Positions 1 through 36,381 of a DNA stretch of 36,381 nucleotides are shown here, piece after piece. Both the position numbers and the translations under genes were made by a program. Below the pieces are notes generated by a model. That model did not search any database and was not told the DNA's origin. It saw nothing but the letters and a program-made list of their open reading frames with translations. The stretch is from positions 1 to 36,381 of the forward strand of contig JABXHR010000133.1 in NCBI GenBank assembly GCA_013373515.1, in the 5' to 3' direction. The stretch is from Gammaproteobacteria bacterium (GTDB lineage Bacteria; Pseudomonadota; Gammaproteobacteria; JABXHR01). Numbering within the stretch: the stretch's first letter is position 1; each line of letters opens with the position of its first letter.

Positions 1-126
1 CAGATGCAGCGCTGCCGACAAACCAGTAAAACCACCGCCAACAATCACCACATCAGCCTGATAATTGCCTTGTATCGCGGAGAATTTGCGACGATATGGC
101 GTGGTCGCCGCCCAAAGATTGTTCAT
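1..126 (-). CDS. FAD-dependent oxidoreductase, N-terminal fragment (DadA/PuuB-like)
   Basis: The first 42 codons of a minus-strand gene that runs off the left edge of the window, read from the ATG at 126. The visible protein has a short N-terminal arm containing the residues TTPYR, then the start of a Rossmann fold with the dinucleotide motif VVIVGGGFTGLSAALHL at about residues 25-41. That arm plus GGGFTGLSAALHL resembles D-amino-acid dehydrogenase and gamma-glutamylputrescine oxidase-like flavoenzymes (DAO family), which oxidise amines or amino acids. The substrate cannot be told from this fragment. It starts 7 nt after the stop of the DUF3291 gene on the same strand, so it is probably the last visible member of that operon. 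No strong Shine-Dalgarno sequence precedes the ATG. Confidence 0.75.
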   Translation of the reverse strand, partial: MNNLWAATTPYRRKFSAIQGNYQADVVIVGGGFTGLSAALHL

Positions 127-133
127 GGCAAAC

Positions 134-589
134 TTAACTCAAAACCGGTTGACCATCTGGCCCGTGCGGGCTTCGAAAATCAAATGCCTCTGCCGAGGCC
201 CCCAGCGCCGTTAATCGTTTGAGCTTCGCCTTTGCCTCCTCGAGGCTAGGGATTGTGCCATCCTCTACCCACCACATTGCAAAATGTGCTTGTTTCAAGG
301 GCGTAAACCAATTGCGTTTGCCTTTGAGAAGCTCCAAATGCGCGCTGTAATACACAAACTGCTTAAAGGACTCAAGGTCACGCCATACGCTCATATTGAT
401 CACGATTGTGGGATCATCAAATACCGAAATCGAGAGCGCGTCCCCCGAGTCATCTTTCAGCCGCCACACAAAGCCGTCATGAATGTCGGCCAGTTGATTG
501 ATTTCATCGATCCGGCCCGTAAAGCCCGCCATTGCCGGCGAATCAAGCGGTGCAATCGCTTTGGCGATATTGATCTGCGCCAATTGCAT
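134..589 (-). CDS. DUF3291 domain protein
   Basis: A 151-residue protein when started at the ATG at 589. That ATG overlaps the upstream thiolase stop codon in a TGATG arrangement, which favours this start over an upstream one at 640 that would lie inside the thiolase gene. The sequence starts MQLAQINIAKA, continues through GRIDEINQLAD, a FVWRL segment and VWRDLESFKQFVYYSAH, and ends with a WFTP...HFAMWWVEDG region. These are hallmarks of the DUF3291 family, a small alpha/beta fold related to dimeric ferredoxin-like monooxygenase-type proteins. The biochemical role is unknown. Translational coupling to the thiolase suggests co-expression with fatty-acid oxidation, but no catalytic function should be inferred from that. 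Confidence 0.8.
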   Translation of the reverse strand: MQLAQINIAKAIAPLDSPAMAGFTGRIDEINQLADIHDGFVWRLKDDSGDALSISVFDDPTIVINMSVWRDLESFKQFVYYSAHLELLKGKRNWFTPLKQAHFAMWWVEDGTIPSLEEAKAKLKRLTALGASAEAFDFRSPHGPDGQPVLS

Positions 590-1869
590 CAGTTGGGAGC
601 CTCCAACACCGCCACGACTCCCTGGCCTGCCGCAGTACACACCGACAACAATGCCCGCTTGGCACGCCCCATCGACAATTGCTTTGCCGCCGAGCCGAGT
701 AGGCGCGCACCGGTCGCCGCAAACGGATGCCCGTAAGCCAAAGAGCTACCTGTCGGATTGATTTTGTCATGCGGGATCTCTCCCAACGCGGCCTCATGTC
801 CGAGTTTCTCGGTACAGTAATCTGTATTGGCCAAGGCGCGCAGAGTGCAGAGCACTTGCGCGGCAAAGGCTTCATGAATTTCAAATAAATCGAAGTCTGC
901 CAAACTGTAGTTAGCTCGGCGCAATTGCTTGGCAATGGCCAGAGTCGGCGCAATCAACAATCCCTCGCCCGAGACATAATCCATCGAGGCCACCTGCCCA
1001 GAGCGCAGATAGGCCAACACCGGTAGGCCCTGTGCTTTGGCCCACGCCTCGGACGCTATTAACACAGCGCCAGCACCATCGGTTAACGGTGTGCTGTTCG
1101 CCGCCGTCAGCGTGCCCTTTTTGCGATCGAACACCGGCTTGAGGCGAGCCATATCATCGGCACTGAGTTGTTCGCGGAGATTGTCGTCGCGATGCAAATG
1201 ATTAAATGGCGCAATTAGGTCGTCATGAAAACCGTCCGCGAAGGCCGCGCTGGCTTTTTGATGGCTACCCATGGCCCAAGCGTCTTGCGCACCTCGGCTG
1301 ATCGACCACTCATTGGCCATCAATTGCGCATGCTCCCCCATACTGAGGCCAGTCATCGGTTCGCCCGGGGTCATCGGATTGGGCGCAAGCTCTGCCAAAC
1401 TAAAGCCCTTGCTGGCGACCTTCAGTTTATCCAGCGGTGTCTTGGCCCGGCTGAGTTTGATCAAACGCTGATTGAGCTTTGGGCTCACAGCAATCGGTGA
1501 GTCCGAAATGGTGTCTGCACCTGCGGCAATGCCAACATCGATTTCGCCACTGCGAATTTTATCGGCGATGATCAGTGCGTTAGACAAACTGGTACCGCAT
1601 GCGATGGTCGAGGTAATCGCACTGACTTCACGACCCAATTTCGAGCGCACAGTGGCCTCACGCGCCAAATTCCAATCCCGCGCATGGCTGGAAACCGCGC
1701 CAGCCACCACCAAATCCACGGAATTCGGTGACAAAGCATAACGATCCACCAGCGCATTCAAAACGTGCGTCAACAAGGCTAGATTTCCAGCCCCAGCATA
1801 TGCGCCAAACGCCCGCGCAAAGGCTGTTCGCTGACTGCCGACAATCACCGGCGTGAGATGTTCGCTCAT
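589..1869 (-). CDS. fadI: Acetyl-CoA C-acyltransferase (3-ketoacyl-CoA thiolase, FadI-type)
   Basis: A 426-residue thiolase that catalyses the last step of beta-oxidation, cleaving 3-ketoacyl-CoA with CoA to acetyl-CoA and a shortened acyl-CoA. The nucleophilic cysteine is in STIACGTSLSNAL (C91). The HEAFAAQ motif lies near residue 332, the GHPFAATGAR histidine near 381, and the second catalytic cysteine in SVCTAAGQG (C411), so all four thiolase motifs are intact. Length and motif spacing fit the FadI subgroup (about 436 aa in E. coli) better than FadA (about 387 aa). Its ATG overlaps the stop of the upstream multifunctional enzyme by 4 nt (ATGA). The two would form the alpha2beta2-type trifunctional complex. 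Symbol assigned by family resemblance. Confidence 0.9.
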   Translation of the reverse strand: MSEHLTPVIVGSQRTAFARAFGAYAGAGNLALLTHVLNALVDRYALSPNSVDLVVAGAVSSHARDWNLAREATVRSKLGREVSAITSTIACGTSLSNALIIADKIRSGEIDVGIAAGADTISDSPIAVSPKLNQRLIKLSRAKTPLDKLKVASKGFSLAELAPNPMTPGEPMTGLSMGEHAQLMANEWSISRGAQDAWAMGSHQKASAAFADGFHDDLIAPFNHLHRDDNLREQLSADDMARLKPVFDRKKGTLTAANSTPLTDGAGAVLIASEAWAKAQGLPVLAYLRSGQVASMDYVSGEGLLIAPTLAIAKQLRRANYSLADFDLFEIHEAFAAQVLCTLRALANTDYCTEKLGHEAALGEIPHDKINPTGSSLAYGHPFAATGARLLGSAAKQLSMGRAKRALLSVCTAAGQGVVAVLEAPN

Positions 1870-3830
1870 GCTGCGCCCTCCTGTTGCTTGGCATAGTGAA
1901 GAGGCCCGCCCCTGAAAGGCGCAAACCCTGTTCCGAAAATCAGACCCGCATCGGCAAAGTCCTCACTTTCAACCACCCCTTCGGCCACGCAGGCGCGCGC
2001 CTCATCAATCAAGGGCTGGAGCAACTTTTGCGCGAGCTCATCGAGCTTCGCCTCTGGACAATTACACGGCTGTCGCTGCACCTTGCCGTTTATCCACTGA
2101 TAAAAGCCCTCTCCCGACTTCTTACCAAGTTTGCCGCTTTCGATTTTGTGTCGAAGTAAATCGGCGACTGCGCCGTCTTCGTACCCTAAGTTTTGCCCCA
2201 CACTGGCGGCGATATCCAAACCCACTTGATCCATGAGCTCAAACGGCCCCATCGGCATGCCAAAACTCAGCGCCGCATGATCAATTTCGGTCATTGCTTG
2301 GCCGCTCTGACCCAATTCTAGCGCCTTGAACATATAGGCAGTTAAACAGCGATTGACCAAAAACCCGGGGCTGGATTTGACCACCACGGGATACTTGCCA
2401 AGCTGCTTCACCACGCCGAGTGCGCCCAGCAACACCTCATCGGCAGTATGTACACTTTTAACCACTTCGACCAAAGGCATGCTAGCAACAGGGTTAAAAA
2501 AGTGTATGCCCACCAAACGCTCCGGCTGCGTCATTTGTGCGGCGATTTCTTCCAAGGGCAGCGCTGACGTGTTGGTTGCCAAAATGGCGTCTGGTTTGGC
2601 ATTGGCTTCTAACGAGCTGAAAATGTTTTGCTTCACATCCAGCCGCTCGACCGCAGCCTCGATAATGACATCCGCACGGGCAACCCCCTTGCCTTGAACA
2701 TCGGCGACCAAGCCTTGCAATGCATTGCGGGCCAATGTGGCGGATTTGAGCTTGCGTTTTAGGATCTTCTGCGCTCGTTCTCGAGCTTTTTCGATTTGCT
2801 CCGGATCGAGATCTTGCAATGTCACACTCAAACCAGAGGCGACGCACCAAGCGGCAATGTCGCCCCCCATCACGCCCGCGCCAATGACATGTACGCGCTT
2901 GACTGGTTTAGCGCCTTTGGCGAGTCGTTTCATGGCCTCCGACAAAAAGAATACCCGCTGCAGGTTTTTAGAGGTGTCACCCACCATCAAAATCGGAAAA
3001 TGCTCCTGCTCGAGCACTTTAAGCTGCTCAGCATCTGCGCCGGCAGTCGTCCAATTGTCGATCAATTGATACGGTGCTGGATAATGCGCAGGATTGGCTT
3101 TAGCTGAAACTTTTTGGCGCATGGTGCGCGCCAGCAAATGGCGAATTCCTGGCAAGCTGGTGGCTTCGGCCAGAGGCCGAGGACCACGCGCCTTAGCACC
3201 GCTCAACAGTGCTTTGCGCAGCGACCAACGCAACTGCCCTGGATCATCGACCAAGCGCTGCAGGAGGTTCTGTGATTTGGCTTTCGCGGCCGAGATCATG
3301 CCGCCACCGAGCATGAGCTGCATCGCATTAAGCCCGCCCATTGCGCGGATCGATCTTGCTGTGCCAGCGAACCCCGGGAACAACCCTAGGCGAACCTCTG
3401 GGAAGCCTAGTTTAGTGCGGTCGCGCACCGCGATACGATAACCAAAGGCCAATGCAAGTTCTAGCCCACCGCCCAAACACAACCCGTCAATCCCCACTGC
3501 GGTAGGCACCGACAATTTCTCGATTCGATCAAACAGTTCATGCACCTCTGCCATGGCTTTGCGAACGTCGGTGGCCGATTCGAACTGGGCGAATTCGGCA
3601 ACGTCCGCACCGTAAGCAAAACCCGTCGTCTTGGCCGATGTGCACGCTATTGCGACAATTAGATTGCTCTCAATCCAGTTCTCCAGTAGGTCCACAATCT
3701 CCGCCAGCTCTGATAACACGCCACTTGAAAGTACATTGTTGGGCATATCGGCGCAGTCTAACTGTAGCCAAGCGATGGACTCGGCGTCGATCTTAAGGTG
3801 CCAGTGGTGCAGGTCCAGCTCATGACTCAT
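1866..3830 (-). CDS. fadJ: Multifunctional enoyl-CoA hydratase / 3-hydroxyacyl-CoA dehydrogenase (FadJ-like)
   Basis: A 654-residue two-module beta-oxidation enzyme. The N-terminal crotonase module has the oxyanion-hole region GIDGLCLGGGLELAL and the two acidic hydratase residues expected from FadB/FadJ, E124 in GGGLEL and E145 in GFPEVRLGL. The second module begins near residue 315 with the NAD-binding motif HVIGAGVMGGDIA, followed by ATNTSALPL and the catalytic histidine in GIHFFNPVASMPLVEVV. C-terminal 3HCDH domains follow (PGFLVNR, GPFELMDQVG, GEGFYQW). It is somewhat shorter than E. coli FadJ (about 714 aa). It lies between fadE and fadI, overlapping each by 4 nt, and should pair with the thiolase. 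The fadJ symbol rather than fadB rests mainly on the partner thiolase type and the gene order. Confidence 0.88.
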   Translation of the reverse strand: MSHELDLHHWHLKIDAESIAWLQLDCADMPNNVLSSGVLSELAEIVDLLENWIESNLIVAIACTSAKTTGFAYGADVAEFAQFESATDVRKAMAEVHELFDRIEKLSVPTAVGIDGLCLGGGLELALAFGYRIAVRDRTKLGFPEVRLGLFPGFAGTARSIRAMGGLNAMQLMLGGGMISAAKAKSQNLLQRLVDDPGQLRWSLRKALLSGAKARGPRPLAEATSLPGIRHLLARTMRQKVSAKANPAHYPAPYQLIDNWTTAGADAEQLKVLEQEHFPILMVGDTSKNLQRVFFLSEAMKRLAKGAKPVKRVHVIGAGVMGGDIAAWCVASGLSVTLQDLDPEQIEKARERAQKILKRKLKSATLARNALQGLVADVQGKGVARADVIIEAAVERLDVKQNIFSSLEANAKPDAILATNTSALPLEEIAAQMTQPERLVGIHFFNPVASMPLVEVVKSVHTADEVLLGALGVVKQLGKYPVVVKSSPGFLVNRCLTAYMFKALELGQSGQAMTEIDHAALSFGMPMGPFELMDQVGLDIAASVGQNLGYEDGAVADLLRHKIESGKLGKKSGEGFYQWINGKVQRQPCNCPEAKLDELAQKLLQPLIDEARACVAEGVVESEDFADAGLIFGTGFAPFRGGPLHYAKQQEGAA

Positions 3831-6271
3831 GGATAGTTCCTTTCGACATAGGTGTTGTATTGATCATAACGATCGTCTTTGTAGTCTTCGGGTGCATATT
3901 GGTCGACCGTGGCCAAATCGTCAATCAAGCGCTCGGTGTGGGCAATCTGCGCACATTGCGTCTCGTTGATATGCCCAGCCTCTAGCAATTGTTCATACCA
4001 AGGTGGCGCCGCAAAATGATCGTCGCATTGCTTGCGAAAAGCATGCACTTGCTTGTACAGATCTTCAGTGGCCACAACGGCCTCGAATGCAGCCTCAAGC
4101 CGTCCGGTTTCGGTTGTCGTCTCGGTGGGCCAATACAAGCCAGGACTGAGCGCATCGCGAAGCGGCCCTGGCGTCATTACGCTTTGGGCAATCTGATAGC
4201 GCACTCGATCACTAACGGGCTTCATACGCTTTCCAAATGGGAAAATTGCGCCGCCAATTTTTAGTCGAACCGGCCAAGGCAAATTGTCCAACACGCCCGA
4301 CAGCGCGGTTTGAACGCCAAACAGCTCTTGCTGCACCACCATTTGCATCAAAGGGCGCAGTATTTGGTCGCCGCGATGCTCGAAGTCTTTGAGTACGGCA
4401 GACACCACGTACAATCCGCCGAGCGCGTCCGCCATACGACCGGTGATCATTTGCTTACGCTTAAGATCACCGCCAAAACTGATCAAAACTGCATCGACAA
4501 CCAGCGCAAAATGTCCTGCCCAAGTCTGTAGCTTGGCATACTCTGCGCTTAGATCTGCGGGTACATTTTCCGGCCTGACCAACCGTCCAAAGGTCAAGGC
4601 GCGACCAAAGCTGCGCCACAGATTGCCAATGGCCGATTGGACATGCCCACACAGGGCATGGTCAAACTCTTGGGTGGCCTGGTTCTCATCCTCCGAGTTG
4701 ATGGCTTCAACTTCTTTGAGCAAATACGGATGACTGCGTAGCGCGCCCTGCGCGAAGACGATCAAGGTACGCGTTAGAATGTTTGCACCCTCTACAGTGA
4801 TTGCCACAGGTAAACTCTGATAGACCGCCGAGATCACATTGCGCGACCCCTCGCAGATTGCCTTTCCACCTGCGATGTCCATCGCATCGTTGACCACATC
4901 GCGCATCCGCTCTGTGGCGGTGTACTTAAACAGCGCCGAGAGCACCGAGGGCTTCTCGCCGTTATTGAGAATGGCATTGGTGAGGCGGCGGGTCGCCTCG
5001 AGTGCATAAGCTTGATGCGCGATACGCGACAAGGGCTCTGCCACACCTTCCATCTTGCCGATTGGGATATTGAATTGCTCGCGAACCCTGGCGTAGCCAC
5101 TGATATAGCGCAAAGAGTATTTGGCCGTGGTGGTGCCGATGGCGGGCAGTGATATCGCCCTGCCAACCGCTAGGGCATTCATCAACATCTGCCAGCCTTC
5201 GCCGACGCGCGCCTGTCCCCCGATCACCCAGTCCATCGGAATAAACACATCACGCCCCCATGTTGGGCCGTTCATAAATGCAGATGCCGGATTGTGTCGG
5301 TACCCTGAATTGACGCCTTCATGTTCGGCGGGCAGCAATGCTAAGGTAATTCCAAGATCCACTTTATCGCCCAAAAGCCCCTCTGGGTCTTTGGCGACAA
5401 AGGCGACGCCAATCAGCGTCGCGATGGGCGCCAGTGTGATATAGCGCTTATCCCAACTCAGGCGGATTCCCAATACCTGTTCACCGTTGTGCATCCCGTG
5501 GCAGACAATGCCCACATCTTTCATTCCTGCAGCATCAGAGCCCGAGCGGGTGCCCGTCAGGGCAAAACACGGCACTTCTGCGCCCGCAGCCAATCTTGGT
5601 AAGTAATAATCTTTCTGCGCCTTGGTTCCAAACATCAACAACAACTCACCCGGACCAAGCGAATTGGGCACCATCACGCTGACCCCGACTGCACCAGAGG
5701 CCGATGCAATTTTCGACACCACCTCAGATTGCGCGTGCGGGCTAAACTCAAGCCCACCATAAGCTTGGGGAATGATCAACGATAAAAAGCCATCATCTTT
5801 GAGACGTTGCCAAATCGGCTCGGGAACACGACGATGGCGTTTTCGAATATCCCAATCATCCAATGAATCACATAGCGCGTCGACCTGGTGATCAATAAAC
5901 GCTTGCTCACGCGTTGTCAGTGTGGCCGGTGGATAGTCGCGGAGCTTCTGGAAGTCCGGGACACCGCTGAACAAATCCGCATCCCAAGACACGGTGCCTG
6001 CCTCCAGTGCCGCGCGCTCAGTATCAGAAATGCTTGGCATTAGCGGTTTGGCCATGCGTAGCGCCGGACGAATTAACCAGCGCTGACGCAAACTCGGTAG
6101 CGTCAGCAGCGTAAATACTGCCACGGCGATAATGAACGCCCATGGTGCCATCCATTCACCTGCAAAGCCGCTGAGCGAGACGATGCCAAACAAAATGACA
6201 TGTGTAAAAGGTTTCGCGTGACGTGCAATCGCAATGGTATGTGTCAACACATAGATCAGCAATCCCAGCAT
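3827..6271 (-). CDS. fadE: Acyl-CoA dehydrogenase FadE
   Basis: Catalyses the first, FAD-dependent step of beta-oxidation, acyl-CoA to trans-2-enoyl-CoA. I chose the ATG at 6271. It follows an AGGAG ribosome site about 8 nt upstream and gives 814 residues, the same length as E. coli FadE. An upstream TTG at 6307 would lie inside recJ and has no such site. The N-terminus carries about two hydrophobic segments (residues ~1-55), consistent with membrane association. The dehydrogenase core is recognisable from YGGLEFS, VPNSLGPGELL, PCFALTGTRSGSDAAG, KRYITLAPIATLIGVAF and the DIAGGKAICEG region, followed by a long FadE-type C-terminal domain. The stop overlaps the fadJ start by 4 nt, so it is the promoter-proximal gene of a fadE-fadJ-fadI operon directly behind recJ. 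Confidence 0.93.
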   Translation of the reverse strand: MLGLLIYVLTHTIAIARHAKPFTHVILFGIVSLSGFAGEWMAPWAFIIAVAVFTLLTLPSLRQRWLIRPALRMAKPLMPSISDTERAALEAGTVSWDADLFSGVPDFQKLRDYPPATLTTREQAFIDHQVDALCDSLDDWDIRKRHRRVPEPIWQRLKDDGFLSLIIPQAYGGLEFSPHAQSEVVSKIASASGAVGVSVMVPNSLGPGELLLMFGTKAQKDYYLPRLAAGAEVPCFALTGTRSGSDAAGMKDVGIVCHGMHNGEQVLGIRLSWDKRYITLAPIATLIGVAFVAKDPEGLLGDKVDLGITLALLPAEHEGVNSGYRHNPASAFMNGPTWGRDVFIPMDWVIGGQARVGEGWQMLMNALAVGRAISLPAIGTTTAKYSLRYISGYARVREQFNIPIGKMEGVAEPLSRIAHQAYALEATRRLTNAILNNGEKPSVLSALFKYTATERMRDVVNDAMDIAGGKAICEGSRNVISAVYQSLPVAITVEGANILTRTLIVFAQGALRSHPYLLKEVEAINSEDENQATQEFDHALCGHVQSAIGNLWRSFGRALTFGRLVRPENVPADLSAEYAKLQTWAGHFALVVDAVLISFGGDLKRKQMITGRMADALGGLYVVSAVLKDFEHRGDQILRPLMQMVVQQELFGVQTALSGVLDNLPWPVRLKIGGAIFPFGKRMKPVSDRVRYQIAQSVMTPGPLRDALSPGLYWPTETTTETGRLEAAFEAVVATEDLYKQVHAFRKQCDDHFAAPPWYEQLLEAGHINETQCAQIAHTERLIDDLATVDQYAPEDYKDDRYDQYNTYVERNYP

Positions 6272-6281
6272 TCCATCTCTC

Positions 6282-7955
6282 CTATTGGATGAAGGTTTCA
6301 GCAACAATTCTTAACTGCAAACTTGATCGTCCCCTGAACCGATTGACATCAACGGTATAGACACAATGAAGCTCACGTGGCTCGGGCTGCACCGGTGCGG
6401 AGAACCAAACCGCCTCTGCCGAGCCACCGTCGGCATGACGAAGTCGCAACTTAAAATGCTGACCTTGACCCATTTGCGAGACCTCCTCAATCCAAAAAGC
6501 GCCCTCGAATTGTGGTGCCTCAAATCCCATCCCCCATGGCGCGGCGAACTCCAGTTTATTGGCCGTTTCCATGCTCCAGTCTGTGGAGCTCAGCTCGCCA
6601 TCGCTCCACAATTCTCGAACTTTGGCGGCGTCCAAACTGGCCACCTCTTGGTTAAAGCGCTTAACAAAATCGTGAAAGTGCTCGCTGGGTAGGGTCAACC
6701 CTGCCGCCATGGCGTGACCACCGAATTTATTAAACCACCCGGTTTGCGCCGCAATGTTCTCAAGTACATCGCGGATATGAACCCCGGGGACAGAACGCGC
6801 ACTGCCCTTCAACACGCCATCATTACCTGGCGCAAAAACAATGGTAGGCCTGAAATAGCGCTCTTTGAGCCGCGACGCAATTAAACCAATGATGCCCTCA
6901 TGAAAGGCTTTGTGAAAAATACACAGTCCGTCAGGCACATCTGCGGGCATGGCCTGATTGGCGAGGATTAATAGGTCCTCTTGTAGTGATTGGCGAGCAC
7001 TGTTGATGCTGCAGAGCTCACTAGCATATTTGGCCGCTTGATCAGGATGATCAGACATCAAGCAGTTCACGCCAAGGTCCATGTGTTCTAATCGACCCGC
7101 CGCATTGAGCCGTGGCGCAATAGAAAATGCAATATCGCTGGTATGCAAAGTTGCGGGGTCTTTGCCTGCGTATTCAATCAGCGCTTTTAGACCCACTTTG
7201 ATTGCGCCATAGCGTATCCGCTGTATCCCGGACTCGACCAAGCAACGATTCGCAAATTGCATCGGCACCAAGTCGGCCACCGTACCAATGGCAACCAGTG
7301 GCAACAGCTCACGCGGATCGAACTGGCTGATATCACGGCCAAGGCGTTTTAATTCACTGCGCAATGCAAGCAAAACATAAAACGCCACCCCTGCACCGCA
7401 CAAAGACTTGTCGATAAATGGACAGTCGCGTCGGTTAGGATTGACGATCGCATCGGCGTCGGGCAACACGCTGCCTGGCAAATGGTGGTCGGTGATCAGC
7501 ACTTTACATTCGGGCAGAATTTGTCGAATGCGTGCCACCCCAGAGACAGAGCTGATTCCGTTATCTACCGTAATCAATAGATCTGGTGCTCTGGGCACCA
7601 GCTGATCGACCAAAGCTGGACTCAAGCCATAGCCCAGTTCAAAACGATCTGGGATAAAGTAATCTAACTTGGAAAAACCCAGTGCTGCGAGGCCTTGGAG
7701 CATGACGGAGGTGGCTGTTGCGCCATCGCAATCATAATCACCGACAATCAATACACGTTTTGATTGCTCTAACGCCTCGAGCAATAACCCTATCGCCCGA
7801 TCTATGTCGGCAAAATTGGGGCTGGGGAGATTGGCAAGCTTGTGAGATAGCTGAGCGGAGTCTGAAATGCCCCGCCCGCGAAAAATACGATCCAGCAATG
7901 GATCATCGTGCACTCGTCCCGCACTGAGTGGTCTAGGTTTGACGTGTGCACGCAT
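6282..7955 (-). CDS. recJ: Single-stranded-DNA-specific 5'-3' exonuclease RecJ
   Basis: A 557-residue DHH-family nuclease that degrades ssDNA 5'-3' in recombination (RecF pathway), mismatch repair and base-excision repair. Motif I is VGDYDCDGAT (D73, D75, D77), motif II is ITVDNGIS (D131), and the DHH motif is ITDHHLPG (156-158) followed by VNPNRRD. The DHHA1 subdomain has HEGIIGLIASRLKERY and FGGHAMAAGLTL, and a C-terminal OB-fold follows. All metal ligands I can recognise are present. The ATG follows a GGAG site 5 nt upstream. Downstream, fadE begins 10 nt after the stop, so the two are likely co-transcribed. Confidence 0.95.
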   Translation of the reverse strand: MRAHVKPRPLSAGRVHDDPLLDRIFRGRGISDSAQLSHKLANLPSPNFADIDRAIGLLLEALEQSKRVLIVGDYDCDGATATSVMLQGLAALGFSKLDYFIPDRFELGYGLSPALVDQLVPRAPDLLITVDNGISSVSGVARIRQILPECKVLITDHHLPGSVLPDADAIVNPNRRDCPFIDKSLCGAGVAFYVLLALRSELKRLGRDISQFDPRELLPLVAIGTVADLVPMQFANRCLVESGIQRIRYGAIKVGLKALIEYAGKDPATLHTSDIAFSIAPRLNAAGRLEHMDLGVNCLMSDHPDQAAKYASELCSINSARQSLQEDLLILANQAMPADVPDGLCIFHKAFHEGIIGLIASRLKERYFRPTIVFAPGNDGVLKGSARSVPGVHIRDVLENIAAQTGWFNKFGGHAMAAGLTLPSEHFHDFVKRFNQEVASLDAAKVRELWSDGELSSTDWSMETANKLEFAAPWGMGFEAPQFEGAFWIEEVSQMGQGQHFKLRLRHADGGSAEAVWFSAPVQPEPRELHCVYTVDVNRFRGRSSLQLRIVAETFIQ

Positions 7956-7970
7956 GAAAGCTCCTATGGG

Positions 7971-8936
7971 TTACTGCGCGCTGAGAACATCCTTGGCTTG
8001 CTGATCGGCGTGATATGACGAGCGGACCATCGGACCGGACGCAACGTGGCTAAAGCCCATGTCATTGCCGATGCGCGCAAGGTCGTCGAATTCCTCTGGC
8101 GTGACAAAACGAGTCACTGGCAAATGATCCAGCGACGGCTGCAGGTATTGTCCCAAGGTCACCATATCGACATTGTGCGCACGCAAATCGCGCATCACGT
8201 CAACCACTTCATCGAGGGTTTCGCCAATTCCAAGCATCAAACCCGATTTAGTTTTTACCTGCGGGTTTTGAGCCTTGTATGCCTCTAACAGATCGAGTGA
8301 CCATTCATAGTCCGAACCTGGACGCACTTGCTTGTATAAGCGCGGCACCGTTTCCAAATTGTGATTGAACACGTCGGGTGGCACAGACAAGGCCTCCAGC
8401 GCGCGCTCCATCCGCCCACGAAAATCCGGAACTAACACTTCAATTTGAATACCAGGCTTGGCATCACGCACCGCTTGAATACAGTCTGAGAAATGCCCTG
8501 CGCCACCATCGCGCAAATCATCGCGATCAACTGATGTCACGACCACATAGTCGAGACCGAGTGTTTTCACTGCAAAGCCCAAGTGCGCGGGTTCATCGGG
8601 ATCCAGTGGCTTGGGTCGACCATGGGCAACATCGCAAAATGGGCAACGACGTGTACAGATATCGCCCATGATCATAAATGTCGCGGTGCCATGGCTGAAG
8701 CACTCACCCAAGTTGGGGCAACTCGCCTCTTCACAGACCGAGTGCAAATTGTGCTCGCGCAGCAATTTCTTGATTTCTGTCACTCGATTGCTGGTTGGGA
8801 TTTTTGCACGAATCCAACTGGGCTTTTTGATGCGGGTTTCGGTTCGCTGCACCTTGATTGGAATACGCGCCAACTTAGATTCGCCCCGCTGGTGACCTTC
8901 AGGGTCTTTGCGAGATGGCGCGGTAAAGTCGTTCAT
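7971..8936 (-). CDS. lipA: Lipoyl synthase LipA
   Basis: A radical-SAM enzyme of 321 residues that inserts two sulfurs into octanoyl groups bound to lipoyl domains of 2-oxoacid dehydrogenases and the glycine cleavage H protein. Both iron-sulfur sites are visible. The auxiliary cluster cysteines are in [13 protein letters not shown] (C68, C73, C79), with the partner serine in the C-terminal RSSYHA (near residues 306-307). The radical-SAM CX3CX2C is CTRRCPFC (C94, C98, C101). VTSVDRDDL and VMLGIGET-like segments complete the core. Its ATG overlaps the lipB stop by 4 nt (ATGA), coupling octanoyl transfer to sulfur insertion. recJ follows after a 15-nt gap. Confidence 0.97.
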
Positions 8937-9595
8937 GCAATGGCCTCCATGGGCGAAATGAGTGTGTCGAGCTGACTATCTATTTGGGGATAGTTTAAAC
9001 GATCCACCAGTGCTTTGACTAATCTTGGTGCCGCAACATCAAAACCCACACCTGCTGCAAAATCGTCGAGTTTAGCGACCGCCATTCCAGCATAACCGCA
9101 GGGGTTTATCATCGAGAAAGGACTCAGATCGGTCTTAATATTAAGTGCAAGGCCATGGTAGGTGCATCCGCGGCGCACCCGTAGACCCAGTGCGCCGATT
9201 TTACCCTTTGCAGTGTAGACGCCAGGCGCATCTGCCCGTGCAAAGCTATCGACACCATAGTCTTTGAGAAAATCGATCATGGCGTTTTCCATATGGGTCA
9301 CCATTTCACGCACACCAATGCCCTGACGTTTGATATCGATCAACACATAAACGACCGCTTGGCCCGGGCCGTGATAGGTTACTTGGCCACCACGATCGAT
9401 CTGCACAATGGGAATATCTGACTGCTGCAAGACGTGCTCCGCCTTGCCAGCTTGGCCCTGGGTAAACACCGGCTGGTGCTCGGTCAACCAGATTTGATCT
9501 GCCGATGACTCATCGCGAGTATCGGTGTATTGGCGCATCGCCTCGAATACCGCGGCGTAGTCCGCGCCATCAATTCGGCGAAGTAGCAGCCTCAC
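8933..9595 (-). CDS. lipB: Octanoyltransferase LipB (GTG start)
   Basis: A 220-residue lipoyl(octanoyl) transferase moving octanoate from acyl carrier protein to lipoyl domains. Diagnostic motifs are the [12 protein letters not shown] loop (68-79), [19 protein letters not shown] with the catalytic lysine K132, and INPCGYAG with the catalytic cysteine C166. The start is GTG at 9595, overlapping the ybeD stop as GTGA. No in-frame ATG exists before the conserved N-terminal region, so the non-ATG start is well supported. It lies in the conserved dacA-ybeD-lipB-lipA order known from E. coli. Confidence 0.96.
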
Positions 9596-9861
9596 AGCGC
9601 CATTTTTATTCTGGGTGAAGCGCTCAGCGCTTGATAAACCCCATCCAGCTCCGGTTTGTCGTGCACATAGAGTGTCGCCGTGATCCCAAGATAGTTGCCC
9701 GCCTTGCTGGGTCGAACGGTTGTACCGAGGCTTTCTGGTTTTTTGAGTTGGGGCTGAATCAAGCCCCGAATATAATCTTCAAAGTCGTCCGCCGCCGCGC
9801 CCATGATCTTAATTTGAAAGTGACACGGAAACTCGATCAGGGATTCTTCCTGCTCTACCAC
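9592..9861 (-). CDS. ybeD: DUF493 family protein YbeD (GTG start)
   Basis: A small DUF493 protein between dacA and lipB, as in E. coli. The core reads SLIEFPCHFQIKIMG, then a VRPSKAGNYLGITATLYV strand region and a C-terminal [14 protein letters not shown], matching the family pattern LIEFP...KVMG...PSxxGNY...VxMxL. I place the start at the GTG at 9861, preceded by a GAGGGGG stretch 7 nt upstream and overlapping the dacA stop, giving 89 residues against 87 in E. coli. A longer reading from 9915 lies entirely within dacA and is unlikely. The fold is an ACT-like ferredoxin fold; a regulatory role is assumed for the family but not established here. Confidence 0.85.
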   Translation of the reverse strand: MVEQEESLIEFPCHFQIKIMGAAADDFEDYIRGLIQPQLKKPESLGTTVRPSKAGNYLGITATLYVHDKPELDGVYQALSASPRIKMAL

Positions 9862-11069
9862 GGCAGCACCCCCTCGATCTTGATGACCGCTTGGTCGCGA
9901 AGCTTCTGCCACCAAGCACCTTCCTCGATATCCTCTAGTGCGACAACTGGCTTACGTGCGACTTCCTTGCCATCTTGAATCGCGACCACAGTAGCAACCG
10001 CTTGACCACGACGCACCGGCGCCACGATATCACCGGCCAAGATCAGCTGGGTGTTTACCGATGTCTGAGCAATATTGGGCACAGAGACAAACAGCGGTGA
10101 GGCCAAGCCGGCTGAAACTTCAGACTTCTCGCCCATCAGCACGCGAATTTTTTCAATCTCTGTACCACCTGCAAGAATCTGCTTGGTGGCAAAGTTATCA
10201 AACCCATAGCGCAGAAGCTTCAGCGAATCATCCTCGCGCGCCTTGGCGCTGGCCGCACCGGTCACCACACTGATCAAGCGCGTACCGTTGCGCTCTGCCG
10301 ACGCCACCAAACAGTAGCCCGCAGCATTGGTGTGGCCCGTTTTAATCCCATCAACCGTCGCGTCACGCAGCAACAGGTTATTACGATTGGGTTGACTAAT
10401 GCCCGCCCATTCAAATTCTTTCTCGGCGTACATTGAATAATCATCTGGAAAATCGCGAATCAGCGCAGCACCAAGCTTGGCTAAGTCGATCGATGTACTG
10501 TAATGCCCGTCCGCTGGCATGCCGGTGCTGTTTTTATACTGTGTACCGCTTAGACCTAAGCGCTTAGCGTAATCATTCATAATCTGCACAAAGCGATCTT
10601 CCGAACCTACAAGATGCTCCGCCAACGCAATGGTGGCATCGTTGCCAGACTGAATCACCATGCCACGCTTTAGATTCTCGACAGACACAAATGTGCCTTC
10701 TTCGAGAAACATCGAAGAGCCACCGATTTTGTAGGCTTTTCGCGAGACCTTGACCTTGTCGTCCCATGAGATTGACCCCGCAGCCAACTCAGAGCTTACG
10801 ATGTACGAGGTCATCATTTTGGTGAGACTTGCGGGCTCAATCTGGCGATCGGGGTTGTAAGACACCAACACTCGGCCGCTGCGATAATCGATCAAAACAT
10901 AGCTTTGAGACGATAGGCTCGGTGGCGGTGGCAATGAGGTGGGCTTGGCCGGCTCTACTTGAACAGCCGTGCTCTGTGCCGCGGCATTGTCGTCCTCTGC
11001 CAAAGTTGCGGTGCTGAAAACCGCCATGGTCAATGCGCCAATTAGCGGCAAAATTCTTGATTTAAACAT
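9855..11069 (-). CDS. dacA: D-alanyl-D-alanine carboxypeptidase (PBP5/6-type DacA)
   Basis: A periplasmic low-molecular-weight penicillin-binding protein of 404 residues that removes the terminal D-Ala from peptidoglycan stem pentapeptides. It has a signal peptide (hydrophobic residues 5-20, probable cleavage after TLA at 24) and then a proline-rich linker. The SxxK catalytic motif is SLTK (S81, K84), SxN is SGN (141-143), and the third motif is DGIKTGHTNAAG. A beta-rich PBP5 C-terminal domain and an amphipathic tail with GAWWQKLRDQ follow; the tail should anchor it to the inner membrane. The ATG has an AGGT ribosome site 6 nt upstream. It sits downstream of rlpA and overlaps ybeD by 7 nt. 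Confidence 0.95.
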   Translation of the reverse strand: MFKSRILPLIGALTMAVFSTATLAEDDNAAAQSTAVQVEPAKPTSLPPPPSLSSQSYVLIDYRSGRVLVSYNPDRQIEPASLTKMMTSYIVSSELAAGSISWDDKVKVSRKAYKIGGSSMFLEEGTFVSVENLKRGMVIQSGNDATIALAEHLVGSEDRFVQIMNDYAKRLGLSGTQYKNSTGMPADGHYSTSIDLAKLGAALIRDFPDDYSMYAEKEFEWAGISQPNRNNLLLRDATVDGIKTGHTNAAGYCLVASAERNGTRLISVVTGAASAKAREDDSLKLLRYGFDNFATKQILAGGTEIEKIRVLMGEKSEVSAGLASPLFVSVPNIAQTSVNTQLILAGDIVAPVRRGQAVATVVAIQDGKEVARKPVVALEDIEEGAWWQKLRDQAVIKIEGVLPW

Positions 11070-11093
11070 GGTTTACCTGATGTTTGATTAGTT

Positions 11094-12056
11094 CTAGCAA
11101 CCCGATACACAATCGATCGAAGCGCCAGGTAAATTGATTAATGCGAACTTGTTTATTTTCAGCCTTTGTAGCTGACCGATCAACACTGATTCCTGTTGTT
11201 TATTTGCCACAGGGCCAACAACGACTTGATATTTGCCATTGGCCCGGTGAATCTGAACCTTATTGATCGCACGCTGCAAGGAGTTGGCAAATGCCTGTGC
11301 GGCGGCCAAATCCGCATGACTGCCCACATGCAGATACTGCACACTGCTCTGTGCGGGCATCATTGGAGATGGCGATGATGTGGGCACTAGCGGGACAGCG
11401 GTCGCAGGCATCGCTGGGGCTTCCTGCGCTGGCATCACAGTGCGTGCCGTTCGGATGTCAGTCGGGCCTTGCTCTGGCCGACCGCTGGCAAACACCGCAC
11501 GAACCTCCACATTGGCAGTGCCGCTTTTGAGCATATCGAGCTTGACGGCTGCCGCGTAGGACAAGTCGATAATTCGATCTTCAACAAACGGCCCACGGTC
11601 ATTGACACGGACAATGGCGGTTCGACCGTTATCGAGGTTACGAACCTCGACGTAGGTGGGAAGTGGCAAATTTCGATGCGCCGCACTCATGGCGTACATA
11701 TCGTAGGTCTCGCCATTTGCTGTCAAATTGCCATGAAACTTTGAGCCATACCAAGACGCCACACCTCTGGCGACATAGTCGCGAGCATCGTCTAGCACGT
11801 AATACAAACGCCCGTTGACGCGGTATGGGCTTTTATTGCCACCGCGACTTCTGGGCTCGTCTTTGACCACCGCATCTTGGACGTCTTTTGCGTTTAATTT
11901 GCGACCTGCACCGTCACCGGGCAACCCGCCACTAATACTGGGGGCAGCATCGCTTCCACGCGGCAAGGTGGGCATGTATTTCTTCACGCTGCTGCAGCTG
12001 CTGATTACAACACAAGCAGCAATCACGGTAAGTGTGAGGGATATTTTTTGTTTCAT
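11094..12056 (-). CDS. rlpA: Septal ring lytic transglycosylase / rare lipoprotein A RlpA
   Basis: A 320-residue lipoprotein. The N-terminus is a type II signal peptide with lipobox VISSC, lipidated cysteine C21. The central double-psi beta-barrel domain is typical of RlpA: GVASWYGSKFHG, TANGETYDMYAMSAAHRNLP, RVNDRGPF and IIDLSYAAA. A proline-rich linker leads to a C-terminal SPOR domain (YLHVGSHADLAAAQAFA through YQVVVGPV) that binds denuded glycan strands. In Pseudomonas RlpA is a transglycosylase specific for such glycans. The conserved DRGPF motif suggests the barrel is intact, but activity is inferred. It sits between mltB and dacA, a common gammaproteobacterial order. Confidence 0.93.
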   Translation of the reverse strand: MKQKISLTLTVIAACVVISSCSSVKKYMPTLPRGSDAAPSISGGLPGDGAGRKLNAKDVQDAVVKDEPRSRGGNKSPYRVNGRLYYVLDDARDYVARGVASWYGSKFHGNLTANGETYDMYAMSAAHRNLPLPTYVEVRNLDNGRTAIVRVNDRGPFVEDRIIDLSYAAAVKLDMLKSGTANVEVRAVFASGRPEQGPTDIRTARTVMPAQEAPAMPATAVPLVPTSSPSPMMPAQSSVQYLHVGSHADLAAAQAFANSLQRAINKVQIHRANGKYQVVVGPVANKQQESVLIGQLQRLKINKFALINLPGASIDCVSGC

Positions 12057-12106
12057 GGCCTAGAGATTAGCGTATTGAATGAAAGATGAACATCAAATCC
12101 ATCCCA

Positions 12107-13114
12107 CTACTGATTGAATACTCGAAATCGCTCTGCCAGTAGACCAACCGCTAAAGCGTATTTGTCACTGTTGTTATAACGCTTGATCACATTGAAATTC
12201 GCAGCGGCGTACCAATCGTCTGCCATCCCCGTTTCTTCGGCACTAAAGCGCTTATCGCTCATAGGTTGCTGACTGATGGCAGCCTCACCCGGCTTCCAGC
12301 CATGCGCCGATAGATAGGCGGCCACACTGCCGATTGCATCAACTGGGTCGTTGAGTAGATCGATACGACCATCGCCATTGTGATCAACGGCGTAGGCCAA
12401 GTAGCTGCTAGGCATAAATTGCGGATAACCAATCGCGCCAGCAAACGATCCATAGAGCTGCTCGACATCAATGCCCGCCTTCCGCTCAAGCTCGAATACC
12501 TTGGCTAATTCGGATTGGAAAAATTCGGCGCGACGCGGGAAATTAAACCCAAGCGTATAGAGCGCATCCACCGTTTTAAAATTGCCGGTGATGCGACCGT
12601 ATGCCGTCTCGACGCCAATGATGGCGAGAATAATCGACTGCGGTACACCATAAGTGGCGGTAGCTCGATTGAGGGCATCGCGATACTGGCTACCAAATTC
12701 TCGACCTTGCGTGGGCCTAGGCTCAGACAAAAATCTAGGCAAGTAGTCACGCGTTGGAATGGCTTTGGGTTTTTCACCTTTGGCCTCAGCTTTGGCGCCG
12801 GACAAACTCAAAACTCGATCAATGGTGTTTGCGCGACTAAGTACCGAACGCATACGCTGAGCCTTCGCGGCATCGCTACCCGCGGCTCGATTGATAAACG
12901 CATTGACCTCACTTGGCAAGGCACTGGATGCGGAGTTAGCGGGCACGAGTACCTTGGTCAGCTCGATACTGGGCGAGACTTTAACCCCATCCGTGCCGAA
13001 TTCGACCGCAGTACGCATGGTCACTTTTGGGGCAGTCGGCGGCGTTGGGTTTTGAGTTGAAGCGCAACCGCTAAGCAATATTGCGCTGGCAGTCATCCAT
13101 TTAAAACAGTTCAT
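12107..13114 (-). CDS. mltB: Membrane-bound lytic murein transglycosylase B (MltB)
   Basis: A lipoprotein lytic transglycosylase cleaving the MurNAc-GlcNAc bond. I start it at the ATG at 13114, 10 nt after the rodA stop. This gives 335 residues and a type II signal peptide with lipobox LLSGC (C17). The longer reading from 13162 lies inside rodA and would bury the signal peptide. The catalytic domain has GVPQSIILAIIGVETAYGR with the catalytic glutamate at about residue 169. It is followed by NFKTVDALYTLGFNFPRR, GAIGYPQFMPSSYLAYAVD, a DHNGDGRIDL calcium-loop-like stretch, and DAIGSVAAYL. These are standard MltB-family motifs. It lies in the elongation cluster between rodA and rlpA. Confidence 0.94.
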   Translation of the reverse strand: MNCFKWMTASAILLSGCASTQNPTPPTAPKVTMRTAVEFGTDGVKVSPSIELTKVLVPANSASSALPSEVNAFINRAAGSDAAKAQRMRSVLSRANTIDRVLSLSGAKAEAKGEKPKAIPTRDYLPRFLSEPRPTQGREFGSQYRDALNRATATYGVPQSIILAIIGVETAYGRITGNFKTVDALYTLGFNFPRRAEFFQSELAKVFELERKAGIDVEQLYGSFAGAIGYPQFMPSSYLAYAVDHNGDGRIDLLNDPVDAIGSVAAYLSAHGWKPGEAAISQQPMSDKRFSAEETGMADDWYAAANFNVIKRYNNSDKYALAVGLLAERFRVFNQ

Positions 13115-13124
13115 GGTCAGTCCG

Positions 13125-14258
13125 TCAGTCTCGTCGTTGTACGACTTGTTTATCATTCGCAATCGACATAATCATGCCAAATGCGATCGCCAGCGAGACC
13201 ATGGACGTCCCGCCGTAGCTAATTAGGGGCAGTGGCACACCCACCACCGGCAAAACACCGATCACCATACCGATGTTCACAAAGACATAGACAAAGAAAC
13301 TCACCGTCAATGCGCCTGCCAATAACCGGGAAAAACTATCTTGCGAGCTTGCAGCAATGACCAAACAACGAATGATAATCGCTAGATACAGCATCAGGAG
13401 CAATATGCCCACGATTAACCCAAGCTCTTCACCAATCACCGCAAAAATAAAGTCTGTATGACGCTCAGGTAAAAACTGCAGCTGCGACTGCGTACCCTGC
13501 AAGTAACCTTTGCCGTAGAGCCCGCCCGAACCAACCGCAATTTTGGATTGGATGATGTGATAGCTTGATCCCAAAGGATCTGAGCTTGGCTCAAACAGCG
13601 TTAACACACGCTGACGTTGGTAATCGTGCATCACGTATTTAAAGTAAAGTGGCGCAGCAGACGCCAGCGCGACAATGACCGCACCAATGGCCCACCAAGT
13701 TAGGCCTGACATAAACACAACGGCCAATCCAGACACCGCCACCAAGATCGCCGTACCAAGGTCAGGCTGTTTGACGATCAAAACTGCAGGTACTAGTGCA
13801 ATCGCCACCGCTGAGGCGGAACGCATAATCGACGGAGGCGTGGGCATCTTTGAAATATAGGCAGCCACCGCAATCGGCACTGTCAACTTGGCGAACTCCG
13901 ACGGCTGGAATCGAATTACCCCCAAATCTAACCAACGTTGCGCCCCCTTACCAACATCGCCCACCACCAGCACGGCCACAAGCAACAGCGCGGTGCCCCA
14001 AAAAAGGTAACCCGCAAAATGCCTCATCAAGGACGGGGGAATGCGCGCGACCACCATCAGCACAAATATCGAGAGGCTCAAACGAATAAGCTGCCGCCGC
14101 ATCATGTCAGGGTCCTGCCCCGAAGCGCTCCAAAGTACCACCAACCCAAGACTGACAACCGTACCCAGCAACAGCAGCAGCAAAAAATCGACCCGCAACA
14201 CATGGGCAAACCAACCAAAACGACCGACCTCGTGGGCATTGAGATAGACTCGCCTCAT
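13125..14258 (-). CDS. rodA: Rod-shape peptidoglycan glycosyltransferase RodA (MrdB)
   Basis: A polytopic SEDS-family membrane protein of 377 residues that polymerises glycan strands in the elongasome with PBP2. About ten hydrophobic segments are visible. Family motifs include VLWSASGQDP, IRFQPSEFAKLTVPI, VKQPDLGTA, the long extracytoplasmic loop with GKGYLQGTQSQLQFLPERHTDF, AVIGEELGL, and the C-terminal VGVPLPLISYGGTSMVSLAI. The start overlaps the mrdA stop by 4 nt (ATGA), keeping the PBP2/RodA pair translationally coupled. Confidence 0.97.
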   Translation of the reverse strand: MRRVYLNAHEVGRFGWFAHVLRVDFLLLLLLGTVVSLGLVVLWSASGQDPDMMRRQLIRLSLSIFVLMVVARIPPSLMRHFAGYLFWGTALLLVAVLVVGDVGKGAQRWLDLGVIRFQPSEFAKLTVPIAVAAYISKMPTPPSIMRSASAVAIALVPAVLIVKQPDLGTAILVAVSGLAVVFMSGLTWWAIGAVIVALASAAPLYFKYVMHDYQRQRVLTLFEPSSDPLGSSYHIIQSKIAVGSGGLYGKGYLQGTQSQLQFLPERHTDFIFAVIGEELGLIVGILLLMLYLAIIIRCLVIAASSQDSFSRLLAGALTVSFFVYVFVNIGMVIGVLPVVGVPLPLISYGGTSMVSLAIAFGMIMSIANDKQVVQRRD

Positions 14259-16132
14259 TGCTGTGCCTCTCGCTCTTGTTGTTGCAGTGGCTGAAGTTCA
14301 AGCAAGTAATAATCTAAAAACCGCTTGGCAATCGGCGCGGCAACCGAGCCGCCGGAACCACCATGCTCGATCAACACCGACACAGCGATTTGCGGGTCTT
14401 CAATTGGGGCATAAGCCACAAACAAGGCGTGATCACGCAGCTTGCGATCAATCGCATCCGCGTTATAAACACTGTCCTGCGCGATACTAAACACCTGCGC
14501 AGTACCGGTTTTTCCGGCGATGCGATAGGCATTCTCGGCAAACACTTTTCGCGCAGTCCCTCGGCCGCCCGCAGTCACCCTGAACATGGCCTTTTCCACC
14601 ATATCCCATTGCGACTTACTGGCTTTAATTTCATAGGCATGCGGCTCAGGAGTGAACGGGCGATACACCCCCGTGAGATTATCGCGGTATCCTGCTTGTA
14701 GATGTGGACGCGGGGTCTTGCCACGGCTGGCAATTAATGCAGTGGAATACGCCAGTTGTAATGGCGTGGCCATCATATAACCCTGGCCGATGCCGGTGAT
14801 GATGGTCTCGCCGGGAAACCACTTCTGTCCGCGGCGGCTCTGTTTCCAATCGCGGGTGGGGACCAAACCGCTGCGCTCGCCGATTTGATCGATCCCTGTT
14901 TTTTCGCCCAAGCCAAATTCTTTTAGCCCTGCGCTAAGCCGATCAATCCCCATGTTAAACGCCAAGTCATAAAACATCACGTCACAGGATTGCTCAATGG
15001 AATCGGTGAGGTTGACACGACCATGCCCCCACTTGGCCCAGTCACGATAGCGATGGTCGACATCCGGTAGCATGTAGTAGCCGGGACAGTTGATTGAATA
15101 GCCCGAGGGCACCACATTTTTGGCAAGTGCTTGCAAGACGATATGCGGTTTAATCGTCGATCCGGGAGGGTATTGCCCCAGTACCGTTCGATCGTATAGC
15201 GGCCGCTCTGGATCGTCCGCCAAACGACGATAGTCTGCGACACTAATGCCACCTAAGAACAAGTTTGAATCAAACACCGGCGTTGACGCCATGGCCAACA
15301 CCGCACCATCACGTGGGTCGACGGCCACCAGCGCCCCTGTCTCCTTGCCAAGTACCGCGATCGCCTTGTCTTGAGCACGATGATCGATTGTTAGATAGAA
15401 ATCACGCCCAGGAATGGGTTTGGTTTCTTCGAGAATGCGCACAGTTTTGCCCGAGGCGTTGACCTCTTGGCGCGCAATCCCGGGCGTGCCACGCAGCTGG
15501 CGCTCATAGAATCGCTCTAGCCCTGTCTTGCCGATATACGCACTGGATGAATACCAGGCACCCTTGTTAGCCTCAAGCTCTCTGTCATTGATTCGACCGA
15601 TATAGCCGACTATATGCGCATAGGTGCTGCCCAATGGGTAATAGCGGTCATAGGTGTCGGTGATATCGACACCGGGGAATTTGTGATTCACCACCGCGAG
15701 CCGAGCGATTTCTTCGTCTGTCAAATTGCCTCGAAGCGGTATTGCGTCGAAAGCAGAGGCCACGCGGCGTAGCTTGATAAACCGTTGAATATCGCGCTCT
15801 TTGATTTCAATCAAATTGCCCAAGCGCTCGATGGTGTCATCAAGATCGTCGATTTCGCTTGGCGAGAGCACCAGCTGATAGGAGTGTTGATTTTCGGCAA
15901 CCACCGCGCCGGTGGCATCAAAGATTCGGCCACGCACGGGCTCACTCGCTCGAACCCGAATGCGATTGCGCTCTGATTCTGTGACATATTTGTGGTGCTC
16001 GACTTGCTGCACATACACCAACCGCGCAGCCAAGGCACCAAAGCAAATCACCATCATCACGGCCACCTGAATGGCTCGATAGACGAATAGGTTCTTCTCA
16101 AAGAATATATCGCGCCGCGGTTTGCGCGCCAT
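14255..16132 (-). CDS. mrdA: Penicillin-binding protein 2 (MrdA), class B transpeptidase
   Basis: A 625-residue peptidoglycan DD-transpeptidase of the elongasome, started at the ATG at 16132 (GGAG 7 nt upstream). The reading from 16183 adds 17 unconserved residues. A single transmembrane segment (about residues 15-40, with VMMVICFGALAARLVYV) is followed by the pedestal domain with RNRIRVRASEPVRGRIFDATG. In the transpeptidase domain the SxxK motif is STIK in PPGSTIKPH (S325, K328), SxN is represented by SCD in IEQSCDVMFYDL, and the KTG motif is in AGKTGTAQV. It is the first gene of the minus-strand envelope operon, so the promoter region upstream (16205-16237) probably drives at least mrdA-rodA. 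Confidence 0.96.
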   Translation of the reverse strand: MARKPRRDIFFEKNLFVYRAIQVAVMMVICFGALAARLVYVQQVEHHKYVTESERNRIRVRASEPVRGRIFDATGAVVAENQHSYQLVLSPSEIDDLDDTIERLGNLIEIKERDIQRFIKLRRVASAFDAIPLRGNLTDEEIARLAVVNHKFPGVDITDTYDRYYPLGSTYAHIVGYIGRINDRELEANKGAWYSSSAYIGKTGLERFYERQLRGTPGIARQEVNASGKTVRILEETKPIPGRDFYLTIDHRAQDKAIAVLGKETGALVAVDPRDGAVLAMASTPVFDSNLFLGGISVADYRRLADDPERPLYDRTVLGQYPPGSTIKPHIVLQALAKNVVPSGYSINCPGYYMLPDVDHRYRDWAKWGHGRVNLTDSIEQSCDVMFYDLAFNMGIDRLSAGLKEFGLGEKTGIDQIGERSGLVPTRDWKQSRRGQKWFPGETIITGIGQGYMMATPLQLAYSTALIASRGKTPRPHLQAGYRDNLTGVYRPFTPEPHAYEIKASKSQWDMVEKAMFRVTAGGRGTARKVFAENAYRIAGKTGTAQVFSIAQDSVYNADAIDRKLRDHALFVAYAPIEDPQIAVSVLIEHGGSGGSVAAPIAKRFLDYYLLELQPLQQQEREAQQ

Positions 16133-16204
16133 AGTTGGCTCCGAAGGGTTGTTCGGCGAATCTCCGCTCGAGACCGACCACACAAGATTGAAAATAAACG
16201 TGAA

Positions 16205-16237
16205 ATTATAACGGGATAAAGCTTAACCCTGTGTCAA
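16205..16237 (-). promoter_or_regulatory. Candidate promoter for the mrdA operon
   Basis: On the minus strand a perfect TATAAT (16205-16210) lies about 73 nt upstream of the mrdA start, with a perfect TTGACA at 16232-16237. The spacer is 21 bp, longer than the 16-18 bp normal for sigma-70, so the two hexamers may not work together. The -10 could use a poorer -35 nearer to it. This 185-bp gap between mrdA and ung holds no gene that I can support. Confidence 0.4.
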
Positions 16238-16317
16238 TTTACAACCGTTTTCTGCACCGTTGCACAAGGCCACAACCCAAGTGCAATTGATGCGAGTTTT
16301 GGGTATGGATATTCAGC

Positions 16318-17004
16318 CTACAGCCGCCAATCAATCTCGCCGCGTTGATGGCTTGCAAGATAACGGTTAGCCGCCGAAAAATGCCCACAACCAATAAACC
16401 CGCGATGCGCCGATAAGGGCGAGGGGTGAACCGACTGCAACACCAAGTGCCGATCGCGCGCGATCCACTGCCCTTTTTTCTGAGCGTACTTGCCCCAAAG
16501 CATAAATACTATGTGTTCATGATTGGTGGCCAAATGCTTAATAATGGCATCCGTAAACTGCTCCCAGCCTTTGCCAGCATGAGCAGCTGCCTGCCCCAGC
16601 TCTACAGTCAAAACACAATTAAGTAACAGTACACCCTGCTGCGCCCAAGGGATCAGACAACCGTGCTCTGGCACTTCAATGCCCAAGTCCCGCTGCAACT
16701 CCTTGTAGATATTGCGCAAAGACGGCGGCACTGCCACGCCCTCAGGCACAGAAAAACTCAATCCGTGCGCTTGGTTTGGGCCGTGATACGGATCTTGGCC
16801 TAGAATGACAACTTTGACGCTTTGTGGCGGTGCAGCGTCCAAAGCCGCGAAATATTGTGAGCCAGCGGGTAAAATGGTGGCACCCGCTTGTTTGCGTTCA
16901 CGCAGGTAAGATTTAAGCGACTGCATATACGGTGCATTGAATTGATCGGCCAGCGCGTCGGCCCATGGCGCAATCAACCGAATATTCGCAGTATTGTGGT
17001 TCAT
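16318..17004 (-). CDS. ung: Uracil-DNA glycosylase (family 1 UNG)
   Basis: A 228-residue base-excision repair enzyme removing uracil from DNA, starting at the ATG at 17004. An upstream reading from 17085 overlaps the lptD start region and is unlikely; E. coli Ung is 229 residues. The water-activating loop is VVILGQDPYHGP (D71, with the DPYH core). The N-terminal domain includes PPSLRNIYKEL and the uracil-recognition segment LLLNCVLTVE. The DNA-intercalation loop is HPSPLSAHRGFIGCGHF. It is divergent from lptD with about 52 nt between starts, so their promoters must overlap. It is encoded in the same direction as mrdA but separated from it by 185 nt. Confidence 0.97.
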   Translation of the reverse strand: MNHNTANIRLIAPWADALADQFNAPYMQSLKSYLRERKQAGATILPAGSQYFAALDAAPPQSVKVVILGQDPYHGPNQAHGLSFSVPEGVAVPPSLRNIYKELQRDLGIEVPEHGCLIPWAQQGVLLLNCVLTVELGQAAAHAGKGWEQFTDAIIKHLATNHEHIVFMLWGKYAQKKGQWIARDRHLVLQSVHPSPLSAHRGFIGCGHFSAANRYLASHQRGEIDWRL

Positions 17005-17056
17005 GGAGTAGACGCCCCTTCGCCCTAAAAATGTTGAGATGACATCGAGCCAAACC

Positions 17057-19078
17057 ATGCGACGCCAATTATTTTTCATCGCCATCTTATCTCAATCGCA
17101 AGTGTGGGCCGAAGTGCAATGCACACTGCCCGAGTTCTCGCGAACCGAGCTGAGCAAACTCGCACCCGGCGAAGCGCTGGCCAATTATGTCGAGATCGAC
17201 CGTGACGACAAAATCGCCACACTCAACGGCGCGGTGGAGATTGCCACCAAAGACTGGCGAATCAACGCAGAGCTTGCCACCATCAATGACAGCGATATCG
17301 AGCTTGAAGGCAACGTCATTGGCCGCTCCGAGGACTTTGCCTTCGCCGCCAATACTGCCGCACAACAAAGCGCCGTTACGACGGCAGAAGATGTGCAGTT
17401 TTCAATTTCGCAAGCAGTGCCGCTCAACGGCAGCGCCAGCACACTGACTCAATCCTTGGCGAGTTGGTCGATTCAAGAGGTGATGTGGACCTCGTGTGAA
17501 TTGAGCGATCCCACATGGCGCTTGGAGGCAGATCAAATCAACATCGATCGCGCCACAAACCAGGGAACCGCAAAGCATGTCACCCTGAAAATTGGGCAAG
17601 TACCCGTGGCCTATCTGCCATGGATTCGGTTCAATATCAGCGGTGAACGTCAAAGTGGCTTTCTGCCCCCCAACATTCGCTACTTCAGTGCACACGGCCT
17701 TGGATTTTCTCAGCCTTATTACTGGAACATTGCCCCACACACCGACGCAACCGTCACACCTCTGCTTCACACTGAGAACCAAGCGCTAGATGTAGAGTGG
17801 CGCTACCTCAGCAAACTGGGTCGCACCACGGTCACGGGGGCAATCAATGACAGCGGTGAATTATTCAGGGCAGAGCATCGCTGGCGCGGCGAGTATTTTA
17901 ATTTGGGCGTCGATTGGGCCACGCTGACAGAAGATGCCACTCTCAGCGATTGGCTCACCGCGCACTCACTTCGCGATGCCGATTTTTTGCCCAAAAATGC
18001 CACCTTGGGTTATCAACGCGGCCAATTCTCTGCAACGCTGAGCTACGACGAGGACCAGCCGCTCAAAACAGAAACGCAATACGACCGGCTACCTAGTCTC
18101 ACACTTCGCTGGACACCCACTTTCCGCGACAAGTGGTCACCGAGTTTCACCGTCATCAACGAAGACTTGCGCGCCCCAAATGAAGACGAAGGCGAGCGAC
18201 AAGTGTTCGATGCCGTGTTAGATCGTCAACGTGACTTTTGGGGGTTCGAGCTTCGCAGTCGTTTGCGCTACACACTCAACCGTCAAACTTGGAACGATCA
18301 GAGCACAGAAGTTAGCCGCATGATCCGAGGGCTTGATTTGCAACGCCCCATCCAACTGGGCGAAAAATTCAGTATCACCCCAAGGGTGCACTGGACGAGA
18401 AACAACAGCGGCGGCGAATCGCTGCGCAAAATCGACGGCGATCTCAAATCGCTGAATTACGAAAACTTTTATCTAGACAACCCCTATAGCGGCTACGACA
18501 TCTTGCCAGATGGCGAGTATTTAAAATACGGCCTACAAAGCAAGCTGCAGCTTGGAAACAGCGCCACACTTACGCTCTATGGCGCAAAGCAAAACACCAT
18601 CGAGGAGCCTACCCTCTCCACAAGTGCTTTCGACCAGCACGCCGACACCATCTACGGCGCGAGTTTCAGCCCGAATCAATCGCTGACGTTGGCCTATCGT
18701 CATGTCGAAAATGAAAACTTTGCCAATGTCGAGACCGATCGCGTACAAATCTCCGTTAAGGGTGAGCGGTTCAAAGTCAGTGCAGCCATGGACACCGGTG
18801 ACAATCGCAACGATGAGCGCTGGGCATCGCTGTCATTTGCGCTAAATGACAAATTAGACCTAAGCTATTCGGGTCATTGGGTCGACAACACCAATAAGAC
18901 CACCGAACAACTTGTCAAAATGAACTATCACGATTGCTGCAGCAAATTTGGCGCCTATGCCAAACTCACCCAAAACCAGAACAGTGACGACGACTGGCAG
19001 ATTGGCGTCAACTTGTCGCTATCGGGCTTTGGCGATGCGGCCATCGACAGCGTATCGATTGAGGAGTTGACAGAGTGA
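17057..19078 (+). CDS. lptD: LPS-assembly protein LptD
   Basis: An outer-membrane beta-barrel that, with lipoprotein LptE, inserts lipopolysaccharide into the outer leaflet. I prefer the ATG at 17057, giving 673 residues starting MRRQLFFIAIL, with a short signal peptide cleaved after VWA. The ATG at 17039 would put polar residues before it. The N-terminal LptA-like beta-jellyroll (about 40-150) reads YVEIDRDDKIATLNGAVEI. The barrel begins near AYLPWIRFNISGERQSGFLPP. Four cysteines sit where the E. coli disulfide partners are expected: C22, C147 and the CC pair near 627-628 in NYHDCCSKFG. That supports the usual N-terminal to barrel disulfide switch. It is shorter than E. coli LptD (784 aa) and heads the lptD-surA-pdxA-rsmA-apaH operon. 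Confidence 0.93.
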   Translation: MRRQLFFIAILSQSQVWAEVQCTLPEFSRTELSKLAPGEALANYVEIDRDDKIATLNGAVEIATKDWRINAELATINDSDIELEGNVIGRSEDFAFAANTAAQQSAVTTAEDVQFSISQAVPLNGSASTLTQSLASWSIQEVMWTSCELSDPTWRLEADQINIDRATNQGTAKHVTLKIGQVPVAYLPWIRFNISGERQSGFLPPNIRYFSAHGLGFSQPYYWNIAPHTDATVTPLLHTENQALDVEWRYLSKLGRTTVTGAINDSGELFRAEHRWRGEYFNLGVDWATLTEDATLSDWLTAHSLRDADFLPKNATLGYQRGQFSATLSYDEDQPLKTETQYDRLPSLTLRWTPTFRDKWSPSFTVINEDLRAPNEDEGERQVFDAVLDRQRDFWGFELRSRLRYTLNRQTWNDQSTEVSRMIRGLDLQRPIQLGEKFSITPRVHWTRNNSGGESLRKIDGDLKSLNYENFYLDNPYSGYDILPDGEYLKYGLQSKLQLGNSATLTLYGAKQNTIEEPTLSTSAFDQHADTIYGASFSPNQSLTLAYRHVENENFANVETDRVQISVKGERFKVSAAMDTGDNRNDERWASLSFALNDKLDLSYSGHWVDNTNKTTEQLVKMNYHDCCSKFGAYAKLTQNQNSDDDWQIGVNLSLSGFGDAAIDSVSIEELTE

Positions 19079-19920
19079 TTGCCGTCGCCCGCACCATTCG
19101 TAAGTGGCTCGAAATCACCGCCCTACCGCTGACTGCCGGTCTGTTATTGATCGGTGCCGCCCATGCTGCGCCGAGGATTATGGCTGTGGTCAACGGTGTG
19201 CCCTATCTTCAAACCGAAATTGAGCGATTTCTCGAGCCAGGCCAAGACCCCAACCAAGTTCTTCGTGATCTAGCACTCGAGCAGTTGTTGCGCGAACGCG
19301 CCAACGCGGCGATCCCACTGATTCCACCAGAGCTGCTAGAGCAGGCCCGCCTCGAACTACTGGCCATGGACCGCGCCGTCAACCCGACTGAGCTGGCCGA
19401 ACTGGTCAAAACTGAACTATACATCCAAACCTATCTCTCAGATGCGGTCAGCATCACCGAGCAAGATGTCAGCGATTACCTAGTCAACAATCCACAATCC
19501 GCCAGTGCAAACCGCATTGAGTTTGTAACGATTCCGCCAACGTCACCGTTGACACAAAATCTCCCACAACTCGAGCGCGACTTCCATCAATATGGCTTTA
19601 CCGCCGTCGCTGCACAGCTGCACCAAAAAGGCCTTCTCAAAGGCGGTCAGGTTAAGCTGACGGCGCAGACGCCACTGAGCGCGCGCTGGAGAGCAGAGCT
19701 AGCGAAACTGCCACTCGGTAGTATTTCGTCGGCCATTGCCACCACCAACGGCACCGCATTTATCCATAAACCCAGCGATGGCAAAATCGTCGACAAAGAC
19801 GCCGCCAAAGCCGCTGTACTTGCCAACAAGCGCGCAGTGGCGTTAAGACAACTCGAGCGCGAATTGATCGAGGATGCGATTGTAGAAATCAAACTGCCCG
19901 GAGTGCGCCTTGCGCCATAA
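19075..19920 (+). CDS. surA: SurA-like periplasmic chaperone, unusually short (GTG start)
   Basis: Occupies the surA position between lptD and pdxA and starts at a GTG that overlaps the lptD stop (GTGA). It has a signal peptide ending GAAHA and the SurA-type opening APRIMAVVNGVPYLQTEIERFL. The helical N-domain (to about residue 150) contains LRDLALEQLLRERAN, ELVKTELYIQTYL and ITEQDVSDYL. After this only about 95 residues remain that could form one parvulin-like domain (FVTIPP, GLLKGGQVKL, LAKLPLGSISSAIATTNGTAFI), then a C-terminal helix rich in R, K and E. E. coli SurA has 428 residues with two parvulin domains; this has 281. The parvulin segment has clear length loss and few recognisable active-site residues, so it is probably a chaperone without prolyl isomerase activity. 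Its partners would be outer-membrane beta-barrels such as LptD. Confidence 0.85.
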   Translation: MIAVARTIRKWLEITALPLTAGLLLIGAAHAAPRIMAVVNGVPYLQTEIERFLEPGQDPNQVLRDLALEQLLRERANAAIPLIPPELLEQARLELLAMDRAVNPTELAELVKTELYIQTYLSDAVSITEQDVSDYLVNNPQSASANRIEFVTIPPTSPLTQNLPQLERDFHQYGFTAVAAQLHQKGLLKGGQVKLTAQTPLSARWRAELAKLPLGSISSAIATTNGTAFIHKPSDGKIVDKDAAKAAVLANKRAVALRQLERELIEDAIVEIKLPGVRLAP

Positions 19921-20836
19921 CATCGCCATCACCAGTGGTGAGCCTGCGGGAATTGGCCCAGCCCTTTGCGCTCACATCCCTCACCTCGACAACACACAAT
20001 GGCATGTCATCGGTGACGCCGACCTATTGGCACGGCACACTGATTCCACACGAGACGACATCCAATTGATCCACACGCCGCTTGCCGCGGCGGTAGAGGC
20101 TGGCAAGCTAAACTCGGCCAACGCACGCTATGTATTGAACACCTTAGACATCGCCTCAAGCGGCTGTTTGAGTGGGCAATTCGATGCGGTGGTCACCGCG
20201 CCGGTGCATAAGGGCGTCATCAATGACGCGGGCGAGGTATTTACCGGCCATACCGAATACTTCGCCGATCGTGCAAAATGTGACGTGGTGATGATGCTCG
20301 CTTGCGATAGCCTTCGCATGACCTTGGCCACCACACACTTGCCGCTTCGCCATGTGGCAGACGCGCTCAGCGTGGATTTGCTGTGTCACAAGCTGCGCAT
20401 CATCCACACCAGCCTGCAGGCACAGTTCGGGATCGAGTCGCCACAAATTGCAGTGCTGGGCCTCAATCCACACGCCGGAGAAAGCGGTCATATGGGCCGC
20501 GAGGAAATCGAGATCATTCAGCCCGCCATTGATATCTTGCGTGAAGAGGGTTTACAACTGAGCGACCCACTCCCCGCAGATACCGCTTTCACTCAAGCGC
20601 TGCGGCAACGCTATCATGCGTACTTTTCCATGTTCCACGACCAAGGCCTGCCGGTTGTCAAATTTGCAGGGTTTGGCGAGGTCGTGAATATCACGCTCGG
20701 TCTCCCCTACATCCGTACATCGGTCGATCATGGCACCGCGCTCGACAAAGCCGTCTCGGGAGATTTCAGCCCGACAAGCTTTGTAAAGGCCGCTAGAATA
20801 GCGGCTCAACTGCTAGCCAATTCGAGCGCGACTTGA
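19910..20836 (+). CDS. pdxA: 4-hydroxythreonine-4-phosphate dehydrogenase PdxA (TTG start)
   Basis: A 308-residue enzyme of pyridoxal 5'-phosphate synthesis, oxidising 4-phosphohydroxy-L-threonine with NAD(P). The start is TTG at 19910, with GGAG 7 nt upstream and an 11-nt overlap with surA. It is needed to include the conserved NIAITSGEPAGIGPAL opening. Further motifs are VTAPVHKGVINDAG, FTGHTEYFAD (metal-binding His), LGLNPHAGESGHMGREE, FHDQGLPVVKF (metal-binding His) and IRTSVDHGTALD (third metal-binding His). Slightly shorter than the E. coli enzyme (329 aa). Confidence 0.95.
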   Translation: MRHNIAITSGEPAGIGPALCAHIPHLDNTQWHVIGDADLLARHTDSTRDDIQLIHTPLAAAVEAGKLNSANARYVLNTLDIASSGCLSGQFDAVVTAPVHKGVINDAGEVFTGHTEYFADRAKCDVVMMLACDSLRMTLATTHLPLRHVADALSVDLLCHKLRIIHTSLQAQFGIESPQIAVLGLNPHAGESGHMGREEIEIIQPAIDILREEGLQLSDPLPADTAFTQALRQRYHAYFSMFHDQGLPVVKFAGFGEVVNITLGLPYIRTSVDHGTALDKAVSGDFSPTSFVKAARIAAQLLANSSAT

Positions 20837-21597
20837 AACACATCCCCAGAAAACGCTTCGGCCAACATTTTTTGACCGATCAAGCGATGATCAATGCCAT
20901 CGTCAACGCAATACATCCGGCGCAAAGTGGCACATTGGTCGAAATTGGGCCTGGCGAAGGGGCGATGACTTACCCTCTTCTCGCTGCGCGCGATCAACTC
21001 ACCGTGGTTGAATTAGACCGAGACTTGGTGCAACGCTGGCAGGCAAGGCAACTCGACGGGCTGCAGATCGTGGCGGCCGATGCGTTGACGGTCGACTATC
21101 CAGCGCTCACGCAAAGCTCACCGCTACGCGTCGTTGGCAATTTGCCCTACAACATCTCCACCCCGCTTATATTTCACCTGCTGTCTTTTGGTGACCAAAT
21201 TCAAGAGATGGTGTTTATGCTGCAAAAAGAGGTCGTCGATCGCCTCTGCGCCACGCCAAATCACAAAAGCTACGGCAAGCTGTCAATCATGACGCAGCTA
21301 TACTGCCATGCAGAAGCGCTGTTCGATGTGCCACCAGAATGTTTCGACCCGCCGCCAAAAGTCATGTCGGCCATGGTCAAGCTCACCCCCAAGGCGCAGT
21401 TGCCAGATGTCGACATTTTTCTGTTTGAAAAAGTCGTCACCGCCGCCTTTGCACAACGGCGAAAAACGCTGCGCAACACCCTAAAGACACTGCTCAGCGC
21501 AGCGCAAATCGAAGCGGCAGGGCTCGACCCCAGCTTGCGTGCTGAGGCGCTTTCGGAGCAGGATTTTATCCATCTGACCCGCCAGCTGACATCATGA
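20833..21597 (+). CDS. rsmA: 16S rRNA (adenine1518/1519-N6)-dimethyltransferase RsmA/KsgA (TTG start)
   Basis: A 254-residue SAM-dependent rRNA dimethyltransferase acting late in 30S assembly on two adjacent adenines of helix 45. Motifs are RKRFGQHFLTD at the N-terminus, VEIGPGEGAMTYPLL (SAM-binding motif I), VVELDRDLV, the catalytic NLPYNIST, and CFDPPPKVMSAMV. The start is TTG at 20833, overlapping the pdxA stop as TTGA. The next Met codon is downstream of the conserved RFGQHFL motif, so the non-ATG start is necessary. Fourth gene of the lptD operon. Confidence 0.96.
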   Translation: MKHIPRKRFGQHFLTDQAMINAIVNAIHPAQSGTLVEIGPGEGAMTYPLLAARDQLTVVELDRDLVQRWQARQLDGLQIVAADALTVDYPALTQSSPLRVVGNLPYNISTPLIFHLLSFGDQIQEMVFMLQKEVVDRLCATPNHKSYGKLSIMTQLYCHAEALFDVPPECFDPPPKVMSAMVKLTPKAQLPDVDIFLFEKVVTAAFAQRRKTLRNTLKTLLSAAQIEAAGLDPSLRAEALSEQDFIHLTRQLTS

Positions 21598-22367
21598 CGC
21601 ATTGGGTCATTGGGGACGTTCAGGGCTGTGCCGCTGCCCTGAATGACTTGATTGAGGCATTAGACCTCAAACCCGCCGACAAACTCTGGTTTGTCGGCGA
21701 TCTGGTGAATCGTGGCGAAGACTCGCTCGGCGCGCTGCGAACCGTCAAAGCGCTATGCGAACGCGGCATCGCACAAACCGTGCTTGGCAATCATGATTTT
21801 CATCTGCTCGGTGTCTATGCTGGACTGCGACGCATCAAAGGCAAAGACACCATCGAGCCGATTTTGCAGGCACAAGATGTCGACGAACTGATCGATTGGC
21901 TGCGCGCCCAGCCTTTGATGATTGAAAACGACAGCGCCATCATTGTGCACGCAGGCCTGCATCCAGATTGGAGCATCGCAGAGGCACGGCAAAAGGCTGC
22001 ACTGCTGCACACTCGCCTTGCAGACGATGATTGGCGAGAGCACCTACACAATTGGTTCGCCAACCCAGCGTCTAGCGAGAGCCAAGACTTATCCGTTTTC
22101 ACGAGAATGCGTTTTTTCAATCAAGATGGCAGCTTGAACTGGGACAGCAGCGATGAGCCAGAAAACCGGCCAGATTTAGTGCCGTGGTACGCTATGCCAA
22201 CCCAGCGTCCACGGCCAAAAATCATCTTCGGTCATTGGTCAGCACTGGGTTATCGCAACATGCCAAACGCGGTATCCACCGATACCGGCGCGGTGTGGGG
22301 ACGCGAATTAACCGCCGTCAATCTGCATACCCCCGAGCACATCGTGCAGGTCCACCGAGCACTCTAG
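21594..22367 (+). CDS. apaH: Symmetrical bis(5'-nucleosyl)-tetraphosphatase ApaH
   Basis: A 257-residue PPP-family metallophosphatase that splits Ap4A into two ADP. Signature motifs are WVIGDVQGC (metal ligands), FVGDLVNRGEDSLGALR, VLGNHDFHLLGV, IVHAGLHPDW and IIFGHWSALGY. It overlaps the rsmA stop by 4 nt, so apaG, which lies between these genes in E. coli, is absent. The protein ends VNLHTPEHIVQVHRAL, about 20 residues short of E. coli ApaH (280 aa). Its TAG stop lies exactly at the left edge of the repeat element starting at 22366. That may mean the original 3' end was cut by the insertion, though the core domain is complete. Confidence 0.95.
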   Translation: MTHWVIGDVQGCAAALNDLIEALDLKPADKLWFVGDLVNRGEDSLGALRTVKALCERGIAQTVLGNHDFHLLGVYAGLRRIKGKDTIEPILQAQDVDELIDWLRAQPLMIENDSAIIVHAGLHPDWSIAEARQKAALLHTRLADDDWREHLHNWFANPASSESQDLSVFTRMRFFNQDGSLNWDSSDEPENRPDLVPWYAMPTQRPRPKIIFGHWSALGYRNMPNAVSTDTGAVWGRELTAVNLHTPEHIVQVHRAL

Positions 22368-22397
22368 GGCACTTCTAAAAACTCCTCGAGTGTTTCG
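22366..22397 (+). repeat. Left terminal inverted repeat of the element
   Basis: A 32-bp repeat beginning AGGGCACTTCTAAAAAC and ending GTTTCG. It differs from the reverse complement of 22600-22631 at only three positions. Its first two bases are the last two of the apaH TAG stop codon. Confidence 0.9.
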
Positions 22398-22404
22398 CGG
22401 GAGT

Positions 22405-22490
22405 CTTATAGCGTGCTGGGCTAGGAGAAGCTCGACGTATAAGGGTTGTTCCCTTATCGAGGGCTACGACAACGCCCAGTGCGCTATAAG
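22405..22490. repeat. Internal palindromic arm A
   Basis: Outer arms at 22405-22421 (CTTATAGCGTGCTGGGC) and 22474-22490 are complementary at 15 of 17 positions. At the centre is a hairpin with perfect 7-bp arms ATAAGGG (22439-22445) and CCCTTAT (22451-22457) around a TTGTT loop. It is extended outward by CTCG (22431-22434) and CGAG (22458-22461). Confidence 0.85.
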
Positions 22491-22509
22491 CCCCGCCCGA
22501 CGGGACATT

Positions 22510-22594
22510 GCGAGATTTCACTGCAACGGCGTCGCCACGCTTGCCAAGGTCTAGACATTGCCTGCGCGCGGCTCCTTGTTCAGTGAAATCTCGC
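22510..22594. repeat. Internal palindromic arm B
   Basis: GCGAGATTTCACTG at 22510-22523 and its perfect 14-bp reverse complement at 22581-22594 enclose 57 bp that includes the short palindrome GTCTAGAC. With arm A and the terminal repeats this makes three nested or adjacent stems within 266 bp. Confidence 0.85.
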
Positions 22595-22599
22595 TTTGT

Positions 22600-22631
22600 C
22601 GAAACGCGCGAGGGGTTTTTAGAAGTGCCCT
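22600..22631 (-). repeat. Right terminal inverted repeat of the element
   Basis: A 32-bp partner of 22366-22397, ending TTTTTAGAAGTGCCCT on the plus strand, with three mismatches to the left copy. From here to the terminator at 22707 I see no further gene or repeat. Confidence 0.9.
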
Positions 22632-22706
22632 TAGGGCAACACGAATCAAGGTTTTGCTTGGATCACCGGCCAGATTCAGTTCTTAGAAAAAGTGAGTCTA
22701 AAAACG

Positions 22707-22734
22707 AAAAAACCCGCGAGCAGGGCATCGCGGG
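22707..22734 (-). terminator. Rho-independent terminator of the PepSY gene
   Basis: Read on the minus strand, a perfect 7-bp stem CCCGCGA/TCGCGGG (22728-22734 and 22713-22719) with an 8-nt loop is followed directly by a run of six T (22707-22712 complement). It lies about 20 nt beyond the stop of the PepSY gene at 22756, in the right orientation to end that transcript. Confidence 0.88.
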
Positions 22735-22755
22735 AAACGAGAGTTGGGCTGTGTT

Positions 22756-23082
22756 TTACTCGCCGTCACCAAACCAAGATCGGTGCTTTTTAAGTTTGTT
22801 TTCTAGCACCTCGCCGGTGTTGGCGTCGATGATGAGTTTGTGACGTTGTTGATCCGCTGAGGCGACTTTGACTTCCCAGACAATTTTACCGTCCTCTTTT
22901 TCGAGTTCTAGCGATTGGATGTCGCCCGGCACCTGCGCCAGCGCCAGCTCGCTTGCCTGCATCAGATCCAGGCTGTAGTCCGTGGGTGCAATGATGTGGC
23001 GATCACCCGCCGTCGCAACGCCTGCGCTGAGAAGTACCACGCCGAGGGTACCGATTGCTAAGGTGTTTTTAAGCTTCTTCAT
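22756..23082 (-). CDS. PepSY domain protein, secreted
   Basis: A 108-residue exported protein. The ATG at 23082 has a GGAG site 6-7 nt upstream and opens a classic signal peptide (MKKLKNTLAIG, hydrophobic GVVLLSAGVATAG, cleavage near residue 25). The rest is one PepSY domain: LDLMQASELALAQVPGDIQSLELEKEDG, then VWEVKVASADQQRHKLIIDANTGEVLENKL. Such domains occur in small periplasmic proteins thought to modulate proteases or metal and redox systems; the specific function is unknown. An upstream extension to 23151 lacks support. It has its own terminator. A perfect 7-bp hairpin lies in its 5' leader (23110-23129). Confidence 0.88.
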   Translation of the reverse strand: MKKLKNTLAIGTLGVVLLSAGVATAGDRHIIAPTDYSLDLMQASELALAQVPGDIQSLELEKEDGKIVWEVKVASADQQRHKLIIDANTGEVLENKLKKHRSWFGDGE

Positions 23083-23109
23083 TTTAAATCTCCAGTGTTG
23101 TTTAAGTTG

Positions 23110-23129
23110 GCGAAGCCCGCTTGCTTCGC
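23110..23129 (-). other. Hairpin in the PepSY 5' leader
   Basis: Perfect 7-bp arms GCGAAGC (23110-23116) and GCTTCGC (23123-23129) around a 6-nt loop, 28-47 nt upstream of the PepSY start codon. Depending on the unseen transcription start it would be a 5'-UTR hairpin or an operator. Flanking GTTGGC copies on both sides (23106-23111 and 23130-23135) are direct repeats. Confidence 0.45.
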
Positions 23130-23180
23130 GTTGGCTAAAGATTAAGCACACTGAATTAGGAGAAACTTAGGCTAAGTGAA

Positions 23181-23564
23181 TTAGCCAAACAACCAACCAT
23201 GTAGCAAACGCCCGGGCGCGAATGCAAAGCTGCCGGCGATGCCAATTCCGCCGACATACATCAGGGTGACGATACGTTGATGCCGCTTGATGTCACCACC
23301 GCGCGCGGCAGTGATGGCAAGCCATGCACCGATCATGGTGACGATCGACAGTAAGTGAATTAAACCAAACCTTTGCATTAAAACGGGGCCGACTTTTGCG
23401 CTGATCAGCAAGCTTGCCATGGCGGTGACGACCATCAGCAGCATCCAGAGTTTGCCGAGGCGCTTGTGCATGGGGCTGCCTTTTTTGTTGATAAACATCG
23501 CCAAGCCCAGCAATGCCGCAGGTATGACCGTCCAGAGGTGGATTTGGATGACAAGGTTTTGCAT
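23181..23564 (-). CDS. DUF2306 family membrane protein
   Basis: A 127-residue integral membrane protein starting at the ATG at 23564 (AGGAC ribosome site). The longer reading from 23639 crosses the regulatory region and is rejected. Four hydrophobic segments are visible: LWTVIPAALLGLAMF, LWMLLMVVTAMASLLI, LIHLLSIVTMIGAWLAI and YVGGIGIAGSFAFAPG. The inter-helix loop KKGSPMHKRLGKLW matches the DUF2306 signature (short basic loop with H-R-x-G-R/K), and a second loop reads GGDIKRHQR. Function is unknown. It is transcribed divergently from a PadR-type regulator whose operators lie over this gene's promoter, so it is probably that repressor's direct target. Confidence 0.85.
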   Translation of the reverse strand: MQNLVIQIHLWTVIPAALLGLAMFINKKGSPMHKRLGKLWMLLMVVTAMASLLISAKVGPVLMQRFGLIHLLSIVTMIGAWLAITAARGGDIKRHQRIVTLMYVGGIGIAGSFAFAPGRLLHGWLFG

Positions 23565-23578
23565 GTAATGTCCTTTTG

Positions 23579-23638
23579 TATGCAATAAGTTGCATAGTAT
23601 CGCTCCGGCATGACATATGCAACAATGTGCATATGTCA
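23579..23638. promoter_or_regulatory. Divergent promoter with two perfect palindromic operators
   Basis: Operator 1 (23579-23596) is TATGCAA and TTGCATA separated by 4 bp. Operator 2 (23611-23638) has perfect 11-bp arms, TGACATATGCA and TGCATATGTCA, with a 6-bp spacer. Both share the core ATGCA. A minus-strand promoter for the DUF2306 gene fits well: -35 TTGCAT (23617-23622, inside operator 2), 17-bp spacer, -10 TACTAT (23594-23599, overlapping operator 1). A plus-strand candidate uses TTGCAT (23590-23595), 17 bp, then ACATAT (23613-23618). Operator 2 extends across the padR start codon. This layout is what an autoregulated PadR repressor would need. Confidence 0.75.
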
Positions 23639-24178
23639 TTGCGCCATGTTCTTCTCTGCCAACTCAGCACTGCGCCCAAATCGGGGTACGATTTGACGGT
23701 GGCGCTCGATCGTTCAATTCGTCAGTTTTGGCATGCCAGCCATCAACAGGTTTATCGCGAATTGGCCAAAATGACCGAGCTGGGCTGGGTGGATTTCGAG
23801 GTTGAGCAGCAGCCCAAAAAACCTGACCTTAAGCGCTATTACGTGACGCAAGCAGGGCTTGAAGCGCTGAGCGCCTGGGCCGGTAGTGAGATTCCTGCGC
23901 TGAAAATCAAAAACGAAATGTTGATCCGGCTACTGGCAATGCCACAGGTGGGGGCGGCGCCCGTGGTCGCAAGCTTCGAGCAGGAGTTGGCTCGTGTGAA
24001 TGCATTACTGTCGGAGCTATCGTCTATGCATTCGACGTATTTTAAGTCGGTACCCCCCAACGGCAACCCGACGCAGCTGGCCATGTATTTGTCTTTGCAA
24101 TATGGCATTGAGTATTGGTCGATGACCGCTCGCTGGTTGCAACAAACCATTGGTCTTTTGTCGGGGCCTTCACACTGA
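23633..24178 (+). CDS. PadR family transcriptional regulator
   Basis: A 181-residue regulator beginning at the ATG at 23633 with MSLRHVLLCQLSTAPKSGYDL, the standard PadR N-terminus. The winged helix covers about residues 1-85 and includes FWHASHQQVYRELAKMTELGWVDFE and the wing KPDLKRYYVTQAGLEALSAW. The remaining C-terminal helices fit the PadR_C/Vir-type dimerisation domain. The start codon lies within a perfect palindrome and has no Shine-Dalgarno sequence. The best plus-strand promoter would leave almost no leader, so the mRNA may be leaderless. It is divergent from a DUF2306 gene and followed 50 nt later, on the same strand, by the lipid operon. It could therefore control both. Ligand unknown. 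Confidence 0.9.
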   Translation: MSLRHVLLCQLSTAPKSGYDLTVALDRSIRQFWHASHQQVYRELAKMTELGWVDFEVEQQPKKPDLKRYYVTQAGLEALSAWAGSEIPALKIKNEMLIRLLAMPQVGAAPVVASFEQELARVNALLSELSSMHSTYFKSVPPNGNPTQLAMYLSLQYGIEYWSMTARWLQQTIGLLSGPSH

Positions 24179-24228
24179 TTTGACATTGACACGGTTACTG
24201 TCTCGCTCAATCAATGCGAGAACCGCGA

Positions 24229-24666
24229 ATGGTCAACGACACTCCTCAAGCCTTAAACGCCTTTATCCAGCTTTACCAAAGCTTGGGGGTGGACGAGCTC
24301 GAGCGCATTTTAGAGGTCTACGATGACGCGGTGGTGTTTCAAGATCCATTGCATCGTGTAGACGGTAGCGCCGCGCTGTTGGCGTACTTTGAAAACCTAT
24401 ATACCAACCTCTCATACTGCCACTTTGACATTAAAAGCACGTTGCACAGCGACACCGCCGCCATGGTGTCATGGCAGATGCGTTTTGTGCATCCCAAGCT
24501 CAATGCTGGACAAGAGGTGGCCGTCGATGGCGTTAGCGAGCTGGCGTTTTCTGGCGACAAGGTAATCTCGCACCGCGATTATTTTGATGTCGGGCAAATG
24601 CTATACGAGCACATTTGGGGCGTGGGAGCGGTCATTCGCGCCATCAAAAAGCGAGCGTCGGCATGA
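24229..24666 (+). CDS. NTF2-like (SnoaL-type) protein of a lipid-modification operon
   Basis: A 145-residue protein with the cone-shaped NTF2-like fold signature: LNAFIQLYQSLGVDELERILEVYDDAVVFQDPLHRVDG, then MVSWQMRFVHPKL and HRDYFDVGQMLYEH. I start it at the ATG at 24229, which has GAGA 7 nt upstream; an ATG at 24214 is an alternative without a ribosome site. Close relatives head the SDR / FAD-oxidoreductase / DUF1365 / Cfa operon in other gammaproteobacteria. Whether it is an enzyme or a ligand-binding protein is unknown. The gap after padR (24179-24228) holds a tandem TTGACATTGACA (24180-24191) but no good -10, so co-transcription with padR remains possible. Its stop overlaps the SDR start by 4 nt. 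Confidence 0.82.
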   Translation: MVNDTPQALNAFIQLYQSLGVDELERILEVYDDAVVFQDPLHRVDGSAALLAYFENLYTNLSYCHFDIKSTLHSDTAAMVSWQMRFVHPKLNAGQEVAVDGVSELAFSGDKVISHRDYFDVGQMLYEHIWGVGAVIRAIKKRASA

Positions 24667-25367
24667 ATGTCTTGATCACAGGCGCCAGCACTGGCATCGG
24701 ACGGCAGCTTGCGAGCGACTATGCCGTTGCTGGACATCGAGTGTGGGGCAGCTCACGCAGTGGGCAGGCGCCAGATCATGTCGAAGCGCTTTCGTTTGAT
24801 GTCACCTCAATCGAGCAAATTGAATCGGCATGCCAAAGCCTCGACTCAATCGACCTGCTGATTCTAAATGCCGGTGGTTGCGAATATATCGATGATCCCG
24901 TGAATTTCGATGCGGCATTGTTTAAGCGAGTGATCGATACCAACTTAATCGGCGCTGCCAACTGCTTGCAGGTGCTACTGCCCAAAGTGGCTTGCGGTGG
25001 GCGCGTGGTGTTTGTCAGCTCTAGCGCTAGCTTTATGCCGCTACCTCGGGCTGAGGCTTACGGAGCGAGTAAGGCTGGATTGCAGTATTTGGCAGACACG
25101 TTGCGGGTTGATTTGGCTGCGCATTCGATACATGTCAGCGTGGTCAACCCAGGCTTTGTCGAAACCCCATTGACCGATAAAAACACATTCGACATGCCGT
25201 TTCGTATTCCTGTCGAGCGCGCCAGTCGCGAAATCATCGCGGGCATCGACAAGGGGCGCATGCACATCAAAACCCCGTGGGGCTTCACCACCGCACTGCA
25301 GTGGTTGGGTGCGCTACCACGTTTCTTACAACATCAACTAGCACTTAGAGTGAGATCAAACACATGA
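24663..25367 (+). CDS. Short-chain dehydrogenase/reductase (SDR)
   Basis: A 234-residue NAD(P)-dependent SDR. The start ATG at 24663 overlaps the upstream stop (ATGA) and puts the cofactor motif at the N-terminus: VLITGASTGIGRQLA (TGxxxGIG, residues 6-12). The NAG motif is LLILNAGG, the catalytic serine is in VVFVSSSASFMPLP, and the YxxxK pair is YGASK in AEAYGASKAGLQYLAD. VVNPGFVETPLTDKN follows, as usual. The catalytic set is complete. It is the second gene of the lipid operon, and its substrate is probably a fatty-acyl derivative. That is inferred from the neighbours only. Confidence 0.9.
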   Translation: MNVLITGASTGIGRQLASDYAVAGHRVWGSSRSGQAPDHVEALSFDVTSIEQIESACQSLDSIDLLILNAGGCEYIDDPVNFDAALFKRVIDTNLIGAANCLQVLLPKVACGGRVVFVSSSASFMPLPRAEAYGASKAGLQYLADTLRVDLAAHSIHVSVVNPGFVETPLTDKNTFDMPFRIPVERASREIIAGIDKGRMHIKTPWGFTTALQWLGALPRFLQHQLALRVRSNT

Positions 25368-26635
25368 GAATTGCTGTTATTGGATCCGGCATATCCGGCC
25401 TTACCGCTGCTTACAAACTCAGCCAAGAGTTTGAAGTTCATTTGTTTGAAAAAGATGGGCGTCTCGGTGGCCATACGGCGACAAAGCAGGTTCAGGTGGA
25501 TGGACAGAATTACGCCATCGACACGGGATTTATTGTGTTCAACGACCGCACCTATCCGCGCTTTGAGGCGCTGATGGAAGAGGTGGGGGTCAAGAGTCAG
25601 CCCACAGACATGAGTTTCTCGGTGCATAACCAAGACACGGGTCTTGAGTACAACGGTCATAACCTCTCAACGTTGTTTGCGCAAAAGCGCAATATCCTCA
25701 ACCCAAGGTTTTTGGGAATGATTCGCGAAATTTTGCGCTTCAACAAACGCTGCAAAGAAATCTACGCGGACAACGATGCAAAAAACACCCAAACATTGGG
25801 CGAGTTTTTGCAAGAGAACCGCTTTAGCACCTACTTCCAGCACAATTACATCTTGCCGATGGGCGCGGCGATTTGGTCGTCGACATTGGGCGAAATGCTG
25901 TCCTTTCCACTCAGATTTTTTGTGCAGTTCTTTGAAAATCACGGCCTGCTAAATGTTCAAGACCGGCCACAGTGGTACACCCTCGTTGGCGGCTCTCATC
26001 AATATATTCCGCATCTGATTCGACCGCTGGGCAGCGAAAATGTGCATCTCAATGCGCAAATTCGAATGGTCACCCGCGATGCCGCCGGCGTGAACTTGCA
26101 GTTTGCTGATGGGCAAACCATGCGCTTTGATCAAGTGATTTTTGCTACACATAGCGATCAAGCCTTGGCGTTGTTAGGGGATTCGACGCTGGAAGAACGT
26201 AGTGTGCTCAGTGCCATTCCTTACCGCGCCAACGACGTGGTGTTACATACTGATACGCGTCTGTTACCCAAATCAAAACAAGCTTGGGCAGCGTGGAACT
26301 ACCGCCTGTGCAATCAAATGGATCAATCGGCGGCGGTGACTTACTGCATGAACATTTTGCAGCGCTTGCCCAAAGATGCCCCGACGTTCTGCGTCACCCT
26401 CAACCAGACCGATGATATCGATCCCAGCAAAATATTGGGGCGTTACGAGTACCACCATCCAACCTTCAGCGTGGATATGGTCGCGGCGCAGCGTAAACGC
26501 GATTTGATCAGTGGTTTTGGCAACACCCATTTTTGCGGTGCCTACTGGTATAACGGCTTCCATGAGGACGGCGTGCGCAGTGCGCTAGATGTGGTCGCTG
26601 ATATTCGCTCTTTGCAACGTCGCAAGGCTGCTTGA
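25364..26635 (+). CDS. FAD-dependent amine-oxidase-like oxidoreductase
   Basis: A 423-residue flavoprotein starting MRIAVIGSGISGLTAAYKLSQ (FAD Rossmann motif GSGISG at 8-13), followed by VHLFEKDGRLGGHTAT and YAIDTGFIVFNDRTYPRF. Near the C-terminus are FCGAYWYNGFHEDGVRSALDVVADI, the second flavin-binding region of the amine oxidase/desaturase superfamily. This subfamily is nearly always found with DUF1365 and Cfa-like genes and probably oxidises or desaturates a fatty-acyl chain on phospholipid, as the furan-fatty-acid desaturase UfaD does in Rhodobacter. That equivalence is an inference. ATGA overlap with the SDR; the next gene overlaps its stop as TGATG. Confidence 0.88.
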   Translation: MRIAVIGSGISGLTAAYKLSQEFEVHLFEKDGRLGGHTATKQVQVDGQNYAIDTGFIVFNDRTYPRFEALMEEVGVKSQPTDMSFSVHNQDTGLEYNGHNLSTLFAQKRNILNPRFLGMIREILRFNKRCKEIYADNDAKNTQTLGEFLQENRFSTYFQHNYILPMGAAIWSSTLGEMLSFPLRFFVQFFENHGLLNVQDRPQWYTLVGGSHQYIPHLIRPLGSENVHLNAQIRMVTRDAAGVNLQFADGQTMRFDQVIFATHSDQALALLGDSTLEERSVLSAIPYRANDVVLHTDTRLLPKSKQAWAAWNYRLCNQMDQSAAVTYCMNILQRLPKDAPTFCVTLNQTDDIDPSKILGRYEYHHPTFSVDMVAAQRKRDLISGFGNTHFCGAYWYNGFHEDGVRSALDVVADIRSLQRRKAA

Positions 26636-27363
26636 TGGGTCATCAAGTCTACCGCGGGTGGGTACGCCATCGGCGCTACGCACCGCGAGAACATGCGTTT
26701 AAATATCGCTTCTTTATGCCGTCTGTCGATTTGGACGATGTGCATAGTGCAGAGTGCTGGCCGTTATTCTCCACCAAACATCCAGCGATGATGCGCCTCA
26801 AGCCGAAGCATTATCTCGACGGTGATTTGTCGCCTGATGCCGCTTGGCAAAAGGTGGTAGATCTCGGAGGCCAAAACCACGGCGGCAAAGTGGTGTGGAT
26901 GGGGCAGCCCAGCTGCTTTGGACTGTATTTTAGCCCGGTCAATTTTTACTACTGTCACGATGCAGACGGGGCACTTCGCTATGTGATTGCAGAGGTCAGT
27001 AATACGCCGTGGAATGAGCGTCATCATTACTTGATTGATGCCGAGCGCCGCGAAGATACCCCTAAGGCCTTTCACGTGTCGCCGTTTATGCAAATGAATC
27101 AGCATTATCACTGGGTATTTTCGGCGCTCGAGCCCAAGTTGTTGATGCATATCGAAAATCATACTGAGAGCGGCAAATTATTCGATGCCACCATGGTGAT
27201 GCACGCTGAGCCGTGGGGTGCAAAATATCTTTTGAAAAACCTGTTGCGAATCCCTGTGTTGACCTTGCACACCGTGATAGGTATTTACTGGCAAGCCCTA
27301 AAAATTTGGCTCAAGGGCATTCCCTATCAACCTAAACCGACGGAGTCTGGCCATGCAAATTGA
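26635..27363 (+). CDS. DUF1365 domain protein
   Basis: A 242-residue protein beginning MGHQVYRGWVRHRRYAPREH at an ATG that shares its A with the preceding TGA stop; a TTG one codon earlier is possible. Typical DUF1365 blocks are YRFFMPSVDLDD, FSPVNFYYCHDADG, VIAEVSNTPWNERHHYLID, KAFHVSPFMQMNQHYHW and LTLHTVIGIYWQALKIWLKGIPYQPKP. The family is cytosolic or membrane-peripheral, of unknown chemistry, and consistently linked to Cfa-like methyltransferases. The stop overlaps the next gene by 11 nt. Within the operon it likely participates in modifying phospholipid acyl chains. Confidence 0.9.
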   Translation: MGHQVYRGWVRHRRYAPREHAFKYRFFMPSVDLDDVHSAECWPLFSTKHPAMMRLKPKHYLDGDLSPDAAWQKVVDLGGQNHGGKVVWMGQPSCFGLYFSPVNFYYCHDADGALRYVIAEVSNTPWNERHHYLIDAERREDTPKAFHVSPFMQMNQHYHWVFSALEPKLLMHIENHTESGKLFDATMVMHAEPWGAKYLLKNLLRIPVLTLHTVIGIYWQALKIWLKGIPYQPKPTESGHAN

Positions 27364-28603
27364 AAACAGTGCGAACTCTATAGACGTTAAGCATCAAAGA
27401 CGCCCTTCTTTTTGGTCTCGGCGCGTTAAAACTGAAGTGCTAAAGCTGATGGCCGACATCACTGAGGGCTATTTGGTTTGGCGCGACGGTGACGAGCTCT
27501 ACACCTTTGGCAACCCCGAGCATCATTTGCGGGCCGAAGTGGAGATTTTAGATCCGCAAAGCTATCACTCAATGGCTTTTGGCGGTTCGATTGGTGCGGG
27601 CGAAGCGTATTTTTTGAAGCAATGGGATACACCTGATTTAGGGGCGACCTTGGGCCTGATGGCCGCCAATATTCATTTGTGGGACAAAAAGGATGGTGCT
27701 GTGACAGCGCTGGCGAACTGGGGGCACTGGGCATGGCACCGCTTGCGCCCAAACAGCAAAACGGGCTCCAAGCGCAATATCCTCGCGCACTATGACATCG
27801 GCAACGCGTTCTATCAGTTGTTCCTCGATGACACCATGCTCTATTCCTCGGCGGTGTTTGAGGGCGAGATGACGCTGTACGAGGCGCAGCTCAATAAAAT
27901 GAAAGCCATTTGCGAGCAGCTGGAGCTCAAAGCGGGCGAGCATTTGGTCGAAATTGGCACCGGTTGGGGGGCGCTTGCCATCTATGCGGCGCAAAATTAT
28001 GGCGTCAAAGTGACCACCACGACCATCTCAGACGCGCAGCACACGTACACCGCTGCGCTGATTAAACAGCATGGCCTCGAAAATCAAATTACGCTACTCA
28101 AGGATGACTATCGTGATCTCAACGGCAAGTTCGACAAGCTAGTGTCGATTGAAATGATCGAAGCGGTGGGCGAGCGCTATTTATCGACCTTCTTTGCCAC
28201 CTGCAGCAATCTCTTGAGGCCCACAGGCAAGATGCTGATTCAGGCAATCACCATTCCAGATCAGCGCTATGACAGCTATCGCAAGAGCACGGATTTTATC
28301 CAACGCTACATTTTCCCCGGTGGATTCTTACCGTCACCGGCGCGAATGGCCAATGACATCGCCCGTAAAACCGACATGATGATTACGGGCTGGCGCGATA
28401 TTGGTCTCGACTACGCTATCACGCTCGATCGTTGGTCTGAGGCGCTGGAATCGCGCAAATCGGAGCTGCCCGCGCATGGTCTCGATGAGCGTTTCTATCG
28501 GATGTGGCAATTTTATTTCCGCTACTGCGAAGCGGGTTTTAATCAACGATTGATCTCAACGGTGCACATGATATGCGACAAGCCGCTTTGCAAAGTCCTT
28601 TAG
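27353..28603 (+). CDS. Cfa-like SAM-dependent phospholipid acyl methyltransferase, non-canonical active site
   Basis: A 416-residue member of the cyclopropane-fatty-acid synthase family. It has an N-terminal lipid-binding domain (about 1-130), then HYDIGNAFYQLFLDD, the SAM motif LVEIGTGWGALAIYAA (198-212) and VSIEMIEAVGERY. Compared by motif with E. coli Cfa, the active-site cysteine of YSCAYW is serine here (S166 in LYSSAVF), and the histidine of LLHTI is glutamine (Q297 in LIQAI). The glutamate (E270 of IEAVG) and tyrosine (Y354 of LDYAITL) remain. Two of the bicarbonate-binding residues needed for ring formation are therefore changed. A methyl-branch-forming enzyme, like Rhodobacter UfaM, is more likely than a true cyclopropane synthase. 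GGAG ribosome site 7 nt upstream. Confidence 0.88.
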   Translation: MQIENSANSIDVKHQRRPSFWSRRVKTEVLKLMADITEGYLVWRDGDELYTFGNPEHHLRAEVEILDPQSYHSMAFGGSIGAGEAYFLKQWDTPDLGATLGLMAANIHLWDKKDGAVTALANWGHWAWHRLRPNSKTGSKRNILAHYDIGNAFYQLFLDDTMLYSSAVFEGEMTLYEAQLNKMKAICEQLELKAGEHLVEIGTGWGALAIYAAQNYGVKVTTTTISDAQHTYTAALIKQHGLENQITLLKDDYRDLNGKFDKLVSIEMIEAVGERYLSTFFATCSNLLRPTGKMLIQAITIPDQRYDSYRKSTDFIQRYIFPGGFLPSPARMANDIARKTDMMITGWRDIGLDYAITLDRWSEALESRKSELPAHGLDERFYRMWQFYFRYCEAGFNQRLISTVHMICDKPLCKVL

Positions 28604-29100
28604 CGCAAAACGCTTACAAATTCATCGCCTATCAAACGCTGTGGTTTAGCTGTGCTTTGGCCTTCACTCAGGCCCTTTGGATAGGGGTGGCGGTCATGGC
28701 GGGCCACTATCTACTACACCTTTCGATCTTACGGGAGTGGCTGTGGATGCCTGTGCTGGCGGGCGTGGGTATCGCCATGGAGTACGGCTATGTATCGCTT
28801 GGGCTTGTGGCCTTCAAGGCGTCCTCCAGCGTGCCCCCTTCGGAGTGGTTGCTGTGGGGCTATTTCGCACTCTGTCTGCCCATGATCAATCGAGTGTTGT
28901 CTCCACTGCCGCGCTGGGCGATTTGGCCATTTTGCGGCATTAGCGGCGTGGTGGTGTATTTCAGCGCATACCGCCTTGGCGGCTTGGTGTCGCTACCGCA
29001 AACCATCGCAGAGTGGTCGCTCGTATTATTGGGTTGGGCCATTGTGGTCGGCTCTCAACTCACGCTCGTAAATTACCTCATGAGGAGGGCTGATTCATGA
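28573..29100 (+). CDS. DUF2878 family membrane protein
   Basis: A 175-residue polytopic membrane protein. Its first helix contains IAYQTLWFSCALAFTQALWIGVAVMAG; further hydrophobic stretches are WMPVLAGVGIAMEYGYVSLG, WLLWGYFALCLPMI, AIWPFCGISGVVVYFSAYRLGG and WSLVLLGWAIVVGSQLTLVNYL. This fits DUF2878, a family regularly found between Cfa-like and DUF3833 genes. The start at 28573 overlaps the methyltransferase gene by 31 nt and has only a weak ribosome site. No better start precedes the first helix. A membrane role in delivering or arranging lipid substrates is conceivable but not shown. Confidence 0.8.
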   Translation: MRQAALQSPLAQNAYKFIAYQTLWFSCALAFTQALWIGVAVMAGHYLLHLSILREWLWMPVLAGVGIAMEYGYVSLGLVAFKASSSVPPSEWLLWGYFALCLPMINRVLSPLPRWAIWPFCGISGVVVYFSAYRLGGLVSLPQTIAEWSLVLLGWAIVVGSQLTLVNYLMRRADS

Positions 29101-29627
29101 CCCTTAGATCCGCATTTGTCGCCAGTATCATCCTTCTTGTCGCGGCGTGTTCCACGCCCTCGCTCGATCAAGACTACAGCCCCTCTCCTGAACTAAAAAT
29201 CGAAGCCTACTTCCTTGGCAATACCGAAGCCAGCGGCGTCTTTTTCGACTTCAAAGGCCGCCAGTCGCGCCATTTCGTGGTGCAAATGCAAGGCGCATGG
29301 AACGAAGAGACACAGACGCTAGTGCTCGATGAGCAGTTTCTGTTCGACGACGGCGAACGCAGCCAACGCATCTGGACCATCGTCAAACAGCCGGACGGAC
29401 AGTATATCGGCACGGCACCAGACGTCATTGGCAACGCAACAGGTCGTAGCATGGGCAATACCTTTGCTTGGCAATATGTGCTCGAGCTGCCCTATCAAGG
29501 GGATACGCTAGAGGTGAGCTTGGACGACAGAATGTATCTGGTGAGCGAGGATGTCATGATCAATCGCGCCATCATGTCCAAGTGGGGCGTCAATGTGGGC
29601 GAGATTTTGATTAGTTTTAATAAATGA
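29097..29627 (+). CDS. DUF3833 family lipoprotein
   Basis: A 176-residue lipoprotein whose ATG overlaps the previous stop by 4 nt and follows a strong GGAGGG site. The signal peptide SAFVASIILLVAAC gives a lipobox LVAAC with lipidation at C18. The body is beta-rich (lipocalin-like pattern): LKIEAYFLGNTEASGVFFDFKGR, ETQTLVLDEQFLFDDGERSQRIW, GNAFAWQYVLELP-like and LDDRMYLVSEDVMINRAIMSKWG. These segments are typical of DUF3833, the last gene of this operon type. It probably sits at the periplasmic face of a membrane and may bind or carry a modified lipid. It converges on the WYL regulator gene with only 2 nt between the stops. Confidence 0.85.
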   Translation: MTLRSAFVASIILLVAACSTPSLDQDYSPSPELKIEAYFLGNTEASGVFFDFKGRQSRHFVVQMQGAWNEETQTLVLDEQFLFDDGERSQRIWTIVKQPDGQYIGTAPDVIGNATGRSMGNTFAWQYVLELPYQGDTLEVSLDDRMYLVSEDVMINRAIMSKWGVNVGEILISFNK

Positions 29628-29629
29628 TT

Positions 29630-30319
29630 TCAAACCGCTTGGCAGGCGGTCTCTTGCTGAAGATAGGCTGCCAAGCTAGTGTCGTTTGTGGTCGTGAATT
29701 GCACTTCGGTGCAGTGAAGTTGCTTGATTCGATCTAGCCGAAAATGGCGAAAGTCTGATCTCAGTTGGCACCAGCCAACCAACATCCAAACGGGGCTGGC
29801 GAAGATGAGAGCGATCGGCTGCAATTTTCGCTGTGAAGCCATGCCATTTTCGTCGCAATAGTGAATCTCAATAATCTGCTTTTGTTTGATGCTTTCCCGT
29901 AAGTCTGAAAAATGGGTGTGATCCTTGGGTGGCGTGTGAGGCGTGGTGGTGTAGGTCGAAATTTGTGCCACTTGTTCCAGCATGTACTTTGGCAAGGTGG
30001 CGCATACTTTCTCATATGCGCTAGTGGCCGAGCGTGCAAATTGGGCATCTGTTGCTTGCCGTGCCATTGCCAACCCTAGCGCCACTGCCTCGATTTCATT
30101 GTCGTTCAACATAATCGGCGGCAAGTATGCGTCACGGCTAATAATGTAGCCGACGCCCGCTTCACCCTTAATTGAAACACCGGCATCGCTAAGTAGCTGA
30201 ATATCTCGATAGATGGTGCGAGTGGAGACCCCGAACTGTGCCGCCAGCTGCTCAGCGGTGACCGCTTGGCGTTGACGTCGTAAGTATTGGCCAAGTTTAA
30301 ATAATCGTTCAGTTCGCAT
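29630..30319 (-). CDS. HTH/WYL-domain transcriptional regulator (YafY-type)
   Basis: A 229-residue regulator. The N-terminal winged helix reads RLFKLGQYLRRQRQAVTAEQLAAQFGVSTRTIYRDIQLLSDAGV, the standard HTH_11 domain of this family, followed by GEAGVGYIISRDAYLPPIML. The WYL domain starts near residue 140 (IEIHYCDENGMASQRKLQPIAL). Its name motif appears as WMLVGWC, with the aromatic and hydrophobic positions conserved though W-M-L replaces W-Y-L, and FRHFRLDRIKQL follows. It has an AAGGA site upstream of the ATG and is divergent from a Rid-family gene, with palindromes in the shared region that are likely its operator. The effector is unknown. Confidence 0.9.
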   Translation of the reverse strand: MRTERLFKLGQYLRRQRQAVTAEQLAAQFGVSTRTIYRDIQLLSDAGVSIKGEAGVGYIISRDAYLPPIMLNDNEIEAVALGLAMARQATDAQFARSATSAYEKVCATLPKYMLEQVAQISTYTTTPHTPPKDHTHFSDLRESIKQKQIIEIHYCDENGMASQRKLQPIALIFASPVWMLVGWCQLRSDFRHFRLDRIKQLHCTEVQFTTTNDTSLAAYLQQETACQAV

Positions 30320-30362
30320 CGCTCAATTCCTTCTGCTCTAACGCCAATGTTAAAACAGACTG

Positions 30363-30399
30363 CTGACATCAGCTGTCAGGATAGCTGACTTAGTCTAAG
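30363..30399. promoter_or_regulatory. Palindromic operator region between the WYL regulator and Rid genes
   Basis: CTGACA (30363-30368) and TGTCAG (30374-30379) form a perfect inverted repeat around a 5-bp centre. A further half-site CTGAC lies at 30385-30389, running into the palindrome CTTAGTCTAAG (30389-30399). The 107-bp gap between divergent starts holds no gene, so this cluster is the natural binding site for the adjacent WYL regulator. Confidence 0.55.
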
Positions 30400-30426
30400 T
30401 GCTCGTTGATTAACCGAGTAAATTGA

Positions 30427-30822
30427 ATGCAAATCCATCAAATCAATCCTTGGGATTGGTCGTTGTCGCTTGGCTACAGTCAGGCCGTGATTATACCGGG
30501 CGGCTGCCAACAACTTCACTGTGCGGGCCAAACTTCTGTTGATGCGCGAGGTCAACCGCTACACGAGGGCGATATGGGCTTACAAATCACCCAAGTGCTG
30601 AATAACTTGCAGGCGTTGTTGGCGAGTGCACAAATGACCTTCGCCGATGTGTGTAGTTTGCGTTTATACAGTACCGATGTGTCGCAAACTTTGAACAACT
30701 ACGGCCTTATCGTTGAGCGCTTTACTGAATTTGAGCATAAGCCTGCCATGACGCTGGTCGAAGTCTCTGCACTTGCGATACCAAGTCTGCTGATTGAAAT
30801 TGATGCAGTTGCTGCTGTCTAG
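30427..30822 (+). CDS. Rid-family (YjgF/YER057c/UK114) protein lacking the catalytic arginine
   Basis: A 131-residue Rid-fold protein: HCAGQTSVDARGQPLHEGDMGLQITQVLNNLQALLASAQMTFADVCSLRLYSTDV, ending with VEVSALAIPSLLIEIDAVAAV. In RidA imine/enamine deaminases an arginine precedes the VEV strand (R105 in E. coli RidA). Here that position is methionine (M108 in KPAMTLVEVSAL), and the family's usual LP after the alanine is changed. It therefore probably belongs to a Rid subgroup without 2-aminoacrylate deaminase activity. It is divergent from the WYL regulator and may be its target. Its TAG stop is interleaved with the stop of the convergent next gene. Confidence 0.85.
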   Translation: MQIHQINPWDWSLSLGYSQAVIIPGGCQQLHCAGQTSVDARGQPLHEGDMGLQITQVLNNLQALLASAQMTFADVCSLRLYSTDVSQTLNNYGLIVERFTEFEHKPAMTLVEVSALAIPSLLIEIDAVAAV

Positions 30823-31784
30823 TTTGAGCCTACGTTGAGGCTTATCAAGACACTGCCGCATTTGTGACCGCTATCAACGCATCGATGCGCTTCTGCGATG
30901 TCCTCTAAAGGACAGGTGTCTTGTATGACAGGGCGTAAGTCTCCGGTCTGATAGAGTTCAACTAGGCGGTGCAATGATTGCTTGCCGCCCATGGCCACGC
31001 CGCAGACAAGTTGTGGCGTGGTCAACGAGCGGAGCATGGTCAGCAAGCCGGTGTTGATGGCAATCAGCTTGCCGTTGGGTGCGAGCAGAGTTTTGTGCTC
31101 GGCGAGGCTCAGATTGCCAACACAGTCCAGAATTAAATCGTATTGTGTGGTGCCAAGTGGCAAATCGGTTTGTCGATAATCTACTGTGGTGACTGCGCCG
31201 AGAGTTGCTGCAAGTGCATGATTGGCGGCAGAGCAGATTGCAGTGATCTCCGCTCCGTGCAGTTTTGCCAGCTGCGCCGCCATACTGCCCACGCCGCCGG
31301 TCGCACCGTTGATCAGCACTTTATGGCCTGCTTCTACACGCTCGTCCAAAAAGTGCAGTGCTGTGATGCCGCCAAAAATTAACGCTGCCGCGTCTGCGTA
31401 GGGTACGTCATCAGGGAGTTTTGCGACGGTTTTACGCGCATCGATGCACAGATATTCTGCGTGGGCGCCAAGGGCCATATCGGTGGTTCCAAACACACGA
31501 TCGCCTACCGAGTAATCGTTGACTCCGCTGCCGACTTCGATGACCTCGCCTGCGAAGTCCATTCCGGGAATGTGCTGTCGGGGTTTGAACACGCCAAAGG
31601 CGAGTCGTGTTGGGAGCCAAAGTCCGGTGGGAACATCAAATCGGCGCATCTTGGCATCGCCGCTGGTGACCGTGCTGTTGTGGACTTTTACCAGGATTTG
31701 CTGGGGTTTTGGTGACGGCATTGGGCGTTCCCCAACGGTGATAACGTCTGGTGATCCGTATGCCGTCCAAATAGCAGCCTTCAT
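30819..31784 (-). CDS. Zinc-independent MDR oxidoreductase (quinone-oxidoreductase-like)
   Basis: A 321-residue medium-chain dehydrogenase/reductase. The GroES-like N-terminal part includes MKAAIWTAYGSPDVI, VHNSTVTSGDAKMRR, IPGMDFAGEVIEVGSGV and VGDRVFGT. The Rossmann part includes GHKVLINGATGGVGSMAAQLAK (NADP-type GATGGVG, near residue 160). It ends with DIAEAHRCVDSGHKCGSVLISL. Zinc ligands of alcohol dehydrogenases are absent, placing it with NADPH:quinone oxidoreductase-type enzymes; the substrate is unknown. A GGAGGAG ribosome site precedes the ATG. It starts 18 nt after the glpR stop on the same strand, so it is likely co-transcribed with glpR. Its stop and the Rid gene's stop share the palindrome CTAG (30819-30822). 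Confidence 0.9.
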   Translation of the reverse strand: MKAAIWTAYGSPDVITVGERPMPSPKPQQILVKVHNSTVTSGDAKMRRFDVPTGLWLPTRLAFGVFKPRQHIPGMDFAGEVIEVGSGVNDYSVGDRVFGTTDMALGAHAEYLCIDARKTVAKLPDDVPYADAAALIFGGITALHFLDERVEAGHKVLINGATGGVGSMAAQLAKLHGAEITAICSAANHALAATLGAVTTVDYRQTDLPLGTTQYDLILDCVGNLSLAEHKTLLAPNGKLIAINTGLLTMLRSLTTPQLVCGVAMGGKQSLHRLVELYQTGDLRPVIQDTCPLEDIAEAHRCVDSGHKCGSVLISLNVGSN

Positions 31785-31802
31785 GGCTCCTCCAATATCG
31801 TG

Positions 31803-32633
31803 TTAGATGGTTTTGATTGTTGTGTTCCAGTGTTTGCAGTCTGCGCTGAGTTCGGTTGTAAGTGCTGCGTCGGTAAAGAAGGTATCAATATCTCTGAGCG
31901 ATGCGATTTTTACCGGTGCCTTGCGCTCAAATTTGCTGTGGTCAGCCACCAAATAGGTCTTGCGAGATTGGTTTAAGATGGCTTGGCTCACTGCAATCTC
32001 TTGCATATCGAAATCTAACATATCGCCATCCAGATCCAATGCCGAACAGCCAATCACCGCCAAATCGAATTTGAATTTTCTGATGGTTTCGATCGCAGGC
32101 TGGCCGATTAATCCGCCATCGGTTTTGCGCAAATGGCCGCCAGTGAGAATCACTTCGGCGCTGGGGTGGTGCTGCAAGATGGCGGCGACATTTAGGTTGT
32201 TGGTCACCACCAACAAATTTTGATGATCGCAAAGCGCGCGGGCCACGGCCTCGGTGCTGGTGCCAATATTCAGAAATAGCGATACATCGTTGGGGATGTG
32301 CTCGGCGCACAACGAGGCGATGGCCTGTTTGCCCGCAAGATTGATGCCTTGGCGATCTTCATAGCGAATGTTGGCGGTGCTGGAGGGCAAAATTGCACCG
32401 CCGTGCACGCGATCCAATTCGCCGGAATCACATAGCTCGTTGAGGTCGCGGCGGATGGTTTGCAGCGTCACATCAAAGTGCTGCGCCAGTCCTTCGACCG
32501 TCACTTTGCCGTGCTGGCGAGCCATTTTAAGAATGTCTGGGCGTCGGATGCTGTTGGCCAAGGTGGGGGCTTCTTTGTAATCAATCGCCCCAGAGTATGC
32601 TCTGGTGGTGGCGTTGTAAACAAAAGCGAACAT
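31803..32633 (-). CDS. glpR: DeoR-family glycerol-3-phosphate regulon repressor (GlpR-like)
   Basis: A DeoR-type repressor, 276 residues from the ATG at 32633. The DNA-binding domain reads VTVEGLAQHFDVTLQTIRRDLNELCDSGELDRVHGGA. The sensor domain has NIGTSTEAVARALCDHQNLLVVTNNLNVAAIL, VILTGGHLRKTDGGLIG and DMQEIAVSQAILNQSRKTYLVADHSKF, matching GlpR. Divergence from glpD supports the name. The first ~24 residues (MFAFVYNATTRAYSG...) are not expected in GlpR. A TTG at 32561 would start closer to the usual N-terminus (LANSIRRPDIL), so the start is uncertain. The ATG itself lies within a candidate operator half-site. The likely inducer is glycerol 3-phosphate. Confidence 0.88.
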   Translation of the reverse strand: MFAFVYNATTRAYSGAIDYKEAPTLANSIRRPDILKMARQHGKVTVEGLAQHFDVTLQTIRRDLNELCDSGELDRVHGGAILPSSTANIRYEDRQGINLAGKQAIASLCAEHIPNDVSLFLNIGTSTEAVARALCDHQNLLVVTNNLNVAAILQHHPSAEVILTGGHLRKTDGGLIGQPAIETIRKFKFDLAVIGCSALDLDGDMLDFDMQEIAVSQAILNQSRKTYLVADHSKFERKAPVKIASLRDIDTFFTDAALTTELSADCKHWNTTIKTI

Positions 32634-32748
32634 TGAAAGAGCTTGTTAGGCTGGTCTGGTCGTTTGATGGGTTCTTTTTGTGGTTTATTTGTGTAAATTC
32701 GATTGATATATGATCAAAAAAACAATAAAAAGAAAAATAACGAACATT
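32627..32748. promoter_or_regulatory. glpR-glpD divergent region with repeated GlpR-like half-sites
   Basis: The 8-mer CGAACATT occurs twice in the same orientation, at 32627-32634 (over the annotated glpR start) and 32741-32748 (just before glpD). On the minus strand both extend as AATGTTCG followed by C/T, T, T/A, T, T. The second copy agrees over about 12 bases with the left half of the E. coli GlpR consensus (WATKYTCGWWAW), as I recall it. A short palindrome TTGAT/ATCAA (32703-32717) lies between them. The region is AT-rich, with no gene. Two operators spaced 114 bp apart would allow looping between the divergent promoters. Confidence 0.5.
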
Positions 32749-32759
32749 CAATCGGCACC

Positions 32760-34331
32760 ATGGTACAAGAAGCGCAAAGCACAGATCTATTTATTGTTGG
32801 CGGCGGTATCAACGGCTGCGGTATCGCACGTGATGCGGCTGGCCGAGGTCTGTCGGTCACCTTGGCAGAAATGAATGACCTAGGATCGGCCACCTCTTCA
32901 GCGTCAACCAAGCTATTTCATGGCGGCTTGCGCTATCTAGAGTATTTTGAATTTCGCTTGGTGCGCGAAGCGCTGGAGGAGCGCGAGGTGCTGCTGAAGG
33001 CCATGCCGCATATCAGCTGGCCAATGCGCTTTGTGTTGCCCTATCACCCCGATATGCGCTTTGAGTCAGAGACACCGACCTCAAAGCTTCTGAGCCTAAT
33101 CATGCCCTGGGCCAAAGGCCGTCGTCCTCAGTGGTTGATTCGCTTGGGCTTGTTTATGTACGACCATCTCGGTGGGCGTAAGATTCTGCCCGGCACACTT
33201 GCCCTAGATCTCCACAATACCCCTGAAGGTAAACCGCTGCAGGCACAGTTTGCCAAGGCTTATGAATATTCTGATTGCTGGGTTGAGGATTCGAGACTGG
33301 TGGTGCTCAATGCCAAAGACGCCAAAGCGCGAGGTGCTACCATTCTGCCGCGCCACCAAGTGATTTCCGCCAAGCGGCAAAATGGACTTTGGCATATCGA
33401 AACGAAAAATACCGAAAATGGCAGTGTGCAAATGCACACGGCCAAAATGCTGGTTAACGCCGGCGGTCCGTGGGTTGCAGATGTCATTACAGAGACTGCG
33501 CGAAGTCAGCCGCAGGGCAAAATTCGTTTGGTGCGCGGTAGTCATATTGTGGTGAAACGTCTTTATGACCACGACAAGTGCTACTTCTTCCAAGGCACCG
33601 ATGGCCGCATCATTTTTGCGATTCCCTACGAGCAGGACTTCACACTCATCGGCACCACTGATGCGGATCATCCAGATCCCTCGGTCGCGCCGGTTTGCAC
33701 CGACGAAGAACGCGACTACTTGCTGCATTTTGCCAATCAATATTTCGAGAAAAACATCACGGCAGACGATGTGGTGTGGAGCTACTCGGGTGTCCGTCCC
33801 TTGTTCGACGATGGTGCCTCCAGCGCGTCGGCCGCCACCCGAGATTACACGCTAAAGGTGGATAACACCGACGGTGTGCCCTTGCTCAATATTTTTGGCG
33901 GCAAGATCACCACGTATCGGCGATTGGCAGAGAGTGCGTTAAACAAGATTCAGGAGCATTTACCCAAGACGCAGCAGCCGTGGACGGCTCAAGCCGCATT
34001 GCCGGGCGGGGATTTACCGGTGGATGGTGTCGACGATTTGGTTCAGAAAGTTCGCAATCACTATGAATTTGTTGGCTATGCATTCGCGACAAGGCTGGTT
34101 AGAGCCTATGGCACCGAAGTGTTCTCGGTGCTTGGTGATGCCAAAAATATCGCTGATCTCGGTGAGCATTTTGGGTCAGATCTGTATGCGCGCGAGGTGC
34201 AGTGGCTGGTGGACTCAGAATTTGCTTATTGCGCAGAGGATGTCATTTGGCGTAGAACAAAATTCGGACTCAGGATTGACCAGAATCAAATTAAGCTATT
34301 GGAGTCTTGGATAGCGAATTACAGAAAATAA
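32760..34331 (+). CDS. glpD: Aerobic glycerol-3-phosphate dehydrogenase GlpD
   Basis: A 523-residue FAD enzyme oxidising glycerol 3-phosphate to dihydroxyacetone phosphate and passing electrons to quinone at the inner membrane. I start it at the ATG at 32760; the reading from 32703 adds an Asn/Lys-rich tail translated from the operator region. The FAD motif is LFIVGGGINGCGIARDAAGRG. It is followed by SATSSASTKLFHGGLRYLEYFEFRLVREAL, the typical GlpD segment, then LVNAGGPWV, FAIPYEQDFTLIGTTD, SYSGVRPLFDDG, NIFGGKITTYRRLAE and the C-terminal helical domain. No clear Shine-Dalgarno precedes the start. It lies upstream of the glycerol ABC ATPases, the order seen in rhizobial glpD-glpSTPQV loci. 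Confidence 0.94.
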   Translation: MVQEAQSTDLFIVGGGINGCGIARDAAGRGLSVTLAEMNDLGSATSSASTKLFHGGLRYLEYFEFRLVREALEEREVLLKAMPHISWPMRFVLPYHPDMRFESETPTSKLLSLIMPWAKGRRPQWLIRLGLFMYDHLGGRKILPGTLALDLHNTPEGKPLQAQFAKAYEYSDCWVEDSRLVVLNAKDAKARGATILPRHQVISAKRQNGLWHIETKNTENGSVQMHTAKMLVNAGGPWVADVITETARSQPQGKIRLVRGSHIVVKRLYDHDKCYFFQGTDGRIIFAIPYEQDFTLIGTTDADHPDPSVAPVCTDEERDYLLHFANQYFEKNITADDVVWSYSGVRPLFDDGASSASAATRDYTLKVDNTDGVPLLNIFGGKITTYRRLAESALNKIQEHLPKTQQPWTAQAALPGGDLPVDGVDDLVQKVRNHYEFVGYAFATRLVRAYGTEVFSVLGDAKNIADLGEHFGSDLYAREVQWLVDSEFAYCAEDVIWRRTKFGLRIDQNQIKLLESWIANYRK

Positions 34332-34359
34332 AACTAAAAGCCAAAAAACAGGAGGTTTT

Positions 34360-35448
34360 GTGAGCTTAGAGTTGGTGGGTGTCTCCAAGCAATTTGAGGG
34401 ACAACAACATATTTACCCGACCAATTTGACCTTGGAAAAAGGCACAATGAATGTGCTGCTAGGTCGAACACTGTCGGGAAAAACGTCTTTGATGCGCTTG
34501 ATGGCCGGGTTGGATGCGCCCAGCGCTGGCTCTCTCTATTGGGACGGCGTAGATGTCACCGGGCAGCGGGTACAAGATCGCAATGTGGCGATGGTGTATC
34601 AGCAGTTTATTAACTATCCCTCTATGTCAGTCTTTGACAATATCGCCTCTCCTCTGCGTTTGCGTGGAATGTCCGCCACAGAAATCGAGCGCAAAGTTCA
34701 TGACGTTGCTGAACTTATGCAGCTTTCGCCAATGTTGAAGCGTAAGCCTTTGGAACTCTCTGGTGGTCAGCAGCAGCGCTGTGCTTTGGCGCGTGCTTTG
34801 GTCAAGGGTGCAGGCTTGGTCCTGCTTGATGAGCCTTTAGCTAACCTCGATTACAAGTTGCGAGAAGAGTTAAGGGTTGAGATTCCGAAGATTTTTGAAG
34901 CCTCGGGGGCCATTTTTGTCTACGCAACGACAGAGCCTGAGGAAGCGCTTTTGCTCGGCGGCAACACGGCGACGCTTCACGAGGGGAAGATCACGCAATT
35001 TGGCTCGACACCCAGTGTGTTTAGAGCGCCCATCAACATCCAGACGGCAGAAGTTTTCTCTGATCCGCCGATGAATTTTACTCGCGTGAATAAGCAGGGA
35101 GCCCAGTTGAAATTCACATGTGGCGCAGTGCTTGAGTGCACTGGCGATATGGCCGCTTTGGCCGACGGTGAATACGTTGCAGGGGTTCGGGCTGATCATA
35201 TTGAAATTACAGAAAAAGGAGAGGCTTCGCTTAGGTTTGACGCCACTTTGGCGGTAACTGAGCTCACCGGGTCTGAAACTTTTTTGCATCTGAACGTCGA
35301 TGACCAAGCGTGGGTAGGATTGGTCTCTGGCGTGCATTATCCGAGGCCTGGACAACCTTTGGCGGTGTACATCGAGCCGCGCCATCTCTACTTGTTTGCA
35401 GCGAATGGCCAGTTGGCTTTGCCCGCCGCTTATGCAAGTGTAGCGTAG
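34360..35448 (+). CDS. glpS: Glycerol ABC transporter ATP-binding protein GlpS-like (GTG start)
   Basis: A 362-residue ABC ATPase starting at GTG (34360) just after a perfect AGGAGG. Motifs: Walker A GRTLSGKT (35-42), Q-loop VYQQF, a complete signature LSGGQQQR (133-140), and Walker B LVLLDEP with glutamate E158. The H-loop position, normally VTHDQ, is ATTEP here (T191), so the switch histidine is missing. A C-terminal regulatory OB-type domain (about 240-360) follows, with FSDPPMNFTRV and VAGVRADHIEI. It resembles the GlpS subunit of the rhizobial GlpSTPQV glycerol importer. The second ATPase follows 8 nt later, with complementary changes. The name rests on its position beside glpD and the paired ATPase arrangement. 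Confidence 0.82.
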   Translation: MSLELVGVSKQFEGQQHIYPTNLTLEKGTMNVLLGRTLSGKTSLMRLMAGLDAPSAGSLYWDGVDVTGQRVQDRNVAMVYQQFINYPSMSVFDNIASPLRLRGMSATEIERKVHDVAELMQLSPMLKRKPLELSGGQQQRCALARALVKGAGLVLLDEPLANLDYKLREELRVEIPKIFEASGAIFVYATTEPEEALLLGGNTATLHEGKITQFGSTPSVFRAPINIQTAEVFSDPPMNFTRVNKQGAQLKFTCGAVLECTGDMAALADGEYVAGVRADHIEITEKGEASLRFDATLAVTELTGSETFLHLNVDDQAWVGLVSGVHYPRPGQPLAVYIEPRHLYLFAANGQLALPAAYASVA

Positions 35449-35456
35449 GGGGCGGC

Positions 35457-36381
35457 ATGGCGAAAATCACACTAGAACAGCTTGCGCACTCCTATTTCCC
35501 CAACCCTCAATCTGATGCAGATTTTGCACTCAAATCGATGAGCCATGTTTGGGATGATGGTGCCGCTTATGCGTTGTTGGGCGCTTCGGGGTGCGGCAAA
35601 ACGACGCTGCTCAATATCATCTCGGGGCTTTTGACACCCAGTCAGGGCAGAGTTCTCTTTGATGATGTCGACGTCACCCAAGCGACGACGTCGGATCGCA
35701 ACATTGCCCAAGTTTTTCAGTTTCCCGTGGTCTACGACACCATGACTGTGCGAGACAATCTAGCATTTCCCCTGCGTAACCGTGGCAATGACGAGCGCTA
35801 CATTGCAGAGCGTGTACAGCAAATTTCCAGAATGATCGGGATGGAGGATTCGCTGAGCCGCAAGGCCAGTGGTTTGACTGCCGACGCAAAACAAAAAATC
35901 TCTCTTGGCAGGGGCATGGTGCGGGAGGACGTCAACGCGTTATTGTTCGACGAGCCGTTAACCGTGATCGACCCACACATGAAGTGGGAACTCAGAACAC
36001 AGCTTAAAAAGCTCCACCATGAGTTCGGCCACACAATGATCTACGTGACACATGACCAAACCGAGGCACTGACTTTTGCCGATAAGGTGGTGGTCATGCA
36101 TGACGGGCAAGTCGTGCAAATCGGCACACCAGAAGCGCTATTTAACCGCCCCGAGCATACCTTTGTAGGTTACTTCATTGGGTCGCCTGGTATGAATGTG
36201 CTGCCGGTGAAGATCGATAGAAACCGAGCGCTGCTCGGTGATTTGGAAATATTTCTCGGGGGGCATTATCCAACGCTTAGCGGCAAAGTCGAGATTGGGA
36301 TTCGCCCTGAATTTCTGAGTATTTCGGATGATGGCGGGATTCCAATTGAGGTGACTCGTGTCGAGGATGTGGGCCGCCACA
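35457..36381 (+). CDS. glpT: Glycerol ABC transporter ATP-binding protein GlpT-like, partial
   Basis: Open from the ATG at 35457 (GGGGGC site just upstream) to the right edge of the window, 308 codons with no stop, so the C-terminus is missing. Walker A is LLGASGCGKTT (42-50), the Q-loop VFQFPVVYDTMTVRDN, Walker B ALLFDEP (E166), and the H-loop histidine is present in IYVTHDQTEAL (H199). The ABC signature is unrecognisable: the LSGGQ position reads LTADA (140-144), in SGLTADAKQKISLGRG. The C-terminal regulatory domain begins IGSPGMNVLPVKI. It pairs with the upstream GlpS-like ATPase, and the permease and binding-protein genes are expected beyond the window. This GlpT is the ABC subunit, not the unrelated glycerol-3-phosphate antiporter of the same name in E. 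coli. Confidence 0.82.
   Translation, partial: MAKITLEQLAHSYFPNPQSDADFALKSMSHVWDDGAAYALLGASGCGKTTLLNIISGLLTPSQGRVLFDDVDVTQATTSDRNIAQVFQFPVVYDTMTVRDNLAFPLRNRGNDERYIAERVQQISRMIGMEDSLSRKASGLTADAKQKISLGRGMVREDVNALLFDEPLTVIDPHMKWELRTQLKKLHHEFGHTMIYVTHDQTEALTFADKVVVMHDGQVVQIGTPEALFNRPEHTFVGYFIGSPGMNVLPVKIDRNRALLGDLEIFLGGHYPTLSGKVEIGIRPEFLSISDDGGIPIEVTRVEDVGRH

Follow-up and report, generated by a model that had tools for sequence, protein, structure and literature searches.

How many ATP molecules would an importer of the MalK family spend per substrate if its two ATPases carried complementary defects? The question is raised by glpS and glpT, two adjacent genes at the end of the stretch of DNA analyzed here (the window), which is 36,381 nt long and makes up one entire contig (C244) of a draft genome. 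A sequence-only reading had noted that GlpS keeps an intact LSGGQ signature but has T191 in place of the H-loop histidine, and that GlpT keeps H199 but has LTADA for its signature. Both descriptions were confirmed by translation and alignment (Table 1). The motifs do lie within the interval 34360–36381 to which they had been assigned, but this comprises two genes, of which glpT is incomplete.

Table 1. Positions of genes and nucleotide-site motifs in the window.
Feature	Coordinates	Strand	Description
glpR-like	31803..32633	-	DeoR-family regulator, divergent; Pfam DeoRC and HTH_DeoR
glpD	32703..34331	+	glycerol-3-phosphate dehydrogenase; NCBIfam NF008899, 758 bits vs cut-off 360; start codon uncertain
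glpS	34360..35448	+	MalK-type ABC ATPase, putative glycerol importer; GTG start, 362 aa; ORF call
GlpS A-loop position	34393..34395	+	Phe12 here; Val in 98/110 pairs
GlpS Walker A	34462..34485	+	GRTLSGKT, residues 35–42; Lys kept, positions 3–5 non-canonical
GlpS signature	34756..34770	+	LSGGQ 133–137, canonical; 110/110
GlpS Walker B	34816..34836	+	LVLLDEP 153–159; Asp-Glu kept, 110/110
GlpS D-loop	34837..34851	+	LANLD 160–164, canonical
GlpS H-loop position	34930..34932	+	Thr191 replaces His; within YATTEP 188–193
glpT	35457..36380	+	partner MalK-type ABC ATPase; ATG start, first 308 aa; contig ends inside gene
GlpT A-loop	35493..35495	+	Tyr13, canonical; 110/110
GlpT Walker A	35580..35603	+	GASGCGKT 42–49, canonical
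GlpT signature	35874..35888	+	LTADA 140–144, degenerate; never SGG in 110 pairs
GlpT Walker B	35937..35957	+	ALLFDEP 161–167, canonical
GlpT D-loop	35958..35972	+	LTVID 168–172, divergent; LTVID in 110/111 alignment rows
GlpT H-loop	36051..36053	+	His199 in YVTHDQ, canonical; His in 110/110

The gene order at the contig end is glpR-D-S-T, with glpS and glpT adjacent, downstream of glpD and beside glpR; glpD probably belongs to the same operon as glpS. The glpR-like product had PRK10906 (DeoR/GlpR family) as its top NCBIfam match, at a score under the model cut-off. A separate contig of the same genome (C57) carries glpP(partial)-Q-U-V-K, encoding two permeases (glpP partial), a DUF2160 protein (GlpU), a solute-binding protein with 90% identity to Gemmobacter GlpV, and GlpK. 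The GlpSTPQUV glycerol ABC importer operon of Rhizobium leguminosarum VF39, described as needed for glycerol use (Ding et al. 2012, via PMC7912956), has the same parts, two distinct ATPases among them, in the order glpR-D-S-T-P-Q-U-V-K. The GlpS/GlpT locus is accommodated as part of a putative glycerol importer, with glycerol as the predicted substrate. Elsewhere in the window, a cyclopropane-fatty-acid-synthase-like gene (27353–28603) precedes, at 28573–29627, an ORF for a small membrane protein and another, lipoprotein-like, with the motif VAACS.

Both proteins have the CUT1/MalK-UgpC architecture, with ABC_tran and then a TOBE/OB domain within ~360 aa and Pfam matches above cut-off (ABC_tran and TOBE_2 in GlpS; ABC_tran and OB_MalK in GlpT, whose OB domain is partial owing to the contig end). 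UgpC was the best profile for each, at 244.6 and 255.1 bits against a cut-off of 432; both fell well below the cut-offs of the NCBIfam models for UgpC/MalK proper, and by these scores are related to UgpC without being UgpC. GlpS is 44–69% identical to GlpT-adjoining GlpS-like proteins from other genomes. Its predicted fold matches MalK and SugC (TM 0.89 to MalK 1q12). Thr191, placed at the H-loop His column by alignment with MalK-type proteins, is flanked in the predicted GlpS monomer by strand 185–190 and helix 193–199. H199 is flanked by strand 193–198 and helix 201–207 in the GlpT prediction, which is of modest confidence (pLDDT 78.8). The models thus place T191 and H199 at an equivalent strand-to-helix turn.

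Conservation of these states was surveyed in 110 distinct adjacent GlpS-GlpT pairs. A GlpS-seeded search of genomes from the same class supplied 11 of them and genome contigs another 13; most, 83, were drawn from a phylum-wide sample seeded with GlpT, and plasmid records added three. The 13 contig pairs were retrieved with the peptide patterns SGGQQQR and NLDYKLRE and are biased towards an intact GlpS signature, whereas the 83 are free of that bias; the GlpT-seeded search found GlpT in 85 of 398 sampled Pseudomonadota genomes. In every one of the 110 pairs, GlpS carries LSGGQ but another residue at the H-loop His position (Thr in 101, Ser in 8, Ala in 1), and GlpT carries the His but no SGG. 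SGGQ was absent from the entire length of all 110 GlpT proteins. The Walker A Lys and Walker B Asp-Glu were invariant in both subunits. Two phyla are represented, Pseudomonadota and Actinomycetota, with Rhizobium, Bradyrhizobium, Gemmobacter, Cupriavidus, Pseudomonas, a lake actinobacterium (L024), Nonomuraea (L177) and Ponticoccus (L178) among the sources; the R. leguminosarum copy (L179) has identical motif defects.

The recurrence of these states in 110/110 pairs and the match in predicted secondary structure show that the substitutions do not stem from errors of sequencing or alignment. One outcome that the sequence-only reading had named as adverse to it, intact relatives with this strain alone altered, was contradicted throughout. 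Neither the H-loop nor the signature reverts in any sampled pair, so their co-variation within the family gives no scorable signal. Judged from the sampled sequences, both changes were fixed before these lineages diverged, and the asymmetric pattern looks like an ancient design, not damage in one strain. The divergent Ponticoccus pair was considered as a possible intermediate and rejected, as it carries the same defects.

To locate further deviations, we took 62 other MalK-like ATPases and scanned every column in which they reach 85% conservation or more. These relatives retain both the His and SGGQ, although most were fetched by the SGGQQQR or NLDYKLRE pattern and for those the His count alone is unbiased. 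Among nucleotide-site columns, GlpS has lost Walker A positions 3–5 (S-G-C to T-L/Q-A/S; almost every relative reads GxTxxGKT), as well as the H-loop His and the Asp and Gln after it. The A-loop aromatic is absent from most GlpS relatives but present in the window protein. GlpT has lost the signature Ser-Gly-Gly, three residues of the next helix and the D-loop. The Ser is gone from 82% of GlpT proteins and the two glycines from 99–100%, and in the motif that takes their place 108/110 have the conserved Asp143 and 103/110 Ala142.

A standard ABC dimer site is built from Walker A/B and the A-, Q- and H-loops of one subunit with the signature of its partner (PMC7756269). As the Walker/H-loop of one subunit is thereby paired with the signature of the other, the GlpS and GlpT deviations all share a single pocket. 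No sequence departs from the canonical form in the opposite pocket, which comprises Tyr13, Walker A, Q, DE and His199 of GlpT with LSGGQ and xNLD of GlpS, and the scan of columns at least 85% conserved found no nucleotide-site losses there. This complementary loss mapping to one composite site, the hallmark of an asymmetric ABC heterodimer, was seen in 110/110 pairs. What is observed directly is the state of each motif, how well it is conserved, and that the deviations cluster on one pocket. The earlier statement of one canonical site and another without His and signature therefore holds in every pair, and is reinforced by the extra deviations in the same pocket. It is correct as far as it goes, but the Lys and Glu of the second site are invariant. 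The near-invariance of Thr/Ser191 and of Ala142-Asp143 favours specialisation over simple decay. The permease-facing segments after the Q-loop Gln (QxFINYP in GlpS, QFPVVYDT in GlpT) are divergent and almost invariant within each protein, which fits the expectation that each subunit would dock its own permease.

We consider it probable that a CUT1-type glycerol importer is driven here by an obligate GlpS-GlpT heterodimer of which a single site hydrolyses ATP. GlpS and GlpT would be the two non-identical motor subunits of a MalFGK2-like CUT1 importer, assembled head to tail as an obligate heterodimer, each docked to one specific permease. Site I, formed by the GlpT A-loop, Walker A/B, Q- and H-loops with the GlpS LSGGQ and D-loop, would be canonical and hydrolyse ATP. 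At site II, formed by GlpS Walker A/B (Thr/Ser for His) with GlpT LxAD and LTVID, hydrolysis would not be completed. Most likely, site II would keep bound nucleotide as a static clamp, such that one ATP would be hydrolysed per cycle. The heterodimer alone would hold a canonical site, because either homodimer has none. We infer heterodimer assembly, the lack of hydrolysis at site II and a cost of one ATP per glycerol, and ATP hydrolysis at one site only is a prediction. Among exporters with one degenerate site, it is the consensus site that drives hydrolysis (review PMC7756269). Nucleotide binding at site II is still possible since the Walker A Lys and Walker B Glu are invariant, and retention of this Lys and the catalytic Glu by GlpS (110/110) makes residual hydrolysis there possible too.

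In MalFGK2, a close homologue, one mutant MalK of two severely impairs the transporter, while HisP reportedly functions with a single intact subunit. Given how badly MalFGK2 tolerates mutation of one MalK subunit, a single-site CUT1 importer would need an altered coupling mechanism. A more ambitious proposal, which we advance tentatively and regard as somewhat doubtful, is that GlpST represents an ancient CUT1 lineage, found in about one-fifth of sampled Pseudomonadota genomes, whose site II has become a nucleotide-free or static lock built on the new conserved GlpT motif L-x-A-D. It would spend one ATP per glycerol, unlike the two-site MalFGK2.

The best-surviving alternative also has one hydrolytic site, with site II as a nucleotide-free, permanently closed hinge in which GlpT Asp143 would replace the γ-phosphate environment and pair with GlpS Lys41/Thr191. 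The conservation of Asp143 and Ala142, which marks a specific motif and not random decay, suits such a hinge, as does the lack of an adenine-stacking aromatic at the A-loop of most GlpS proteins. The invariant GKT of Walker A and DE of Walker B suggest, however, that ATP/Mg binding by GlpS is under selection, and the window GlpS does have Phe12 at the A-loop position; we think the hinge unlikely. Somewhat less likely again is hydrolysis at both sites, with Thr/Ser191 positioning water or the γ-phosphate as His does and LxAD serving as a working signature variant. A catalytic Glu in every GlpS and a Thr or Ser at the His position in 109/110, which implies some role, are in keeping with this, but the widespread loss of the signature Ser and near-total loss of its glycines from GlpT argue against it. 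It is improbable that GlpS and GlpT are not mutual partners and that each instead works with another MalK-type ATPase or as a homodimer: such ATPases are sometimes shared among importers, as is MsmX, but the genes are adjacent in 110 pairs and their defects are exactly complementary. Strain-specific damage or sequencing error, conceivable for a draft contig ending inside glpT, has a negligible probability and is refuted by the homologue survey, where all 110 pairs, drawn from Pseudomonadota and Actinomycetota, show the motif states seen here.

GlpS and GlpT each formed one clade (SH-aLRT 100). A quick tree did not join the two, but a tree joining them was 28 log units better and was not rejected (AU p 0.825); the sequences are compatible with the origin of both from a single duplication. 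Against alphaproteobacterial (Rhodobacteraceae-type, Gemmobacter) proteins, identity is ~77–78% for the window GlpT and 90% for GlpV. GlpT from sampled genomes of the window's own class showed 57–61% identity, and the class groups with Pseudomonas- and Cupriavidus-like relatives. The G+C content of the glp operon (31803–36381 and C57) is close to that of the remaining window. From the identity values the operon looks horizontally acquired. On a Ponticoccus alexandrii plasmid (L178:3630-9081), a GlpS/GlpT-like asymmetric pair lies inside a different importer operon, with a solute-binding protein, two permeases, an alcohol dehydrogenase, a sigma-54 regulator and pyruvate carboxylase. This operon contains no glp genes and no annotated DUF2160 gene. 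The asymmetric motor is hence not confined to glycerol operons.

A long-standing question is whether the transport cycle of a type I importer requires two hydrolysis events, and it has mostly been approached through symmetric MalK and HisP mutants. GlpST is predicted to be a MalK relative that is single-site by nature and stably so in evolution, which would make ATP stoichiometry and coupling comparable within one fold family. Cheaper uptake of a three-carbon substrate is a possible selective reason. The GlpS/GlpT motifs also provide a clean annotation signature for glycerol-type ATPase pairs, which databases now call 'ABC transporter ATP-binding protein'.

MalK and related ATPases form homodimers in which both sites are canonical. 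MalK, UgpC and SugC, as CUT1 type I importer ATPases, share their fold, TOBE/OB regulatory domain and UgpC profile with GlpS/GlpT; no other case of complementary asymmetry was found in the MalK/CUT1 family. In the open-access literature searched, no publication on GlpS/GlpT asymmetry was found. Open-access papers on R. leguminosarum GlpSTPQUV likewise yielded no mention of ATP-site asymmetry, the 2012 original being outside that scope. The sequence-only reading had called such sites unusual for sugar/polyol importers, which is borne out for the CUT1/MalK family but too broad, given the CUT2-type fused ATPases RbsA and NupO, each with one degenerate site (PMC11466899). These are importers with complementary defects like those of GlpST, one half supplying Walker A/H and the other LSGG (PMC11466899). 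Their two nucleotide-binding domains are fused in one chain, however, whereas GlpS and GlpT are separate proteins, and the degenerate CUT2 half also loses the Walker A Lys and Walker B residues, of which GlpS retains Lys and Glu. A similar CUT2/nucleoside-type fused ATPase is encoded in the same genome (L206, C283): its first half has LSVGE with Walker A and His intact, and its second LSGGN, Walker A GNGQS, Walker B INQP and Gln for His.

Degenerate-site exporters include TM287/288, TAP1/2, the ABCC family and ABCG5/G8 (PMC7756269). They resemble GlpST in having one consensus and one degenerate site, with the altered signature and H-loop on the same site. They usually lose the Walker B Glu, whereas GlpST keeps it and loses the His and signature; exporter-style loss of the catalytic Glu was seen in none of the 110 GlpS proteins (Glu158). 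LivG/LivF is an importer heterodimer like GlpST, and a LivF/UrtE-like ATPase of the same genome (L207:2171-2917, C34) has Gln (VEQN) at the H-loop His, which its LivG-like neighbour keeps. Unlike in GlpST, both LivG/LivF-like signatures are intact (LSGGQ) and the defects are not complementary. By its motifs, the GlpS-GlpT pair would belong with the asymmetric ABC ATPase heterodimers, already known as a class, and would be unusual within CUT1/MalK.
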